Positions 1-64,000 of a stretch of DNA of 64,000 nt are shown here, piece after piece. Below the pieces are notes generated by a model that did not search any database, was not told where the DNA came from, and worked only from the letters and a program-made list of their open reading frames with translations. Position numbers and translations under genes: made by a program. The stretch lies in NCBI RefSeq assembly GCF_002163855.1, contig NZ_CP019332.1:1033145-1097144 (forward strand), in the 5' to 3' direction. Numbering within the stretch: the stretch's first letter is position 1; each line of letters opens with the position of its first letter. Origin of the DNA: Winogradskyella sp. PC-19. Lineage in GTDB: Bacteria > Bacteroidota > Bacteroidia > Flavobacteriales > Flavobacteriaceae.

Positions 1-609
<609 letters not shown>

Positions 610-739
610 CTATTAAACGCAGGCAAATGTACGAAATAAAACCACTTATTTGATAATTGTTTTGGGTTTGTTTTGATGAATTAATCGGAGGTAACATACT
701 TGACTTTATAGATTTTTTCATCTAACTTCGTTTATGTTA

Positions 740-758
740 GACTGAGCTAGTCGAAGTC
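740..758. repeat. REP-like short repeat, copy 1
   Basis: The core CTGAGCTAGTCGAAG differs by one base from the reverse complement of the core at 1604-1622 (CTGAGCTTGTCGAAG). This short word is a familiar dispersed repeat in Flavobacteriaceae genomes, from general knowledge. Here it sits between the left block and the hairpin leader of the cassette-like unit. The second unit has only five bases (ACGCT) at that place, so the repeat looks like a later insertion of about 24 bases. Confidence 0.55.
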
Positions 759-763
759 ATGTC

Positions 764-793
764 TGATAAAAAATATTAAAAGGATTTTTATCA
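764..793 (+). promoter_or_regulatory. Shared hairpin leader, copy 1
   Basis: The 30 bases start TGATAAAAAATATT and end GATTTTTATCA, so the ends pair as an AT-rich hairpin. The segment lies 23 bases upstream of the ATG at 817. It matches 50489-50518 at 27 of 30 positions although the two downstream genes are unrelated. Conservation of the leader without conservation of the cargo suggests that it supplies a promoter, a translation signal or a recombination site. Confidence 0.5.
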
Positions 794-816
794 ACGAAGC
801 ATCATTTGAAATTTCT

Positions 817-1305
817 ATGAAAACACTATTTGAAAATTATATAACCAAAATTAACTTGAATAGATTAATGAAAGACATATTTATTAACGCTCCTATCTCA
901 GCTTTAATATTTAGTTTATTTATATCTATTCTGACATGGACAAAACCGAATATTAATCAAATATTGATTTTTATATTAGTCTTCGCGATATTAAAATCAT
1001 TCAAAACTCTAAAACATAATTACAGAAATCACTTAGAGAGAATTTTACTTGACTATGAGAATGGAAAAATAATTATTAATCAAATAAGACCATCAATAAA
1101 AAAGACTGAGACAATAATTAATTATAAAGAAATAAGGATATCTGAAATTAGACATATACCTATTTCTTGGTTTTCTTTTGAAAACTATTTTTGGATCTCT
1201 GACAAGTATTCAAAAATTAAAATCTCTACTGCTAGTAATGAAAATAGAGAAATCAATATAAATGAAATTTACTCTGAATTAAAGAACCTTCAACAACGTG
1301 GATAA
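817..1305 (+). CDS. Small membrane protein, possible PH-like domain
   Basis: I do not recognise a named family. The 162-residue product has two probable membrane helices (about residues 25-42 and 48-62, separated by TWTKPNINQ), followed by a basic turn and a strand-rich cytoplasmic part (about 78-160). The order of a helix pair then alternating strands, with conserved-looking aromatic residues near SWFSFENYFW, resembles small bacterial proteins with a PH-like domain, but this is only a guess. It is very rich in Ile, Asn and Lys and more AT-rich than its neighbours. It is transcribed against both neighbours and sits inside the cassette-like unit described at 722-1366. The start ATG is 23 bases after the shared hairpin leader. 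Confidence 0.6.
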   Translation: MKTLFENYITKINLNRLMKDIFINAPISALIFSLFISILTWTKPNINQILIFILVFAILKSFKTLKHNYRNHLERILLDYENGKIIINQIRPSIKKTETIINYKEIRISEIRHIPISWFSFENYFWISDKYSKIKISTASNENREININEIYSELKNLQQRG

Positions 1306-1375
1306 TTCATTGCTAGTTTAGTTACTGAAACACTCAGCTAAATTATACTCATAATCATTAAACGAATCTAAAAAA

Positions 1376-1597
1376 TCAAAACTCTCTGCGTATCGTATAA
1401 ATCAACTCCTCTAACCCATTTACTTTGATTTCATACATCTGTTGCATCATATTACCTAGCTTTCCTTTCGGGAAGCCTTTTTGTTTAAACCAGGTATAAT
1501 AAAATTCTGGTATATCCACTAGGTATTGGTCTTTGTACTTACCAAAGGGCATTTTGTATTTAGCGAGTTCTATTAAGGCTTGTTTATTAGGCTGCAT
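1376..1597 (-). CDS. DUF3820 family protein
   Basis: A 73-residue cytoplasmic protein with the compact DUF3820 pattern: MPFGKYKDQYLVDIPEFYY near residues 16-34, then FPKGKLGNMMQQMYEI. The family is widespread in proteobacteria and Bacteroidota; some members are called putative quorum-sensing-regulated virulence factors, but the molecular role is not settled. The same FGKxKG-type motif is appended to exonucleases, and it also appears at the C-terminus of the exonuclease at 49614-50390 in this window (FSFGKHKGKRVLDVLEKEPG). That supports a nucleic-acid-associated role by analogy only. The gene lies 10 bases beyond the cassette-like unit. Confidence 0.8.
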   Translation of the reverse strand: MQPNKQALIELAKYKMPFGKYKDQYLVDIPEFYYTWFKQKGFPKGKLGNMMQQMYEIKVNGLEELIYTIRREF

Positions 1598-1603
1598 AAA
1601 AAA

Positions 1604-1622
1604 CGCTTCGACAAGCTCAGCG
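1604..1622. repeat. REP-like short repeat, copy 2
   Basis: The 19 bases CGCTTCGACAAGCTCAGCG contain the small hairpin GCTTCGACAAGC and are closed by CGCT and AGCG. The reverse complement shares CTGAGCTTGTCGAAG with the copy at 740-758 (one mismatch). It lies between the DUF3820 gene and the DUF922 gene and overlaps no coding region. Confidence 0.6.
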
Positions 1623-1651
1623 TAATATTTAGTTTTAATTTTTATCTTTTG

Positions 1652-2197
1652 TTATTGAGCTTTAAAATCTTCGAGTTTTTTGAGCTCAGCAACTATATAA
1701 TCGTCCCACTTTTTTTGTTGCACTTTGTCAATGGAGTGATTTGTTTCTTCGTCGTATAAATTCTGCATAAGCGAAGATGCTTTGCTAATTTCCTTATACA
1801 AATTATTAAGTTGACCTCTTAATCGTGATGATGCTTTGAGTTGACTTATCTGCTGTCTAAACTTACGTGCATGTAATTCTGTAATGTCAAAATGCAATTG
1901 TTCATGTCTTAGTATATGTGCATTAGCATCTTCAATTTTGTACCAAGACTCTGTTGGATAAAATATACACTCGACATCTGCTGTAAAACCCGTAATCCTA
2001 TTACCTGTTTTACTTATAGAAAACCCAAATGAAATCCCTGATGCTGTTAACGCTGCTGCATCTGTATTAGGGTTTGGTTTGCCTTTAAAATCTTTCCAAA
2101 CCAATGGTTTATCTTCTTGCCATGCAGCTGTTTCTAAGTCTTGATTTTGACTAAAACAAAACGATGAGATTAATAAGAAAGCGAAAAGAGTTTTCAT
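1652..2197 (-). CDS. Secreted DUF922 zinc protease-like protein
   Basis: The product has a cleavable signal peptide (MKTLFAFLLISSFCFSQ) and a DUF922 domain, a family regarded as predicted secreted Zn-dependent proteases. The metal motif is visible as HEQLHFDITELHARKF near residue 95, with the HExxH histidines and an additional downstream histidine. The C-terminal third is helical (KASSLMQNLYDEETNHS...). I start at the ATG ending at 2197 and not at 2221, because only this start puts the signal peptide at the N-terminus. The substrate is unknown. It is 73 bases from the LysM protein gene and may be co-transcribed with it. Confidence 0.8.
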   Translation of the reverse strand: MKTLFAFLLISSFCFSQNQDLETAAWQEDKPLVWKDFKGKPNPNTDAAALTASGISFGFSISKTGNRITGFTADVECIFYPTESWYKIEDANAHILRHEQLHFDITELHARKFRQQISQLKASSRLRGQLNNLYKEISKASSLMQNLYDEETNHSIDKVQQKKWDDYIVAELKKLEDFKAQ

Positions 2198-2270
2198 CAA
2201 AAGCAAAGATTTAATTTTCAATATAACGCTATTGAAGATTTCTTATTACACGAAGCAAGTTCAAAAGCGA

Positions 2271-4196
2271 TTACTCTTTGACCTCAACAATCTTAAGGTT
2301 GTCATACTTTACGATATACATGGCTTCGTTGATATGACCACCAAAAGTTTTTTTATTATAACGGAACTTATTCTCGATATATTCGGTTTCTAAGTTTTCT
2401 TCAGAGCTATCAAAACCGTCTTCGTTAGCAGATAAACGTAATAAAACATCTAATACTAAATCAAAACCACGCGTTGCATATTTACTTGGAGACACACCAT
2501 ATCTACGTTTGTAGTCTCTGATGAATCCGGCTTCATTATCTGTATCGTACTGTTTATTAATTGTCGCATAATGAAACTGTAAGTTAGACAGATGATAATT
2601 ATTATCAGGATCATTACTCTCAAAAGCACGGCTCTTATTTGTAGTTGTCAAAATTATTTTAATATCGTCTATAGACAACCCATTGAGCAAACTAATAATA
2701 CTAGAACCAAAGGAGACGTCATCAGTTTCTAAAAACACAATATTTTTCCCTTTTTTAAACATTCCTTCAAAACGAGTTGGGTAAATAAAATATTCGTCCT
2801 TACCTTTATTTTTTCCTTTTTTTGCCACCTCAGAAAATAGCTGTTTTGCAGCTGGAAACTGAGATTTAAGGTTGTTACTTTCTGCTCTATGCTTTTGGTC
2901 TGCTATAATAACCACCTGAACTTTAGCACTGTCTTGTTTAATATAGTCAACCATCTTTTTGGACAGAATCTTCCTGTCCGGAATAGTTTGATAAACATTA
3001 CTAGACACTTTTGAAGGCATTGCTAATGGTGCAAAAACCGGAACAGCATCTCCTTTTACCTCTGATGTAAAACGGTCAAAAGTTTTGGTCATCATTGGTC
3101 CAATAACAGCATCATAATTAGAAAAATCTTCTCTATCTGCAATACTAGCTACCTGTGATGTTCTATTTTGTGTATCGAAAACTTTTAAATCTACGCTTAT
3201 ACCTAATGATTTTGCCGAATCTAATGCCATTAATGCGCCAGAATGAAAATCTAAAGCTGTACTTAAAATTTTATCAGATTTCATGATAGCTTTTGCTTCG
3301 GCTACTGAGTCTAAATCTATTTTATGCAAATTAAAAGGTAATAGAATCGCAAGTTTTTTAGTAGAGGTATTAATTATATTATCTCTTAAATCTGTAGTAT
3401 TAAAATCTCTATCTAGACTAGTGGTAGCAACCTCAATATCTTTTGGCAATCTTAAAACCATACCGCTTTTTAAACCCGAATCTGCAAGTCCTGGATTTAA
3501 AGCTTCTATCTCTTCTTGAGTTAAACCTAACTTTATTTTTAATCTGTAAAAACCTTCTTTAGGCAAAACCTCGTAGTAATTAAACTCGGTATCAGTTGCT
3601 TTCTCCTCATTGTTTGCAATATTAGGCACATTAAGTACGTCACCAGGCTGAAGAACATCTTTTATGTTCGGATTTAAATCTTCTAATTCCTGTACTGTTA
3701 TCGCAAATTTATAAGCAATACGCCATTTACCTTCTTTTGGTCTTACAGCGTATTTTTTTACAGTATTAGATAAGGTTTGCTGTGAGACCACTGTTTTGAA
3801 TCGTGGAATCCTGATGCGGTCACCTTTTCGTAAGTTTTCTGAATAAAGTCTTGGATTTGCCTTTTTAATCTCGGCTTCAGTTACATTATATTTTTTTGAT
3901 AAACCGTAAAGTGTTTCTTTTCGTTTTACTTTATGCTTTTTATAATCTATGGCTTCTTTTGATTCTTCTTCGATAGCAACATTCTTAACCTTAGAATTAG
4001 GAATAATGAGCATAGTATCTGTTCCGAAGTTATTTTTGGCATCAGGGTTTAATGCTAAAATATCAAATGGTGTTACTAAATATTGTTTAGCAATACTCTC
4101 AATAGTTTCTCCGGCTTTTACTTTATGTGTCTTGTAATTTTGAGCACTAAGACCGATTGTAAAAATGGAAAATAAGATGATTAAAAAATGCTTCAT
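2271..4196 (-). CDS. LysM-repeat protein fused to periplasmic-binding domain
   Basis: A 641-residue exported protein: signal peptide (MKHFLIILFSIFTIGLSAQ), then four LysM-like repeats at about residues 20-65, 85-135, 148-195 and 207-257. The first two are the most canonical (HKVKAGETIESIAKQY, HKVKRKETLYGLSKKY). From about residue 280 to the end there is a type-1 periplasmic-binding-protein fold of the branched-chain amino acid or LppC kind (KLAILLPFNL, YDAVIGPMMTKTFDRFT, VVIIADQKHR, RGFDLVLDVLLRLS). LysM repeats bind peptidoglycan, so the protein probably sits in the periplasm on the wall. No transporter permease is nearby, so a role in cell-wall enzyme control, as for LpoA, is more likely than transport; this is inference. 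It lies upstream of DUF922 and downstream of guaA. Confidence 0.85.
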   Translation of the reverse strand: MKHFLIILFSIFTIGLSAQNYKTHKVKAGETIESIAKQYLVTPFDILALNPDAKNNFGTDTMLIIPNSKVKNVAIEEESKEAIDYKKHKVKRKETLYGLSKKYNVTEAEIKKANPRLYSENLRKGDRIRIPRFKTVVSQQTLSNTVKKYAVRPKEGKWRIAYKFAITVQELEDLNPNIKDVLQPGDVLNVPNIANNEEKATDTEFNYYEVLPKEGFYRLKIKLGLTQEEIEALNPGLADSGLKSGMVLRLPKDIEVATTSLDRDFNTTDLRDNIINTSTKKLAILLPFNLHKIDLDSVAEAKAIMKSDKILSTALDFHSGALMALDSAKSLGISVDLKVFDTQNRTSQVASIADREDFSNYDAVIGPMMTKTFDRFTSEVKGDAVPVFAPLAMPSKVSSNVYQTIPDRKILSKKMVDYIKQDSAKVQVVIIADQKHRAESNNLKSQFPAAKQLFSEVAKKGKNKGKDEYFIYPTRFEGMFKKGKNIVFLETDDVSFGSSIISLLNGLSIDDIKIILTTTNKSRAFESNDPDNNYHLSNLQFHYATINKQYDTDNEAGFIRDYKRRYGVSPSKYATRGFDLVLDVLLRLSANEDGFDSSEENLETEYIENKFRYNKKTFGGHINEAMYIVKYDNLKIVEVKE

Positions 4197-4233
4197 ATTA
4201 TATTATCTAAAACTAATTATTGCACACAGAACG

Positions 4234-5769
4234 CTATTCCCATTCTATAGTTGCTGGTGGTTTTGAGCTTATATCATATACAACTCTATTGACACCTTTT
4301 ACTTTATTTATAATTTCATTCGAGGTTTTTTGTAAAAACTCGTATGGTAAATTTACCCAATCTGCCGTCATACCATCTGTACTTTCGACAGCTCTTAGCG
4401 CGACACATTTTTCGTATGTTCTTTCATCTCCCATCACACCAACACTATTGACTGGAAGTAGCATTGCTCCTGCTTGCCAAACCTTGTCGTACAAATTCCA
4501 AGAGCGCAGATTATTGATAAAAATCGCATCTACTTCTTGTAATATACGAACTTTCTCTGGTGTTAGATCTCCAAGGATTCTAATTGCCAATCCAGGTCCA
4601 GGAAACGGATGACGCCCTAATAACTGGCTATCCATATTCATACTTGCTCCAACACGTCTTACCTCATCTTTAAATAAAGCCTTTAATGGCTCTACCACTT
4701 TTAGCTTCATAAAATCTGGTAATCCTCCAACATTATGATGACTCTTAATTGTTGCGCTTGGTCCTCCAGTTGCCGAAACACTTTCAATAACATCTGGATA
4801 AATCGTGCCTTGTGCCAACCATTTTACATCTTGTATCAAATGTGCTTCGTCATCAAAAACCTCAATGAACATAGCCCCAATAGTTTTTCTTTTTTCTTCT
4901 GGGTCACTCTTTCCTGCTAAGGCATCCAAAAAGCGTGCCGAAGCATCAACACCTTTAACGTTAAGCCCCATACCTTCATATTGGTGTAAGACATCATCAA
5001 ACTCATTTTTACGTAACAAGCCATTATTTACAAAGATGCAGTACAAATTTTTTCCGATGGCTTTGTGTAATAACATAGCCGCTACAGAAGAATCTACACC
5101 ACCAGATAAACCAAGAACGACTTTATCGTTTCCTAATTGTGCTTTTAATGCATCAACTGTTTCGTCGACAAAAGCATTTGGTGTCCAATCTTGTTCAACT
5201 TTAGCAATTTTTACTAAAAAATTTTGCAGTAATTGATGTCCATCTGTTGAATGGTATACTTCTGGATGAAACTGAATAGCATATGTTTCTTCACCCTCAA
5301 TTCTAAAGGCTGCATTTTCTACATCTTCGGTACTAGCCAACAAAACTCCGCCAGTTGGTAATTTTTTAATCGTATCGCTATGGCTCATCCAAACTTGACT
5401 ACCTTCATGGATGTTTTCGAAAAAATCATCGTTTTCTTTCACGAAACCAAGATTGGCTCGACCATACTCTCTTGTATTAGATTCTGCGACTTCACCTCCA
5501 GAAAAATGAGCCAAATATTGTGCGCCGTAACAAACAGCGAGCATTGGTTTTTTTCCTCGAATATTAGTCAAATCTGGATGAAGTACATCTTCGCCTCTTA
5601 CAGAGTTTGGACTACCAGATAATATGACAGCTTTAAAACTATCTGAATCTGTTGGAATTTTATTGAATGGATGAATCTCGCAATAGATGTTTAACTCTCT
5701 AACGCGACGGGCAATAAGCTGTGTGTATTGCGACCCGAAATCTAAAATTAGGACTTTGTTGTGTTGCAT
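4234..5769 (-). CDS. guaA: GMP synthase (glutamine-hydrolysing)
   Basis: Converts XMP to GMP with ATP and glutamine, in the purine pathway. The 511-residue protein has the class I glutamine amidotransferase domain first, with nucleophile Cys80 (LAVCYGAQY) and His168/Glu170 (QFHPEVYH). The ATP pyrophosphatase domain follows with its PP-loop SGGVDSS at 222-228, then the dimerisation domain ending in the conserved [11 protein letters not shown]. Length and motifs are normal. The frame can be extended two codons to a GTG at 5775, but the ATG at 5767-5769 is the better start. A TATTTTTG element on the coding strand a few bases upstream of this ATG suggests a very short leader. Confidence 0.97.
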
Positions 5770-5858
5770 GCACAAAAATAGTAATTGATTTCAGATTTGC
5801 GATTGACGAATTACGATTTTTTGAATAGTTTTTAACAGTGTTTTAAACTCTAAAAAAC

Positions 5859-7454
5859 TTACATCGTTATAATGGTAAATTCTCCTTTTAGAGGTTTTAA
5901 AGAATCTATTAACTCTGGTATTAGAGCATCTCCAAATTCTAAGTATGATTCAGAAAAATTAGTATTTCTTTCTTGCAAGCTATTATTTGGGAATAATTGA
6001 TTTTGCAAATCTGTTGCTCTTTCAATTTCATCTTTTAATTTTATTTTTTGAGCTTTTAATAATCTCTTTTCGAGATGTTGCAAGCCTTTGACTTGTTTTT
6101 TCACTTGTGCATCTACCGCTCCAATAAAAGACTTATCGGTTTGCTCAGCCAAAGTATACAAATGATGAAACTGCTTTTGTAAATGTTCTAACTGTTCAGA
6201 GAAATCGATATCAATATTAGATATATTTCGGACACGTTTGTTAATAAAGCTATCACGTTTTAAGAATAAGTGAGATTCTGAAATACCCAAAGCTTCCTGT
6301 TTTTTTGCTTGTTTTTCAGTTTTAATTAAAACAGAATTACGCAACAAAAGAATCGGAAATGTGACATTTTGAGTTTCAAAATTAGACTTTAACTGAAACC
6401 AATATGCTAGTTCTCCACCTCCACCTATATAACATAGGTTTGGTAAAATAGCCTCTTGATAAAGTGGACGGATAATTACATTTGGCGAAAAACGCTCAGG
6501 CTCATCATTAAGATGCTTAATCAACTCATCTTTTGTCCAAGTGATATCAGTGTTATTCACTTTAAATGTATCAGTTTCAAAAACAATACGTTCTCTTAGA
6601 TTTTTATCTAAATAGAATAAATTGATTTCACGAGGATTAACTTGAATGTTTAATCCTAATTCTTCAATCTTTTTATTAGTTTTAGATACAGTTTTATAAG
6701 CTGTTTGTTCTAATAACTCTTTTTGCATTTGTGGGATAAAAAGACGCTTCAACTCTTTATCATCTGCATCTAAAATGACTAAACCGTATTCCGCAAAAAG
6801 TGTATTGGCTAAATATCGTGTTGCATCTGCAAGGTTATTATGATTAACATATGCGTCGCGAAACAATTTTTTTAATTGTTCTGCATGTCGACCTGGGCCA
6901 AATTCTGCAGAAACTATATCCAAAACATCGGCTAAACCATTTGTATCAAAACGACCAACTGCGCCACCATCTTCTCTATTCCATTGGATTTTTTTACCCC
7001 TAAAATTGAAATAATTAATCTCGTCAAAATCATGATCTTCTGAAGCCATCCAATATATTGGAACAAAATTATAATCAGGATAAGCTTCCTTTAACTCTTT
7101 TGTTAAATTAATAGTCGATACTATTTTATGCAAAAAGTATAATGGTCCAGTAAATAAATTAAGTTGATGACCAGTTGTAATAGTAAATGTTTTCTCTGAT
7201 TTTAAACTTTCAATATTAGTAATTGTCAATTCAGATGCTTCAATATTTTGATATTGACTCTTTAAAGTTTTGGCTAAAATACTTCTTGAATGTGATGATA
7301 CTGATAAGCTTTTCTCTTCTATTTGAACTTTAAAATTTTCAAGATTTGGAAAACGACCATAAAGCGATTTTAACTTCGGATTTTCATCCAAATAGTCGCA
7401 TATCAACGAAGAAAAGTAATTTGTGTCTCTAAACGAAATACAGTTGGTTGGCAT
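5859..7454 (-). CDS. bshC: Bacillithiol biosynthesis cysteine-adding enzyme BshC
   Basis: BshC adds cysteine to glucosaminyl-malate, the last step of bacillithiol synthesis. Bacillithiol is the low-molecular-weight thiol of Firmicutes and many Bacteroidota. The 532-residue product shows the family landmarks: FTITTGHQLNLFTGPLYFLHK near residue 100, WMASEDHDFDEINYF near 145, and IIRPLYQEAILPNLCYIGGG near 330, followed by the long coiled-coil region (about 420-490) that mediates dimerisation. The track of the frame begins at a TTG at 7502, but MPTNCISFRDTNYFS from the ATG at 7454 is the usual flavobacterial start. bshA and bshB are not in the window. Confidence 0.94.
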   Translation of the reverse strand: MPTNCISFRDTNYFSSLICDYLDENPKLKSLYGRFPNLENFKVQIEEKSLSVSSHSRSILAKTLKSQYQNIEASELTITNIESLKSEKTFTITTGHQLNLFTGPLYFLHKIVSTINLTKELKEAYPDYNFVPIYWMASEDHDFDEINYFNFRGKKIQWNREDGGAVGRFDTNGLADVLDIVSAEFGPGRHAEQLKKLFRDAYVNHNNLADATRYLANTLFAEYGLVILDADDKELKRLFIPQMQKELLEQTAYKTVSKTNKKIEELGLNIQVNPREINLFYLDKNLRERIVFETDTFKVNNTDITWTKDELIKHLNDEPERFSPNVIIRPLYQEAILPNLCYIGGGGELAYWFQLKSNFETQNVTFPILLLRNSVLIKTEKQAKKQEALGISESHLFLKRDSFINKRVRNISNIDIDFSEQLEHLQKQFHHLYTLAEQTDKSFIGAVDAQVKKQVKGLQHLEKRLLKAQKIKLKDEIERATDLQNQLFPNNSLQERNTNFSESYLEFGDALIPELIDSLKPLKGEFTIITM

Positions 7455-7595
7455 GTAATGGTTATTATTATGGCATAAATATACTGCAAGTGTAAAAGAC
7501 AACTGCTAATATTTAGTTAATATGATTACTAAAACAAGTATTCTAAATTGCAGTTTTTATTTTTACTAGCTTTATTGCTTATTAAAATCAACCAC

Positions 7596-10076
7596 ATGCA
7601 TAAATATTTATTCTCGACAGTTCTTACGTTTTCAATTGTATTTTCAAGCTTTTCTCAAAATATCCCTAGCCCAGATGAATTTTTAGGCTATCCAATAGGA
7701 ACACAGTTTAGTCGACACCATCAAGTACTAGACTATTTTAAAGCTGTTGCTAATGCTGTTCCAAACCAAATAAAAATTGAAAAATATGGCGAAACTTATG
7801 AGAGACGTACACTAAGTTTAGCGTACATCTCTAGTGAAGAAAACATCAAAAGGTTAAACGATATCAGAGAAAATAATCTTAAAAATGTAGGATTATTAAG
7901 TGGTCAAGCTATCAATCAAGAGATTGCTATTGTATGGTTAAGTTATAATGTTCATGGAAATGAAGCATCAAGTACAGAAGCGTCAATGCTTACACTATAT
8001 AAACTTCTTACAGAAAAACAAGATTGGTTAAAAAACACAGTAGTAATTTTAGATCCATGTATAAATCCTGATGGTCGTGACCGCTATGTCAATTGGTATA
8101 ACGAAACGACTAGTCAGCCTTATGATATAGATCAACAAGCCAGCGAACATAACGAGCCATGGCCAGGCGGAAGACCTAACCACTATCTATTTGACCTGAA
8201 TCGCGATTGGGCTTGGGCAAGTCAGATAGAGTCAGCTTCAAGATTAAAAGTCTATAATAAATGGATGCCACATATACACGTGGATTTTCATGAGCAAGGT
8301 ATTAACGAACCCTACTATTTTGCGCCAGCTGCTGAACCATTTCATGAAATAATTTCGGATTTTCAACGTGATTTCCAAACCGAAATAGGTAAAAACCATG
8401 CTAAATATTTTGATAATGAAGGTTGGCTATTTTTTACTCGCGAACGTTTCGATTTGTTTTATCCGAGTTATGGAGATACGTACCCAACTTATATGGGTGC
8501 CATCGGTATGACTTACGAACAAGGCGGACATGGACGTGCTGGTTTAGGAATTTTGAATGATGAAGGACATGTTTTAACCTTAGTCGAAAGATTGACGCAT
8601 CACACCACAACTGGACTTTCTACTGTGGAAATAGCCTCTAAAAATGCAAAAAGACTAAATGATGAGTTTGGAAAATTCTTTGACAATAGAGGTTTAAAGT
8701 ACAAGAGTTATGTCCTTAACGGAAATCCTGACAACTTAAATAGCCTAAAGTCTTTGTTAGATAAACATGATATCCAATATGAAAATGCTACATCTAGTAA
8801 AGCATCTGGATATAATTTTAAAACAGGAACTTCAGGTAGCATCGATACTGATGGTAATTCATTAGTTGTACATACCAATCAACCAAAAGGTAAAATGGTC
8901 AAAGTATTATTTGAACCTAATGCAAAATTGTCAGATTCATTGACCTATGATATTACGGCTTGGAGCATGCCATATGCTTACGGCTTGGATGCTGTGGCTA
9001 GTACAACAAAAATTGCAAGTTCTAAATCATTAAAACAGCAAAAATATTCGCCTTTGTCCGAGGCGTACGGTTATGTTAGTGATTGGAATTCGATGAAAGA
9101 TGCTAAATTTTTAGCGTCATTATTAAAAGCAAATTATAGAGTACGTTTTACAGAAAAACCTTTTACTTCTGGTGGAAAAGATTTTGGACGCGGTTCGTTG
9201 ATTATTACAAAAGGTGATAATGCAAATATGGAAAATATGCTCGTAACCTTAAATGACATTGCAGCAAAACATAACAAACAACTATCGACTATCAATACTG
9301 GTTTCTCGCAACGTACTCCAGATATTGGCTCACCTGATATTAAGTTGATTAACAAACAAAAAATAGCAATCCTTTCTGGAGAAGGCACATCGTCTTTAAG
9401 TTATGGTGCGCTATGGCATTTCTTTGAACAGCAATTAAAATATCCAGTAACATCAATTAATACAGATAATTTAAGCCGTACAAATCTTGATAAATACAAC
9501 ATTTTAATTATGCCTAGCGGATATTACGGTAGCATACTTAATGAAGATATGATGAATTCTTTAAAAGATTGGGTTCGTTCTGGCGGTAAAGTTATTGCCA
9601 TTGATGCCGCTTTAAGAAGTTTTGCAGGTAAAGATGGTTTTAGTTTAAAATATAAGGAAAACGAAAGTGAAGAAGCCTCTGATAATCTTATTCCGTATGC
9701 TGAACGCGAGCGTCAATATTCAAATAATATGATAACTGGTGCAATCTTCAAAAGTAAAGTAGACACAACGCATCCAATGGCTTTTGGTTATGAAGAAGAT
9801 TACTTTACATTAAAAATTGGAAGCTCCACTTATAGTCTATTGGATAGAGGTTATAATGTGAGTCATATAAATGACACCAAGGTATATTCAGGATTTTCTG
9901 GCAAAAATGCACTAAACAATCTCGGTAATACGTTAGTATTTGGAGAAGAACGTATGGGTAGCGGTAGCTTTATCTACATGGCAGACAACCCAATGTTTAG
10001 AAGTTTCTGGGAAAATGGAAAACTATTTTTAGTGAACTCTATTTTCTTTGTAAATAATAATGCATTCGAATTATAA
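7596..10076 (+). CDS. M14 family zinc carboxypeptidase, secreted
   Basis: A secreted peptidase of 826 residues with signal peptide MHKYLFSTVLTFSIVFSSFS. The M14 metal motif appears as H120-G-N-E123 (SYNVHGNEASS), followed by NPDGRDRYVNWYN and a third ligand region HIHVDFHEQG. A catalytic glutamate is likely within MTYEQGGHGRAG. After the catalytic domain (about residues 30-370) there is a linker and a Rossmann-like C-terminal part (about 600-826: KIAILSGEGTSSLSYGALWHFFEQ, LIMPSGYYGS, WVRSGGKVIAID) resembling a glutamine-amidotransferase-like fold. That arrangement is common in Bacteroidota M14 proteins. The upstream in-frame start at 7548 is rejected because it places a second hydrophobic stretch before the signal peptide. 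Followed by an M16 peptidase 32 bases downstream, probably co-transcribed. Confidence 0.9.
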   Translation: MHKYLFSTVLTFSIVFSSFSQNIPSPDEFLGYPIGTQFSRHHQVLDYFKAVANAVPNQIKIEKYGETYERRTLSLAYISSEENIKRLNDIRENNLKNVGLLSGQAINQEIAIVWLSYNVHGNEASSTEASMLTLYKLLTEKQDWLKNTVVILDPCINPDGRDRYVNWYNETTSQPYDIDQQASEHNEPWPGGRPNHYLFDLNRDWAWASQIESASRLKVYNKWMPHIHVDFHEQGINEPYYFAPAAEPFHEIISDFQRDFQTEIGKNHAKYFDNEGWLFFTRERFDLFYPSYGDTYPTYMGAIGMTYEQGGHGRAGLGILNDEGHVLTLVERLTHHTTTGLSTVEIASKNAKRLNDEFGKFFDNRGLKYKSYVLNGNPDNLNSLKSLLDKHDIQYENATSSKASGYNFKTGTSGSIDTDGNSLVVHTNQPKGKMVKVLFEPNAKLSDSLTYDITAWSMPYAYGLDAVASTTKIASSKSLKQQKYSPLSEAYGYVSDWNSMKDAKFLASLLKANYRVRFTEKPFTSGGKDFGRGSLIITKGDNANMENMLVTLNDIAAKHNKQLSTINTGFSQRTPDIGSPDIKLINKQKIAILSGEGTSSLSYGALWHFFEQQLKYPVTSINTDNLSRTNLDKYNILIMPSGYYGSILNEDMMNSLKDWVRSGGKVIAIDAALRSFAGKDGFSLKYKENESEEASDNLIPYAERERQYSNNMITGAIFKSKVDTTHPMAFGYEEDYFTLKIGSSTYSLLDRGYNVSHINDTKVYSGFSGKNALNNLGNTLVFGEERMGSGSFIYMADNPMFRSFWENGKLFLVNSIFFVNNNAFEL

Positions 10077-10108
10077 AATACTTAGACAACAAAATAAATA
10101 ACCAACTC

Positions 10109-12961
10109 ATGAAAATATTCAGATTTGTATCAATCGCTTTCTTAACAGCACTTCTTATAGTAAGTTGTAAAGATGAAACTACTAAAAACGAAGACCAATC
10201 TTCAGAATTAAAAGTAGACTACGAGAAATTCACCCTTGACAATGGACTAGAAGTTTTATTTCATGTAGACCGTTCTGACCCAGTTGTAGCAGTATCACTA
10301 ACAGCACATGTTGGTTCTGCTAGAGAGATTGAAGGTCGTACTGGATTTGCTCACCTTTTTGAACATTTATTATTTTTAGAATCAGAAAACTTAGGAAAAG
10401 GCGGGCTTGATAAAATGAGTGCACGTATTGGTGGCTCTGGTGCAAATGGTTCAACAAGTCGTGACCGTACAAACTATTTGCAAACGGTACCAAAAGATGC
10501 TTTAGAAAAAATGATTTGGGCCGAAGCAGATAAACTAGGTTATTTTATCAATACTGTAACCGAACCTGTTCTTGCAAAAGAAAAGCAAGTTGTAAAAAAT
10601 GAAAAACGTCAGTCTGTAGATAACAGACCTTATGGTCATACACAATATGTGATTGACAGTAATTTATATCCAAAAGGACATCCGTATAGCTGGCAAGTTA
10701 TAGGCTCATTAGAGGATTTACAAAATGCTACATTACAAGATGTAAAAGACTTTTTTAACCGATGGTATGTACCTAACAATGTAATTTTAACCATTGCTGG
10801 TGACTTTGATACATCACAAGCAAAAGAATGGATAGAAAAGTATTTTTCTGAAATTCCACGTGGCAATGATATTCCTACTCTAGCAAAACAGCCTGCTAAA
10901 CTAGACGCTTCAAAACATTTGTATTACGAAGACAATTTTGCTCGAGCGCCTAGATTAACAATGGTTTGGCCAGGCGTACCACAATATCATGAAGATTCAT
11001 ATGCATTAAGTGTTTTAACTCAGTATTTAACAAACGGAAAAAAAGCACCTTTAGACAAAGTTTTGGTTCAGGACGAACAACTCACAAGTTTTGTTGGTAT
11101 GGGTGAGTACAATTCTGAAGTGTCTGGACAAATACAATTAAGCGTAACAGCTTTTGACCAAACAGAGTTAGATGATGTTGCAAAGGCTATTCAAAAAGGA
11201 TTTGCAGATTTTGAAGCTAATGGTATTTCGGAAGCCGATTTAAATCGGATTAAAGCTGGTCAAGAAACTAATTTTTATTCTAGTCTGTCTAGTGTTTTAG
11301 GAAAAGGTGCACAATTAACGCAATACGAAATGTTTGCTGGTGACGCAGGTTATATTACAAAAGATGTTGAGAATATTTTAGCAGTTACACCTGAAGACGT
11401 CATGCGTGTTTACAATACTTATATAAAAGACAAAAATTATATCGCTACGAGTTTTGTGCCAAAAGGACAAGCCAATTTTGTATTGGAAAATTCTGAATTA
11501 GCACAAGTTGTGGAAGAAAAAATTATAGAAGGCGCTGAAGAAACTTTTGACGCATCTATCGTTGCCACATACGAAAAAACACCATCTAGTTTCGACAGAA
11601 GTATCGAGCCACCTTACGGAGATAGTCCTGACGTAAAAGTTCCAGAAGTTTGGAAAACTGATTTAGAATCTGGAATCAAAGTATCAGGTATAGAAAATGA
11701 CGAAGTTCCACTGGTACAATTTCAACTAAAAATAAAAGGCGGAATGCTTTTAGAAAACCTTGACAAAATTGGTGTTTCTAATATTATGGCAGATTTAATG
11801 TCACGTGGTACAAAAAACAAAACACCAGAGCAATTAGAAACAGAAATTGAAAGTCTTGGTGCACGCATCAACACATATGCTACTGATGACGCAGTTTACA
11901 TAACCGGAAGTTGTTTATCAAAAAACTATGAAGCCACGATGAATTTGGTGTCAGAAATACTTTTGGAGCCACGTTGGGATGCCAAAGAATTCGACTTAAT
12001 CAAGCAAAGCGTAACCTCCAGTATTCAACGCCAAAAGGCAAATCCAAATGCGATTGCAGCAAACGAGTATGCTAAATTATTATATGGAGAAAATCACATT
12101 TTAGCTCAAAATAATCAGGGTACTGAAGCTTCGGTTGAAGCTATTACTATCGAAGATTTAAAAAATTATTATAATACTAATCTAACACCAAAATTAGCAT
12201 CTTTAAATGTGGTTGGTGATATCTCAAAAGCAGAGGTGACAAAAAACTTAGAATCTATTAATACAAGATGGGAAGCAAAAGATGTAACTATACCAGAGAT
12301 ACCAACTGTACAAGCTCCTGAAAAAGGAACAGTATATTTTTATGATGTACCTAACGCAAAACAATCACAGTTACGTTTTGGCTATCCAGCGCCTAAAGCC
12401 ACAGATGATGACTATTTTGCTGCTGGTGTCATGAATTACAGACTTGGTGGTGGCGGTTTTGCATCGCAACTCACCCAACAATTACGTGAGGGCAAAGGTT
12501 ACACCTATGGTATTCGTTCGCGTTTTAGCGGTGACGAAAACTCAGGAAATTTCACCATTTCTAGTGGTGTGAGAAGTAACGTCACATACGAATCTGCAGC
12601 TTTAGTTAAAGACATATTAGATAACTATGCAAAAGATTTTGACAGTAATGATTTAGAAGTCACTAAAGGTTATACCATAAAAAGTAATGCACGCGCTTTT
12701 GAAACACTCGGCGCAAAATTACGTATGCTATCAAACATAAGTGACTTAGGTTATGATGACGATTATGCAAAACAACAAGAAGAAATTGTTAAGGCATTGA
12801 CTGTAGAAGATATGAAGTCTTTAGCAGGTAAATATCTAAGACCTGACCAGATGATTTATTTAGTTGTTGGCGATGCTAAAACACAATTAGATAAATTAGA
12901 ACAATTAGGTTTTGGAAAACCGGTTTTACTAAACCCTACTTTCGAAGCTTTGGATAAGTAA
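10109..12961 (+). CDS. M16 family metallopeptidase, lipoprotein, two pitrilysin domains
   Basis: A 950-residue lipoprotein (lipobox LLIVSC with Cys20). The first M16 domain has the inverted zinc motif H82-L-F-E85-H86 and the downstream glutamate region EKQVVKNEKRQ. A second, catalytically inactive M16-like domain starts near residue 520 (VWKTDLESGIKVSGIENDEVP) and contains the R/Y-type substrate segment GGGGFASQLTQQLREGKGYTYG near 780-800. The two-domain single-chain layout is the normal form of this family. It probably degrades peptides at the outer membrane or in the periplasm. It sits directly behind the M14 gene, giving a peptide-degradation pair. Confidence 0.93.
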   Translation: MKIFRFVSIAFLTALLIVSCKDETTKNEDQSSELKVDYEKFTLDNGLEVLFHVDRSDPVVAVSLTAHVGSAREIEGRTGFAHLFEHLLFLESENLGKGGLDKMSARIGGSGANGSTSRDRTNYLQTVPKDALEKMIWAEADKLGYFINTVTEPVLAKEKQVVKNEKRQSVDNRPYGHTQYVIDSNLYPKGHPYSWQVIGSLEDLQNATLQDVKDFFNRWYVPNNVILTIAGDFDTSQAKEWIEKYFSEIPRGNDIPTLAKQPAKLDASKHLYYEDNFARAPRLTMVWPGVPQYHEDSYALSVLTQYLTNGKKAPLDKVLVQDEQLTSFVGMGEYNSEVSGQIQLSVTAFDQTELDDVAKAIQKGFADFEANGISEADLNRIKAGQETNFYSSLSSVLGKGAQLTQYEMFAGDAGYITKDVENILAVTPEDVMRVYNTYIKDKNYIATSFVPKGQANFVLENSELAQVVEEKIIEGAEETFDASIVATYEKTPSSFDRSIEPPYGDSPDVKVPEVWKTDLESGIKVSGIENDEVPLVQFQLKIKGGMLLENLDKIGVSNIMADLMSRGTKNKTPEQLETEIESLGARINTYATDDAVYITGSCLSKNYEATMNLVSEILLEPRWDAKEFDLIKQSVTSSIQRQKANPNAIAANEYAKLLYGENHILAQNNQGTEASVEAITIEDLKNYYNTNLTPKLASLNVVGDISKAEVTKNLESINTRWEAKDVTIPEIPTVQAPEKGTVYFYDVPNAKQSQLRFGYPAPKATDDDYFAAGVMNYRLGGGGFASQLTQQLREGKGYTYGIRSRFSGDENSGNFTISSGVRSNVTYESAALVKDILDNYAKDFDSNDLEVTKGYTIKSNARAFETLGAKLRMLSNISDLGYDDDYAKQQEEIVKALTVEDMKSLAGKYLRPDQMIYLVVGDAKTQLDKLEQLGFGKPVLLNPTFEALDK

Positions 12962-12979
12962 AACAAAAATGAATAATGT

Positions 12980-13019
12980 AAAGGTGTTTTTTTTCTATAT
13001 TTAAGACTAAAACACCTTT
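12980..13019. terminator. Hairpin between M16 gene and metallo-hydrolase gene
   Basis: Arms AAAGGTGTTTT (12980-12990) and AAAACACCTTT (13009-13019) pair perfectly over 11 bases. The right arm ends one base before the ATG at 13021, so the structure can act as a terminator for the M16 gene and can also cover the translation start of the next gene. Confidence 0.6.
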
Positions 13020-13020
13020 T

Positions 13021-13989
13021 ATGTTTTATAAATACATTCTATTTATACCATCCTTATTATTGCTGTTTGGATGTGAAAATAAATCCGCTACTACAGAAAT
13101 AGAATTTTCAAATTCTAAAACCATTTCTAAAACATCATTAGTTGTTTTAGGTGTTGCTCAAGATGCAGGCTATCCTCAAATTGGATGTACAAAATCTTGT
13201 TGTATTAATACATGGAATAATTTTACCCCAACTTTAGTTACCAGTTTAGGTATTGTAGACAAAACAACACAAAAAACATACTTATTTGAAGCTACTCCTG
13301 ATATTAAATTTCAAATTAAAGAATTATCATCTTATTTAAAAAGTGATAAGATTGTAATGCCAAATGGTATTTTTCTAACACATGCCCACATGGGACATTA
13401 TACAGGTTTAATGCAATTAGGTCGTGAAGCCATAAACTCTAATAATATTCCTGTATATGCAATGCCTAGAATGTATGAATATTTGAACTCAAGCGGACCT
13501 TGGAATCAATTAATTGATTTAAAAAATATTAATTTAAAACCTATAAATGATGGTATTGAAGTAACTTTGAGTTCGACTTTAAAAGTAACTCCTTTTATTG
13601 TTCCGCATAGAGGAGAATATACAGAAACTGTTGGCTATAGAATTTCTGGACCTAATAAGACGGCTTTATTTATTCCAGATATAGACAAATGGAATAAATG
13701 GAAAACTCCGATTGAAGAAGAAATTAAAAAGGTAGATTACGCATTCATAGACGCAACATTCTATAAAAATGGTGAGATTGGAAATAGAGATATGTCCGAG
13801 ATACCGCATCCTTTTGTTGAAGAAAGTTTAAAACGTTTTAAAAATTTGACTTCAAAGGATAAATCTAAAGTACATTTTATTCACTTTAATCATACGAATC
13901 AGCTTTTACAACCGAATTCTGAAGCGCAAAAACAAGTCAAAATATTAGGATATAATATTGCTCAACAAGGACAAATCTTTGATTTATGA
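13021..13989 (+). CDS. MBL-fold metallo-hydrolase, PqqB-like lipoprotein
   Basis: A 322-residue putative lipoprotein (LLLLFGCEN, Cys18) with a metallo-beta-lactamase fold. Metal ligands are visible at H121-A-H123-M-G-H126 (FLTHAHMGHYTGL), with later ligands in VPHRGEYTETVGY, FIPDIDKW and FIHFNHTNQ. The N-terminal GVAQDAGYPQIGCTKSCC matches the PqqB-type subgroup. No other pqq gene is present in the window, so a role in PQQ synthesis is unlikely; a secreted hydrolase is the safer reading. Its stop overlaps the start of the DinB-like gene by ATGA, indicating translational coupling. Confidence 0.85.
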   Translation: MFYKYILFIPSLLLLFGCENKSATTEIEFSNSKTISKTSLVVLGVAQDAGYPQIGCTKSCCINTWNNFTPTLVTSLGIVDKTTQKTYLFEATPDIKFQIKELSSYLKSDKIVMPNGIFLTHAHMGHYTGLMQLGREAINSNNIPVYAMPRMYEYLNSSGPWNQLIDLKNINLKPINDGIEVTLSSTLKVTPFIVPHRGEYTETVGYRISGPNKTALFIPDIDKWNKWKTPIEEEIKKVDYAFIDATFYKNGEIGNRDMSEIPHPFVEESLKRFKNLTSKDKSKVHFIHFNHTNQLLQPNSEAQKQVKILGYNIAQQGQIFDL

Positions 13990-14462
13990 TTAATAAAAAT
14001 ATAGAATTACTTAGTAAACACTTTAAATCTATCTTCTTCGGCGGTAATTGGACAGCAGTTAATGTTAAGGATACATTAGATTCAATTGTTTTAGAAGAAG
14101 CAAATTATAAAGTTAATAACTGTAATACAATCGCACATTTGATTTTTCATATTAACTACTATATCGAAGGTGTGTTACCTGTATTTGATGGTGGTAATCT
14201 AGATATTAAGGATAAATTCAGTTATGACGCACCGATTTTTAAGAATGAAAGTGAATGGAAAGATTTCAAGGTTAAGGTTTTAAAAAATGCCGAAGATTTA
14301 AATCATAAGATATCACAGCTAAACGAAGACCAATTATTTCAGCCATTTGTTGCTGAGAAATACGGTACCTATTATTCAAACATTCATGGTATTATAGAAC
14401 ATACACATTACCACTTAGGGCAAATTGTAATTCTAAAAAAACTTATTGAGAATAAGCTTTAA
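13986..14462 (+). CDS. DinB-like / DUF1572-type four-helix protein
   Basis: A 158-residue cytoplasmic protein. It has the DinB-superfamily pattern: an N-terminal helix with NWTAVNVKDTLDSI, then NTIAHLIFHINYYIEGVL with a likely metal histidine, and the C-terminal motif HGIIEHTHYHLGQIVILKK. Three histidines placed at these positions form the metal site of DinB-like proteins, many of which act as thiol S-transferases; no substrate can be read from the sequence. It overlaps the preceding metallo-hydrolase gene by 4 bases and ends at a strong bidirectional terminator. Confidence 0.78.
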   Translation: MINKNIELLSKHFKSIFFGGNWTAVNVKDTLDSIVLEEANYKVNNCNTIAHLIFHINYYIEGVLPVFDGGNLDIKDKFSYDAPIFKNESEWKDFKVKVLKNAEDLNHKISQLNEDQLFQPFVAEKYGTYYSNIHGIIEHTHYHLGQIVILKKLIENKL

Positions 14463-14470
14463 AACAAAAA

Positions 14471-14492
14471 AGCCGATGCAATTGCATCGGCT
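14471..14492. terminator. Bidirectional intrinsic terminator
   Basis: AGCCGATGCAATTGCATCGGCT is a perfect 11-base inverted repeat flanked by A-rich and T-rich runs. It lies between the converging DinB-like gene and ndk and can stop transcription from both sides. Confidence 0.9.
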
Positions 14493-14518
14493 TTTTATAT
14501 TATAATTTTTATGAAGTC

Positions 14519-14938
14519 CTAAAACATTTCTCTTCCAGAAAAATGAAAAGCACCTTCAATAGCAGCGTTATCATCGCTATCACTACCGTGAACAGCATTT
14601 TCTCCCATAGAAGTTGCGTACAGCTTACGTATCGTACCTTCTGCTGCATCAGCGGGATTAGTAGCGCCGATTAAGGCTCTAAAATCTTCTACAGCATTGT
14701 CTTTTTCTAAGATTGCTGCAACGATAGGACCACGAGTCATAAACTCGACTAATTCTCCAAAAAACGGACGCTCATTGTGTACAGCATAAAATGCTTCAGC
14801 ATCAGCCTTTGTCATTTGCGTTAATTTCATTGCTACGATTCTAAAACCTGCAGTGTTGATTTTTTCTAATATTGCGCCAATGTGTCCATTTTCAACAGCA
14901 TCTGGCTTTAGCATTGTAAACGTTCTGTTAGTTGCCAT
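14519..14938 (-). CDS. ndk: Nucleoside diphosphate kinase
   Basis: Transfers the gamma-phosphate of ATP to nucleoside diphosphates through a phospho-histidine. The 139-residue length is typical. The start is [20 protein letters not shown]. The NERPFF loop is at about 55-60 and the active-site His117 is in [12 protein letters not shown]. It is a single-gene unit: a clear Bacteroidota promoter lies just upstream and a terminator just downstream. Confidence 0.97.
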
Positions 14939-14960
14939 AATTTTTCTTTTTTTGTATTAC

Positions 14961-14991
14961 CAAAATTAGTTTCGGTTTTTCGCGTGCAAAA
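14961..14991 (-). promoter_or_regulatory. ndk promoter, Bacteroidota type
   Basis: On the minus strand a TTTG (14987-14990) is followed after 18 bases by TAATTTTG (14961-14968), fitting the TTTG / TAnnTTTG form used by the primary sigma factor of this phylum. Transcription should begin around 14953, about 15 bases upstream of the ndk ATG. Confidence 0.65.
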
Positions 14992-15018
14992 ATACGCTAT
15001 TTTGTAGAATATACAAGC

Positions 15019-16065
15019 CTAATATTGCTGTGTAATTTCTTGTAATTTTCTATTATTATCAGCAAACATTTGCATGGTAATTTGCGATTTTTTGAAATCA
15101 AAATTTAGTAAACCATAACTTTTTCCAGAAACTACTTTACCTACTCTATATTTATTATTCTCACCTGAAAAATTGGTATAACTGTGAGTAAGGCCGCTAG
15201 ATGTAAAGTCGATTAATGGATAACTCAAACCCTCTACACTCATTCTAGAAAATTCTGAAATGTGTCTATCGCCTGAAAGTAATAACACACCTTTGGCTTT
15301 AGAATTAACAATTACATTTTGCAACTTATTTACCTCATGAGGAAAATTACCCCAAGTTTCGAACCCATGTTCCTTTGATAAAAATTGTATACTACCTACA
15401 ATAATATTAAAATTCGCATTTGACGATTTTAGCTCATTATTTAACCATTGCCATTGGGTTTCTCCCAAAATAGTAGTGTCCGTATTCTTTGTAGGTTTGT
15501 AACGTTTTTTTGTTTGGGTATCTTTTTCTAATTCAGACCTAAAATAACGAGTATCTAATACTATAATTTTTATAGATCCTTTATCGATTTTTAAAACTTC
15601 GGAATAATAAATACCTTCTATATTTCTTCGTTTATCAGTTTCTGAAACACCCATGAAGTCAAGAAATAGCTGCTGGCTTTCTTTTTTCATGGTATATTCT
15701 GCACCAGCATCATTTTTGCCATAATCGTGATCATCCCAAGTTCCTAAGATTTTTGTTCTGGAGACTAACTTTTTATATTCAGGATGTGCTATTTGTTCTT
15801 CATATGCAGCTTTAAGCTCAGACATGTCATATGTGTCAGAGTAAATATTGTCACCTCCCCAAATCCACAGATTAGGATTTTTGGCTAAAATATCATCCCA
15901 TAAATCATTTGCACTGTATTGCTTATTACAAGAACCAAAAGCAATAGTAAAATCTGCTTCAGCGACTTTACTTTTATTATCGGTTTGAATAGCTGTTTCG
16001 TTTTTAGTTTTACATCCAAAATTGAATAACAACACTAACAAAAGGGCTTTATAAATTAGCTTCAT
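15019..16065 (-). CDS. PhoD-like alkaline phosphatase family lipoprotein
   Basis: A 348-residue lipoprotein (LLFNFGCKT, Cys18) of the PhoD/metallophosphatase type. Visible metal-binding stretches: FGSCNKQY near residue 45, WGGDNIYSD near 70, GTWDDHDYGKNDAG near 108, and GDRHISEFSRM near 265. Members hydrolyse phosphate mono- or diesters at the cell surface, but the substrate cannot be told. The gene is transcribed alone, divergent from nrnA. It is shorter than classical PhoD because it lacks the N-terminal beta domain. Confidence 0.88.
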   Translation of the reverse strand: MKLIYKALLLVLLFNFGCKTKNETAIQTDNKSKVAEADFTIAFGSCNKQYSANDLWDDILAKNPNLWIWGGDNIYSDTYDMSELKAAYEEQIAHPEYKKLVSRTKILGTWDDHDYGKNDAGAEYTMKKESQQLFLDFMGVSETDKRRNIEGIYYSEVLKIDKGSIKIIVLDTRYFRSELEKDTQTKKRYKPTKNTDTTILGETQWQWLNNELKSSNANFNIIVGSIQFLSKEHGFETWGNFPHEVNKLQNVIVNSKAKGVLLLSGDRHISEFSRMSVEGLSYPLIDFTSSGLTHSYTNFSGENNKYRVGKVVSGKSYGLLNFDFKKSQITMQMFADNNRKLQEITQQY

Positions 16066-16149
16066 AACTTAAAAATTTACTTCAAATATAATCTAAAATA
16101 TAGCTAAAGCGCTTCAAAGATTTGTGATTAAATTGTATATTCGTCCGTT

Positions 16150-17166
16150 ATGAAAACAGAAGAAATTTCAGCAGTTAAGGACGTATTAAGCGTACCGAAA
16201 AAAATAGTTATTATTCCTCATAGAAACCCAGATGGCGATGCTATAGGCTCAACTTTAGGATTAATGCACTATTTAAAGCAGCAAAAGCATGAAGTCACTG
16301 TTGTAGCTCCGAATGATTATCCACATTTTCTAAAATGGATACCAGGAGAATCTACTATCGTAAAATTTGATACACAGCGTGAAGTTTCCGAACAACTTAT
16401 AAATCAAGCAGATATATTATTTACATTAGATTTTAATGCTTTACACCGAACTGGCCACGATATGGGTGCCTTTTTAGAGCAAAACCAAGCTTTAAAAATA
16501 ATGATTGACCATCATCAAGCACCAGACGATTATGCAAAATATATGTATTCTGATGTTACTATGTCTTCGACTTGTGAGATGGTATATAATTTTATTGAAA
16601 TGCTTGGTGATACTGATAAAATAACCGCAGATATAGCGACATGCATTTATGTAGGTATAATGACAGACACTGGTTCATTTCGATTTAGGTCTACCACAAA
16701 CAGGACGCACCAAGTTATTGCTAATCTCATCGAAAAAGGTGCTGACAATACCGAAATACACAATCAAGTATATGACACAAACAGCTATAGTAGACTTCAA
16801 CTTTTAGGTAGAGCGCTTCAGAATTTAAAAGTCATTCCTGAATACAACACCGCTTACATTACACTGTCACAAGCGGAGTTAGATAAATTCAATTTTAAGA
16901 AAGGTGATACTGAAGGTATTGTTAATTATGCCTTGTCCATACACAATACTATTTTAGCAGCCATTTTTATTGAAAACACTCAAGAAGGTATTATTAAAAT
17001 CTCATTACGAAGCAAAGGCGATTTTTCAGTCAATGAATTATCTCGTGCACACTTTAATGGTGGTGGTCACACAAATGCTGCTGGTGGTCGTAGTGAAAGT
17101 TCTTTAAAGACAACTGTTGAAAAATTTATTGCTATATTGCCTGAGTATAAAAGCCAACTCACATAA
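16150..17166 (+). CDS. nrnA: DHH-family phosphoesterase, NrnA-type nano-RNase / pAp phosphatase
   Basis: A 338-residue cytoplasmic enzyme that degrades very short RNAs and in some members dephosphorylates 3'-phosphoadenosine 5'-phosphate. DHH domain motifs in order: IPHRNPDGDAIGS (about 22-34), TLDFNALHRTG (about 95-105), IDHHQAPDDYA (about 118-128), and MTDTGSFRFRSTT (about 172-184). The DHHA1 domain ends in the substrate-binding GGGHTNAAGG near 315. Its TAA overlaps the gldI ATG by one base, so it is the first gene of a tightly coupled trio with gldI and the double-domain peptidylprolyl isomerase. This order is common in Flavobacteriaceae. Confidence 0.92.
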   Translation: MKTEEISAVKDVLSVPKKIVIIPHRNPDGDAIGSTLGLMHYLKQQKHEVTVVAPNDYPHFLKWIPGESTIVKFDTQREVSEQLINQADILFTLDFNALHRTGHDMGAFLEQNQALKIMIDHHQAPDDYAKYMYSDVTMSSTCEMVYNFIEMLGDTDKITADIATCIYVGIMTDTGSFRFRSTTNRTHQVIANLIEKGADNTEIHNQVYDTNSYSRLQLLGRALQNLKVIPEYNTAYITLSQAELDKFNFKKGDTEGIVNYALSIHNTILAAIFIENTQEGIIKISLRSKGDFSVNELSRAHFNGGGHTNAAGGRSESSLKTTVEKFIAILPEYKSQLT

Positions 17167-17708
17167 TGAAAAACCTACTTTTTATTCTTATTCTGGCTAG
17201 TGCTTTTTGTAGCTGTAAATCTCCTGAAGCAAGACCTCCTGAAGTTGTTAACTCAGGTTCTTTTATAAAAGAATCTGTAGAACGTAATAAAGCCCTAAAT
17301 AAAGCTGAGCGTGAAAAAATCCTAAAACTTATTGCTAGTTTACCAGATAAAGATTTTGTGACATCCGAAAATGGCTTTTGGTACCATTACAACTCTAAGG
17401 TCGAAAATGACGCTCAAACACCGCAATTTGGAGACAAAATCACTTACACTTATAATATCTCTGATATTAATGGAAATGAAATTTATTCAGAAGATGATAT
17501 TGGACAGCAACACTATATCATGGATAAAGAAGAGTTATTTTCTGGACTTCGAGAAGGTTTAAAATTAATGAAACCTTCAGAAAACATAACATTTATTTTC
17601 CCATCACAAAAAGCGTATGGCTATTATGGTGATGACAACAAAATTGGTACAAACGTACCATTAATTTGCAACGTAATTTTAAAAACAATAACCCAAAACA
17701 ATGATTAA
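17166..17708 (+). CDS. gldI: Gliding motility-associated FKBP-type lipoprotein GldI
   Basis: A 180-residue lipoprotein (lipobox ending FCSCKS, Cys17) with an FKBP-type peptidylprolyl isomerase domain at about residues 75-178 (FGDKITYTYNISDINGNEIY, LREGLKLMKPSENITFIFPS, YGYYGDDNKIGTNVPL). GldI is required for gliding in Flavobacterium johnsoniae and is thought to help fold exported motility or secretion proteins at the membrane. It overlaps nrnA by one base and the next isomerase gene by eight bases, so the three genes are translated together. The T9SS cargo genes elsewhere in the window agree with a motile or secreting cell. Confidence 0.9.
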   Translation: MKNLLFILILASAFCSCKSPEARPPEVVNSGSFIKESVERNKALNKAEREKILKLIASLPDKDFVTSENGFWYHYNSKVENDAQTPQFGDKITYTYNISDINGNEIYSEDDIGQQHYIMDKEELFSGLREGLKLMKPSENITFIFPSQKAYGYYGDDNKIGTNVPLICNVILKTITQNND

Positions 17709-18933
17709 GAAACTATTTATTCCATTTGCAGCATTACTTATAATTGCTTCATCGAGTTGTAAAGAACCTAAATATGATATCGAAGATGGACTTTACGCAG
17801 AAATCGTTACCTCTAAAGGTACTATGGTTGCTAAGCTGCATTATGACGAAGTTCCAGTAACTGTAGCAAATTTTGTTGCTTTATCAGAAGGTAATCATCC
17901 TTTAGCTGAAGAAAAATACAAAGGAAAACCGTTTTATGATGGTATTACATTCCATAGAGTAATGAACAATTTTATGATTCAAGGTGGTGATCCTACTGGT
18001 ACAGGAAGTGGAACTCCAGGTTATAGATTTGCAGCTGACTTTAGCAAAGAATTAAAACATGACAAGCCAGGTATATTATCTATGGCTAATAGTGGTGGCA
18101 TAAACACAAATGGAAGTCAATTTTTTATTACTGAAAGACCATATCCAAGAGGTGATTTCTTCGATGCAGAAGGAAACTTAAAGCCTTGTGACCAGCGTGG
18201 CATTAGTTGCCATTCTGTATTTGGAGAGCTAGTTATAGGTCTAGAAGTACAGGATTCTATTTCTAATGTAGAAGTCATAGACCCAAGAGCAAGAAACAAC
18301 AAGCCAGTTGAAGATGTACTAATAAATAAGGTTAACATTATAAGAATTGGTAGAGATGCAAAAAAGTTTGACGCTCCTAAAGTGTTTCAAGAGAATATGC
18401 CAAAAGTTGAAGAAACTTTCAATGAATTAAGAAAAGAGGCTGCTAAAAAAGCTGAAGAGGCTAAACTTATTGCAGAGGAAAAGAAAGCCAAAATAGCTTT
18501 AGAGTTTAAGCCTACAATAGATGATTATGCTTCAAAAGCAAAAACATTAGCTTCAGGTTTAAAAATGCACTATTTAAACAAAGGAACAGGTGAAAAACCA
18601 AAAACTGGTCAAACAGCTATGATCAATTACCAAGGTTATTTCACTGATGGAAAATTACTAGATAGTAATGTAAAAGAAGTTGAAGAAAAATTTGGTATGC
18701 TTAATCCTCAAAAAGTTCAACGAGGCATGTACGCTCCTGCTCCTATGAAGATAAGTCCAGATGCAAATTTATTTCCAGGATTTAAAGAAGCATTAGCTAC
18801 ATTACGTGTTGGTGATAAAGCTTTTTTCTACTTTCCAAGTCATTTAGCTTATGGTGAAGCAGGAAGACCTCCAGTTGTTCAACCAAACACCGATTTAGCT
18901 TTTATTATCGAAATGGTGGATATTCAGAAATAA
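17701..18933 (+). CDS. Peptidylprolyl isomerase, cyclophilin-FKBP fusion lipoprotein
   Basis: A 410-residue lipoprotein (LIIASSSCKE) with two isomerase domains. The cyclophilin domain spans about residues 30-215 (FYDGITFHRVMNNFMIQGGD, ILSMANSGGINTNGSQFFIT). A charged helical linker follows (about 230-262, rich in KKAEEAK). The FKBP domain occupies about 285-408 (TGQTAMINYQGYFTDGKLLD, FPGFKEALATLRVGDKAFFYFPSHLAYG). Two unrelated fold catalysts in one periplasmic chain suggest a folding chaperone for exported proteins. The gene overlaps gldI by eight bases and ends at an intrinsic terminator, closing the operon. Confidence 0.92.
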   Translation: MIKKLFIPFAALLIIASSSCKEPKYDIEDGLYAEIVTSKGTMVAKLHYDEVPVTVANFVALSEGNHPLAEEKYKGKPFYDGITFHRVMNNFMIQGGDPTGTGSGTPGYRFAADFSKELKHDKPGILSMANSGGINTNGSQFFITERPYPRGDFFDAEGNLKPCDQRGISCHSVFGELVIGLEVQDSISNVEVIDPRARNNKPVEDVLINKVNIIRIGRDAKKFDAPKVFQENMPKVEETFNELRKEAAKKAEEAKLIAEEKKAKIALEFKPTIDDYASKAKTLASGLKMHYLNKGTGEKPKTGQTAMINYQGYFTDGKLLDSNVKEVEEKFGMLNPQKVQRGMYAPAPMKISPDANLFPGFKEALATLRVGDKAFFYFPSHLAYGEAGRPPVVQPNTDLAFIIEMVDIQK

Positions 18934-18945
18934 TAATATAAATAA

Positions 18946-18973
18946 AAAGAGCAGCTTAGTTGAGTTGCTCTTT
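18946..18973 (+). terminator. Intrinsic terminator of the nrnA-gldI-isomerase operon
   Basis: Arms AAAGAGCA and TGCTCTTT are followed by a run of nine or more T residues, 13 bases after the isomerase stop codon. Confidence 0.8.
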
Positions 18974-19017
18974 TTTTTTGTGAATACTGAATCAAGTTCA
19001 GCATAAAAAAAATTGTA

Positions 19018-20484
19018 TTAATTTTTTTCTGGTATATTTTCCAAAATCTCTAAAACAAATTTCCAATACTTCTGTGCCGATGAAATCTGAGCACGTTCAT
19101 CTGGTGAATGTGCACCTTTAATATTTGGCCCAAAACTAATCATATCCATTTCTGGATAATTTTGACCTAAAATACCGCACTCTAGTCCTGCATGGCAAGC
19201 AGCAACGTGCGGCTTTTCTCCATTATTAAGTCTTTCGTAAATTGGTACCATGACTTTTAAAATATCAGAATCCATATTTGGTGCCCAACCTGGATAATCA
19301 CCAGAAAAATCTACTTCACAACCCGTTAATTCAAAAGTAGCTCTTAGTGTATTTGCTAAATCTAATTTTGAAGATTCTACAGAACTACGTGTTAAGCAAC
19401 CAACCTTAATGTGACCATCTTTGACTATTACTCGCGCTAAATTATTAGACGTCTCTACCAATTCCGGTATATCTGGACTCATTCTATAAACACCGTTTAA
19501 TGCAGCATAGATTGCTCTTGTCAATCCTTCTTGAACACCTAAGTCCATAATTTTATTAGGAGTTTCAGCCTTAGAAATTACAATTTCTAATTCCGGTTCC
19601 ATGGTTTTAAACTCTTTCTTTATTGTTTCAGAAAGTTGATTTAATTCAAAATTAAAAGCGTCTTCGCGAACGGCATCAATCACCACAATTGCATTACTTT
19701 CTCTAGGAATGGCGTTACGTAAACTTCCGCCATCAATTTCTGAAATTCGCAATCCAAAATTCTCAAAACCATCAAACAATAAACGATTCATAATTTTATT
19801 GGCATTACCTAAACCTTCGTGTATTTGCATGCCCGAATGTCCACCTTGTAAGCCTTTTACAGCGATTTTATATCCAATTTTAAACTCTGGTGTATTTTCT
19901 TCAGCATATTCACGAGCTGCAGTAACGTCAATTCCACCAGCACAACCTACACCTATTTCATCATCTTCTTCGGTATCTAAATTCAAAAGAATCTCTCCTT
20001 TAAGCAAACCTCCTTTTAAACCCATGGCACCAGTCATTCCTGTTTCTTCATCGATTGTAAATAACGCTTCTAAAGCTGGATGTGCAATAGTACCACTTTC
20101 TAAAACTGCCATTATTGTAGCAACACCAAGTCCGTTGTCTGCACCCAAAGTGGTTCCTTTTGCCTTAACCCAATCACCGTCAACAAACATATCAATGCCT
20201 TGGGTGTCAAAATCAAAAACCGTATCGTTATTTTTTTGATGTACCATATCCAAATGACTCTGCATCACTATTGGCTTTCTGGACTCCATACCTTCTGTGG
20301 CTGGCTTACGAATAATTACATTTCCAACTTCATCTTCTATAGTCTCTAGTCCTAGTTTCTCTCCAAAATCTTTCATGAATTGTATGACACGTTCCTCTTT
20401 TTTTGAAGGTCTTGGAACTGCGTTTAAATCTGCAAATTTATTCCACAAAGCTTTTGGTTCTAATGCTCTTATTTCTGCACTCAT
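19018..20484 (-). CDS. pepD: Aminoacyl-histidine dipeptidase (PepD/PepV-like, M20C)
   Basis: A cytosolic zinc dipeptidase of 488 residues that cleaves Xaa-His and other dipeptides. Metal ligands are visible in order: VMQSHLDMVHQ (about 80), TLGADNGLGVA (about 115), FTIDEETGMTGA (about 145), NLDTEEDDEIGVG (about 170) and a C-terminal histidine in CHAGLECG (about 430). The lid-domain signature KGLQGGHSGMQIHEGLGNA is near 210. Start MSAEIRALEPKALWNKF is the usual one. The gene stands alone, converging on the isomerase operon and divergent from the DUF3810 gene. Confidence 0.94.
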   Translation of the reverse strand: MSAEIRALEPKALWNKFADLNAVPRPSKKEERVIQFMKDFGEKLGLETIEDEVGNVIIRKPATEGMESRKPIVMQSHLDMVHQKNNDTVFDFDTQGIDMFVDGDWVKAKGTTLGADNGLGVATIMAVLESGTIAHPALEALFTIDEETGMTGAMGLKGGLLKGEILLNLDTEEDDEIGVGCAGGIDVTAAREYAEENTPEFKIGYKIAVKGLQGGHSGMQIHEGLGNANKIMNRLLFDGFENFGLRISEIDGGSLRNAIPRESNAIVVIDAVREDAFNFELNQLSETIKKEFKTMEPELEIVISKAETPNKIMDLGVQEGLTRAIYAALNGVYRMSPDIPELVETSNNLARVIVKDGHIKVGCLTRSSVESSKLDLANTLRATFELTGCEVDFSGDYPGWAPNMDSDILKVMVPIYERLNNGEKPHVAACHAGLECGILGQNYPEMDMISFGPNIKGAHSPDERAQISSAQKYWKFVLEILENIPEKN

Positions 20485-20545
20485 AATTATCTTTTTTAAG
20501 TCCTGTAAAGATAATTAAACTAAAACTATTTTCTATTTTTGAAAC

Positions 20546-21613
20546 ATGCGTATTACAAAAAAAGGAGCATTACTTATTTTTTTAGGATTTCAGATTATAC
20601 TTCTTAATATCCTGAAGTATTTTCCGGAATTTATAGAACGATATTATAGTAATGGTCTATATATATTTTTATCTAAATTAATGCGCTATTCCTTTGGTTG
20701 GGTACCATTTTCAGTTGGTGATATTTTATACACTTTCGCTGGTATTTATTTAATACGCTGGTTTATTTTAAATTTTAAAAACATCTACAAAGACACTATT
20801 AATTGGCTTTTAGATATTACCTCAGTACTTTCAATAGCATATTTTGCATTTCACCTGCTTTGGGCATTTAATTATTACAGACAACCACTACACAAGTCAT
20901 TAAATCTAAAAGCTGATTATACTACCAAAGAGTTAGTGTCATTTACAGAGAAACTAGTTAAAAAATCAAACGCAATTCACAATAGATTAAGTCCTAATGA
21001 TTCTTCAAAAATTGATTTTCCATATTCAAAAACTCAAATTTTTGATAAAGTAAAACCTGGCTATGTATCACTATCAAAACAATATCCTCATTTAGACTAT
21101 AGTCCACAAAGTCTTAAAAAATCAATTTACAGTATTCCATTAACTTACATGGGATTTTCAGGTTATCTAAACCCATTTACTAACGAGGCGCAGGTTGACG
21201 GATTGATTCCTACATACAAATACCCTACGACATCGTGTCACGAAGTAGCTCATCAGTTGGGCTACGCCGCAGAAAATGAAGCTAATTTTATTGGTATGCT
21301 TGCTGCTGTAAATAATAACGATTTATACTTTAAGTATTCGGGCTATACATTTGCCTTACGTTATTGCTTAGCCGAAATATACAAACGAGACCCTGAGCAT
21401 TATAAATCCATTTTAAGTTCTATTAATATTGGGATTTTGAAAAATTACCAAGAAGTCCAAGATTTCTGGAAGTCGTATCAAAATCCATTAGAACCAGCTT
21501 TCGAAAAAACCTTTGACACATTTTTAAAAGCAAATAATCAATCTGCAGGAATGAAAAGCTATAGTTACATTGTTGCTTTGCTAGTTAATTTTTACGATAA
21601 CAATCCGCTATAA
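20546..21613 (+). CDS. DUF3810 membrane protein with HExxH motif
   Basis: A 355-residue protein with two or three N-terminal membrane helices (about residues 8-26, 52-72 and 90-112) and a long soluble part. The DUF3810 hallmark SCHEVAHQLGYAAENEANFIG contains HEVAH plus a downstream glutamate, the arrangement of a gluzincin-type zinc peptidase; activity has not been shown to my knowledge. The motif side is probably extracytoplasmic. Transcribed on its own, divergent from pepD, with a TATTTTTG box a few bases before the ATG. Confidence 0.85.
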   Translation: MRITKKGALLIFLGFQIILLNILKYFPEFIERYYSNGLYIFLSKLMRYSFGWVPFSVGDILYTFAGIYLIRWFILNFKNIYKDTINWLLDITSVLSIAYFAFHLLWAFNYYRQPLHKSLNLKADYTTKELVSFTEKLVKKSNAIHNRLSPNDSSKIDFPYSKTQIFDKVKPGYVSLSKQYPHLDYSPQSLKKSIYSIPLTYMGFSGYLNPFTNEAQVDGLIPTYKYPTTSCHEVAHQLGYAAENEANFIGMLAAVNNNDLYFKYSGYTFALRYCLAEIYKRDPEHYKSILSSINIGILKNYQEVQDFWKSYQNPLEPAFEKTFDTFLKANNQSAGMKSYSYIVALLVNFYDNNPL

Positions 21614-21692
21614 AAACGTTAAAAGTTCTTAATTAAAATGCAGATTTAGACATAAATATTATCTTAGAATTCTAATTTAACCAACTATTTTT

Positions 21693-24662
21693 ATGATTAA
21701 AGCTTATTTACGGCTGCTCATGTTCATGTGCAGTTTCTCGTTATTTGCACAAGATTATTTTCCTAGTAATTCTGGAGTAAAATCAAACAACTCCAATTAC
21801 ATGGCGTTTACAAATGCAAAGATTCATGTATCACCAACAGAAGTTATTAAAAACGGAACGCTTCTTATCAAGAATGGCAAAGTAGTTAGCGTTGGTAAGT
21901 CCGTTAGTATTCCAAAAAACACAACTAAGGTTGATTTATCTGGAAAATCTATTTATCCATCTTTTATAGATTTACACACCACATTTGGTGTAACGAAACC
22001 AAAACGTGGAGGTAGCGGACCCTCTTACGGACCAAGTCGTAGTGGTTTCTATTGGAACGATCATATTATGCCAGAACAAGATGTTATGGCGAATTTTAAA
22101 TATGATGCTAAAGCAGCTTCAGAATTACATAAACTTGGTTTTGGTGTTGTAAATACACACATGCCAGACGGTATTGCTCAGGGGACAGGTGCATTAATTG
22201 CACTTAATAATGATGCTGATAATTCACTTCGCGTAGTTGACGGAGAGACTACTCAAAATTTTTCATTTAGAAAAAGTGTAAAATCTCGTCAATCTTACCC
22301 TTCTTCAATTATGGGAAGTATGGCACTTTTACGTCAAATATACGACGATGCCAAATGGTATGCTGGTGGAAATGTAAATACTAGAGATTTATCACTTGAA
22401 GCTTTAAATGGAAATAAAAATCTTCTTCAAATATTTGAAGCTGGAAGTCGATCAAATCTACTTCGCGCCGATAAAGTTGGTGACCAAAGTAATGTACAAT
22501 ACACTATTGTTGGTGGTGGTGATGAATATGAGCGTTTAGACAAAGTTAAAGCAACGAATGCAACCATTATTTTACCAATTAATTTTCAATTGGCTTACGA
22601 TGTAGAGAATCAATTCTTATCGTCTTTACTCTCTTTGAGTGATATGCGTGCTTGGAACCAAGAACCACACAACCCAAGATTATTGGCAGAAAACGGTGTA
22701 AAATTCGCTTTAACAACACACGGTTTAAAATCTAAAAAATCGTTTAAAAGCAATTTAATGAAAGCCATTAAAAACGGACTTTCAAAAGAGAAAGCTTTAG
22801 AAGCTTTAACAACAATTCCTGCGCAATTATTAGGAAAGTCTAATATGCTTGGTTCATTAAAAACAGGCAGTTATGCCAATTTTTTAATTACATCTGGTGA
22901 TGTTTTTGACAGTAAAACCAAACTCTACGAAAACTGGGTTCAAGGTATGCAACACGTCATTACAGATATGACTATAAAAGACATTGATGGCGACTACAGT
23001 TTTAAGTTGGCTGGCACAGATTACAAACTTAATATCAGCGGAAGCTCAAGTAAGGCAAAAGCTAAATTAGAGTCTGGAGAGAAAAGCTTAGGTACAAAAG
23101 TAAGTTACTCTGGAGATTGGTTAAATCTTACAGTTAAAACGCCAGACAGCACAAAGAACGAGTTTATGCGTATTGCTGTTAATACTATAAACAGCAACAA
23201 TTTAAATGGAACTGCAATAATGCCAAACGGTAGTGAATACTCGTTTTTTGCAACAAAAGCGTCTAAAGAAGAAATAGCAAAATCAGAAGAATCTAAAAAA
23301 GAGGATTCTAAAGAAAAACCATTTATGAGTCCTGTTACCTATCCTAATTTAGCTTATGGTTTTACAGAAAAACCAAAAGCTGAAACTCTATTATTTAAAA
23401 ATGCTACGGTTTGGACTAATGAAAGTGATGGTGTTCTCGAAAATACAGATATATTAATTAAAGACGGAAAAATAGCAAAAATTGGTAAAGACATTTCAGA
23501 CCGAAATGCCAAAACTATTGATGCAACCGGAAAGCATATCACATCTGGAATAATTGATGAGCACTCACACATTGCTGCTGCTTCGATTAATGAAGGTGGG
23601 CATAACTCTTCAGCGGAAGTTACAATTGAAGATGTAATCGATGACGAAGATATTGATGTGTACAGAAATCTTGCTGGTGGCGTAACTTCTATTCAGATTT
23701 TACATGGGTCGGCAAATCCTATTGGAGGACGTTCAGCTGTCATTAAATTAAAATGGGGAGAAACAGCAGATGATTATGTGTATGATAATTCTCCAAAATT
23801 TATAAAATTCGCATTAGGTGAAAATGTAAAACAATCGCGTGCTAGACGTAACGAGCGTTTTCCACAATCTCGAATGGGTGTAGAGCAAGTTTTTATTGAT
23901 TACTTCAGTAGAGCAAAAGCTTATGACAAAGCTAAGAAAAGTGGCAAACCTTACCGTAAGGACACTGAAATGGAAGTTTTAGCTGAAATCTTAAACGGCG
24001 AGCGATTTATTTCTTGTCACTCGTATGTGCAAAGTGAAATTAACATGCTCATGAAAGTAGCAGAGCAATTCAATTTTAGAATTAATACATTCACACACAT
24101 TTTAGAAGGTTACAAAGTTGCCGATAAAATGAAAAAACACGGTGTTGGCGGTTCTACCTTCAGTGATTGGTGGGCTTATAAATATGAAGTTAATGATGCT
24201 ATTCCTTACAATGCGGCAATTATGCATAATGAAGGTGTAACGGTAGCTATTAATAGTGATGATGCCGAAATGTCGCGTCGCTTAAATCAAGAAGCTGCAA
24301 AATCTATTAAATATGGTGGTGTTAGTGAAGAGGAAGCCTGGAAGTTTGTAACTCTTAATCCAGCTAAACTTTTACATCTAGATGACCGTGTTGGAAGTTT
24401 AAAAGTAGGCAAAGATGCTGATGTTGTTTTATGGACAGATCATCCACTTTCAATTTATGCAAAAGCCGAAAAAACAATTATTGAAGGTGTAACGTATTTC
24501 GATTTAGAAAAAGACAAGCAAATGCGTAAAGCTATTACTAAAGAGAGAAGCGAGCTTATAAACTTGATGCTACAAGATAAAAACAAAGGCTTAAAAACAC
24601 AACCTGTTAAGAAGAAGGAAAAAGTATTGTTGCATTGCGACTCTAAAGATTCTGGACTTTAA
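21693..24662 (+). CDS. Tandem amidohydrolase-family secreted protein
   Basis: A 989-residue exported protein (signal peptide, cleaved after MCSFSLFA) with two imidazolonepropionase-like amidohydrolase halves: about residues 35-450 and 560-960, separated by a charged linker (KEEIAKSEESKKEDSKEK). The C-terminal half keeps the metal motif H-S-H (IIDEHSHIAAASI), further histidines (FISCHSYVQSE, INTFTHILEGY) and the aspartate region AINSDDAEMSRRLNQ. The N-terminal half has IDLHTTFGV at the equivalent position, so the HxH is broken, and is probably non-catalytic. A second amidohydrolase-like gene follows after 20 bases, presumably forming one complex or operon. The substrate is unknown; cyclic amides or dipeptides are typical for the family. 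Confidence 0.88.
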   Translation: MIKAYLRLLMFMCSFSLFAQDYFPSNSGVKSNNSNYMAFTNAKIHVSPTEVIKNGTLLIKNGKVVSVGKSVSIPKNTTKVDLSGKSIYPSFIDLHTTFGVTKPKRGGSGPSYGPSRSGFYWNDHIMPEQDVMANFKYDAKAASELHKLGFGVVNTHMPDGIAQGTGALIALNNDADNSLRVVDGETTQNFSFRKSVKSRQSYPSSIMGSMALLRQIYDDAKWYAGGNVNTRDLSLEALNGNKNLLQIFEAGSRSNLLRADKVGDQSNVQYTIVGGGDEYERLDKVKATNATIILPINFQLAYDVENQFLSSLLSLSDMRAWNQEPHNPRLLAENGVKFALTTHGLKSKKSFKSNLMKAIKNGLSKEKALEALTTIPAQLLGKSNMLGSLKTGSYANFLITSGDVFDSKTKLYENWVQGMQHVITDMTIKDIDGDYSFKLAGTDYKLNISGSSSKAKAKLESGEKSLGTKVSYSGDWLNLTVKTPDSTKNEFMRIAVNTINSNNLNGTAIMPNGSEYSFFATKASKEEIAKSEESKKEDSKEKPFMSPVTYPNLAYGFTEKPKAETLLFKNATVWTNESDGVLENTDILIKDGKIAKIGKDISDRNAKTIDATGKHITSGIIDEHSHIAAASINEGGHNSSAEVTIEDVIDDEDIDVYRNLAGGVTSIQILHGSANPIGGRSAVIKLKWGETADDYVYDNSPKFIKFALGENVKQSRARRNERFPQSRMGVEQVFIDYFSRAKAYDKAKKSGKPYRKDTEMEVLAEILNGERFISCHSYVQSEINMLMKVAEQFNFRINTFTHILEGYKVADKMKKHGVGGSTFSDWWAYKYEVNDAIPYNAAIMHNEGVTVAINSDDAEMSRRLNQEAAKSIKYGGVSEEEAWKFVTLNPAKLLHLDDRVGSLKVGKDADVVLWTDHPLSIYAKAEKTIIEGVTYFDLEKDKQMRKAITKERSELINLMLQDKNKGLKTQPVKKKEKVLLHCDSKDSGL

Positions 24663-24682
24663 TCAGCTTTAAATTAATTAAG

Positions 24683-25987
24683 ATGAAAAACATAAAATAT
24701 ATAGCAATACTTCTACTCACAGTAAGTTTTAGTTTTGCGCAACAAACACCAGCGGCAAAGCAATCCGAAGATATAGCTATAATAGGTGCAACTGCGCATA
24801 TCGGCAATGGCACTGTCATAGAAAACAGTATTATTACGTTTTCTGATGGAAAAATAACCAACATTGGAGACGCCAGAACAATGAAAATTAATACAGCTTC
24901 AATGGAAGTTATTAATGCTTCAGGCAAAAATGTATATCCTGGATTTATAGTCGCAAACGGAACTTTAGGATTGGTTGAAGTTGATGCTGTAAAAGCTTCT
25001 AGCGATTTGTCAGAGTTGGGAACATTTAATCCCCACATTAGAAGTATCATTGCTTACAATGCAGAATCTAAAATTGTAGAATCAATGAGACCAAACGGTG
25101 TCCTTCTGGGGCAAGTTGTTCCACGTGGTGGTCGTATAACGGGCACATCGTCTGTAGTACAATACGATGCTTGGAATTGGGAAGATGCAGCCATAAAGAC
25201 TGATGATGGTATTCATATCAATTGGCCAAGTAATTTTAGCCCTGGTCGTTGGTGGCTTGGAGAAGACCCAGGATTTAAAGTAGATAAAGGTTATGCAAAG
25301 CAAGTTAAAGAACTCGACATGTATTTTAACGAAGCTAAAACGCACAACGCAGGTGCAAAAAAAGAACGTAATCTGCCTTTTGAAGCTATGGCTGGTTTGT
25401 TTGATGGTTCTAAACACCTATACATTAATGTTAGTGGAGAAAAGAACATAAGAGATGCTGTAAACTTTGCAAAAGCACAAGGCGTAAACAAAATCACTAT
25501 CATTGGTGGTTACCAAGCTTCTAAAATTGCAAACTTTCTAAAAAACAATAATGTATCTATTTTTCTAGATAGAGTTCACTCAAGGCCAATGTTTGAAGAT
25601 GAAGATTATGATTACAATTACGCTCATGCAAAAAAACTAGTTGATGCCGGAGTTTTAGTAGCATTAGAACCAAGCGGACAAATGGAACGTATGAATTCTC
25701 GAAATCTTCCGTTTTATGCAGGTACGACTGTAGCTCATGGATTAACTAAAGAACAAGCGTTACAACTTATTACTCAAAATCCTGCTAAAATTATGGGTAT
25801 TGACAATATGTACGGTACTCTTGAAGCTGGTAAAAGTGCAACACTATTTATTAGTGAAGGTGATGCTTTGGATATGCGAACTAATATTGTAACCGCAGCT
25901 TTTATTGATGGTAGACAGCTAAGTCTAGAAACACATCAAACTAAATTATGGAAACGTTATTCTAATAAATTCAGTCAAAAAGATTAA
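24683..25987 (+). CDS. Amidohydrolase-like secreted protein lacking the HxH motif
   Basis: A 434-residue protein with signal peptide (MKNIKYIAILLLTVSFSFAQ) and an amidohydrolase-like fold: beta-sandwich start (GATAHIGNGTVIENSIITFSDGKI), barrel, and the usual C-terminal ending NPAKIMGIDNMYGTLEAGKSATLFISEGD. The position where active members carry HxH reads YPGFIVANGTLGLVEVDA, with no histidine. The catalytic metal site therefore seems lost. It begins 20 bases after the tandem amidohydrolase gene, and a structural or regulatory partner of that protein is plausible. Confidence 0.85.
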   Translation: MKNIKYIAILLLTVSFSFAQQTPAAKQSEDIAIIGATAHIGNGTVIENSIITFSDGKITNIGDARTMKINTASMEVINASGKNVYPGFIVANGTLGLVEVDAVKASSDLSELGTFNPHIRSIIAYNAESKIVESMRPNGVLLGQVVPRGGRITGTSSVVQYDAWNWEDAAIKTDDGIHINWPSNFSPGRWWLGEDPGFKVDKGYAKQVKELDMYFNEAKTHNAGAKKERNLPFEAMAGLFDGSKHLYINVSGEKNIRDAVNFAKAQGVNKITIIGGYQASKIANFLKNNNVSIFLDRVHSRPMFEDEDYDYNYAHAKKLVDAGVLVALEPSGQMERMNSRNLPFYAGTTVAHGLTKEQALQLITQNPAKIMGIDNMYGTLEAGKSATLFISEGDALDMRTNIVTAAFIDGRQLSLETHQTKLWKRYSNKFSQKD

Positions 25988-26000
25988 AAAATATTTTTTA

Positions 26001-26351
26001 GTGGAAACATTAGAAATTGTATTTTCTCTGTCAATAATTATAATAATACTTTTCTATTTTATTAACTTAAAAATAGAAAACACTCGTTGGCATAAAGATG
26101 AATCTGAGGCTATTTACAAAAGTATTTCAAGATTTTTTAAAAAGAGAAATTATGAAGTTTGTAAAATTGACATTGTAAAAGAATCATTAAAAAAATCAAA
26201 ACTTAAAAGTTCAATACTACAAGAATATACATATACGAGGTTAGTGGTGATTATGGATTCGAAACGTAATAAATATGAAACCATAATAAAAGTCAAAAAA
26301 AGTTTTGTTTTTGGAACTTCTGTGAATTTAATTAGGCAACAAATAATATAA
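26001..26351 (+). CDS. Small single-pass membrane protein, unknown function
   Basis: A 116-residue product with one N-terminal membrane helix (about residues 6-24, FSLSIIIIILFYFINL) and a basic, strand-rich soluble part ending in FVFGTSVNLIRQQII. I do not recognise the family. The frame opens at a GTG at 26001, 13 bases after the preceding stop, with no upstream ATG in frame, so initiation at GTG is the best reading. It shares its direction with the amidohydrolase pair and ends at a clean bidirectional terminator. It is very lysine- and isoleucine-rich. Confidence 0.55.
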   Translation: METLEIVFSLSIIIIILFYFINLKIENTRWHKDESEAIYKSISRFFKKRNYEVCKIDIVKESLKKSKLKSSILQEYTYTRLVVIMDSKRNKYETIIKVKKSFVFGTSVNLIRQQII

Positions 26352-26352
26352 A

Positions 26353-26380
26353 AAAATGCGAACCTGTTGGTTCGCATTTT
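26353..26380. terminator. Bidirectional intrinsic terminator
   Basis: AAAATGCGAACC (26353-26364) and GGTTCGCATTTT (26369-26380) form a perfect 12-base stem with loop TGTT. It is directly behind the small membrane protein gene and followed by a T-rich run. Confidence 0.9.
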
Positions 26381-26395
26381 TTTATTTATCTATTT

Positions 26396-26454
26396 CATTC
26401 AGAAAGAAGTGAAAAATCTCATTCTCTAAAAGATTCTTCACTTCTTTCTGAATG
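26396..26454. repeat. Long intergenic inverted repeat
   Basis: Arms of 24 bases (26396-26419 and 26431-26454) pair with one mismatch around an 11-base loop. The outer 18 bases, CATTCAGAAAGAAGTGAA, are perfect. The words AGATTCTTCACTTC and CAGAATGACA-like ends are typical of a dispersed palindromic repeat family of Bacteroidota genomes (general knowledge). It sits between converging genes and could also end transcription of the DUF6503 gene. Confidence 0.75.
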
Positions 26455-26461
26455 ACAAAAA

Positions 26462-27256
26462 TTACTCAATAATCTTAGCACCTTCTGGCATACCAAACAT
26501 GCTATTCTCAGGAGCATCTTCTGATATTACAATGTTAGAAAACTCCCTTACTCTTGCTACTTCTGTTGGTTTTTGGTCTTCAACTTTATACCAGGTTATA
26601 CTGTTAGGTAAAACCAAACCATTTAGGGTTTGCCAATCGTCATATCGTATATAACTGAATTTTTTACTTTTTTCTTCCTGACCAAAAGTAACCGTATAGG
26701 CCAACCATTCCATTTGTCCAGTTTCATCATTATAATACACGATATATTCATCATTTGGTGACAAACCTACGCCTGCCTCATAAGAAATGAGTACTCCAGG
26801 GTATGTCTTTCCTTCGAACGATAATGGCTCCGCATCTTCATATACTATACCATCATCACCAACAATAAATGGCATTGCGTAGAAATACATCATCAATCCT
26901 TTATAGAACTTTGCATTGCGTTTATATTCTTGACCATCCTTTTCATTCACCCATAAAGTTCGTCCATCAAAACCAGCAGAATATGTTGGTGTATCTCTTA
27001 GTTCGGCTCGAGTTTTCAGATTTGTAGTTACCACTTCTGTTCCGTTTGGATTTTCCATGGTAAATGCTAATGTTTTCATCTTATTCCAGTTGTCAATGCC
27101 GCCATGTGCATCAAAGACTTTTGTAATGTTTTCTGGATAGATACTTGTTGTGATATCTTCTTTAGTTATTTCTTCAATGACTGTAGATTCTTTTTTATTC
27201 TCTTTACACCCAACAAATAATAATGCCAGTGTGAATACAAATAGTAAATTTTTCAT
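26462..27256 (-). CDS. DUF6503 family lipoprotein
   Basis: A 264-residue lipoprotein (LALLFVGCKE, Cys17). After a linker, the mature part starts with the family-typical KVFDAHGGIDNWNKMKTLAF and continues as a beta-rich sheet (TYSAGFDGRTLWV, YPGVLISYEAGVG, DEYIVYYNDETGQMEWLAYT). This resembles LolA/LolB-like or outer-membrane-lipoprotein-sorting folds that hold lipids. Function is not established. It ends at the palindromic repeat and is divergent from the methyltransferase gene. Confidence 0.8.
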   Translation of the reverse strand: MKNLLFVFTLALLFVGCKENKKESTVIEEITKEDITTSIYPENITKVFDAHGGIDNWNKMKTLAFTMENPNGTEVVTTNLKTRAELRDTPTYSAGFDGRTLWVNEKDGQEYKRNAKFYKGLMMYFYAMPFIVGDDGIVYEDAEPLSFEGKTYPGVLISYEAGVGLSPNDEYIVYYNDETGQMEWLAYTVTFGQEEKSKKFSYIRYDDWQTLNGLVLPNSITWYKVEDQKPTEVARVREFSNIVISEDAPENSMFGMPEGAKIIE

Positions 27257-27333
27257 GTGTATATTTAAATTGGTTTTTAGATGAAGCTTTGGACGTTACA
27301 TTTCCTGTAAAATTACATTACTTTTGCTACTAT

Positions 27334-28131
27334 ATGCACAAATCTATTACAAGTCCGCAAAATCCATTTATAAAACAGCTTATTAAGTTGAAAGATAAAT
27401 CTCGAGAACGTAAAAAAACGGGACAATTTTTACTCGAAGGCAAACGCGAATTATCACTTGCTATTAAAGGTGGATATACTATTGAAACACTACTCTACTT
27501 TCCAGATCTGTTTTCAGAAAGTGAGGCGAAAGCTATGGAGCATTACACAATAGAAATTATTGAAATTTCGAAAGAAGTATTTCAGAAATTAGCATACCGT
27601 AGTACAACCGAAGGCGTTATTGCTGTCGGAAAAACAAAACCACACACACTCGAAGAGTTAAAACTAACATCTAAAAATCCTTTGATTTTAGTTGCTGAAG
27701 CTCCTGAAAAACCAGGGAATATTGGTGCTTTACTTAGGACTGCAGATGCTGCAAACGTTGATGCCGTGATTATTGCCAATCCTAAATCAGATATTTATAA
27801 TCCAAATATCATACGTTCTAGTGTTGGTTGTGTTTTTACAACAGAGATTGCCGCTGCAAGTAGTAAAGACGTTATTACCTATTTACAGAAATACAATTTT
27901 AATATTTTTAGCGCCATCCTCCAGGAATCCGAGCCATATCACACACAAGATTACACATTACCAACAGCGATTGTTGTTGGTACAGAAGCTACTGGATTAA
28001 CACAAGAATGGCGTGATGCTGCAACACAAAACATAAGTATCCCAATGCAAGGCGTTATAGACTCTATGAATGTTTCTGTGGCTGCTGGTATTTTGATTTT
28101 TGAAGCCAAAAGGCAGCGTGATTTTAAATAA
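27334..28131 (+). CDS. TrmH/SpoU-family RNA 2'-O-methyltransferase
   Basis: A SPOUT-class RNA ribose methyltransferase of 265 residues. A substrate-binding L30-like domain is at about 10-95 (SPQNPFIKQLIKLKDKSRERK and FLLEGKRELSLA). The knotted SpoU domain follows, with motif 1 (PEKPGNIGALLRTADAANV), motif 2 (AIVVGTEATGLTQEW) and motif 3 (IPMQGVIDSMNVSVAAGIL). The target nucleotide, tRNA or 23S rRNA, cannot be determined. The frame is open from 27289, but the ATG at 27334 gives the family's usual N-terminus and removes 15 unrelated residues. Confidence 0.93.
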   Translation: MHKSITSPQNPFIKQLIKLKDKSRERKKTGQFLLEGKRELSLAIKGGYTIETLLYFPDLFSESEAKAMEHYTIEIIEISKEVFQKLAYRSTTEGVIAVGKTKPHTLEELKLTSKNPLILVAEAPEKPGNIGALLRTADAANVDAVIIANPKSDIYNPNIIRSSVGCVFTTEIAAASSKDVITYLQKYNFNIFSAILQESEPYHTQDYTLPTAIVVGTEATGLTQEWRDAATQNISIPMQGVIDSMNVSVAAGILIFEAKRQRDFK

Positions 28132-28139
28132 TTTTATAA

Positions 28140-29375
28140 ATGAATTCAGAAATTCTTTTTTACATTATTATAGGCATTATTATTATCAATTTTATAAAAG
28201 ATAAAGTACTAGATGCCTTAAATGCAAAACATTTTAATGATAAAATACCAGACGAGCTAGTCGATGTGTTTGATGAAGATGCTTATAAGAAATCACAAGA
28301 CTATAAAGCGGTTAATTATAAGTTTGGGATTTGGTCATCTCTATTCTCATTAGTTATAACTCTTGGATTTCTATTTCTAGATGGATTTGAATATGTTGAC
28401 ACTATTGCTAGAAGTTATTCTGAAAATTCTATTATAGTCGCACTATTGTTTTTTGGAATTATTATGATTGCTAGTGACATTATCACCACACCATTCGCTT
28501 ATTACAAAACTTTTATTATTGAAGAAAAATTTGGTTTCAATAAAACAACAAAAACAACTTTTGTATTAGATAAAATTAAAGGATTACTAATGATGTCTAT
28601 TGTTGGAGGTGGCATACTATCCTTAATAGTTTGGTTTTATGAGCTAGCTGGCCCACAATTTTGGTTGTATGCATGGGCTTTGGTTACCTTTTTTACGGTA
28701 TTTATGAATATGTTTTATTCGCGATTAATAGTACCATTATTCAATAAACAAACACCTTTAGAAGATGGAGATTTGAGAGACAAAATTTCTAACTATGCCA
28801 ATTCTGTTGGTTTTAGTTTAAAAAAAATATTTGTTATCGATGGCTCAAAACGAAGTACAAAAGCCAATGCCTATTTTTCTGGATTTGGTAGCGAAAAAAG
28901 AGTGACACTTTTTGACACATTAATTAATGATTTAGATGAAGAAGAAATTGTTTCTGTATTAGCTCATGAAGTTGGGCATTATAAACAAAAGCACATTATT
29001 TTTAATTTATTCGCTTCAATACTATTGACGGGATTAACGCTGTATATTCTCTCTATCTTTATTTCTAACCCATTACTATCAAATGCAATTGGTGTAGAAA
29101 CTGCTAGTTTTCATGTTGGTCTAGTCGCATTTGGATTACTCTACTCACCTATCTCTGAAATAACTGGGCTTATCATGAATTATTTCTCACGTAAATTTGA
29201 GTATCAGGCCGATGATTATGCAAAGAAAACTTACAAAGCCGAGCCTTTAATTACTTCTTTGAAAAAGTTATCTAAAAACAGCTTAAGTAATCTGACGCCT
29301 CATAAAGCTTATGTTTTTATGCATTATTCGCATCCCACACTTTTAGAAAGAATTAAGAATCTAAGCCTTAAGTAA
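28140..29375 (+). CDS. M48 family CAAX-prenyl-protease-like metallopeptidase
   Basis: An integral membrane zinc protease of 411 residues related to Ste24/HtpX. About seven membrane helices are predicted by eye (residues 2-20, 60-80, 98-120, 148-168, 176-198, 288-310, 325-345). The zinc site is LAHEVGHYKQKH near residue 278, and the third ligand glutamate is in SRKFEYQADDYAKKTY. NAYFSGFGSEKRVTLFDTLI is the typical stretch before the zinc motif. Bacterial members act on membrane proteins in quality control. It starts 8 bases after the methyltransferase gene and likely shares its transcript. Confidence 0.93.
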   Translation: MNSEILFYIIIGIIIINFIKDKVLDALNAKHFNDKIPDELVDVFDEDAYKKSQDYKAVNYKFGIWSSLFSLVITLGFLFLDGFEYVDTIARSYSENSIIVALLFFGIIMIASDIITTPFAYYKTFIIEEKFGFNKTTKTTFVLDKIKGLLMMSIVGGGILSLIVWFYELAGPQFWLYAWALVTFFTVFMNMFYSRLIVPLFNKQTPLEDGDLRDKISNYANSVGFSLKKIFVIDGSKRSTKANAYFSGFGSEKRVTLFDTLINDLDEEEIVSVLAHEVGHYKQKHIIFNLFASILLTGLTLYILSIFISNPLLSNAIGVETASFHVGLVAFGLLYSPISEITGLIMNYFSRKFEYQADDYAKKTYKAEPLITSLKKLSKNSLSNLTPHKAYVFMHYSHPTLLERIKNLSLK

Positions 29376-29402
29376 TCTTATCTTTACATTACAAATTAAG
29401 GT

Positions 29403-30089
29403 ATGGCGCAAACAGTAATTGTTTCATTTTTTAAATACAAAGGCCGAAAGAATAAGTGGCAAGCTTTAGGCAGAATGGGACGTCCACCAATATCTAAAAA
29501 GAAAATTAAAGGCTTGACATTTTGGAGACCGTTTGGTGCAGGAAGTGGCAACGGTTTTTCAATATGGCCAGATTGGTCATTGTTTGGATTACTTACCGTT
29601 TTTAATTCTGAAGATGAAGCAAACGACTTTTTAGATTCTGACGTTATTTCAGAATATACTGATACTGCATCAGGTTTTAGCCATATTTTGATGCATTCCA
29701 TAAAAGCTCATGGCGAATGGAGTAAACAAAATCCATTTATTTCAGAAGTTAAATACGACCCATCTAAACCCATAGCTGTGATTACAAGAGCTACAATAAA
29801 ACCAAAATTAGCCTATAAATTTTGGCGATATGTACCATCAGTTTCTAAATCGATGAATGGACACGACGGTTTAATATTCTCAAAAGGTATTGGCGAATGG
29901 CCGATTTTTATGCAAGCTACATTCTCGTTTTGGAAAGAAGGTCAACACATGATGGATTATGCCTATAAAAATAAAAAGCACGCAGATATGGTAACTAAAA
30001 CAAGAGAATTAGGTTGGTATTCTGAAGAATTATTTTCGCGTTTTCATCCGTTTGACATTAAAGGAAGTTTGATTGATTTTGAAATTTAG
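29403..30089 (+). CDS. CrtA (spheroidene monooxygenase)-like protein
   Basis: A 228-residue protein matching the CrtA-type carotenoid 2-monooxygenase family: TVIVSFFKYKGRKNKWQALG at the start, GLTFWRPFGAGSGNGFSIWPD in the middle, and FSKGIGEWPIFMQATFSFWKEG near residue 165, the most conserved CrtA region. CrtA adds a keto group to carotenoids in purple bacteria; homologues occur in flavobacteria, many of which make zeaxanthin- or flexirubin-type pigments. No other carotenoid gene is visible nearby, so the substrate here is uncertain. It is 27 bases downstream of the M48 gene and one base ahead of the M15 peptidase gene. Confidence 0.82.
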   Translation: MAQTVIVSFFKYKGRKNKWQALGRMGRPPISKKKIKGLTFWRPFGAGSGNGFSIWPDWSLFGLLTVFNSEDEANDFLDSDVISEYTDTASGFSHILMHSIKAHGEWSKQNPFISEVKYDPSKPIAVITRATIKPKLAYKFWRYVPSVSKSMNGHDGLIFSKGIGEWPIFMQATFSFWKEGQHMMDYAYKNKKHADMVTKTRELGWYSEELFSRFHPFDIKGSLIDFEI

Positions 30090-30090
30090 T

Positions 30091-30855
30091 ATGAAAAAAA
30101 GTGCTTTATTAATCCTTATCCTTTTGTCAGTTTCGTGTATTGACAGACATAAAACCAAAATTGCTGTCGTTGAAACTAGTGAAATCAAAACAGATACTAT
30201 CATTGAACAACCAAAGCTTGAAAACGATTTTCTTTTAGGGAGATTTGATTATAAGTCACATCCTGAATTTGCTAAAGTCGCCTCTGAATTTTCTTCTAAA
30301 ACACTATATCTTCAAAAAGAAACCTATGCCGCATTTTTGAAGATGCAAAAAGCTGCAAAAGCAGATGGTGTCAATCTAACTATTATATCCGGCTCAAGAA
30401 ATTTCGCTGAACAAAAAGCTATTTGGAACAGAAAATGGAAACGCTATAATAGTCTAACACCAATTGAGCGTACTAAAAAGATTTTAGAATATAGTTCAAT
30501 GCCATCGACTTCTAGACATCATTGGGGAACAGATATGGATTTAAATAATTTATCGAATTCTTATTTTGCTTCAGGAACAGGAAAAAGAATCTATGGCTGG
30601 TTAACTAAAAACGCAAATAGCTATGGTTTTTACCAAGTTTATAATGACAAAACAAAGGGTAGAACAGGTTATAACCTAGAACGCTGGCATTGGTCTTATT
30701 TACCTTTGGCTTCAAAATATTTAACCGCTTACAATTCGCAAATCACCTATCAGAATATTTTAGATTTTGAAGGCTCAGAATATGCAGAACAGGTGAAAGT
30801 GATTGAAGAGTTTGTGAATGGGATTTCGATAAAAGCAAAAAACTACGTCAATTAA
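30091..30855 (+). CDS. M15 family D-alanyl-D-alanine carboxypeptidase, lipoprotein
   Basis: A VanY-like peptidoglycan carboxypeptidase of 254 residues that trims the terminal D-Ala from peptide stems. Lipobox LILLSVSCID (Cys15). The zinc site is visible as SRHHWGTDMDLN (His and Asp ligands) and ERWHWSYLP (third His), with the upstream SGSRNFAEQKAIWNRKW. The start is the ATG at 30091, one base after the CrtA-like stop codon; the earlier in-frame start at 30073 would overlap that gene and spoil the signal peptide. The last four bases overlap the end of the converging lipoprotein gene. Confidence 0.92.
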   Translation: MKKSALLILILLSVSCIDRHKTKIAVVETSEIKTDTIIEQPKLENDFLLGRFDYKSHPEFAKVASEFSSKTLYLQKETYAAFLKMQKAAKADGVNLTIISGSRNFAEQKAIWNRKWKRYNSLTPIERTKKILEYSSMPSTSRHHWGTDMDLNNLSNSYFASGTGKRIYGWLTKNANSYGFYQVYNDKTKGRTGYNLERWHWSYLPLASKYLTAYNSQITYQNILDFEGSEYAEQVKVIEEFVNGISIKAKNYVN

Positions 30856-31559
30856 TTTTGAACTTCAAACTGGTAAACATCAGTTTCTGAAGTGTTTCCT
30901 TCTGCATCTTTAGTTTCTACTTTCCAATAATAAATTGTTCCTGGTATTACTGATACCGTCAAATTGTTTGTACTAGTATCACTAGTGTTTAAATCTGGTG
31001 GATTAGTACTTCCGAAGTAAACGTCATAACCAACTATATCATCATCTACATCACTTCCGTTCCATTGCAAATTTACAGAGTTGGTTGTTGCTATAGTTTC
31101 TGCCATCATTGGAGAAACTATTTCGGCCTGAAATGGCGCATAGGTTTGTATTGCTTCACCTTCGTTATAAAAATTCCAAATTTCACTTAGGTAAATTTCA
31201 TTTTGATACACATAAGAAACAGACCATCTAAAAGCATCTGCACGATTTATGGTTACAGGAAAAATAAAATCTTCGGTTTGAAATTCTGAAACAGTGCTTG
31301 TAGACAAATTTTCGACTGTGAGTGTATAGCTTTGAGCGTTATTATTTGTTGTCCATTCAAAAAGAACCGTACTTGTAGTAGGTGTTACGTTTGTACCTTC
31401 AGTACACAGAGAATTTTCAAACGGAAAAATTAACTGTACTGCTTCGACCTCATCTGGGATTTCTCCGCTTGGAATCATTGTATTTATATTATCATCTGTA
31501 GTGTCTTTACATCCTAGTATAAAAACCATAAAACAAATTATTGCTATTATTTTTTTCAT
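30852..31559 (-). CDS. Lipoprotein with two fibronectin-III-like domains
   Basis: A 235-residue lipoprotein (FMVFILGCKD, Cys17). After a linker it carries two Fn3-like beta domains: about residues 42-130 (FEWTTNNNAQSYTLTVEN, FRWSVSYVYQNEIYLSE) and 138-233 (VNLQWNGSDVDDDIVGYDVYFG, TIYYWKVETKDAEGNTSETDVYQFEV). These domains typically bind proteins or sugars at the cell surface. Its ATG overlaps the TGA of the giant LRR gene (ATGA), so the two are translationally coupled and the lipoprotein may anchor or accompany the LRR protein. The 3' end overlaps the converging M15 gene by four bases. Confidence 0.8.
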   Translation of the reverse strand: MKKIIAIICFMVFILGCKDTTDDNINTMIPSGEIPDEVEAVQLIFPFENSLCTEGTNVTPTTSTVLFEWTTNNNAQSYTLTVENLSTSTVSEFQTEDFIFPVTINRADAFRWSVSYVYQNEIYLSEIWNFYNEGEAIQTYAPFQAEIVSPMMAETIATTNSVNLQWNGSDVDDDIVGYDVYFGSTNPPDLNTSDTSTNNLTVSVIPGTIYYWKVETKDAEGNTSETDVYQFEVQN

Positions 31560-34500
31560 TGCTTGATAATTTTATAAGTAGAAACTCTAGTTTTTGATTG
31601 TATAGAAATGATATATAAACCAGCATCAATGTTATTGGTGTTAATGTCTAGCTGTTGCTCTTCGGCAAAATAAGTCTTATTATAAACCAGTTTTCCTACC
31701 ATAGAATAGATATTGACCGTTATATTTTCGTCTAATACAACATTGTTAATCTTTAAAATATTTGTGAAAGGATTTGGCGAAACAACAAAGTCTTTTGTAT
31801 TAAATATAACCTCTTCAAAAACGCCTTGACAGTCTAAATCTGTACTAACTCTTAACGTGTTTATTCCTTCTTTTAAATCAAGTACAAGTGCTGGATTAAA
31901 TGTCGTAAAGGTTTCGTTATTAAACTCGATATTATAACTGATACTACCAGACATATCCAGAGCAATTCTACTTCCTGAAGCTACCCTACTTGAAAAAACT
32001 TCTAGAGCATTTGGTTCTGTAATAACTATGGTATAACATACTTCGTAATCTGGCCATTCTTCGATAGTTATACACATTTCGTAGGTACCAGCCAAAAGAT
32101 TAAGTATGTCAATATCATTTGTAAAATTATATTCTTGAAAGAAATCGTTCCCAGTTAAGGTCACGGTATACGCATATAGCTGCTGCGAAACAATATTTAT
32201 GTGACCGTCATTAGCATTTTGACATGTTTCACTTAAAATAGAAATCGCAAAATTATTATTAGACAAATCAGGAAATGGACAGCCAAATAAATCTACTGGT
32301 GTACCAAAAATGGTGCCCGGGCATTGGTCATCTACATTAGGAACGCCATCATTATCTGCATCTATACAAACCACTTGGTAAGCAGCTGTATTATCTATAT
32401 TCCAATTATCATAGAAGCCATCAAAGTTATTAAGTACAGCAGGTGGATTATCTACAAGAACACAAGCTAAATCTGGATTATCAGTAGCGTTAAAAGTTTG
32501 AATGTTTTGGTTATTTCCATTCTGTAAATTAAGTTGATCTGCAATAAAAGCGTTAGACTGACAAAACAAAACAGTAAGATTTATGTTTTGAGTTACACTT
32601 AAACTACTTATAAAATTAACGTTACAGTTTAATTCCTCTAAATTAATAAGCGTATCAACATTAAGCGCTGTAAGTGAATTATTGGAAACGTCGATATTTA
32701 CAAGGCCCGTATTTGAAGTAAGGTTTAATGTAGCTAATTGATTATTTGGGAAATTTAAAAGTGTAAGGTTGGTATTATTAGAAACGTCAAGCGTTGTTAC
32801 CTGATTATTTGAAGCTTCTAAGAGTTCAAGGCTATTATTATCAATAAGATTAATAGTAGTTAATTGATTATCAGAAATATTAAGATCAACTAAATTTGAT
32901 AGATTTGAAATATCAAGGTCTTGGAGTAGATTCATTGAAGCATTCAAATTTATTAAAGCTGTATTATTACTTAAATCTGCCAGAGTAACACTATTAATTT
33001 CAAAATCTAAATCTGTCAAAGCTATGAAATCCTCAATACCTGTTAAGTCTGAAATTGCTTGTTCACTTATATCTAAATTTGTAATACTGTTTATATTTTG
33101 TGTTGGCACATAATCGTCTAAAGTACCAGAATCAAAACCAGAATTTATTAGAAATTGTTCAAAATTATCATCGGGTACAAACGTCTGACCATAAAAGCAA
33201 TCTACTGCAAAATCCACATCTGTATCTACGAGCCATGTTGCTCCAGCTGGCACTGTCCCTGTATCGGTTTCAATACAATCTAAATTTGGATTGTTCTGGG
33301 CATCTAAATTTAGTAATATATCATTTTGTGTATTTTTTACAGTTAGCACCTCTAAAAGATTAGAACTGCAATAAATATCAGTTACAAGTTGATTTTGTTG
33401 AAAATCAAGCTCTGTTATAGTATTTTCTTCACAATTAAAAACTTCTAAGGATGGTATTTCACTTGGTAGAAAACTCGTAAATAAGTTATTTGAAATATTT
33501 AAATTAGAAAGATTTATGTTACTATCTAGATCAAGATTACTAATAGAGTTGTTTGAACAATTTAGTGTTGAAAGGTTTAAATTATTTGACACATCTAAGC
33601 TTAAAAATTGATTATTGGACACGTTTAAATCTATCAAATTATCATTATTACTGAGGTCGATTGTTGACAAATTATTAGTAGAGACATTGAGTGTTTCTAG
33701 AGCTGCGAAATCTTCAACACCTATTAAGTCTGTAATAGCATTTCCGCTAACATCTAAAGTCAATAAACCTTCTATATTTGCAGTTAACACATAATCATTT
33801 AAAGGAGCGACATCTAAACCTAAATCGATAAGTGCTTGTTCAAAATTATCGTCTGGGACAAAGGTTTCGCCAAAATTACAGTCTTCATTATATTCTGTAA
33901 AACTATCTTTTTGCCAACCTGTACCAATAAAACTAATATCATCTATTTGAATACAATCTAAGTTGGGATTTGAAGTTGTATTAAGTAACGTAATGTCTGG
34001 GTTTATTCCATTCTGAAGATTTACACCTTCAAATAAATTATTAGAAATATTAATAGAAATACTGTTAGGACAAAATTCTGTTTGGTCGGGTTGTGCCGTA
34101 CAAGCAGAAATGGCAAATGTGGTTAAATCTAGATTGCCCTCAATTTGATTACTGCTAGCATTTAAGGTTTTTAAACTTCCTAAATTAGCTGATAAAACTA
34201 AGCTTACTAACTGGTTTGAGCTAAAATCAGCTTCAATAAGATTGCTGTTATTACTTAAATCTAACGTGGTAAGTTGATTATTTGATAAAGCCAAGTATTT
34301 AAGAGTAACATTAGTATTTAGAATTAATTGTTGTAAATCATTAAAGCTAACGTCAATATTTTCTATAAGTGTATTGGATGTTACATCTAATTGAGTAAGA
34401 CTATTTTGAGATGCAAATAGCTCTACTAAATTTACATTATTAACCAAATCAATTGTTGTCAATTGATTAATCAAAAAGTTTAACACTTCTAAGCTTGTAT

Positions 34501-37138
34501 TTCCGCTTACATCAAGTTGGTTTAACGTATTAGAACTACAATTAAGTGTAATTAGTCCTTGATAATTAGTTATATCAAAAGCTGACAAATCGTTATTTGC
34601 ACAATTTAAATTTATCAATGTTGTATTTGGGCTAGCAGATGTTACTAAATTATTTATTTGGTTATTACTGCAGTCTAAATTTTTTAAATCAGCATTTGCA
34701 CTGATATCAAGATTTGTTAAACTATTATTAGAAACAAAAGCACCTGTTAAAAGTATATTATTAGTTAGGTCAAGTGTTGATATATTATTATCTGAACAAT
34801 CTAAGGTTAAAAGATTATCAAGTTGCGTTGTATCTAAATTTTCTATGTTATTTCCTGCGCAAAACAAATCTGTTATATTTACTGAATCATTAATATTTAA
34901 TACATCTATAGCATTAGAATTACAATTTATACGCTTTAAAAACAATAGTTCACTAACATCTAAGTCTTCTAAAAAATTCCCATTACAGTCTAACTCTTCA
35001 AGTAATTTAAAATCTTTTATGCCTGTTAAATCCAAAATACTTGAATCACTGATATTCAAAATTTGAATTTGCTCAATATTTGAAGTTAGTACTACGCCAT
35101 CTATTACTGTATCTAAATCTAAATCTATCAGAGCCTGTTCAAAAAATGTATCTGGTATTGTTGTAAAACGGCTATTTTCACAGTCGCCATTATAATCTGC
35201 AATATCATCTTTTTGCCATGTCATAGGAATATTCGCCAAAATGGCGTCATCAACATTGATACAAAATAATCTTGGATTAATAGTAGCATTAAATGTTGTT
35301 AGTAAATTATTATTTCCGTTTTTAATATTTAAAGTTTCTATTAAATTGTCGTTACAAAGCAATGACGTTAAATTGATATTTGCTGTCAGGTTAAGCGATT
35401 CAATTTGATTATTAGAAGCATCTAAAATTGAAATTGCAGTATTGTTTTCAAGGTTTAAAACTGATAGCATATTACCTGAACAGTTTAAATTACCAAGCAT
35501 TGCAAAATCTTCGATACCAGTTAGGTCTGCAATTGCAAGATTTGAAACATCTAAATCGGTTAGACTAGAAATATCTACTGTAGGTACAAAGTTATTAAGT
35601 GTACCATCCGTATCAATACCTTGATCTATGAGATATTGTTCAAAATTATCATCAGGAATATAAGTACCACAATCTAAATTGTATGATGCAGAAGCATCTT
35701 TTAGCCAACCAGCTGCAGCATCAGAAAAAGCCGCATCATCAACTTGTATACAAAACAAGTTAGCGTTATTTGTTGCATCAAAAGCCATTATTGCAACATT
35801 ATTACCGTTAGCTAAGCTAAGCGCAAATAAATTATTATTACTGCAAGAAATACTTGAAAGTACTGTATTTAATGTTAGATTTAAATTTTCTATTTGATTA
35901 AAAGAACAATCTAAAACTTCTAAAAGTGTGTTATTCTGTAAATTTAAATTTATAAAAATATTACCTGAACAATTTAAAGTATTTAAAGCTACGTTATTGC
36001 TTACATCTAATTCTGATAAATTATTATTTGAAACATTTAACTGAAGTAGTGCTGTATTATTTGAAAGATCTAGTTTTTCAAATACATTAGTATCGTCATC
36101 TATATCTGTTAAATTATTGTCTGAAACATTTAGTTGAAGTAATGCGGTATTATTTGAAACATCTAGTTGTTCTATACTATTGCTACTGATGTCTAAATTT
36201 TCAAGGGCAATGAAATCTTCGATACCTTCTAAACTTAAAATACTAGAATTAGAAACATCTAAATCGGTTAGTGTGCTAATATTCATTCTAAGCACAAAAT
36301 TGTCTAATACATCATCAAGACCCTGATTAATGAGTGCTTGCTCAAAATTATCATCTGGTACGTAGGTAAAAATATCGACACAAGCCACATCACTGAAATA
36401 AGTAAAATCGTCTATGACCCATCCGTTTGGTGTAAAACCAGTATCAATTTGAATACAAAATAAATCTGAGTTACCAGAAGAGTCAAAGAATATTAATAAA
36501 TCGTTGAAACCATTTGCAACGACCAAATCATTTAAATTATTACGAGATACATTAATTGTTGAAGAACCTTGACATAAGGTTGGCGGATTTGTTTGTGGAT
36601 TTGGGCAAGCAACAGTATTTATATTTGTTAAATCTAAACTTGTCAATATATTATTTGAAGCATCAAGATTTTTTAAAACTGTATTTGTTGATAAATTTAA
36701 GATACTAATTTGGTTAGATGAACAAAATAAACTTTCTAGGTTTGTATTGTTACTTACAATCAATTCTCCAGTAATTCTATTATTAGAAACATTTAGTAAG
36801 GTTAAATTAGCATTATTAGAAACATCTACTTGTTCTACCCTATTATTATTACAAACTAAGACTTCTAAGCCCGTAAAATCCTCAATTCCAGTAAGGTCTG
36901 ATATATCTAAATCTACAAGATTTAATGTTGTTACATCAGATATCCTATCTGTAGGTACAAAACCATCAACCATACCATCACCCATACTATTTGCGTCACC
37001 TATGATTACTACAGCCCCATCAGCTGAATGTGTTTCTAAATAATTCTCAAAATTAGTATCTGGTATAGCTGTTTGTGCTTGTACTACAAAACAGCAAAAG
37101 AACGTTGTAAAAATTAAGAATTGGAATCTCTTTTTCAT
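31556..37138 (-). CDS. Giant leucine-rich-repeat surface protein with T9SS sorting domain
   Basis: An 1860-residue secreted protein. Signal peptide MKKRFQFLIFTTFFCCFVVQAQ. Then six tandem modules, each opening with a cap such as VPDDNFEQALIDLGLD, then LDVSN..I.DLTGIEDF, then 21-22-residue leucine-rich repeats (typical unit LTSLDLSNNTxLxxLNVSNNQ), and closing with NPNLDCIQVDD...W.KD...Y..DC. Module openings lie near 37050, 36350, 35650, 35145, 33850 and 33165. A calcium-binding thrombospondin-3-like segment (DADNDGVPNVDDQCPG) is near 32350. A beta region follows and a type A T9SS sorting domain (SPNPFTNILKIN to YKIIKQ) ends the protein. LRR arrays bind proteins or glycans; adhesion is inferred. 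An alternative start five codons upstream (37153) is unlikely. Confidence 0.88.
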   Translation of the reverse strand: MKKRFQFLIFTTFFCCFVVQAQTAIPDTNFENYLETHSADGAVVIIGDANSMGDGMVDGFVPTDRISDVTTLNLVDLDISDLTGIEDFTGLEVLVCNNNRVEQVDVSNNANLTLLNVSNNRITGELIVSNNTNLESLFCSSNQISILNLSTNTVLKNLDASNNILTSLDLTNINTVACPNPQTNPPTLCQGSSTINVSRNNLNDLVVANGFNDLLIFFDSSGNSDLFCIQIDTGFTPNGWVIDDFTYFSDVACVDIFTYVPDDNFEQALINQGLDDVLDNFVLRMNISTLTDLDVSNSSILSLEGIEDFIALENLDISSNSIEQLDVSNNTALLQLNVSDNNLTDIDDDTNVFEKLDLSNNTALLQLNVSNNNLSELDVSNNVALNTLNCSGNIFINLNLQNNTLLEVLDCSFNQIENLNLTLNTVLSSISCSNNNLFALSLANGNNVAIMAFDATNNANLFCIQVDDAAFSDAAAGWLKDASASYNLDCGTYIPDDNFEQYLIDQGIDTDGTLNNFVPTVDISSLTDLDVSNLAIADLTGIEDFAMLGNLNCSGNMLSVLNLENNTAISILDASNNQIESLNLTANINLTSLLCNDNLIETLNIKNGNNNLLTTFNATINPRLFCINVDDAILANIPMTWQKDDIADYNGDCENSRFTTIPDTFFEQALIDLDLDTVIDGVVLTSNIEQIQILNISDSSILDLTGIKDFKLLEELDCNGNFLEDLDVSELLFLKRINCNSNAIDVLNINDSVNITDLFCAGNNIENLDTTQLDNLLTLDCSDNNISTLDLTNNILLTGAFVSNNSLTNLDISANADLKNLDCSNNQINNLVTSASPNTTLINLNCANNDLSAFDITNYQGLITLNCSSNTLNQLDVSGNTSLEVLNFLINQLTTIDLVNNVNLVELFASQNSLTQLDVTSNTLIENIDVSFNDLQQLILNTNVTLKYLALSNNQLTTLDLSNNSNLIEADFSSNQLVSLVLSANLGSLKTLNASSNQIEGNLDLTTFAISACTAQPDQTEFCPNSISINISNNLFEGVNLQNGINPDITLLNTTSNPNLDCIQIDDISFIGTGWQKDSFTEYNEDCNFGETFVPDDNFEQALIDLGLDVAPLNDYVLTANIEGLLTLDVSGNAITDLIGVEDFAALETLNVSTNNLSTIDLSNNDNLIDLNVSNNQFLSLDVSNNLNLSTLNCSNNSISNLDLDSNINLSNLNISNNLFTSFLPSEIPSLEVFNCEENTITELDFQQNQLVTDIYCSSNLLEVLTVKNTQNDILLNLDAQNNPNLDCIETDTGTVPAGATWLVDTDVDFAVDCFYGQTFVPDDNFEQFLINSGFDSGTLDDYVPTQNINSITNLDISEQAISDLTGIEDFIALTDLDFEINSVTLADLSNNTALINLNASMNLLQDLDISNLSNLVDLNISDNQLTTINLIDNNSLELLEASNNQVTTLDVSNNTNLTLLNFPNNQLATLNLTSNTGLVNIDVSNNSLTALNVDTLINLEELNCNVNFISSLSVTQNINLTVLFCQSNAFIADQLNLQNGNNQNIQTFNATDNPDLACVLVDNPPAVLNNFDGFYDNWNIDNTAAYQVVCIDADNDGVPNVDDQCPGTIFGTPVDLFGCPFPDLSNNNFAISILSETCQNANDGHINIVSQQLYAYTVTLTGNDFFQEYNFTNDIDILNLLAGTYEMCITIEEWPDYEVCYTIVITEPNALEVFSSRVASGSRIALDMSGSISYNIEFNNETFTTFNPALVLDLKEGINTLRVSTDLDCQGVFEEVIFNTKDFVVSPNPFTNILKINNVVLDENITVNIYSMVGKLVYNKTYFAEEQQLDINTNNIDAGLYIISIQSKTRVSTYKIIKQ

Positions 37139-37170
37139 AATACGATTTTGCATTAAATCTTAGATTATTC

Positions 37171-39627
37171 TTAATTTTTTGATTGATTCATTACTTCTTT
37201 ATGGTAATGAAGCTGTTTGTCTAATTTCTTTTTTAAGGCATCTTTAAGCTTTGATTTGAATGCTGCATCTTCTCTTAGTTTTTTCCAAACAAAATGTTTT
37301 TTCGTATCAACACCTTCATCTTGCATACTCTTTTCAGCTAATAATAAACCATTTTCTACATCAGCATCCGTTATTTCGTAATAAATAATATCATCTTCAA
37401 TATTATAATTTCTCCCATCTGACGAGACGCCACTATTTGCTATATCCGAATCAGCAGGTACTGTATTTCCGTTTTCAATAGCAGTAATTCTACTTAATGT
37501 TTTTTCTAAAACGTTTTTAAGCTCATCTATTTCATTTTGTTGCTGTGAAATCTGATTTTCTAATTTTTCAATAAAATGACTTGTATCATTAGCGTTTAAT
37601 CCAACAGCAACATTAACATAATTAAAACCTGGTTTTGATTTAACAGCTTCCCAAGCTACACCAACTATATTTTTTATATCACTTGAAGTAATTTGATTTG
37701 GTGATATAGCTTTACCAAACCCATCATTATTTCCACTTGGGACAATATAATCACCGATATTAACTAAACCATAAACTTTTACTGGTACTTGACCCATAAA
37801 AGCCACTTTTTCGTAATTTTTCTCAAGATGTGGTTGGGGCAAAGCTCCTAAAACTGCTGGTTTATATGAGATTACCATCTTTCTTTGGTTATTATCTGTA
37901 TTTTTAGAAATTTTACCACCGTTGGCACTCACAATATCTCCGTAAGACATGGCCTCATTGAGGTTTTCTCTTAATAAATACTCAGCATAATCTCCAGCAC
38001 CTGAAGCATAAGATACACCTTTGAAACGTTGTTTATGGTAATTATAAACATCAAGATTTCTGAAAGCAAAAGCTTCATTTGCTATTGCTGCAAGTTCTTT
38101 AAGTACTTCTAATGCTAAAATTGCAATATCTCCTGCTATTGGGGATGGTCCAGGCGATACTACACAAGCTCCAAAACCAACACAAGGTCTAACATCTGCC
38201 GAAGAACTAACAAGCTCTATGCCCGCAACTACAACGTCAACTGTTTGCCATACTAAATCTAAAGTAGCATCAACTTGATCATATTTTAGTGCTAACAAAT
38301 CCATATTATAATCAGCATTGTTAACAAATTCACTTTCATCTGTTTCTCCTTCAATTCGTCCCCACATCATTGGTGCACCAGTATAACTTGCTACGGTTTC
38401 GTATGATGTTGTATTCCCTGCCGGAACATCATCTGTAGTTGGCACCTCGAAAAAATCTATTCCTATTTCATTAAAAAGACCTACAATTCCATCTGAAATA
38501 TCTCCACCATTATAGGCTGGTTCTCTTAAGGCAGTACTTGGAGGTGTATCGTCCCAAAATGAAATAAAGTTATTTTTATTTGTTGTATCAGTTCCATTAA
38601 TTTTAATGGCTATCCCTTGGTCTGCACCTTCAACTAATAATGGATAGGAATTGATGTTTTTATCATCATTTGTAAATCCTTGAAAATCTTGGTCTGCTAA
38701 TGTAGATGCAATCCTTACTTGTTGGTTAGAGTCAATATCAACACTTCCGTTTAAACTGGTCGATTCTGTTACTGTCAAATCTGTTGCAGTTAAATCTCCA
38801 AAACCAGCTTCGCCATTTACTGTTAAATTTTCTAATGTCGTATCACCAAGTACGTCTAAAGTACTCTGTAAACTAGTAGCCCCAACGACATCTAAAGTAC
38901 TTCCTAAGTTAGTGACATCTGCAACAACTAAAGTGCTACCTAAACTTGTAGCTCCTAGAACATCTAATGTTCCATCTAGGTTACTATTACCACCAACTTG
39001 TAAATCTCCAGATAAATCTGTAGGGTTGTTTCCTGTAACGCTCAAAGAATTATTAATACTGGTTTCTCCATCTACATTCAATGTACCTGTTAGGTTGGTT
39101 GCATTTCCATTATTAACATCCAATGAACTATTTAAATTTGTTGGGTTTTCGACTTGGAGCTCGCCATTTAAAAAGGTATTGCCATCAACAGTTAATGTGC
39201 CAGATGCCGTAATATCTCTATGTGATGCATAAGGAAGAAACGTCAACTCTTCAACACTAATAAGTGAAAAATCACTCCCTGCTTCAAAATCTATTTCAAC
39301 CTTTAAGAGTTTTGTTTCTCCATCCCAATTTATAGTTCTAAATGCATCATTATCCTTACCTATTACAACATTAACTCGACCAAACTCATCAGTATCCGTA
39401 AATACAATTTCTTGGAACTCTGCAGGGTTTTGATCATTATCGCCATTGATTATTGAAAACCTAATAGCGATAGATGTACTTGGTAAAAAATTACCTGAAG
39501 AATCTACACCAGGCAAATCCGTAGCACTTGGATTTATAATCACAGCTTGATAGGTTAAACCGTCTGTCTGTGAAAAAACTTGAGAGGTTAAGCATAGAAT
39601 AAATGCTAGAGTAATTATTCTTTTCAT
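37171..39627 (-). CDS. Tail-fibre-like secreted protein with G2/chaperone-type C-terminus
   Basis: An 818-residue exported protein (signal MKRIITLAFILCLTSQVFSQ). Residues 22-140 form a conserved N-terminal domain (LTYQAVIINPSATDLPG ... LTFLPYASHRDITASG) seen in many flavobacterial surface proteins. Residues about 140-300 are a run of roughly 10-residue repeats (for example GATSLGSTLVV, VTNLGSTLDVV) that look like a beta-helix or triple-stranded fibre. Residues about 545-690 (GDYAEYLLRENLNEAMSYGD, YKPAVLGALPQP, IVGVAWEAV) resemble the peptidase-G2 intramolecular chaperone domain of phage tail spikes. A coiled coil follows (about 695-725, IEKLENQISQQQNEIDELKN). No T9SS domain is visible. It lies 33 bases upstream of the LRR gene. 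Confidence 0.72.
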   Translation of the reverse strand: MKRIITLAFILCLTSQVFSQTDGLTYQAVIINPSATDLPGVDSSGNFLPSTSIAIRFSIINGDNDQNPAEFQEIVFTDTDEFGRVNVVIGKDNDAFRTINWDGETKLLKVEIDFEAGSDFSLISVEELTFLPYASHRDITASGTLTVDGNTFLNGELQVENPTNLNSSLDVNNGNATNLTGTLNVDGETSINNSLSVTGNNPTDLSGDLQVGGNSNLDGTLDVLGATSLGSTLVVADVTNLGSTLDVVGATSLQSTLDVLGDTTLENLTVNGEAGFGDLTATDLTVTESTSLNGSVDIDSNQQVRIASTLADQDFQGFTNDDKNINSYPLLVEGADQGIAIKINGTDTTNKNNFISFWDDTPPSTALREPAYNGGDISDGIVGLFNEIGIDFFEVPTTDDVPAGNTTSYETVASYTGAPMMWGRIEGETDESEFVNNADYNMDLLALKYDQVDATLDLVWQTVDVVVAGIELVSSSADVRPCVGFGACVVSPGPSPIAGDIAILALEVLKELAAIANEAFAFRNLDVYNYHKQRFKGVSYASGAGDYAEYLLRENLNEAMSYGDIVSANGGKISKNTDNNQRKMVISYKPAVLGALPQPHLEKNYEKVAFMGQVPVKVYGLVNIGDYIVPSGNNDGFGKAISPNQITSSDIKNIVGVAWEAVKSKPGFNYVNVAVGLNANDTSHFIEKLENQISQQQNEIDELKNVLEKTLSRITAIENGNTVPADSDIANSGVSSDGRNYNIEDDIIYYEITDADVENGLLLAEKSMQDEGVDTKKHFVWKKLREDAAFKSKLKDALKKKLDKQLHYHKEVMNQSKN

Positions 39628-39653
39628 AATTAGTGATTTTAAAATTTAAATAT

Positions 39654-40166
39654 TTAGATTTTAATAAGCTTTGTATTAAAGCTTTTATTTTTCGATGTAA
39701 CTTTTAGAAAATAGGTTCCCTTTTGTATGTGTCCCAATTGTAAATTAATGGTCTGTGAAGCAGTATGTTTATCTGAGTATATTAGTTTACCTAAAACATC
39801 AAAAAGTTGGATATTCACATTATTCTTAATAATGCTTGAAAACGAAATATTTATGTCTCGGGTAAATGGGTTAGGATGAACTTTAGCATTTAAGTTTACA
39901 GTTGTATTTACAGTTGAGTTTAAATTTTCTAAAGGCTGCTGGTAACCTTGTCTAACAATGTAACCGTTACTACTTGAGTGTGTACCAATAACGCTAGCCT
40001 GCCCGACACTTTGGCTTACTAAATATGTTCCGTTTGCTGTAGCTACTGTCGTCGATGAACCAGCAGTACCTAAGTTAGAACTTATAATTCTATACTCAGA
40101 TATAGTTTGCCCAGAAACACTATTCATAAAGCAAAAAAATGAGATTATTTGTAAAAATGTTTTCAT
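39654..40166 (-). CDS. Small secreted protein with T9SS type A sorting domain
   Basis: A 170-residue protein with signal peptide (MKTFLQIISFFCFMNSVSGQ), a short linker that includes LVSQSVGQASVIGTHSSSNGYIVRQGYQQPL (given here only as a landmark, split across residues 50-80), and a complete T9SS sorting domain from about residue 95 (VHPNPFTRDINISF, QLFDVLGKLIYSDK, GTYFLKVTSKNKSFNTKLIKI). The sorting domain takes up almost half of the chain. Such short cargos with the GQ-repeat region are common next to LRR or fibre proteins. It lies 26 bases upstream of the fibre gene on the same strand. Confidence 0.85.
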   Translation of the reverse strand: MKTFLQIISFFCFMNSVSGQTISEYRIISSNLGTAGSSTTVATANGTYLVSQSVGQASVIGTHSSSNGYIVRQGYQQPLENLNSTVNTTVNLNAKVHPNPFTRDINISFSSIIKNNVNIQLFDVLGKLIYSDKHTASQTINLQLGHIQKGTYFLKVTSKNKSFNTKLIKI

Positions 40167-40243
40167 ATTATTTTGGTTTTTTACTCTGCTGTAATTTTAT
40201 CCAATGTATTACTTAATCTTTATCGTCTTTAGAGATTAATAAT

Positions 40244-40256
40244 TTGTCCACCTTTT
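40244..40256 (-). promoter_or_regulatory. AAAAGGTGGACAA motif upstream of the surface genes, copy 1
   Basis: On the minus strand AAAAGGTGGACAA occurs about 80 bases upstream of the small T9SS gene start. The ten-base core AAAAGGTGGA recurs at 40988-40997 upstream of the barrel gene, beside a GGTGGACAA at 41017-41025. A shared regulator site is inferred; no known factor is assigned. Confidence 0.35.
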
Positions 40257-40270
40257 ATCTACTAAAATTC

Positions 40271-40921
40271 TCAATACCCGAAATCACAATTACAATTAGG
40301 TAGATTAATTATAAAACCTATACCAAATTGGTGCGCATTTAAGTTTAATGATTCTGATGTATCTCCTGAATTTATCAAAGCTGTTTTTCCATAACTATAA
40401 ACTGCCGTAATTGCTGCATATCGTGATAATGGATATTGCATCTCTAAACCACCTCTAAAAAACAAAATGGTGTTATTGAATTCTTCTTCTCCAACTAGAT
40501 TAAAAACTCTATTATTTATTGTTTGATTCCCTCTAACTAAAAACTCTGGTGATACATTAAGATTTGCCAAAAATGTAAGGTCATTAAGTTGGAATAATTG
40601 AATACCTAAACCTGCCTTGAGTCCTAAATAAGAAACATCCCACTCAAAGAAATTATCAATAGTATTTGCACTACCAATAGCACCGTAACTATTATAACTT
40701 GCTCCCAATGACAAAAACAATGTCTTAGCAGGATTGATACTTTGCCTGTAACCCATGCCATAATAGACGTTTGATGTAGATAATAAATTATCTAATGGCT
40801 GGCCTTGCGAGTTTTCATAGTCAAATGAAGACAGAGTCGAACCAATTTCGAAATAGAGTTGTTGACTCGAACATAAATTTACTGATAGTAATATCAGTAA
40901 AAAAAACACATAATTTTTCAC
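40271..40921 (-). CDS. Outer-membrane beta-barrel protein
   Basis: A 216-residue protein with signal peptide (MKNYVFFLLILLSVNLCSSQ) and a porin-family small barrel: alternating strands with aromatic girdles (LYFEIGSTLSSFDYENS, NVYYGMGYRQSINPAKTLFLSLGASYNSYGA, AGLGIQLFQL, AAITAVYSYGKTALI) and a final strand HQFGIGFIINLPNCNCDFGY. The function is unknown. It is the most upstream gene of the surface locus. The 104-base gap to the next gene carries a separate promoter-like motif, so it may be transcribed separately. The last residue is an aromatic tyrosine rather than the usual phenylalanine; two cysteines in the closing segment are unusual. Confidence 0.82.
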   Translation of the reverse strand: MKNYVFFLLILLSVNLCSSQQLYFEIGSTLSSFDYENSQGQPLDNLLSTSNVYYGMGYRQSINPAKTLFLSLGASYNSYGAIGSANTIDNFFEWDVSYLGLKAGLGIQLFQLNDLTFLANLNVSPEFLVRGNQTINNRVFNLVGEEEFNNTILFFRGGLEMQYPLSRYAAITAVYSYGKTALINSGDTSESLNLNAHQFGIGFIINLPNCNCDFGY

Positions 40922-41253
40922 CCTTTTTATTTTTGTTGCGAACGAAGGTAGTTTTTAAAATTAACTTATGAAACAAAAAATATAATATCCACCTTTTGTT
41001 CAACTTGCTTTAAAGCTTGTCCACCACTTGTCCTCTTACTTTATTTTTTATTGACAGTATTTCAAAACAAGTTTACGAAGTCATTAAAATAATGACCCTT
41101 AAATTTTGTGGTGTCTTGCACTGGTTAAGTCAATAGGTTTCCAGATGCAAGCCGCTGCAAAAGTTATTTAACCAATAAAAAAGTAATGGCAATTATTATA
41201 ATCTATAAATTGTTAAGCGCAATTATTAAGGGTAGACAAAAATCTGCTATTAA
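40922..41253. other. Gene-free 332-base stretch with several inverted repeats
   Basis: No credible coding frame. Structures seen: a GTCATTA/TAATGAC hairpin at 41080-41096; a 10-base stem with one bulge, CTTGCACTGG at 41115-41124 with CCAGATGCAAG at 41141-41151; and TGGTTAA (41122-41128) that can instead pair with TTAACCA (41168-41174), giving an H-type pseudoknot option. The 5' leader of the barrel gene and the end of rimO both fall here. AAAAGGTGGA-type motifs are at 40988-40997 and 41017-41025. A structured leader or small RNA is possible. Confidence 0.45.
40988..41025 (-). promoter_or_regulatory. AAAAGGTGGA / GGTGGACAA motif pair upstream of the barrel gene
   Basis: On the minus strand GGTGGACAA (41017-41025) is followed 19 bases later by AAAAGGTGGA (40988-40997), and a further GGACAAG lies just before. 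The same words occur at 40244-40256 before the next gene of the locus. A repeated operator upstream of surface genes is inferred. Confidence 0.35.
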
Positions 41254-42558
41254 TTAAGAAATCACTTCGCCGTACAAATCAAAATCCTCTGCTTCAATAA
41301 CTTTAATTGTTGCAAACTCACCAGTTTTTAAATAAGTTTTAGTAGCATCAATGCGGACTTCGTTGTCTACATCTGGAGAGTCAAACTCGGTACGCCCAAT
41401 AAAGTATTCGCCTTCTTTTCTATCGATAACTACCTTAAATTCTTGACCTATTTTCTGCTGATTCAATTCCCACGAAATCTGAGATTGGATTTCCATAATC
41501 TGGTTTGCTCTGTCGATTTTAACGTCTTCAGGAACATCATCTTCAAGGTTGTAAGCATGTGTGTTTTCTTCATGAGAATAAGTAAAACATCCTAAACGCT
41601 CAAAACGCATCTCCTTTACCCAATCTCTGAGTGTTTCAAAATCTTCTTGCGTTTCACCTGGATAACCAACAATCAATGTCGTTCTGATAGTCATTTCAGG
41701 AACTTTAGCTCTAAATTCCTTGAGAAGTTTCGTTGTTTTCTCTTTAGTGGTTCCGCGACGCATACTCTTTAATATAGAATCAGAAATGTGTTGTAACGGG
41801 ATATCTAAATAATTACAAATCTTTGGTTCACGTTTCATGATGTCTAAAACGTCCATCGGAAAACCAGTTGGAAATGCGTAGTGCAAGCGGACCCAATCAA
41901 TACCATCTACTTTTACTAAGTTTTCAAGAAGTTCAGCAAGGTTTCGCTTTTTATATAAATCTAAACCGTAATAGGTTAAATCTTGAGCAATAAGTATTAA
42001 TTCCTTGACGCCGTTTGCAGCTAGTTTTTCAGCTTCAGTCACTAAATCTTCAATAGGTGTTGATTTATGCTTACCACGCATTAATGGAATTGCACAAAAA
42101 CTACATGGTCTGTCACAACCTTCAGCAATCTTTAAATAGGCGTAGTTTTTTGGTGTTGTCGTTAGACGTTCGCCAATTAATTCGTGCTTATAATCTGCGC
42201 CCAAAGCCTTTAATAAACCCGGTAATTCCGTAGTACCAAAATACTGGTCTACGTTTGGGATTTCCTTTTGTAAATCTGGTTTATATCGCTCACTTAAACA
42301 ACCTGTAACAAAAACCTTATCTACATCGCCATCTTCCTTTTTTTGCATGTAATGCAATATGGTATTTACACTCTCTTCTTTGGCATTATTTATAAAACCA
42401 CAAGTATTAATAACAACTACATTTCCTTCTTGTTCGTGAACAACGTCCTTACCACTAGCCTTCAATTGGCCCATCAATACCTCACTGTCGTAAACATTTT
42501 TACTACAACCAAGGGTTACAACATTTATTCTGTTCTTCTTAAGAGTTTTTGTACGCAT
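41254..42558 (-). CDS. rimO: Ribosomal protein S12 methylthiotransferase RimO
   Basis: A radical-SAM enzyme of 434 residues that adds a methylthio group to an aspartate of ribosomal protein S12. An N-terminal UPF0004 domain carries Cys18 in VTLGCSKNVYDSE and two more cluster cysteines (INTCGF, VTGCLSERY). The radical-SAM motif CDRPCSFCAIPLMRGKHKS is near residue 150, and the TRAM domain is at about 370-434 (GQEFKVVIDRKEGEYFIGRTEFDSPDVD). GCSKN distinguishes it from MiaB. In many Bacteroidota rimO follows ftsY directly. Here an amidase gene and an opposite-strand serine hydrolase gene lie between them. Confidence 0.95.
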   Translation of the reverse strand: MRTKTLKKNRINVVTLGCSKNVYDSEVLMGQLKASGKDVVHEQEGNVVVINTCGFINNAKEESVNTILHYMQKKEDGDVDKVFVTGCLSERYKPDLQKEIPNVDQYFGTTELPGLLKALGADYKHELIGERLTTTPKNYAYLKIAEGCDRPCSFCAIPLMRGKHKSTPIEDLVTEAEKLAANGVKELILIAQDLTYYGLDLYKKRNLAELLENLVKVDGIDWVRLHYAFPTGFPMDVLDIMKREPKICNYLDIPLQHISDSILKSMRRGTTKEKTTKLLKEFRAKVPEMTIRTTLIVGYPGETQEDFETLRDWVKEMRFERLGCFTYSHEENTHAYNLEDDVPEDVKIDRANQIMEIQSQISWELNQQKIGQEFKVVIDRKEGEYFIGRTEFDSPDVDNEVRIDATKTYLKTGEFATIKVIEAEDFDLYGEVIS

Positions 42559-42668
42559 AGTCTTTTAAATCAGCATGCAAAGATACATAATGATTTAAGA
42601 TTTTAGTCTTATAAAATTAAACCTTTATTATATTCGTCAGTCCAATTAAAAACCTATTTATAAAACGC

Positions 42669-43745
42669 ATGAGAACCAACTTTATGTTTTTTGTCCTAAT
42701 ATCGCTACTTTCATGTAGCTCTACAAAAAACATGTCTGAAATTCCGACAAATGACAATTCGGACACTTACTTCCCACCTTTAAATTCTGATTCATGGGAA
42801 ACTATATCTACCAATGAACTTGAATGGGATGAGGATGCAAAAGTAGATTTATTCGATTTTCTCGAAAATTCGAATACTGAAAGTTTTATTGTGCTTCATG
42901 AAGGTAAAATTGTTATAGAATCCTACTTTAATGGTGCTAATGCCTTTACAAACAATCCATGGTTTTCTGCAGGAAAAACATTAACAGCATTCACACTTGG
43001 AATTGCCGAACAAGAAGAATACTTAGATATCAATGAAGCTTCAAATTTATATTTAGGTACTAATTGGAGTAGCTTATCTTCTGACCAAGAAAATGCGATT
43101 ACTGTAAAAAACCATGTAACGATGACTACCGGCTTAGATTACTCAGCAGATTTTGCATGTACTGACCCAGAATGTTTAACATTTTTAAATACTCCCGATT
43201 CATTTTGGTATTACCATAATGCACCATATACTCTAACACAATCAATCATTTCTGGAGCTATAAATTCAGATCTTAATTCATATTTCAATACAAAGCTTAG
43301 AGATAAAATTGGTATGCAAGGTACATGGATACCTTTTGGATTTAATAAATTTTACTTCAGCAATGCAAGAAGTATGGCTAGGTTTGGACTTTTGTGTTAT
43401 AACAAAGGTATCTGGGATAACACAGAAATTTTAAATGAAACTTACTTTAATAACATGACAAACACCTCGCAGAATTTAAATCCTGCTTATGGGTATTTGT
43501 GGTGGTTAAACGGAAAATCATCATATATTTTACCCAGCTCATCATCTTCTTTTAGCGGAAAATTAATACCAAATGCACCTGATGATTTAATTGCTGGACT
43601 CGGTGCAAACGACCAAAAATTGTATGTTGTTCCTAGTAAAAAACTAGTAATCATTCGCATAGGTGGCAACGGTGACGAAGGTCAATTAGGCCCATCTAGT
43701 TATGACAACACATTATGGCAAAAAATTTCAGCTATGATTGATTAA
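42669..43745 (+). CDS. Serine hydrolase, beta-lactamase/class C family lipoprotein
   Basis: A 358-residue lipoprotein (LISLLSCSST, Cys16) of the beta-lactamase-related serine hydrolase family. The catalytic S-x-x-K is visible as SAGK in NPWFSAGKTLTAF near residue 107. YHN (FWYYHNAPYTL) matches the Y-x-N motif near 190, and RIGGNGDE near the C-terminus is the probable third motif. Members include D-aminopeptidases, esterases and penicillin-binding proteins; the substrate cannot be assigned. It is transcribed against its neighbours and its last four bases overlap the end of the converging amidase gene. Confidence 0.88.
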   Translation: MRTNFMFFVLISLLSCSSTKNMSEIPTNDNSDTYFPPLNSDSWETISTNELEWDEDAKVDLFDFLENSNTESFIVLHEGKIVIESYFNGANAFTNNPWFSAGKTLTAFTLGIAEQEEYLDINEASNLYLGTNWSSLSSDQENAITVKNHVTMTTGLDYSADFACTDPECLTFLNTPDSFWYYHNAPYTLTQSIISGAINSDLNSYFNTKLRDKIGMQGTWIPFGFNKFYFSNARSMARFGLLCYNKGIWDNTEILNETYFNNMTNTSQNLNPAYGYLWWLNGKSSYILPSSSSSFSGKLIPNAPDDLIAGLGANDQKLYVVPSKKLVIIRIGGNGDEGQLGPSSYDNTLWQKISAMID

Positions 43746-45415
43746 TTATAATTCTTTGGTGCTACTCTTTCATTTGATGCTTGTTCATAAACATAAGCCC
43801 ATTCTAACAATTGCTTTTCACGCAAACGACCAGAAATAAAGGTTAGTCCCATTGGTCTACCGTTATCCTGATAACCCATTGGTACAGTTAATGCAGGATA
43901 TTCTGCTACTGCTGCAAAACCAGCATGATAATTATTTATAGATAAAAACCCATCTAAACTTTGAGCTCGCATAGGCTTATCAAAATATGCTCTACCATTT
44001 GTTTTTAAAGTATCTTGAATTTTAGCTAAGAAATCCGCATCGCCTTTATCATTAGCTATGCCTTTAAATAAATTTTGACCGTAAGGCATTGCTGTTAATG
44101 AATCTTTTAGATTGAAGGCCATAAAATCCTCAATCGTTCGCATTTTAATGTCTTTATTAGCGCAACCTTCCATATAAGCAGGTAAGTCTTTCTTCATATC
44201 AAGATTTAAAAGACGAAGAAAGTTAGGCAACCCTAATTTTTCTTCTTCTATCTCAATGATTATAGCGCCTTGCGCTTTTAATACTCCAAGTGCTTTTGTA
44301 TATAAAGAATCTTCTAACAATCGTTTTGGTGCACCAAAACGTTTTCCATTTACACTAGCAGATTTAATATTCTCATAATAAAAACCATTATCTAAAAGAG
44401 GATCTATTGTTTTTGAATCTGCTGAATCTGTTCCGAAAATAGCATCTAATAAGATGGCATTATCTTCTACCGTTCTTGTTATTGGTCCTGCTGTATCTAA
44501 AGTTGAAGAAATTGGTACTACACCAGTACGACTGACTAAACCAATAGTAGGCTTTAATCCTACTGCCGAGTTGCTACTTGCTGGCGATAATATTGAACCT
44601 GATGTCTCACTACCTATTGCTGCAGCACAAAAATTTGCTGAAACTGAAACACCGCTACCAGAGCTAGAACCTCCTGTATCTATGATACGTCTACCATAAG
44701 GGTTTAATGTTTGTCCACCAACAGCCGAATAGCCACTTGGGCAATCACCACAAAAGAAATATGCCCATTCGCTAAGGTTAGCTTTTCCTAAAATTAATGC
44801 GCCTTTTGATTTCAGTTGCTTTACTAAAAAAGCATCTCCAGTTTTGTTATTTAATAATGCTGTTGCTCCTGCTGTAGTTACCATTCCGTCAGCATTTACA
44901 TTATCTTTTAAAAGAATTGGCATACCAAAAATAGGATGCATACCTTCTTCAAACTCTAGGCCATCAGCTTCTTTAGCTTGCTCTATAACACTTGGATTGA
45001 TAGATATTACAGAATTTAATGACAAATCATTTTCTCTATCAAACTTTCTGATTCGGAATAAATAAAATTTGGTTAGTTGTTCGTAATTAAACTTGCCTTC
45101 TGAAATGTGTTTTTGCAAACTAGAAATATCAGCTTCAAGAATTAAAGGCTTCAATTTATTATAATTGGCTTCTGTAAAATCTGTCATCTGTGAGTTGATA
45201 CCTTCCCAGATTTGTGCCTTTGTAATTACTTTAGAATCTAGAACTTTAAACTCTCTGAAATCCTTGGTAGAGATAGCACTTAAATCGTCATCTGTATTAG
45301 TATTATCTACAACAGTTTCGGATTCACTAATTGGTGTTCGTGGCTCGTTGGAGTTCGGAGCATCTTTACAAGAAAAAACAAATAATAATAAAAGAAGTGT
45401 AATGTATCTAGACAT
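43742..45415 (-). CDS. Amidase signature family lipoprotein
   Basis: A 557-residue lipoprotein (LLLLFVFSCKD, Cys16) with an amidase-signature core. The Ser-cisSer-Lys triad can be seen: the lysine in PILLKDNVNADGMVTTAG, the cis-serine in GGSSSGSGVSVSANFC, and the nucleophile in IGSETSGSILSPASSN. The N-terminal extension of about 130 residues (helical, with LISEAD-like positions) and the closing KPMGLTFISGRL-type segment are normal for exported Bacteroidota amidases. Substrate unknown; small amides or peptide amides are typical. It lies downstream of ftsY on the same strand, but a terminator stands between them. Confidence 0.92.
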   Translation of the reverse strand: MSRYITLLLLLFVFSCKDAPNSNEPRTPISESETVVDNTNTDDDLSAISTKDFREFKVLDSKVITKAQIWEGINSQMTDFTEANYNKLKPLILEADISSLQKHISEGKFNYEQLTKFYLFRIRKFDRENDLSLNSVISINPSVIEQAKEADGLEFEEGMHPIFGMPILLKDNVNADGMVTTAGATALLNNKTGDAFLVKQLKSKGALILGKANLSEWAYFFCGDCPSGYSAVGGQTLNPYGRRIIDTGGSSSGSGVSVSANFCAAAIGSETSGSILSPASSNSAVGLKPTIGLVSRTGVVPISSTLDTAGPITRTVEDNAILLDAIFGTDSADSKTIDPLLDNGFYYENIKSASVNGKRFGAPKRLLEDSLYTKALGVLKAQGAIIIEIEEEKLGLPNFLRLLNLDMKKDLPAYMEGCANKDIKMRTIEDFMAFNLKDSLTAMPYGQNLFKGIANDKGDADFLAKIQDTLKTNGRAYFDKPMRAQSLDGFLSINNYHAGFAAVAEYPALTVPMGYQDNGRPMGLTFISGRLREKQLLEWAYVYEQASNERVAPKNYN

Positions 45416-45470
45416 GGTTCGTATTTTTTATAAAAATACGAAAAAGATATACTCTAATTAAACGAAAAGA

Positions 45471-45494
45471 CCTCGCAATTTTAGAACTGCGAGG
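45471..45494 (-). terminator. ftsY terminator
   Basis: CCTCGCA (45471-45477) and TGCGAGG (45488-45494) form a GC-rich stem. On the minus strand it is followed by TCTTTTCG, just after the ftsY stop codon. Confidence 0.75.
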
Positions 45495-45518
45495 CCTATA
45501 ATTTGATATTTTTTATAT

Positions 45519-46493
45519 CTATTTAAAGAAACTATCTACAAACTCATATTTATTAAAAACTTGTAAATCTTCAATACCTTCTCCTACGCCAATATATTTT
45601 ACAGGAATTTGAAATTGGTCACTAATACCAATCACTACACCGCCTTTGGCAGTACCGTCAAGTTTAGTAACAGCTAACGATGTTACTTCTGTCGCAGCAG
45701 TAAACTGTTTGGCTTGCTCAAAAGCGTTTTGACCAGTCGAACCATCTAATACTAAAAGTACGTCGTGTGGTGCATCGCCAACAACTTTTTGCATAACGCG
45801 CTTTACCTTGGTTAACTCATTCATTAAGTTAATCTTATTGTGTAAACGTCCGGCAGTATCAATAATAATAACATCAGCATCTTGATTAACACCAGATTCT
45901 AATGCGTCAAAAGCTACAGATGCTGGGTCACTACCCATTTCTTGTCTAATCATCGGTACATCTACTCGGTCTGCCCATACTTGTAATTGATCAATGGCTG
46001 CTGCTCTAAAAGTATCTGCAGCTCCGAGGACAACTTTTAAGCCTTGTTTTTTAAACTGATAAGCCAACTTACCAATAGTTGTTGTTTTACCAACACCATT
46101 AACACCAACAACCATTAACACGTAAGGTGTTTTTTGACCATTATCTTGTTTTGGTAATTGTGGAATTGTATAATGGGTTTCTTCTCCAGAATTAGTTTCA
46201 GAAAGTAAACCTGCGATTTCTTCACGAAGGATTTTATTAAGTTCTGAAGTTCCTAAGTATTTGTCTTTAGATACACGCTCTTCAATACGCTCTATAACCT
46301 TAAGTGTTGTATTAACCCCAACATCACTAGTAACTAAGATTTCTTCTAAGTTATCTAAAACATCGTCATCGACTTTAGATTTACCAGCTACAGCTTTGTT
46401 TAATTTATTAAAGAATGACGATTTAGATTTCTCTAAACCTTTATCTAGGGTTTCCTTTTTTTCTGAGGAAAATATTTTTTTGAAAAAACTCAT
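45519..46493 (-). CDS. ftsY: Signal recognition particle receptor FtsY
   Basis: An SRP receptor GTPase of 324 residues that docks ribosome-SRP complexes at the inner membrane for co-translational insertion. It has a short basic N-terminal region instead of a long acidic A domain, then the N helical bundle (about 25-110) and the G domain: GVNGVGKTT at 130-138, DTFRAAA, DTAGRLHNK, TKLDGTAKGG, and the closing GVGEGIEDLQVFN. It follows the rpmB-rpmG-DUF4295 string, the usual Bacteroidota order. It has its own promoter overlapping the terminator of that string and its own terminator downstream. Confidence 0.97.
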   Translation of the reverse strand: MSFFKKIFSSEKKETLDKGLEKSKSSFFNKLNKAVAGKSKVDDDVLDNLEEILVTSDVGVNTTLKVIERIEERVSKDKYLGTSELNKILREEIAGLLSETNSGEETHYTIPQLPKQDNGQKTPYVLMVVGVNGVGKTTTIGKLAYQFKKQGLKVVLGAADTFRAAAIDQLQVWADRVDVPMIRQEMGSDPASVAFDALESGVNQDADVIIIDTAGRLHNKINLMNELTKVKRVMQKVVGDAPHDVLLVLDGSTGQNAFEQAKQFTAATEVTSLAVTKLDGTAKGGVVIGISDQFQIPVKYIGVGEGIEDLQVFNKYEFVDSFFK

Positions 46494-46566
46494 GTAAAAT
46501 TAATTTCTATTCAGAGTACAACAATCTTGCCTTTTGAATACTACTGCTAAGTTGTCAGACATCGTC

Positions 46567-46597
46567 CAAATATAGCCATAAAAAAACTGCTTTCAAA
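46567..46597 (-). promoter_or_regulatory. ftsY promoter inside upstream terminator
   Basis: On the minus strand TTTG (46594-46597) is followed after 19 bases by TATATTTG (46567-46574), a full match to the Bacteroidota form. The TTTG overlaps the loop and stem of the terminator at 46583-46610. A leader of roughly 65-70 bases would precede the ftsY ATG. Confidence 0.65.
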
Positions 46598-46610
46598 TGA
46601 AAGCAGTTTT
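46583..46610 (-). terminator. Terminator of the rpmB-rpmG-DUF4295 operon
   Basis: AAAACTGCTTTCA (46583-46595) pairs perfectly with TGAAAGCAGTTTT (46598-46610), a 13-base stem with a two-base loop, followed on the minus strand by a T run. Confidence 0.9.
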
Positions 46611-46633
46611 ATAAATATTGTGTGTTTTAGCGC

Positions 46634-46786
46634 TTATTTTTTCGCTAAAAAATCTTTGACAAATTCTGGTGCCATTACTGACTCCACAAATGTGTAAGCT
46701 CCTGTTTTCGGAGATTTCACCATTTTGATAGCTTTTGTCAAACGCTTTGATCCTGTTTGTAAGGATGCTACTGATTTCTTTGCCAT
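46634..46786 (-). CDS. DUF4295 family small ribosome-associated protein
   Basis: A 50-residue basic protein translated as MAKKSVASLQTGSKRLTKAI, then KMVKSPKTGAYTFVESVMAP, then EFVKDFLAKK and TAA. It is the DUF4295 family, which in Bacteroidota always follows rpmB and rpmG and is presumed to be a phylum-specific ribosomal or ribosome-associated protein. It lies 12 bases after rpmG and ends 24 bases before the operon terminator. The start ATG is at 46784-46786. It is too short for ordinary frame lists but its position and composition leave little doubt. Confidence 0.92.
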   Translation of the reverse strand: MAKKSVASLQTGSKRLTKAIKMVKSPKTGAYTFVESVMAPEFVKDFLAKK

Positions 46787-46798
46787 AATTTCTGTGGA

Positions 46799-46981
46799 TT
46801 ATTTGATTTCTTTATGAACAGTCATACGCTTAAGGATAGGATTAAATTTCTTAATCTCCATACGGTCTGGCGTGTTCTTTTTGTTCTTTGTAGTAATATA
46901 TCTTGAAGTTCCTGGCTGACCAGAAGCTTTGTGCTCTGTACACTCTAAGATGACTTGTATTCTATTTCCTTTTTTTGCCAT
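46799..46981 (-). CDS. rpmG: 50S ribosomal protein L33
   Basis: A 60-residue large-subunit protein starting [20 protein letters not shown]. It carries the family's [21 protein letters not shown] stretch (split over residues 25-45) and ends YNP-like in [16 protein letters not shown]. Only one cysteine (ECTEH) is left, so it is a zinc-free (C-minus) form with no CxxC pairs. It is the middle gene of rpmB-rpmG-DUF4295. Confidence 0.96.
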
Positions 46982-47007
46982 TGTAAATTGACTTTAGCTT
47001 TATGCTA

Positions 47008-47244
47008 TTATTTGTAAAATCCTTTTGCTCTAGCTTCTTTTAATGCTGCAGAGATACCAATCTTGTTGATAGTCTTTAATGCAGATGTAGAAACCTTTAA
47101 TGTTACCCACTTATCTTCCTCAGGAATGTAGAAACGCTTCTTTACTAAATTAGCGTCAAACTTGCGTTTTGTTTTATTCATGGCGTGAGATACATTGTTC
47201 CCAACCATTGCTTTTTTCCCAGTAAGTTCACAAACTCTTGACAT
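47008..47244 (-). CDS. rpmB: 50S ribosomal protein L28
   Basis: A 78-residue large-subunit protein. MSRVCELTGKKAMVGNNVSH is the standard N-terminus, NKTKRKFDANLVKKRFYIPEE and VTLKVSTSALKTINKIG follow. First gene of the rpmB-rpmG-DUF4295 operon; a promoter with TAAATTTG lies about 120 bases upstream, immediately after the cinA stop codon, leaving a leader of about 110 bases that could be a site of autoregulation (inference). Confidence 0.97.
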   Translation of the reverse strand: MSRVCELTGKKAMVGNNVSHAMNKTKRKFDANLVKKRFYIPEEDKWVTLKVSTSALKTINKIGISAALKEARAKGFYK

Positions 47245-47364
47245 TGTATTCTTTCTTTAGGTATTTGTATTTTTCGTTGTTTTCTTGCCTAAATCCCTGA
47301 TTTACATGCAACTGTTAAGCATAATGAGTTACAATTAATCTTAAGATATTTTTTAACAAGGGTG

Positions 47365-47395
47365 CAAATTTAGTAAATCTTTACATTTTGACCAA
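47365..47395 (-). promoter_or_regulatory. rpmB operon promoter
   Basis: On the minus strand TTG (47393-47395) and TAAATTTG (47365-47372) are separated by 20 bases, the Bacteroidota primary promoter form. It lies just outside the cinA coding region and points to a start near 47358, leaving a leader of about 110 bases. Confidence 0.6.
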
Positions 47396-47404
47396 TAGAA
47401 AGCG

Positions 47405-48655
47405 TTATTTATTTACGATTTCTTTTTGTAGCATTTCAAAGGCTTTATTTGTTGCCTTTTTAATGGTCTTTTCTCTTTGGTTTGAAAACTTAAAAACTTC
47501 GGCATAAGCCTTATCTTTTGTAGCTATACCAATCCATACAGTACCAACTTCTGCATCTGCATCTCCTTTTGATGGGCCAGCATTACCAGTAGTACTTATA
47601 GCATAGTCTGTTTTGTATAAATCTAAGACACCTTTTGCCATAGCTTTAGCCACATCTTCACTAACCACAGAGTGCTTATCTATAACATCTTCAGAAACTC
47701 CGAGAATATCAATTTTAGATTTGGTTATATAAGTTACTACACTGCCTTTAAAGTACTTTGAAGCACCAGCATTAGCTGTTATGGCTTGGGCTATACTTCC
47801 GCCTGTGCAACTCTCTGCTACTGCAATTGATTTTCCTAGCTTAGATAATTGATTTCCAATTATTGCTTCTAAAGACAAATGGTCTTCTTCAAAACCAACA
47901 AAAACATCATCAATATAAGGCAGTAATAATTGAACTTGCTTATCTATTTCTGCTTCAACCACAGATTTATCCATAGCTTTTGCAGACAACCTTAATCGTA
48001 CACGACCCAAATTAGGTAAATAGGCTAATTTGATAAACTCTGGAAGATTCTCTTCAAACGTTTCTATTCTATCAGCAATAGCACTTTCACCCAAACCATA
48101 AGTCAGTAATGTTTTGTGTTTTATATATGGAAATTTGAAACGTTTACGTAATTCTGGAAGTACCTCATTAGTAATCAAGGCTTTCATTTCGTAAGGTACA
48201 CCAGGTAACGAAATAAAGATTTTTCCGTTTTTTTCTAACCACATTCCTGGTGCAGTTCCAAATCTATTGGTTAGTACTTTACATTTTGAAGGCACTAATG
48301 CTTGTGTTTTATTACTCGCAAGAATTGGGCGCTTTATATATTTTTTGAAAATATTTTCGACATGGGCTAAAACCTCAGCATTTTCTATTAATGTGTCGTC
48401 AAAATATTCGCAAAGTGTATGTTTTGTAATATCGTCTTTTGTAGGTCCTAAACCACCAGTGATGATAATGATATCAGCATTTTCTTCAGCTTCTTTTAAG
48501 GCTTTTAAAATATGAGATTTCTCATCTTGAATAGATGTGATTTGGTAAACCGAAACACCAATTTTATTGAGTTCCTTACCTAAAAAAGCAGAATTTGTAT
48601 CTACGATTTGCCCGATGAGAATTTCATCGCCAATGGTGATAATTTCGGCATTCAT
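47405..48655 (-). CDS. cinA: CinA-family protein (nicotinamide-nucleotide amidase)
   Basis: A 416-residue two-domain protein. Residues 1-170 are a MoaB-like molybdopterin-binding fold (MNAEIITIGDEILIGQIVDTN, ITGGLGPTKDDITKHTL, SLPGVPYEMKALI) with ADP-ribose pyrophosphatase activity in characterised relatives. Residues about 255-416 are the PncC-type amidase domain (SIAVAESCTGGSIAQAIT, YAISTTGNAGPSKGDADAEVGTVWIGI) that recycles NMN to nicotinic acid mononucleotide. Last gene of the exonuclease-FAH-Hpt-cinA group, three bases behind the Hpt gene. Confidence 0.94.
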   Translation of the reverse strand: MNAEIITIGDEILIGQIVDTNSAFLGKELNKIGVSVYQITSIQDEKSHILKALKEAEENADIIIITGGLGPTKDDITKHTLCEYFDDTLIENAEVLAHVENIFKKYIKRPILASNKTQALVPSKCKVLTNRFGTAPGMWLEKNGKIFISLPGVPYEMKALITNEVLPELRKRFKFPYIKHKTLLTYGLGESAIADRIETFEENLPEFIKLAYLPNLGRVRLRLSAKAMDKSVVEAEIDKQVQLLLPYIDDVFVGFEEDHLSLEAIIGNQLSKLGKSIAVAESCTGGSIAQAITANAGASKYFKGSVVTYITKSKIDILGVSEDVIDKHSVVSEDVAKAMAKGVLDLYKTDYAISTTGNAGPSKGDADAEVGTVWIGIATKDKAYAEVFKFSNQREKTIKKATNKAFEMLQKEIVNK

Positions 48656-48658
48656 AAT

Positions 48659-49000
48659 TTACAGACCAAAATCTTTTTTGATTTCATTGACTGTGTTTTC
48701 TACAGCAGTCAGTAAAATCTGAAGCGGTTCTGAGACGTCATTATTAGTTTGCTCAAACTTACCCCAATCTTGTACCAAAATCAGCTCGTCATAAACGCCA
48801 AGCTCAAACAAATCGATAGTCGGCTTCATCTTATGTGCCGCTTGATAGGTTTCTTTATAATCTTTTGCTGGTACTGAGTTGCGTAAACGCTCTGCATCTT
48901 CAGGAACTTCTTCTAAAAAAGCAGCTGCTAATGCAGCAACGAAATCTTCGTCATTATCTGCAAGCTCTCTTACGCGATCTAATTTATAGTGTTCTGGCAT
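48659..49000 (-). CDS. Stand-alone Hpt (histidine phosphotransfer) domain protein
   Basis: A 113-residue all-helical protein. The phosphotransfer site is visible in YKETYQAAHKMKPTIDLFEL, with the candidate phospho-histidine at about residue 56 in an AHKMK context typical of Hpt domains. It would relay phosphoryl groups between a hybrid kinase and a response regulator, but no kinase or regulator is encoded in the window. Its ATG begins directly after the FAH-family stop codon and cinA starts three bases after its own stop, so it is embedded in a metabolic operon, which is odd for a signalling protein. Confidence 0.85.
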   Translation of the reverse strand: MPEHYKLDRVRELADNDEDFVAALAAAFLEEVPEDAERLRNSVPAKDYKETYQAAHKMKPTIDLFELGVYDELILVQDWGKFEQTNNDVSEPLQILLTAVENTVNEIKKDFGL

Positions 49001-49612
49001 TTATTTTACTTTAATTGAGAAAACTTCTTCGTCTTCTATATAACCTTGCAATTTGTCGTTTGCAAAAACTTTGCCAACTCCTGCTGGTGTTCCTGTAAAG
49101 ATAATGTCTCCAATCTTTAAAGTGAAATATTTTGAGACATATTCGATAAGTTCATCAACTTTCCAGAGCATTAATTCTGTATTTGCAGACTGCACAATGT
49201 TATCGTTCTTTTTTAAACTAAAATTTATAGTATTGATATCCTGAAACTTAGACTTAGGCAACCACTTTCCTATAACTGCTGCACCATCAAAAGCTTTGGC
49301 TTTTTCCCAAGGTAATCCTTTTGCTTTTAATTGTGCTTGGAGGTCACGTGCCGTAAAATCGATACCTAAACCTACCTCATCGTAATATTTATGTGCAAAT
49401 TTTTTGGCTATATGTTTACCTACTTTATTGATTTTTACCAAAACTTCGACTTCGTGATGAACGTCGTCTGAAAACTCTGGAATAAAAAAAGGTTGCTTCT
49501 TTAGTAATATCGAAGTATCCGGTTTTAAGAATACAACTGGGTCAGTTGGGCGTTCGTTTTCGAGTTCTTTGATATGGTCAGTATAATTACGACCGATGCA
49601 AATTAATTTCAT
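49001..49612 (-). CDS. Fumarylacetoacetate hydrolase-family protein
   Basis: A 203-residue single-domain FAH-fold protein: MKLICIGRNYTDHIKELENE, VFLKPDTSILLKKQPFFIPE, HHEVEVLVKINKVGKHI with metal-binding glutamates, GLGIDFTARDLQAQLKAKGLPWE, and IIFTGTPAGVGKVFANDKL. Short members act as acylpyruvate hydrolases or oxaloacetate decarboxylases/tautomerases. It begins one base after the exonuclease gene ends and abuts the Hpt gene, so it belongs to the same operon. Confidence 0.9.
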   Translation of the reverse strand: MKLICIGRNYTDHIKELENERPTDPVVFLKPDTSILLKKQPFFIPEFSDDVHHEVEVLVKINKVGKHIAKKFAHKYYDEVGLGIDFTARDLQAQLKAKGLPWEKAKAFDGAAVIGKWLPKSKFQDINTINFSLKKNDNIVQSANTELMLWKVDELIEYVSKYFTLKIGDIIFTGTPAGVGKVFANDKLQGYIEDEEVFSIKVK

Positions 49613-49613
49613 A

Positions 49614-50390
49614 CTAACCTAACTTATTATTAAACTGACTTAACTTAATTGCTGTTAATACCTTTTTGGTATATAACGGAAAATCTGCATTGAGTAACCA
49701 CCCAAAATAACCTGGCTCTTTTTCTAATACATCCAAAACGCGTTTTCCTTTGTGCTTACCAAAAGAAAAACACTCTTCACCTTCTTTGTTATATGCAATA
49801 AAACCTGCAAAATCGGCAAACTTTTTACGAGAGCTAAACTCTGCTAAGAAATTAGCATCATTTTCTAAGTCATCGTAGCGGTCTAATTGTGCTTTTAAAA
49901 CCTCATAAGTGGCTTTGGTATCCGCTTCTGCACTATGTGCATTATCCAAACTCTTATCGCAATAAAACTTATAGGCAGCCGATAATGTACGTTGCTCCAT
50001 TTTGTGAAATATGGTTTGCACATCTATAGATTGGCGATTTTTCATATCAAAATCTACATCGGCACGAAGCATCTCTTCTGCCAATAAAGGAATATCGAAA
50101 CGGTTGCTGTTAAAACCTCCTAAATCTGAATCCTTAATCATATTATGAACTTCCTTAGCTAACTCATTAAACGTTGGTGCATCTATGACATCTGCATCCG
50201 AAATCCCATGAACTGCAGTCACTTCTGCTGGAATAGGAATTGTCGGATTTACCTTTTTGGTATAGGTTTCTTCTTTGCCATCTGGGTAGACTTTTAGGAT
50301 AGAAATCTCTACGATACGGTCTTTGGAAATATTAATACCTGTGGTTTCTAAATCGAAAAAACAAACAGGTTTATTAAGGTTGAGTTGCAT
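49614..50390 (-). CDS. DEDD-family 3'-5' exonuclease (DnaQ-like) with DUF3820-like tail
   Basis: A 258-residue exonuclease. ExoI is CFFDLETTGINISKDRIVEI (metal Asp and Glu near residues 12-14), ExoII is LGGFNSNRFDIPLLAEEML near 95, and ExoIII is AHSAEADTKATYEVLKAQ near 150. The tail (EECFSFGKHKGKRVLDVLEK ... GYFGWLLNADFPLYTK, about 205-250) matches DUF3820-type modules and probably binds nucleic acid. A proofreading or repair role is likely. The ATG at 50390 is preferred to one seven codons upstream, since it yields the standard MQLNLNKPVCFFDLET start. It is the first gene of a four-gene minus-strand operon. Confidence 0.9.
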   Translation of the reverse strand: MQLNLNKPVCFFDLETTGINISKDRIVEISILKVYPDGKEETYTKKVNPTIPIPAEVTAVHGISDADVIDAPTFNELAKEVHNMIKDSDLGGFNSNRFDIPLLAEEMLRADVDFDMKNRQSIDVQTIFHKMEQRTLSAAYKFYCDKSLDNAHSAEADTKATYEVLKAQLDRYDDLENDANFLAEFSSRKKFADFAGFIAYNKEGEECFSFGKHKGKRVLDVLEKEPGYFGWLLNADFPLYTKKVLTAIKLSQFNNKLG

Positions 50391-50488
50391 AGATTTTGTT
50401 TTGAAAACCAAAGGTAATTAGAATTCAAACAATACCCCAATCCTAAACTTGACTTTCGATTTTTAAAACACTAACTTCGTTTAACGCT

Positions 50489-50518
50489 TGATAAAAAACA
50501 TTGAAACGATTTTTATCA
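50489..50518 (+). promoter_or_regulatory. Shared hairpin leader, copy 2
   Basis: Starts TGATAAAAAACATTG and ends GATTTTTATCA; ends pair as a hairpin. It matches 764-793 at 27 of 30 positions. It lies 38 bases upstream of the SUFU-gene ATG at 50557, compared with 23 bases in unit 1. Confidence 0.5.
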
Positions 50519-50556
50519 GTGGAACATTGCCAGTAATATTGAAGAACCGAAATCGA

Positions 50557-51273
50557 ATGAAAATAATCAAGTATAAAACGATATTACTGATTTTAATTTC
50601 AACTTTCGCATATTCCCAAAAGAACGAGAAAAAAATGAATAAAAACGTCCCAAACAGTGTTGAAATAGTTGACAATCATTTAGACCAATTTTTTGACAAA
50701 AACGCTGACATAAAAGTATTTGACGAAATAGAATCTGAAATAATTCACAGAGATGTTTACTTTATAAAAGCTACTGAAGATAGACCTTATCATATTTTAT
50801 TGAGTTGCGGAATGAGTGCTTTACCAATGAAAGTACCTGAAGATATTGAATCATCTGAATTTGCAGAAGTAATGATATTGTTGCCAAAAGAGTGGAATTT
50901 GGAATATGAATCTTACAGTGATGAGCGGAATTATTGGCCAATTAGAATTATGAAAGAATTAATGATGCTTCCACACCCAAATAAAACTTGGTTAGGATTT
51001 GGACACACTCTCGGACACGAAGATGACGAAGAACTTGCTGATGGAATTGGTTTTAATTCTGTAATGTTGGCTCATTCAATGGAGTTATCTGACGAGTTTA
51101 CTCAAATCGAATTGGAGAATAATAAATCAATTGATATTTATACAATCATTCCGCTTTATAAAGAAGAGTTAGAATTTAAAAAGAAAAATAGTGCAATGGA
51201 CTTACTTGAGAGATTTGACAAATTTGGAATTGAGGAAATTGTAAAAGTTGGAAGAAAAAATGTATGTGAATAA
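50557..51273 (+). CDS. Secreted suppressor-of-fused (SUFU) domain protein
   Basis: A 238-residue protein: a signal peptide (MKIIKYKTILLILISTFAYSQ) followed by a SUFU-like domain from about residue 30 to the end. Landmarks are VEIVDNHLDQFFD, YHILLSCGMSALPMKVPED, EVMILLPKEWNLEY, FGHTLGHEDDEELADGIGFNSVM and YTIIPLYKEELEF. In bacteria SUFU domains are common immunity proteins of polymorphic toxin systems (established for the family), but no toxin is beside this copy, and a signal peptide is unexpected for a cytoplasmic immunity protein. I reject the TTG start at 50488, which lies inside the repeated leader. It sits in cassette-like unit 2 on the strand opposite to its neighbours. Confidence 0.8.
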   Translation: MKIIKYKTILLILISTFAYSQKNEKKMNKNVPNSVEIVDNHLDQFFDKNADIKVFDEIESEIIHRDVYFIKATEDRPYHILLSCGMSALPMKVPEDIESSEFAEVMILLPKEWNLEYESYSDERNYWPIRIMKELMMLPHPNKTWLGFGHTLGHEDDEELADGIGFNSVMLAHSMELSDEFTQIELENNKSIDIYTIIPLYKEELEFKKKNSAMDLLERFDKFGIEEIVKVGRKNVCE

Positions 51274-51284
51274 AATACTACTGG

Positions 51285-51401
51285 CAACAATGTATAACCG
51301 CAATTACGGCGGATTCGACTACGTCCGAATCCACTCGGAATTGCGAGCGTCAGTTATTAATCGAAAAATAGTAACTTAAAAACCGTAACTGACGGTTATA
51401 C
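51285..51401 (+). repeat. Folded 3' element of cassette unit 2
   Basis: Three nested pairings are seen. GTATAACCG (51292-51300) pairs with CGGTTATAC (51393-51401). CGCAATT (51299-51305) pairs with AATTGCG (51339-51345) and encloses GGATTCG (51311-51317) with CGAATCC (51326-51332). CGTCAGTTA (51348-51356) pairs with TAACTGACG (51386-51394). The outer and last stems share two bases, so they compete slightly. The whole can form a multi-branched structure of about 110 bases. It is non-coding and begins 11 bases after the SUFU stop codon. Confidence 0.65.
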
Positions 51402-51427
51402 GAGACCGTTAAACGAAACAAAAAAAA

Positions 51428-51445
51428 CACAGTTCAAAAACTGTG
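51428..51445. terminator. Bidirectional terminator between cassette and E2 gene
   Basis: CACAGTT (51428-51434) and AACTGTG (51439-51445) form a stem with A run on one side and T run on the other. It can stop both the E2 transcript (minus) and the cassette transcript (plus). Confidence 0.8.
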
Positions 51446-51472
51446 CTTTTTCAATATATAAAATTGGTATTA

Positions 51473-52801
51473 TTATATCTCTCTATCCATATCCCAAGAC
51501 TCTAAATAGTCTTTGACCGCTTTTACAAACTGTCCACCAAGTGCACCATTTACAACACGGTGGTCGTAAGAGTGAGATAAGAACATACGGTAACGGATAC
51601 CAATAAAATCGCCTTCTGGTGTTTCGATAACCGCTGGTACTTTACGTATGGCTCCTAAAGCCAAAATACCTACTTGTGGCTGGTTAATAATTGGTGTACC
51701 CATAATACTACCAAATGTACCTACGTTAGTTACGGTATATGTACCACCTTGTATATCGTCTGGGTTTAGTTTTGCTAAACGCGCTCTGTTGGCTAAGTCA
51801 TTAACCTTTTTAGCCATTCCTAAAAGATTCAATTGGTCTGCATCTTTTATTACTGGTACTATTAAGTTTCCATCTGGTAAAGCTGCTGCCATACCTAAGT
51901 TAATGTGTTTCTTTTTGACAATACTATCGCCTTGTACAGAGATATTCATCATTGGGAAGTCACGCAATGCTTTTGCAACAGCTTCCATAAATATTGGTGT
52001 AAAAGTTAAGTTTTCGCCTTCACGCTTTTTAAAGCTGTCTTTATATTTTTTACGCCAGTTCCAAATGTTAGTGACATCGGCTTCTATAAACGATTGTACA
52101 TGTGCAGACGTTTGTACAGAATCGACCATATGCTTGGCTACTAATTTGCCCATACGACTCATTTCTAGGATTTCGTCATCTCCAGAAGCTACTATTGGAG
52201 CTGCTTTCTTTTCCACAGGTTTAGCTGCACCTTGTGTTGCGGCTACTGCTGTTTTTTGAGCTGTGTCTTGACTTGGCGCAGGTGCTGAACTACGTGATTT
52301 TAAATACGACTTAATATCGTTTTTAGTAACACGACCGTCTTTTCCTGTTCCAGAAATTGTATCTAATTCGGTTTGAGAAATACCTTCTTGCTTGGCTATA
52401 TTTTTTACTAATGGTGAGTAAAAACGCTCTCCTGTAGATTCTATTGGCGCTACAGTTTCTTTAGCTGCAGTTACAGATTGAGCAACTTCGGCAACCTCTT
52501 TTACAGCTTCTGCTTTTGGTGCTTCAGCGGCAGGAGCTTTTACCTCTACAGTGTCACCACCTTCAGTTTCAATTACAGCTATAGTTTGTCCAACTTGTAC
52601 AACGGCATCAACATCAAATAATTTTTCGACTAGTATACCATCTACTTCACTTGGTACTTCACTATCTACCTTGTCTGTTGCAATTTCTAAAACAGCTTCA
52701 TCTGCTTCAATAGTTTCACCAACTTCTTTAAGCCATGAGGTTATGGTTGCTTCTGCAACACTTTCTCCCATTTTAGGTAACTTTAGTTCAAACTTTGCCA
52801 T
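51473..52801 (-). CDS. 2-oxo acid dehydrogenase complex E2 (dihydrolipoyl acyltransferase)
   Basis: A 442-residue E2 core enzyme that transfers acyl groups from lipoate to CoA. One lipoyl domain (1-78) with lipoyl Lys44 in IATDKVDSEVPS. A long Ala/Glu/Val-rich linker (about 79-128) follows, then the E3-binding domain (about 132-170, YSPLVKNIAKQEGISQTELD, GRVTKNDIKSYL), a second linker, and the acyltransferase domain with catalytic HSYDHRVVNG near the end. The DKVDSEVPS lipoyl context is closer to branched-chain or succinyl types than to pyruvate E2, but I cannot decide between bkdB and sucB. It stands alone; E1 and E3 are not in the window. Confidence 0.92.
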   Translation of the reverse strand: MAKFELKLPKMGESVAEATITSWLKEVGETIEADEAVLEIATDKVDSEVPSEVDGILVEKLFDVDAVVQVGQTIAVIETEGGDTVEVKAPAAEAPKAEAVKEVAEVAQSVTAAKETVAPIESTGERFYSPLVKNIAKQEGISQTELDTISGTGKDGRVTKNDIKSYLKSRSSAPAPSQDTAQKTAVAATQGAAKPVEKKAAPIVASGDDEILEMSRMGKLVAKHMVDSVQTSAHVQSFIEADVTNIWNWRKKYKDSFKKREGENLTFTPIFMEAVAKALRDFPMMNISVQGDSIVKKKHINLGMAAALPDGNLIVPVIKDADQLNLLGMAKKVNDLANRARLAKLNPDDIQGGTYTVTNVGTFGSIMGTPIINQPQVGILALGAIRKVPAVIETPEGDFIGIRYRMFLSHSYDHRVVNGALGGQFVKAVKDYLESWDMDREI

Positions 52802-52919
52802 ATCTATAATTTGGTAGTCGTTATTTCGTAATCGAATGCAAAATTAATAAAAAAACAGATATTTTACTGTCAATTCACTAAATATTAATCAAAATTTAGC
52901 ATTCGTAATATCGGTTAAA

Positions 52920-53540
52920 CTACTTTGTTTTTCGCACTTCAAAATTAATCAAATTCTCTTTTAGCCAGTTAGAAAATTTAGTATTTGGATTAATAATTAT
53001 ATTCTTTTTTGCGATTTTGATAATTGGTACATCGTCTATATGGTCTGTAATAAAGACATCTACAGACTTAAGATTGTTCTTTTTAAAATAATCCAGAAGG
53101 TTTTCTTTCTTTCGGTCTCTAAGATTTTCAAAGTCTGAAGTAAATCCATTTTCTGGAATATCAGTTGCCAAACAGACATCAAACCCTTCAGTCTTTGCAA
53201 TATGTGTTGCATAACAACTTGGTGCAGCTGTGGCCAATATTTTGATATCAAAAGAAGTATCTGAAATTTCTTTTAATTCGTTTTTATGCTTTGATAATTT
53301 AGAAATGAAATCGGTGTAATCAATATCCAAATTTCTGATTATCAACAAAACTCGATATTTCATTTTGGCGTGAGATATTAGATTAAAGAGACGTTGCATG
53401 ATTACAATTATTAATGGCAAAAACCGAAAAATAGCAACTCTAATAAAAAAGTACTTCACTAAAAAAAATAAAAACTCATGAAACGTATTTCTATCATATA
53501 ACGTTCCGTCCAAATCTACGACCAACACTTTTTTAGTCAT
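52920..53540 (-). CDS. HAD-superfamily phosphatase-like protein with membrane hairpin
   Basis: A 206-residue protein. HAD motif I is KVLVVDLDGTLYDRNTF at the N-terminus. Motif II/III region: IKILATAAPSCYATHIA with a late lysine; motif IV appears as DVFITDHIDDVPIIK. The cap region (residues 22-60, FLFFLVKYFFIRVAIFRFLPLIIVIMQ in two parts) is strongly hydrophobic and may embed in the membrane. The general form recalls phosphoserine-phosphatase-like HADs. It overlaps the preceding phosphoribosyltransferase gene by eight bases, so the products probably act together. Substrate unknown. Confidence 0.82.
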   Translation of the reverse strand: MTKKVLVVDLDGTLYDRNTFHEFLFFLVKYFFIRVAIFRFLPLIIVIMQRLFNLISHAKMKYRVLLIIRNLDIDYTDFISKLSKHKNELKEISDTSFDIKILATAAPSCYATHIAKTEGFDVCLATDIPENGFTSDFENLRDRKKENLLDYFKKNNLKSVDVFITDHIDDVPIIKIAKKNIIINPNTKFSNWLKENLINFEVRKTK

Positions 53541-54105
53541 GGCGTTTGGTTTTGTAGTCTAATGACCATGGAAAACGCACCAGTGTGTTTTTAAACATAT
53601 AATAATCTGGATCAATAATTGAATGAGAACTTGTCCATGAAATAACTGCAGTTTTAATCTCTGAATTCGGAAACTGTTGTTGTAATGATTGTATAACGGA
53701 TTTAATGGTAATACCTGAATCTAATGCATCATCGAGAATTAAAATAGTATTTACGGCTTCAGGCTTTGACTTTATTATAATCTCTAAATCTGATTGAATT
53801 TCTTTTAGTTTTCTATTAAGATTCAAGCGGTGTTCCATGCGTCTTAAACCATCTAAAAGTGTGCTTGGAGTAGCTTTTAAATACTTCTGCAGAAAACTTC
53901 TTTTCTTTATGCTTTTTGTTGAATCTCTTTGCAATTTTACAGTTGTAAATTCAATATTTGGCTTAGCTGTTTTTTTAAACTCTTCTAAGACAAATCCACC
54001 ACCATTTAAAATACCAACCACAACATCTGGTTTGATATCTACCATTGAAAATAGCTTCTCACAATTTTGTTGAAAAGCAATTTTATGTAGTGTTGTGACT
54101 TTCAA
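53533..54105 (-). CDS. Phosphoribosyltransferase-like protein
   Basis: A 190-residue protein with a type I phosphoribosyltransferase fold. The PRPP-binding loop is ILILDDALDSGITIKSVIQ near residue 115-133, and an N-terminal PDVVVGILNGGGFVLEEF stretch matches the pyrophosphate loop region. The base acceptor is not clear. Related PRTase domains paired with HAD phosphatases occur in TerRD-type stress and nucleotide-modification loci, so a nucleotide-derivative pathway is possible but speculative. It overlaps the HAD gene by eight bases and ends 10 bases from recR, giving a recR-PRTase-HAD minus-strand group. Confidence 0.82.
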   Translation of the reverse strand: MKVTTLHKIAFQQNCEKLFSMVDIKPDVVVGILNGGGFVLEEFKKTAKPNIEFTTVKLQRDSTKSIKKRSFLQKYLKATPSTLLDGLRRMEHRLNLNRKLKEIQSDLEIIIKSKPEAVNTILILDDALDSGITIKSVIQSLQQQFPNSEIKTAVISWTSSHSIIDPDYYMFKNTLVRFPWSLDYKTKRHD

Positions 54106-54115
54106 AATTGAAGAT

Positions 54116-54733
54116 TTATAGTTTTAAAGATGCTTCAAACGGAACACGATCTATAATACTACGACCAAGAGTGACCTCATCGGCATACTCTAATTCATTT
54201 CCAGCAGCAATTCCGCGTGCAATAGTCGATGTTTTGATATCGTAATCCTGAAGCTGCTTAAAGATATAGAAGTTTGTGGTGTCACCTTCCATCGTTGGAC
54301 TCATAGCAAAAATAAGCTCCATTACTTCGCCTGTTTTTACCTTACTGACTAAGGCATCGATGTTTAAATCTTGTGGCCCAATACCATCCATTGGCGAAAT
54401 CTTTCCGCCTAAAACATGATACAATCCTTTAAAAGAACCTGTGCTTTCAATAGCCATAACATCACGGATATCCTCGACAACGCAAATCAATTCTTTTTTC
54501 CGCATTGGGTTTGTACATATTTCGCACAACGCTTTGTCGCTAATATTATGACATGATTTACAAAAATTAATTTCTTCACGGACTTTTTGAAGTGCACTTG
54601 CCAGCAAAAAAGATTGCTCTTTGGGCTGTCGTAACAAATGCAGTACCAAACGCAAAGCTGTACGTTTACCAATACCAGGCAATTGTGACATTTCGTTAAC
54701 TGCATTTTCTAAAAGTTTTGAAGAAAATTCCAT
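54116..54733 (-). CDS. recR: Recombination protein RecR
   Basis: A 205-residue ring-forming recombination mediator that loads RecA with RecO (RecFOR pathway). A helix-hairpin-helix is at the N-terminus ([17 protein letters not shown]), the zinc finger cysteines are C58, C61, C70 and C73, and the Toprim domain begins with [14 protein letters not shown] and contains [19 protein letters not shown]. Start [20 protein letters not shown] is standard. It is the first gene of a three-gene minus-strand group and divergent from the symporter gene. Confidence 0.96.
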
Positions 54734-54824
54734 AATGGCGAAGTTACTTATTTTTTAAATTTTGGAATGAATGGTATTGGTATTTCTAAAAAGTTTATTT
54801 TCGAAACAATAAATTTTATGTTTT

Positions 54825-56348
54825 ATGTCTCCGACTTCCATCCTACTCATTATAGCTACATACTTTGGCGTTTTAGTGCTCATATCGTATTTCACAGGTA
54901 AAGAAGATACTAATGCTGCATTTTTTAAAGCGAACAAATCTGCACCTTGGTATTTAGTAGCTTTCGGAATGATTGGCGCATCTTTAAGTGGTGTGACATT
55001 TATTTCGGTTCCGGGATTAATTGGCGGACAAGAATTCGCATACATGCAAGGTGTATTAGGATTTTTTGTAGGCTACTTTGTAATTGCTTTTGTACTACTT
55101 CCGCTCTATTACAAATTGAATATAACGTCCATATACCAATATTTAGAGCAACGCTTTGGTATAGTAAGTTATAAAACTGGTGCATTTTTCTTTTTACTAT
55201 CTAGAGTTACAGGAGCTTCGTTTAGACTATTTTTAGTCGCTTTAGCCATGCAATATATTGTGTTTGAGCAAATGGGTGTGCCGTTTTGGCTTACGGTTGT
55301 GATTTCAATTTTACTAATCTGGATATACACCTTTAAAGGCGGTATAAAAACCATTATCTGGACAGATACACTTCAGACTTTAGCTATGCTAACAGCTGTA
55401 GGTTTGGCTATCTATTTAATAAACGACAAACTGGGCTGGAGTTATACTGAATTTTTAAGCTCTGATACATTTGCTGAAAAAGGACAAATCTTTTTCTTTG
55501 ATGATGTAAATGCCAAAACTTATTTCTGGAAATATTTCTTAGGTGGTATTTTCATCACTATAGCCATGACTGGACTTGACCAAGACATGATGCAAAAGAA
55601 CCTCACTTGTAAAACCGAAAAAGACGCACAAAAAAATATGATAAGTATGTCTATACTTTTGGTTATTGTAAACTTTGCATTTTTATCACTTGGTGCATTA
55701 TTATTTATTTACTCTGAACAATTTGGAGTACAAATACCAAATGTTGATGGACGCGTTCGTACAGATTTATTGTTTCCAGAAATTGCAATGAATCAAAATC
55801 TAGGAAAACCGTTAGCCGTCATTTTTATTATTGGTTTAATCGCAGCTGCATATTCTAGTGCAGATAGTGCATTAACATCACTTACTACTTCTTTTTCTGT
55901 AGACTTTTTAAATATTGAAAAACGCCCTGTTGAACAACAAAAACCTTTACGAAAAAAAGTACATGTAGGTGTTTCTGTGGTTTTAGTTTTAGTAGTAATT
56001 CTATTTAATATGTTGGATGGAAATGTTGTTAGTAATCTATTTAAATTCGCCACATTTACATATGGACCTCTACTAGGTTTATTTGCATTTGGAATTTTAA
56101 CCAAACGTCATATTAAAGATAAATATGCTTGGATTGTAGCTCTACTTTCAATTTCATTAAGTTTTGCTATTACACTTTTACCAGAATCAGTAATCGGTAA
56201 GTATCAATTTCATTGGGAAATATTAATTCTAAATGGTTTTATAACCTTCTTAGGATTGCTTTTGATTTCAACTAAAATAAACATGAAATCTAAAAAAGAA
56301 ATATCGGATTTACTTGAAGATAACGAGGACGCTAAGAAAATAGCCTAA
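54825..56348 (+). CDS. Sodium:solute symporter (SSS family)
   Basis: A 507-residue inner-membrane transporter with about 13 membrane helices. The family signature region is GASLSGVTFISVPGLI near residue 55, YLEQRFGIVSYKTGAFFFLLSR near 105, and GLIAAAYSSADSALTSLTTSF near 340. The Na2-site serine/threonine residues in the last stretch are preserved. The C-terminal tail is short and charged. The solute cannot be assigned (sugars, sialic acid, amino acids and others are typical). Transcribed alone, divergent from recR. Confidence 0.92.
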   Translation: MSPTSILLIIATYFGVLVLISYFTGKEDTNAAFFKANKSAPWYLVAFGMIGASLSGVTFISVPGLIGGQEFAYMQGVLGFFVGYFVIAFVLLPLYYKLNITSIYQYLEQRFGIVSYKTGAFFFLLSRVTGASFRLFLVALAMQYIVFEQMGVPFWLTVVISILLIWIYTFKGGIKTIIWTDTLQTLAMLTAVGLAIYLINDKLGWSYTEFLSSDTFAEKGQIFFFDDVNAKTYFWKYFLGGIFITIAMTGLDQDMMQKNLTCKTEKDAQKNMISMSILLVIVNFAFLSLGALLFIYSEQFGVQIPNVDGRVRTDLLFPEIAMNQNLGKPLAVIFIIGLIAAAYSSADSALTSLTTSFSVDFLNIEKRPVEQQKPLRKKVHVGVSVVLVLVVILFNMLDGNVVSNLFKFATFTYGPLLGLFAFGILTKRHIKDKYAWIVALLSISLSFAITLLPESVIGKYQFHWEILILNGFITFLGLLLISTKINMKSKKEISDLLEDNEDAKKIA

Positions 56349-56352
56349 GTTT

Positions 56353-56715
56353 CTAATACTGATTAGTTCCTAATAAAACTAAAGTGCAAGCCACTTCATA
56401 TTCAATATTATTATCGAGTAATAACTTATAAAATTCAGGGTTTTCAGTCCCAGGATTAAAGATAACCCGTTTTGGATTTAGGCTAATAATGTAATCGTAA
56501 TATTGCTCTTGACGTTTTGGATTTAAGTATAACGTTACCGTATCAATATTTTTATAATTCAACAATTCTGTATCGATATTAACGCCAGCAACTTCACCTT
56601 CACGTAAACCAAAAGCTTTGACAAGATGATTGTATTTCACCAAGCGATTAATAGCAATATTTGAATAACGTTCTGATTTTAAAGATGCTCCGAGGACTAA
56701 AGTTTTCTTACTCAT
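56353..56715 (-). CDS. CoA-binding domain protein (YccU-like)
   Basis: A 120-residue Rossmann-fold protein. The start KKTLVLGASLKSERYSNIAI and the closing PGTENPEFYKLLLDNNIEYEVACTLVLL are the usual CoA-binding-domain (YccU/YneT-type) features, with GxNIDTELLNYKNIDTVTLYL in the middle. Members bind CoA or act as persulfide-related regulators in other groups; the function here is unproven. It lies in the gap between the symporter and receptor genes, on the opposite strand. Confidence 0.88.
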   Translation of the reverse strand: MSKKTLVLGASLKSERYSNIAINRLVKYNHLVKAFGLREGEVAGVNIDTELLNYKNIDTVTLYLNPKRQEQYYDYIISLNPKRVIFNPGTENPEFYKLLLDNNIEYEVACTLVLLGTNQY

Positions 56716-56814
56716 AAAAATTTGTGTTAAGATATGTTAAAACAGGTAACAAGACATAAAAGTAGTCGTCTTAACAATAACAAACTATCAATCAATCAAA
56801 AAACAATCAAATCA

Positions 56815-59283
56815 ATGAAAAACTATTTCATGTGGGTTGCCCTATTATTTTCTTTTGTGGCAATCGCTCAACCAAATTCAAATTCAGAAATTAAAGATGG
56901 CTCGATATCTGGTCGCGTCATGGATGCCACTTTAAAACAGCCGCTTCCGTATGTAAACATTATTATCAAAGACAAAGATGGTAAAGTAATTACTGGTGGA
57001 ATTACAGATGACTCAGGTAATTTTTCTATTGGAAAAATCCCTGAAGACACAGTATTAGTAGACATTACTTATATAGGTTACAAAACAGTAACAAGAACTG
57101 TAGTGCTCGAAAAAGGAAATTACAAAATCAATCTCGGTGATATTAATCTAAGTGAAGATGCAGAAAGTCTTGACGAGGTAACTGTTGTCGCTGAAGTATC
57201 CACGATTCAACAAAAAATTGACAGAAAGGTTGTAAATGTTGGAAAAGATTTAACAACAGCTGGACCAACAGCTTCGGATATAATGAATAATATTCCGTCT
57301 GTAAATGTAGATCAACAAACTGGTGCTGTTGCCTTACGTGGTAACTCTAATGTACAGGTTATGGTTGATGGAAAACTATCTAATATACCTGCAGCACAGT
57401 TATTAAAACAAATTCCTTCGACGTCAATTAAACAAATAGAGTTAATTACTAACCCTTCAGCAAAATACAATCCTGAAGGCATGAGTGGAATTATTAACAT
57501 TATACTTTATAAAAATGTAAATATTGGTTTTAATGGTAATCTTAATGTCGGACTTAGCTATCAAATTGAGCCAAAATTTAATAGCTCTATTGATGCAAAT
57601 TACCGAAATGGGAAGTTCAATTTTTATGGAAGCTATGGCAATAGCTTCTCTGACAATGTTAATGAAGGTCGCTTAGCTCAGACACAAACTGGTCTAACCC
57701 AGACTTTGGATATACTAAATGAGAACGATACACATCTTTACAAATTTGGAATAGACGTTTATTTAAATGAAAAAAATACGTTATCCATTTTTACCAATCA
57801 AAATGTATTTGATGGCTCTGCGATTGTCGGTACAGAATTGACAAATACTATGAATAATAGCACGCAACTGCAAAGTATTTTAGGAGAAAGTGATAATACA
57901 AGTCAACAATATAATTTTAATTACAAATATGATATTGATGAAGGTCATAATATAGAATTAGAAGTTGATCATAATATTTTTGACAGTAATAGCGATACAA
58001 ATAACTTATTTTCTGGAAATAATATTAGACCAAATTTCGCGGAATTTACAGGAACTAATAGAACAAGAACTACTATAAATCTTGATTATGTGTATCCAAT
58101 TTCTGAATCTGCAAAACTTGAAACTGGTTTGCAAGCACGATTATTCGAAAACAATCTTAATTACAACTCTGATGCTCGTGTATTAAATTCAATGGGGATG
58201 TTTATACCAACACAAACTGCATTTGACTACACTAGAGACATATACTCTGCTTATGCTAGCTACGGTAAACAACTTGAAAAATGGTCATATCAAATAGGTC
58301 TTAGAGCAGAAAGTGTAGAAGTAGACGCCTTTGCGGTTGATACAGATTTAACAGACAATTCGACAATAGACTTTCCCTTTGAGAACGATTATTTTCAGCT
58401 ATATCCATCAATGTTTGTTAATTATAAAGCATCAGACAAGAATGCATATCAGTTTAGTCTAAGTCGCCGCGTTGATAGACCTGGAGTCGGTGATGTAAAT
58501 CCTGTGCCAGAATTTAATACAGCTATAATATCGGAATTTGGAAATCCTGAGTTGGTTCCTCAATTTACAAACTCAGCAGAGTTTAATTACACACGCCAAC
58601 TTAAAAAAGGAAGTCTGACAGCAGGCGTATTCTACAGACTTATTGAGGACGAAATTAATCAAGTTGTTATTGTCGACAGATCTGATTTAAACTCTGGTCG
58701 TGTAATATTAACAAGAGGAAATTTTGATACAACAAGCGCATATGGTTTTGAAATATCTAGTAGTTATAAACCAACAAAATGGTGGAGCATAAATGCAAGT
58801 TTTGACTTATACAATCAAAAACAAAAAGGTATTGCTGAGTCTATCGACCCAACTTTATCAAACCCAACTGAAAATGACATTATAACATCTGTAACTGAAG
58901 TTGATAATTTAATCATGAATTTTAGAATGTTTAATAATTTTAAAGTATCTAAAAAGTTATCCTTTTCTGCCTTTGCGTTTTTTCGCAACAAAGAAACTGG
59001 TCTAAATTTTGAAGTTGACCCTATTTACTTTCTTAATCTAGGCATGCGTTACAGCTTCTTGCAAGACCAACGTGCAACATTTAGCTTAAACTTTAATAAT
59101 GTTTTAGACACTCAAGAAGTTAGTGTTTTTAGCGCACGTCCTATCCAACAACAAGTAAATTTTGAAGGTGAGTTTAAGCAAATATTTGCCGGATTATCAT
59201 ATCGATTTGGAGGTGGTAAATACAGAGCTAAATCTAGAAAAAACAGAGATAATGACGAGAAAAACGATGGTGGTTTCTTTTAG
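56815..59283 (+). CDS. TonB-type outer-membrane receptor with CarboxypepD_reg-like domain
   Basis: An 822-residue outer-membrane protein. Signal peptide MKNYFMWVALLFSFVAIAQ; CarboxypepD_reg-like domain at about residues 28-112 (SGRVMDATLKQPLPYVNIII, TDDSGNFSIGKIP, VDITYIGYKTVTRTV); plug region at about 115-230 (TAGPTASDIMNNIPSVNVDQ, IELITNPSAKYNPEGMSGI); then a large OMP_b-brl_3-type barrel to the C-terminus. After the last barrel strand (FAGLSYRFGGG) there is a basic and acidic tail (KYRAKSRKNRDNDEKNDGGFF). The import substrate is unknown. The ATG at 56815 is used; the frame extends 27 codons upstream without a signal peptide. No SusD partner follows. Confidence 0.88.
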   Translation: MKNYFMWVALLFSFVAIAQPNSNSEIKDGSISGRVMDATLKQPLPYVNIIIKDKDGKVITGGITDDSGNFSIGKIPEDTVLVDITYIGYKTVTRTVVLEKGNYKINLGDINLSEDAESLDEVTVVAEVSTIQQKIDRKVVNVGKDLTTAGPTASDIMNNIPSVNVDQQTGAVALRGNSNVQVMVDGKLSNIPAAQLLKQIPSTSIKQIELITNPSAKYNPEGMSGIINIILYKNVNIGFNGNLNVGLSYQIEPKFNSSIDANYRNGKFNFYGSYGNSFSDNVNEGRLAQTQTGLTQTLDILNENDTHLYKFGIDVYLNEKNTLSIFTNQNVFDGSAIVGTELTNTMNNSTQLQSILGESDNTSQQYNFNYKYDIDEGHNIELEVDHNIFDSNSDTNNLFSGNNIRPNFAEFTGTNRTRTTINLDYVYPISESAKLETGLQARLFENNLNYNSDARVLNSMGMFIPTQTAFDYTRDIYSAYASYGKQLEKWSYQIGLRAESVEVDAFAVDTDLTDNSTIDFPFENDYFQLYPSMFVNYKASDKNAYQFSLSRRVDRPGVGDVNPVPEFNTAIISEFGNPELVPQFTNSAEFNYTRQLKKGSLTAGVFYRLIEDEINQVVIVDRSDLNSGRVILTRGNFDTTSAYGFEISSSYKPTKWWSINASFDLYNQKQKGIAESIDPTLSNPTENDIITSVTEVDNLIMNFRMFNNFKVSKKLSFSAFAFFRNKETGLNFEVDPIYFLNLGMRYSFLQDQRATFSLNFNNVLDTQEVSVFSARPIQQQVNFEGEFKQIFAGLSYRFGGGKYRAKSRKNRDNDEKNDGGFF

Positions 59284-59352
59284 AGAGTACTATATTTTTA
59301 ATAACCTTTCTTAATAGTTGATGGTTAGTGTTAGTGTTAGGTTATTAAACAG

Positions 59353-59380
59353 AAACCCGAAGCAAATTTGTTTCGGGTTT
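59353..59380 (+). terminator. Receptor-gene terminator
   Basis: AAACCCGAAGCAAA (59353-59366) pairs with TTTGTTTCGGGTTT (59367-59380) with one mismatch, followed by TTATTT; it lies 70 bases after the receptor stop codon. Confidence 0.85.
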
Positions 59381-59513
59381 TTATTTGGCATACGGTTTGA
59401 TAAATAGATTATGTAATGATAATTAATACTTATCGACTTATCCTATAACTAGTTAAGGTTAGCAATTATTTGAGTTAGTCTTCAAAATAAAAAAACTAAA
59501 ATTAGATATAGTA

Positions 59514-59542
59514 AAATCCAAAGGTTGTCCGCCTTTGGATTT
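59514..59542 (+). terminator. Second intrinsic terminator, no gene upstream
   Basis: AAATCCAAAGG (59514-59524) pairs perfectly with CCTTTGGATTT (59532-59542), followed by a T run. There is no coding gene between this and the previous terminator, 133 bases away. Confidence 0.85.
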
Positions 59543-59685
59543 TTTTGTTAATCTGGCGTTAATAGTGTTAAAGTTTGCAATAAAAGAAAAGAAACTACGT
59601 CTATATAATTGATAAGTTTTTTAAGTGATTATAAGCTAAAATTGAGCTTATAATTAGTGTTAGTTAATTTAGTTAATAACTAGAG

Positions 59686-59711
59686 AAGCCGAAACTGGGG
59701 AGTTTCGGCTT
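59686..59711. terminator. Third intrinsic terminator
   Basis: AAGCCGAAACT (59686-59696) pairs perfectly with AGTTTCGGCTT (59701-59711) around loop GGGG, followed on the plus strand by TTTTTT. On the minus strand it is 22 bases beyond the stop codon of the small membrane protein but has fewer T residues there. Confidence 0.85.
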
Positions 59712-59732
59712 TTTTTATTTTTTTGATTCTAA

Positions 59733-59963
59733 TTATTTCGAATATTTATTCTTGATGTAATTTGCGTAAATCATAAACGTCACTAAGATAGACATAGACA
59801 TCAACCCAATCATAACCATATTCTTACGTTGAAAAAGAGTTTCTTTAAAAGCATTTGTTGCTGCAGAAATCAGAAATAAGTTACCAACAAAACAGATAAT
59901 TGCAAATACAATTACAACTAACTTACTTGGATGAGTTATAAAACTTTTAGACTTATCAGTCAT
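59733..59963 (-). CDS. Small two-helix membrane protein
   Basis: A 76-residue protein of unknown function with a charged start (MTDKSKSFITHPSK) and two membrane helices (about residues 15-33, VVIVFAIICFVGNLFLIS, and 47-67, MVMIGLMSMSILVTFMIY). The two are joined by a polar loop with KETLFQRKN. The tail is basic (KNKYSK), giving both ends a cytoplasmic placement. It begins five bases after the fabH stop codon on the same strand, so it is very likely co-transcribed with fabH. Confidence 0.65.
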   Translation of the reverse strand: MTDKSKSFITHPSKLVVIVFAIICFVGNLFLISAATNAFKETLFQRKNMVMIGLMSMSILVTFMIYANYIKNKYSK

Positions 59964-59968
59964 CTATA

Positions 59969-60979
59969 TTACCATTTTATAATTGCACTTCCCCATGTAA
60001 AACCACTACCAAAAGCTGCAAGTACTACATTATCGCCTTCTTTTATTTTGCCTTCTTCCCAAGCTTCAGTTAAAGCAATTGGAATAGATGCTGCTGTCGT
60101 ATTACCATAACGCATAATATTATTATACACTTGGTCATCGCTTAATCCAAATTTTCGCTGAATAAATTGTGCTATACGCAAGTTGGCTTGGTGCGGAATT
60201 AGCATATCAATACTTTCTTTTTCTAGATTATTCTTTGATAAACCTTCCATTATGACTTCACTAAAACGAACAACTGCATTTTTAAATACAAACTGTCCAT
60301 TCATATACGGAAAATAACTTTCATCATTTGGGTCGTTTTCAGCAATTATATCGTTCACCCAACGTTTTCCCATTCCTGGAGCAATCAAAACTAATTCTTC
60401 GGCATGTTCTCCTTGAGAATGCAAATGCGTAGACAATATGCCTTTTGTTGTGTCTTCTTCTCGTGATAAAACTGCTGCGCCAGCGCCATCTCCAAAAATT
60501 ACGGTAACACCACGACCACGAGTCGTTTTGTCCAAACCGTGAGAATGTAATTCGCTACCAATAACCAATATGTTTTTATACATACCTGTTTTGATAAAAT
60601 TGTCTGCCACGGATAGTGCATATACAAAGCCTGAACATTGATTACGTACATCTAATGCGCCTACAGTTTTTATATCCAACGCATGTTGTACTTGCACACC
60701 AGGACCAGGGAAATACATATCTGGACTTAAAGTCGCAAAAATGATAAAGTCAATATCGTCTTTATCAATACCAGCACGTTCAATAGCAACTTTAGCGGCT
60801 TTGACACCCATAGTTGCAGTAGTATCTCCACTTCCTTTTTCTACCCAACGACGTTCTTTAATACCAGTTCTTTCGGTAATCCACTCGTCATTAGTGTCCA
60901 TAAACTTGGACAAATCGTCATTAGTAACAACATTATCTGGCACATATTTGCCTAAGCCTATTATTTTTGAATTGTACAT
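59969..60979 (-). CDS. fabH: 3-oxoacyl-ACP synthase III (FabH-type)
   Basis: Condenses acyl-CoA with malonyl-ACP to start fatty-acid chains; branched starters are usual in this phylum. The 336-residue protein has active-site Cys115 (VRNQCSGFVYALS), His in IPHQANLRIAQF and Asn in RYGNTTAASIP. The extended frame start at 61003 falls inside the promoter TAAATTTG box, so the ATG at 60979 (MYNSKIIGLG) is chosen. The wider window holds no other fab gene, and this copy is longer in its central loop than E. coli FabH, a usual flavobacterial feature. Confidence 0.93.
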   Translation of the reverse strand: MYNSKIIGLGKYVPDNVVTNDDLSKFMDTNDEWITERTGIKERRWVEKGSGDTTATMGVKAAKVAIERAGIDKDDIDFIIFATLSPDMYFPGPGVQVQHALDIKTVGALDVRNQCSGFVYALSVADNFIKTGMYKNILVIGSELHSHGLDKTTRGRGVTVIFGDGAGAAVLSREEDTTKGILSTHLHSQGEHAEELVLIAPGMGKRWVNDIIAENDPNDESYFPYMNGQFVFKNAVVRFSEVIMEGLSKNNLEKESIDMLIPHQANLRIAQFIQRKFGLSDDQVYNNIMRYGNTTAASIPIALTEAWEEGKIKEGDNVVLAAFGSGFTWGSAIIKW

Positions 60980-61000
60980 AAATGTAATATTAAGGGAAAA

Positions 61001-61029
61001 CAAATTTAACCAAATAAGACCACAACAAA
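61001..61029 (-). promoter_or_regulatory. fabH promoter
   Basis: On the minus strand TTTG (61026-61029) and TAAATTTG (61001-61008) are 17 bases apart, slightly shorter than the best spacing of the Bacteroidota form. A start near 60994 would leave about 15 bases before the ATG at 60979. Confidence 0.5.
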
Positions 61030-61143
61030 ATAGTATTCGTTATGCACGCATAGTATATAAAATTATGTCATCTTGTCATTTATTTACACTTGGTATTTTA
61101 TTTGAATAACAAATGAAAGTATAGTAAAACATAAAAACTACAC

Positions 61144-61159
61144 TTCTGCTATTGCAGAA
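61144..61159 (+). promoter_or_regulatory. Small hairpin in the htpG leader
   Basis: TTCTGC (61144-61149) and GCAGAA (61154-61159) form a 6-base stem with a 4-base loop, 19 bases upstream of the htpG ATG. The surrounding CACTTCTGC...GCAGAAATGACA resembles a dispersed repeat end. A heat-shock or translational role is possible but unsupported; no CIRCE element is visible. Confidence 0.3.
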
Positions 61160-61178
61160 ATGACAAAATCAAAATATC

Positions 61179-63065
61179 ATGACAAAAGGAAACATTAATG
61201 TATCGGTAGAAAACATCTTTCCATTAATTAAAAAATTCTTGTACAGCGATCACGAAATCTTTCTTCGTGAGCTAATAAGTAATGCCACTGACGCAACTTT
61301 AAAGCTGAAACACTTAACCAATATTGGTGAGTCAAAAGTTGAATATGGTAATCCACAGATTGAGGTAAAAATTGACAAAGATGCTAAGAAGCTACATATT
61401 ATTGACCAAGGTTTAGGTATGACTGCTGAAGAGGTTGAAAAATACATAAACCAAGTTGCTTTTTCTGGAGCTGAAGAATTTTTAGATAAATATAAAGACT
61501 CTGCCCAAGATTCAGGAATTATCGGGCACTTTGGTTTAGGCTTCTATTCTGCGTTTATGGTTGCAGATAAGGTAGAAATCATAACTAAATCTCATAAAGA
61601 CGAACCTGCAGCACATTGGACTTGTGATGGTTCTCCAGAATATACACTTGAGGCATCAGAAAAGACAGAAAGAGGAACAGAAATTATACTTCATATTGCA
61701 GAAGATTCTACAGAGTTTTTAGAAGACGATAGAATCAGTGCACTTTTATTAAAGTATAACAAATTTATGCCTGTACCAATTAAGTTTGGTACAAAAACTG
61801 AAACGTTACCAAAACCAGAAGATGCAAAAGAAGACGAGCCTGCACCAACACAGGAAGTTGAAAATATCATTAATAATCCAAATCCAGCATGGACAAAACA
61901 GCCTGCAGATTTAGAAGAACAAGATTACAAGGATTTTTATCGCGAATTATACCCAACACAGTTTGAAGAGCCTTTATTCAATATCCATTTGAATGTAGAT
62001 TATCCTTTTAACTTAACAGGTATTTTATATTTTCCGAAAATGTCTGCAGATATGCAGATCCAAAAAGATAAAATTCAATTATACCAAAATCAAGTATTTG
62101 TAACGGATAATGTCGAAGGTATTGTACCAGAATTCTTAACCATGCTTCGTGGTGTTATTGACTCGCCAGACATTCCTTTAAATGTGTCACGTAGTTACTT
62201 ACAGGCAGATGGTGCGGTTAAGAAAATTTCGTCTTACATAACTCGTAAAGTGGCTGATAAGCTTAAGTCAATCTTTAATAATAGTCGTGAAGATTTTGAG
62301 GCCAAGTGGAATGACATTAAAATAGTTATTGAATACGGAATGCTATCTGAAGAAAAATTCTTTGAGAAAGCAGATGCTTTTGCATTATACCCAACTGTAG
62401 ATGGCAAGTATTATACTTTTGAGGAGTTGACAAATGCTATAAAAGCAAAGCAGACAGATGAGGATGATAAAATGGTAATTCTTTATGCTTCTGAGAAAGA
62501 TGCGCAACATGCATATATCGAAGCTGCAAAGGCAAAAGATTACGAAGTTTTATTGTTAGACTCGCCTATCGTTTCTCACCTAATTCAAAAATTAGAAACC
62601 ACAAAAGAGAACATTTCTTTTGCTCGTGTAGATGGTGACCACATTGATAACTTAATCAAAAAAGAAGATACCGCTATTTCGAAATTATCTGAAGACGAAA
62701 AGAAATCTTTGGATGAGTTGTTGAAAGAAGTTGTACCATCAGAGAAGTTTATGGTGCAATTGGAAGCTATGGATAGTAATGCGTCACCATTTATGATTAC
62801 ACAACCAGAGTTTATGCGTCGTATGAAAGAGATGCAACAATCTGGTGGTGGCGGAATGTTTGGAATGGGCAACATGCCAGAAATGTATAACCTTGTTGTT
62901 AATACAAATTCTGAATTGGTTGGAGAAATCTTAAACACAAAAACCAAAAAGAAACAAGAACGCTTAATCAATCAAAGTCTCGATTTGGCACGTTTGTCTC
63001 AAGGTCTTTTAAAAGGAGAAGAGTTAACAAACTTTATTAAGCGTAGCTACGATATGATTAGATAG
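61179..63065 (+). CDS. htpG: Molecular chaperone HtpG (Hsp90)
   Basis: The bacterial Hsp90 dimer, an ATP-driven chaperone of the cytosol. Length 628 residues is normal. ATPase-site landmarks: FLRELISNATDATLK with Glu31 and Asn35, Asp75 in IIDQGLGMTAEEV, and GIIGHFGLGFYSAFMVADKV. The charged linker is at about 215-235 (KPEDAKEDEPAPTQEVEN) and the middle-domain arginine region LNVSRSYLQADGAVKKI is near 345. The C-terminal dimerisation domain contains the GGGGMFGMGNMPEMYNL stretch. The TTCTGC/GCAGAA hairpin at 61144-61159 lies just upstream. A strong terminator follows. Confidence 0.97.
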   Translation: MTKGNINVSVENIFPLIKKFLYSDHEIFLRELISNATDATLKLKHLTNIGESKVEYGNPQIEVKIDKDAKKLHIIDQGLGMTAEEVEKYINQVAFSGAEEFLDKYKDSAQDSGIIGHFGLGFYSAFMVADKVEIITKSHKDEPAAHWTCDGSPEYTLEASEKTERGTEIILHIAEDSTEFLEDDRISALLLKYNKFMPVPIKFGTKTETLPKPEDAKEDEPAPTQEVENIINNPNPAWTKQPADLEEQDYKDFYRELYPTQFEEPLFNIHLNVDYPFNLTGILYFPKMSADMQIQKDKIQLYQNQVFVTDNVEGIVPEFLTMLRGVIDSPDIPLNVSRSYLQADGAVKKISSYITRKVADKLKSIFNNSREDFEAKWNDIKIVIEYGMLSEEKFFEKADAFALYPTVDGKYYTFEELTNAIKAKQTDEDDKMVILYASEKDAQHAYIEAAKAKDYEVLLLDSPIVSHLIQKLETTKENISFARVDGDHIDNLIKKEDTAISKLSEDEKKSLDELLKEVVPSEKFMVQLEAMDSNASPFMITQPEFMRRMKEMQQSGGGGMFGMGNMPEMYNLVVNTNSELVGEILNTKTKKKQERLINQSLDLARLSQGLLKGEELTNFIKRSYDMIR

Positions 63066-63094
63066 TTTTTCATTAAAAAACTAATATATAGACA

Positions 63095-63122
63095 AAACCA
63101 CTTTGCAAAAACAAAGTGGTTT
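63095..63122 (+). terminator. htpG terminator
   Basis: AAACCACTTTG (63095-63105) pairs perfectly with CAAAGTGGTTT (63112-63122), followed by a T run, 30 bases after the htpG stop codon. Confidence 0.9.
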
Positions 63123-63242
63123 TTTTGTGACTATCTCTAAAGTGTTTTTCACTCATCAAAAGGTAGTGTTTACTAAATATCGGTTTTAAAAAGTAAAATA
63201 GAAGTCTAGGTTTGATTTATAATAACACTAAAACTATTTATT

Positions 63243-63902
63243 ATGAAAAATCAATTAAACCTTAAGGTTAACAAACCTTGTTTAGAAAATTTCAATCAAT
63301 TCGCACCTACAGAAAAAGGTGGGTTTTGTAATTCTTGCACAAAAGAAGTCATCGACTTTACAGCAATGAAAGATGCCGAAATTGTAAACTATTTTAAAAC
63401 AAACTCAGACGAAAATACGTGTGGAAGATTTAGGAGTCATCAACTAAAAACTTATGAAGATCCAAACAAAATAGAAACAAGATTCAGTTTTGCAAGCCGA
63501 ATTGGTATTGCTTGTCTCGCTTTATTTTCTTTTGGAGTAATACAAGGGCAAAATACTAAAACCGGTAAGGTAAAGGTGACAAATACAATACAAAATGAAG
63601 GTATTGTAGTAAAAGGTAATGTCTCTGAAGGCACAATCCCATTACCTGGCGTAAATGTAATCCTTAAGGGTACCAAAATTGGGACTCAAACAGATTTTGA
63701 TGGTAACTTCACTTTTCCTCAAAAACTAAAAAAAGGAGACGTCTTACTATTTAGCTACGTAGGTATGGAATCTCAAAAAGTAGTTATTAATGACGGGAAA
63801 TCAGCTTCTAAAATTGCTTTGAAGGTAAACATGGAACTCGACGAAATTATAATCATGGGAGATGTAGCCTCAAAAAGAGTATTTAAATCTAGAAGAAACT
63901 AA
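63243..63902 (+). CDS. CarboxypepD_reg-like protein with N-terminal cysteine motif
   Basis: A 219-residue protein found in many Flavobacteriaceae. The N-terminal 65 residues carry a cysteine motif (PCLENFNQFAPTEKGGFCNS then CTKEVIDF ... CGRF; Cys at about 14, 29, 32 and 59) that looks like a metal-binding site. One membrane helix follows (about 82-100, IGIACLALFSFGVIQG). Then a CarboxypepD_reg-like (TonB-receptor-type) beta domain (about 120-195, VKGNVSEGTIPLPGVNVIL, TDFDGNFTFPQKLKKGDVL, YVGMESQKVVI) would lie in the periplasm. It resembles a membrane-tethered partner of TonB-dependent systems. It is followed after 11 bases by a second secreted gene that leaves the window. Confidence 0.75.
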   Translation: MKNQLNLKVNKPCLENFNQFAPTEKGGFCNSCTKEVIDFTAMKDAEIVNYFKTNSDENTCGRFRSHQLKTYEDPNKIETRFSFASRIGIACLALFSFGVIQGQNTKTGKVKVTNTIQNEGIVVKGNVSEGTIPLPGVNVILKGTKIGTQTDFDGNFTFPQKLKKGDVLLFSYVGMESQKVVINDGKSASKIALKVNMELDEIIIMGDVASKRVFKSRRN

Positions 63903-63913
63903 TCCGTATTGCT

Positions 63914-64000
63914 ATGAAAAAGATTCTTCTTTTATGTCTTATTGTGCACTCATTGAGCATTGCTCAAGTTTCGGATTTTAAATCTATCGATTTTACTAAA
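63914..64000 (+). CDS. Secreted protein, N-terminal fragment (window edge)
   Basis: Only 29 codons are present: MKKILLLCLIVHSLSIAQ is a signal peptide, followed by VSDFKSIDFTK. The gene starts 11 bases after the CarboxypepD_reg-like gene and probably shares its transcript. From memory, flavobacterial proteins that begin this way next to such genes often carry a transglutaminase-like domain, but nothing in the visible 29 residues shows it. Confidence 0.6.
   Translation, partial: MKKILLLCLIVHSLSIAQVSDFKSIDFTK

Follow-up and report, generated by a model that had tools for sequence, protein, structure and literature searches.

Dispersed landing pads with integron-type gene cassettes suggest a little-noticed gene-swapping system in Flavobacteriaceae

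Two units in a 64-kb stretch of DNA from Winogradskyella sp. PC-19 (the window, by which we mean the whole stretch that was analysed) are each, with high probability, an integron-type cassette, i.e. an ORF with an attC-like hairpin site, that resides in a dispersed pad and belongs to an integron-like system whose landing sites are distributed. At the level of sequence comparison, we demonstrate dispersed pads, empty and filled states of orthologous loci, varied cargo, cassette boundaries, a common attC type, and arrays at the side of recombinase genes. The scattered pads and their cassettes together suggest a gene-swapping system in Flavobacteriaceae that has been little noticed. An earlier note on this DNA had taken the two units for members of a gene-cassette or miniature mobile-element family, and this is supported; it is the cassette half of that claim that holds, and between the two terms our analysis says that integron-like cassettes are placed in a dispersed, MITE-like pad.

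Mechanistically, we infer that a recombinase would excise a cassette as a circle, with the attC DNA in a folded, single-stranded form, and that the circle would be joined at the [A/G]^TT of either a pad or an attI. Pads would be the same kind of target as attI, only located elsewhere in the genome and equipped with promoter-like boxes. As the cassette would be joined at [A/G]^TT, the captured gene would come to lie directly behind the pad promoter, which may then drive its expression. The cassettes in pads and those in the arrays beside recombinase genes would be drawn from one pool.

The two units of the window

Both hairpins of the earlier note are present and agree at 27 of 30 positions. 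Their pattern occurs at these two places of the window only (at one of them also on the other strand), compared to no occurrence in 100 dinucleotide shuffles. The shared block CTAACTTCGTTTA was correctly described at 722-734, and its second copy exists as well, at 50471-50483, which is one base off the position first given. Between block and hairpin, unit 1 has 29 extra nucleotides (735-763) that are absent from unit 2. The similarity of the units is longer than first noted, as it extends from a TTG at 700 and 50449 through the hairpin; when two relatives are added to the alignment, the common part reaches to directly in front of the cargo. A covariance model of this leader found exactly two matches in the 64 kb at E values up to 0.1, which are the two pads of Table 1. 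An attC-like model that had been trained without any window sequence also gave exactly two matches in the window at E values up to 1, each at the 3' end of a unit, and Rfam at gathering thresholds gave no match in the window. The right ends of the units are indeed alike (ATTAAACGAA and GTTAAACGAA), there is one plus-strand ORF per unit with minus-strand genes around it, and the cargo of unit 2 is the SUFU-domain protein that it had been said to be. The cargo protein of unit 1 has no Pfam match at E 0.05.

Table 1. Parts of the two units, in positions of the window
Feature	Positions	Strand	Basis
Pad (leader) 1, with 29-nt insert	696..802	+	leader model R2, 38.1 bits, E 1.2e-4; outside training set
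Putative promoter, pad 1: TTG (700-702), 20 nt, TAACTTCG (723-730)	700..730	+	kept across 34 aligned pads
Pad 1 left arm TTCGTTTA	727..734	+	sequence; TTCG invariant in 34-pad alignment
Palindrome-like (REP-like) insert in pad 1	735..763	+	alignment gap relative to three other pads
Pad 1 hairpin	764..793	+	pattern match; stem covaries across pads
Gene cassette 1	806..1357	+	right edge from closing box ATTAAACGAA
Cargo ORF 1, 162 aa	817..1305	+	two hydrophobic stretches by eye
attC-like site of cassette 1, shortened (74 bp)	1288..1361	+	attC model R3, 30.5 bits, E 1.8e-4
Pad 1 right arm ATTAAACGAA	1357..1366	+	sequence; empty orthologues G039 (clean) and G052 (decayed)
Pad (leader) 2	50445..50527	+	leader model R2, 86 bits, E 1.7e-14; copy inside training set
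Putative promoter, pad 2: TTG (50449-50451), 20 nt, TAACTTCG (50472-50479)	50449..50479	+	34-pad alignment
Pad 2 left arm TTCGTTTAACG	50476..50486	+	exact inverted repeat of 51407-51417
Pad 2 hairpin	50489..50518	+	pattern match; stem covaries across pads
Gene cassette 2, 882 bp; cut points A^TT and G^TT	50527..51408	+	blastn homology start points
Cargo ORF 2, SUFU-domain protein, 238 aa	50557..51273	+	PF05076, E 1.3e-39
R''-type arm, pairs with 5' end of cassette 2 (50527-50540)	51274..51287	+	inverted repeat, 93%; 8/9 variable bases
attC-like site of cassette 2	51282..51412	+	attC model R3, 37.1 bits, E 7e-6
Pad 2 right arm GTTAAACGAA	51408..51417	+	inverted repeat; CATTAAACGAA in empty pad of L120

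In unit 2, the cassette start TTGCCAGTAATATT is complementary to the R'' of the same cassette (AATACTACTGGCAA), and the unit has terminal inverted repeats as known from MITEs (TTCGTTTAACG and CGTTAAACGAA). In case of unit 1, the left edge of the cassette is uncertain (802-806), as it was placed by eye on the partial complementarity to GAACCTTCAAC (1284-1294), and the left junction has no clean TT start. Judged by its pad insert, its shortened attC and its unclean left junction, unit 1 looks like the older one. REP-like palindromes (e.g. ACTGAGC...GTCGAAGT) were also seen at differing positions within several pads (window 735-763, L190, L165, L185 and L160), as if pads were favoured targets of such a repeat.

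Landing pads, their cargo and their orthologous loci

The pad comprises about 105 bp, with promoter-like boxes, the left arm TTCGTTTAACG, a hairpin whose stem covaries, and, on the right, an arm that contains the cut point, [A/G]^TTAAACGAA. This order of parts (TTG, TAACTTCG, TTCGTTTAACG, hairpin, and then the cargo) is the same in 34 aligned pads, which were picked by us, leaving out weak and insert-bearing copies. Of the promoter-like boxes, TTG and TAACTTCG are conserved with 20 nt between them, and they may form a promoter. We take the TTG of the pad to be the -33 box. A -7 box TAnnTTTG has been mapped in Flavobacterium psychrophilum according to a passage of PMC9723704, and TAACTTCG is close to it. 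In the stem, both partners have changed in 8 of 11 pairs, and neither this count nor the covariation score is reached by any of 500 shuffles, in a test that leans towards the chosen structure, as the stem pairs were first named by hand and then counted. The weak measure among five, which counts further pair types, is reached by 31 of 500 shuffles, and RNAalifold alone predicted no pairs on the pad alignment. In the outer arms, variants on the left occur without compensating variants on the right, and a lasting pairing of these arms is therefore unsupported.

If the earlier note was right, many copies with different cargo and clean empty sites were to be expected, and if it was wrong, a block in these two places only or the same cargo in relatives. 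The block is in fact dispersed across genomes: the leader model R2 matches 49 of 68 genomes of the Winogradskyella group at E 1e-3 (between 1 and 13 copies per genome) and 72 of 299 sampled genomes of the family at E 1e-4, several of which have at least 15 copies. Many leader copies were also found by blastn in the 68 genus genomes, weak matches included, and since the sequence of the stem varies, a search with the exact stem pattern had matches in only three of them. A scan for the hairpin pattern in viral contigs gave no matches, and the matches listed from a scan of genome contigs looked mostly like chance, with L096 and L087 among them pointing to the genus. In 40 pads of five other genomes, a 46-base core of the pad shows 85% identity among copies of one genome and 66% among copies of different genomes, and the DNA further upstream is 30% identical in both comparisons; the conserved stretch begins near TTGAC. 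By these identities, the pad is a discrete repeat that has been homogenised or recently amplified in each genome.

In a sample of 83 pads, 67 were filled and 8 empty, and another 8, including that of unit 1, lacked a clear TT start. The sample consists of 40 pads of one set and of 43 out of the 47 matches of a second set (L168, L162 and the second matches in L164 and L177 were left out). In empty pads, the right arm follows directly 3' of the hairpin; L120 and L119, which are outside of the sample, are empty as well. A closing box was not seen in 32 of the 83 pads within about 4 kb of sequence. In G332, near-identical pad cores are followed by TTAAACGAAC (L286, L287 and L289) or by unrelated genes. 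At E 1e-5, the 73 ORFs downstream of pads, a few of which lie beside empty pads, fall into 66 clusters, and the cargo thus does differ. Pfam and defence models were run on 67 of these ORFs, with six beside empty or decayed pads left out, and the commonest Pfam family was found in four. A few pad cargos resemble defence proteins (AIPR, a TIR effector, a PIN-like protein, restriction subunits), and many have no family match.

Could the leader simply be a conserved small RNA or regulatory element, with adjoining genes that came by ordinary recombination? Its promoter-like boxes and its covarying hairpin would agree with that. However, [A/G]^TT junctions recur, an attC-like site lies at the opposite end, and so many clusters among the downstream ORFs argue against a regulatory element, which we consider extremely unlikely. 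As a landing site, the pad might in addition give rise to an RNA. We therefore return to the pad as an insertion site for cassettes, for which the orthologous loci are informative.

The locus of unit 2 is flanked by an exonuclease gene (49614-50411) and a dihydrolipoamide acyltransferase gene (51473-52801), and the exonuclease has 95% identity to those of G040 and G060. Both are congeneric with G002, the Winogradskyella genome from which L096 derives, in keeping with an origin of the window in this genus or near it. From 40 of 67 relatives plus the window, 41 sequences of this locus were obtained: a pad lies beside the exonuclease in 12 and elsewhere in the stretch in 3, and 26 have no match. 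In the 18 of 41 loci that were inspected in detail, 11 of the 12 exonuclease-side pads are filled, 6 of these 11 have a closing box, and no two cargos are similar at E 1e-3. The sole pair of similar ORFs, in G016 and G060, is a gene upstream of the pad. Relatives thus carry other cargo at this locus. G040 has a decayed empty pad there, G058 a pad with several ORFs and cassette-like ends, and no pad was found at this locus in G045, G047 and G064. The pad of G036 (L371) runs into an attI-like stretch, GATATAGATAATATCTATATTCAATTG^TTATG, that is much like the stretch following the recombinase gene in the same genome (L208), and it may be a pad/attI hybrid. For the locus of unit 1, 16 relatives were compared, and in 8 of them a pad match occupies the corresponding position. 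The pad of G039 is empty and clean, that of G002 is empty with altered arms, that of G052 (a weak pad match, E 0.027) has decayed and has a right flank that matches, and that of G067 is filled. Empty sites are thus seen among orthologues of both units, in decayed form in case of unit 2.

These data also bear on the possibility that pad and cargo together make up a single family of miniature transposons, whose ends are inverted (TTCGTTTAAC) and which a transposase would move in one piece. The inverted-repeat arms, the behaviour of the pad as a discrete repeat that is dispersed, and the existence of empty pads would all be compatible with such a transposon. At one and the same orthologous locus, however, the pad is constant and the cargo differs between species, and the homology of cassettes starts at the TT within the pad and not at the pad's outer end. 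A transposon of this kind is therefore very unlikely.

Cassette boundaries, arrays and recombinases

In integrons, TT is the start of a cassette, and the 5' end of the cassette can pair with the R'' of its own attC. Of the 67 filled pads, 26 have a cassette whose 5' end agrees with its own R'' at no fewer than 8 of 9 variable bases, as opposed to 52 of 4410 control pairings, and the G^TT cut and the R'/R'' complementarity of cassettes are thus both found. The other 41 cassettes remain below this value, which may be due to decay, to the presence of several cassettes, or to wrongly assigned starts. This anchored test supersedes an earlier one with looser windows, in which the own cassette alone was best in 10 of 42 cases (mean 8.8 versus 6.6). 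The attC-like model was built from 32 of 50 attC-like sites that had been chosen by pattern, and it describes one subtype; further subtypes exist besides it. When applied to 40 pad loci from five other genomes, it gave 29 matches in 28 loci, all of them downstream of the pad and on its strand, with 7 of the 29 being in the training set, and none in the four empty pad loci among those 40. Sites of this subtype were found in 67 of the 68 genus genomes (at least 50 matches in 18 of them) and, in a sample of 395 genomes of the class, in 33.

The cassette of unit 2 can be followed into other genomes. Matches to its protein were found in 14 of 397 family genomes, and five of these matches have 77-85% identity; in the five, the DNA homology detected by blastn begins at base 1 of the cassette (L420, L421 and L424) or at bases 9 and 10 (L422 and L423, respectively). 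No pad was found in these five loci. L420 has attC matches on both sides and lies about 25 kb after a recombinase gene on the same contig. Relatives of one cassette therefore occupy an array in one genome and a pad in another.

What recombinase might be involved? A search with the integron-integrase family had matches in 67 of 68 genus genomes, none of them above the cut-off of TIGR02249, and there was no match above this cut-off in ten pad-rich genomes either. As all of 14 control genomes match below the cut-off, too, such a match alone means little. The best matches are tyrosine recombinases, of which 16 were extracted (355-396 aa), and four full ones scored 192-216 bits with TIGR02249, compared to its cut-off of 265. 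In the alignment to the integron integrase structure 2a3v, 21 residues of the query (281-301) stand opposite 64 residues of the chain (181-244), and the insert that marks IntI is therefore missing. All 16 recombinases align without the IntI insert and have an N-terminal extension of about 80-100 residues. The nearest solved structures are 4a8e (XerC-like) and 5hxy (XerA), followed by 2a3v. The cut-off of NF040815, a XerA-type family named “site-specific tyrosine recombinase/integron integrase”, is passed by two of the four scanned recombinases. An IntI-family integrase with the IntI additional domain, which a passage of PMC9668308 terms defining and necessary, was not found, and for this reason we do not class the units as canonical integrons.

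Nevertheless, cassette arrays adjoin these recombinases. In 12 recombinase loci that we had chosen from the integron-integrase family matches, 62 attC matches (17 of them in the training set) were found beside 10 recombinases, on a single strand and a single side in each locus; the two loci without matches end near the gene. A one-orientation cassette array beside a recombinase gene, as is required of an integron, is thus present, and the array of L203 reads as a succession of textbook cassettes. The recombinase gene points into the array in 7 of 10 loci and away from it in L209, L210 and L212. A hairpin-like stretch with G^TT directly follows the recombinase stop codon in L203, L205, L208 and L295-L298 by inspection, and this is likely to be an attI. 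The leader model found no pad in the 12 recombinase loci.

Some further features of these loci were observed. A partial palindrome of the type TATTATTCGAAAG.TATTCGAATAA is located just upstream of the recombinase gene in L203, L204, L205, L208, L295, L296 and L297, and is a possible operator or dif-like site. Inverted repeats, TTGTATA[AT]CA ... TG[AT]TATACAA, lie between recombinase and array in L209, L210 and L212, beside the divergent recombinases. A divergent ORF of 126-128 aa adjoins the recombinase gene in L203, L204, L205, L206, L208 and L213.

The tyrosine recombinases of the arrays (~355-396 aa) would most likely act in trans on the pads. The cassettes could also be real and have been placed by another tyrosine recombinase, such as XerC/XerD, or by an ancestral enzyme that has since been lost, so that the array recombinase would serve arrays only. 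In agreement with such another enzyme, only fragments of the integron-type recombinase were found in G332 and G198, and no match of this type in G238, all three belonging to the ten pad-rich genomes, and the 12 fetched recombinase loci are free of pads. G332, G198 and G238 have many pads, most of the sampled ones being filled, which counts against a need for the enzyme today. However, one attC type is common to the cassettes of pads and arrays, relatives of one cassette are found in both settings, and filled pads without the enzyme in the same genome may be old. On this basis, we regard a different enzyme as unlikely. The explanation by array recombinases that serve distributed pads is weakened by the 26 of 41 sequences of the unit-2 locus without a pad, by the absence of pads from the 12 recombinase loci, and by the cassettes that fail the 8/9 complementarity test.

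Relation to known systems

Bacteroidota are among the integron-bearing phyla in surveys (PMC8618304, in an excerpt), and in the part of the IntegronFinder 2 paper that we used (PMC9024848), the sole complete integron named in Bacteroidetes proper is that of Salinibacter ruber. According to a section of PMC2426708, an early survey discarded proteins that had neither the IntI additional domain nor the IntI patch, and a system like the present one could therefore be missed by design. The excerpt of PMC8352920 makes no mention of attC sites of Bacteroidota. No such system of Flavobacteriaceae was found in titles and abstracts, with most subscription journals and bioRxiv being outside the coverage, and no paper that joins “integron” and “Winogradskyella” was found. 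As far as the covered literature goes, distributed pads with promoter-like boxes are new.

On balance, we lean towards a distributed integron, in which recombinases of Flavobacteriaceae without a supposedly essential domain would work together with many self-propagating, promoter-bearing pads, so that captured cassettes could be expressed from many places simultaneously, and not just from the head of a single array. If this is true, it would be a major unrecognised route of gene exchange in Flavobacteriaceae, and the need for the IntI domain would become testable. Most cassettes of large integrons are silent, as stated in a passage of PMC11023631, and the pads bear on this puzzle, as they would provide captured genes with local, putative promoters.

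Several known systems resemble parts of what we describe. With MITEs and REP-type repeats, the pads share that they are short, palindromic, multi-copy and homogenised within a genome, but pads act as insertion points for cassettes. The XerA- and XerC-type recombinases are close to the enzymes described above in structure (4a8e, 5hxy) and, for two of four, by the NF040815 cut-off, whereas the N-terminal extension and the adjoining cassette arrays distinguish the latter. Cassettes at a distance from the recombinase gene are also known from CALINs, which IntegronFinder 2 by default reports from two attC sites onwards (PMC9024848, as excerpted). The units of the window differ from these clusters of at least two attC sites without integrase, as each has a single attC-like match behind a recurrent leader, while some other pads hold several cassettes.

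Another related case is that of the attG sites, at which cassettes reportedly insert into the chromosome outside of the integron (Loot et al. 2024, Nat Microbiol, as cited in PMC12901181 and PMC11023631). Cassettes in the chromosome outside an integron are common to both systems. The attG sites are divergent from classical att sites according to a passage of PMC12901181, whereas the pads are one conserved, structured module in multiple copies. With integrons themselves, the similarities are extensive: cassettes mostly have a single ORF, the attC-like sites are imperfectly palindromic and about 75-135 bp in length, the cut is at G^TT, the 5' end of a cassette is complementary to its own R'', and arrays of one orientation lie beside a tyrosine recombinase gene with a candidate attI-like site. 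In contrast to integrons, the recombinase has no IntI-specific insert and is extended N-terminally by about 80-100 residues, and there are pads with promoter-like boxes at scattered places of the genome.
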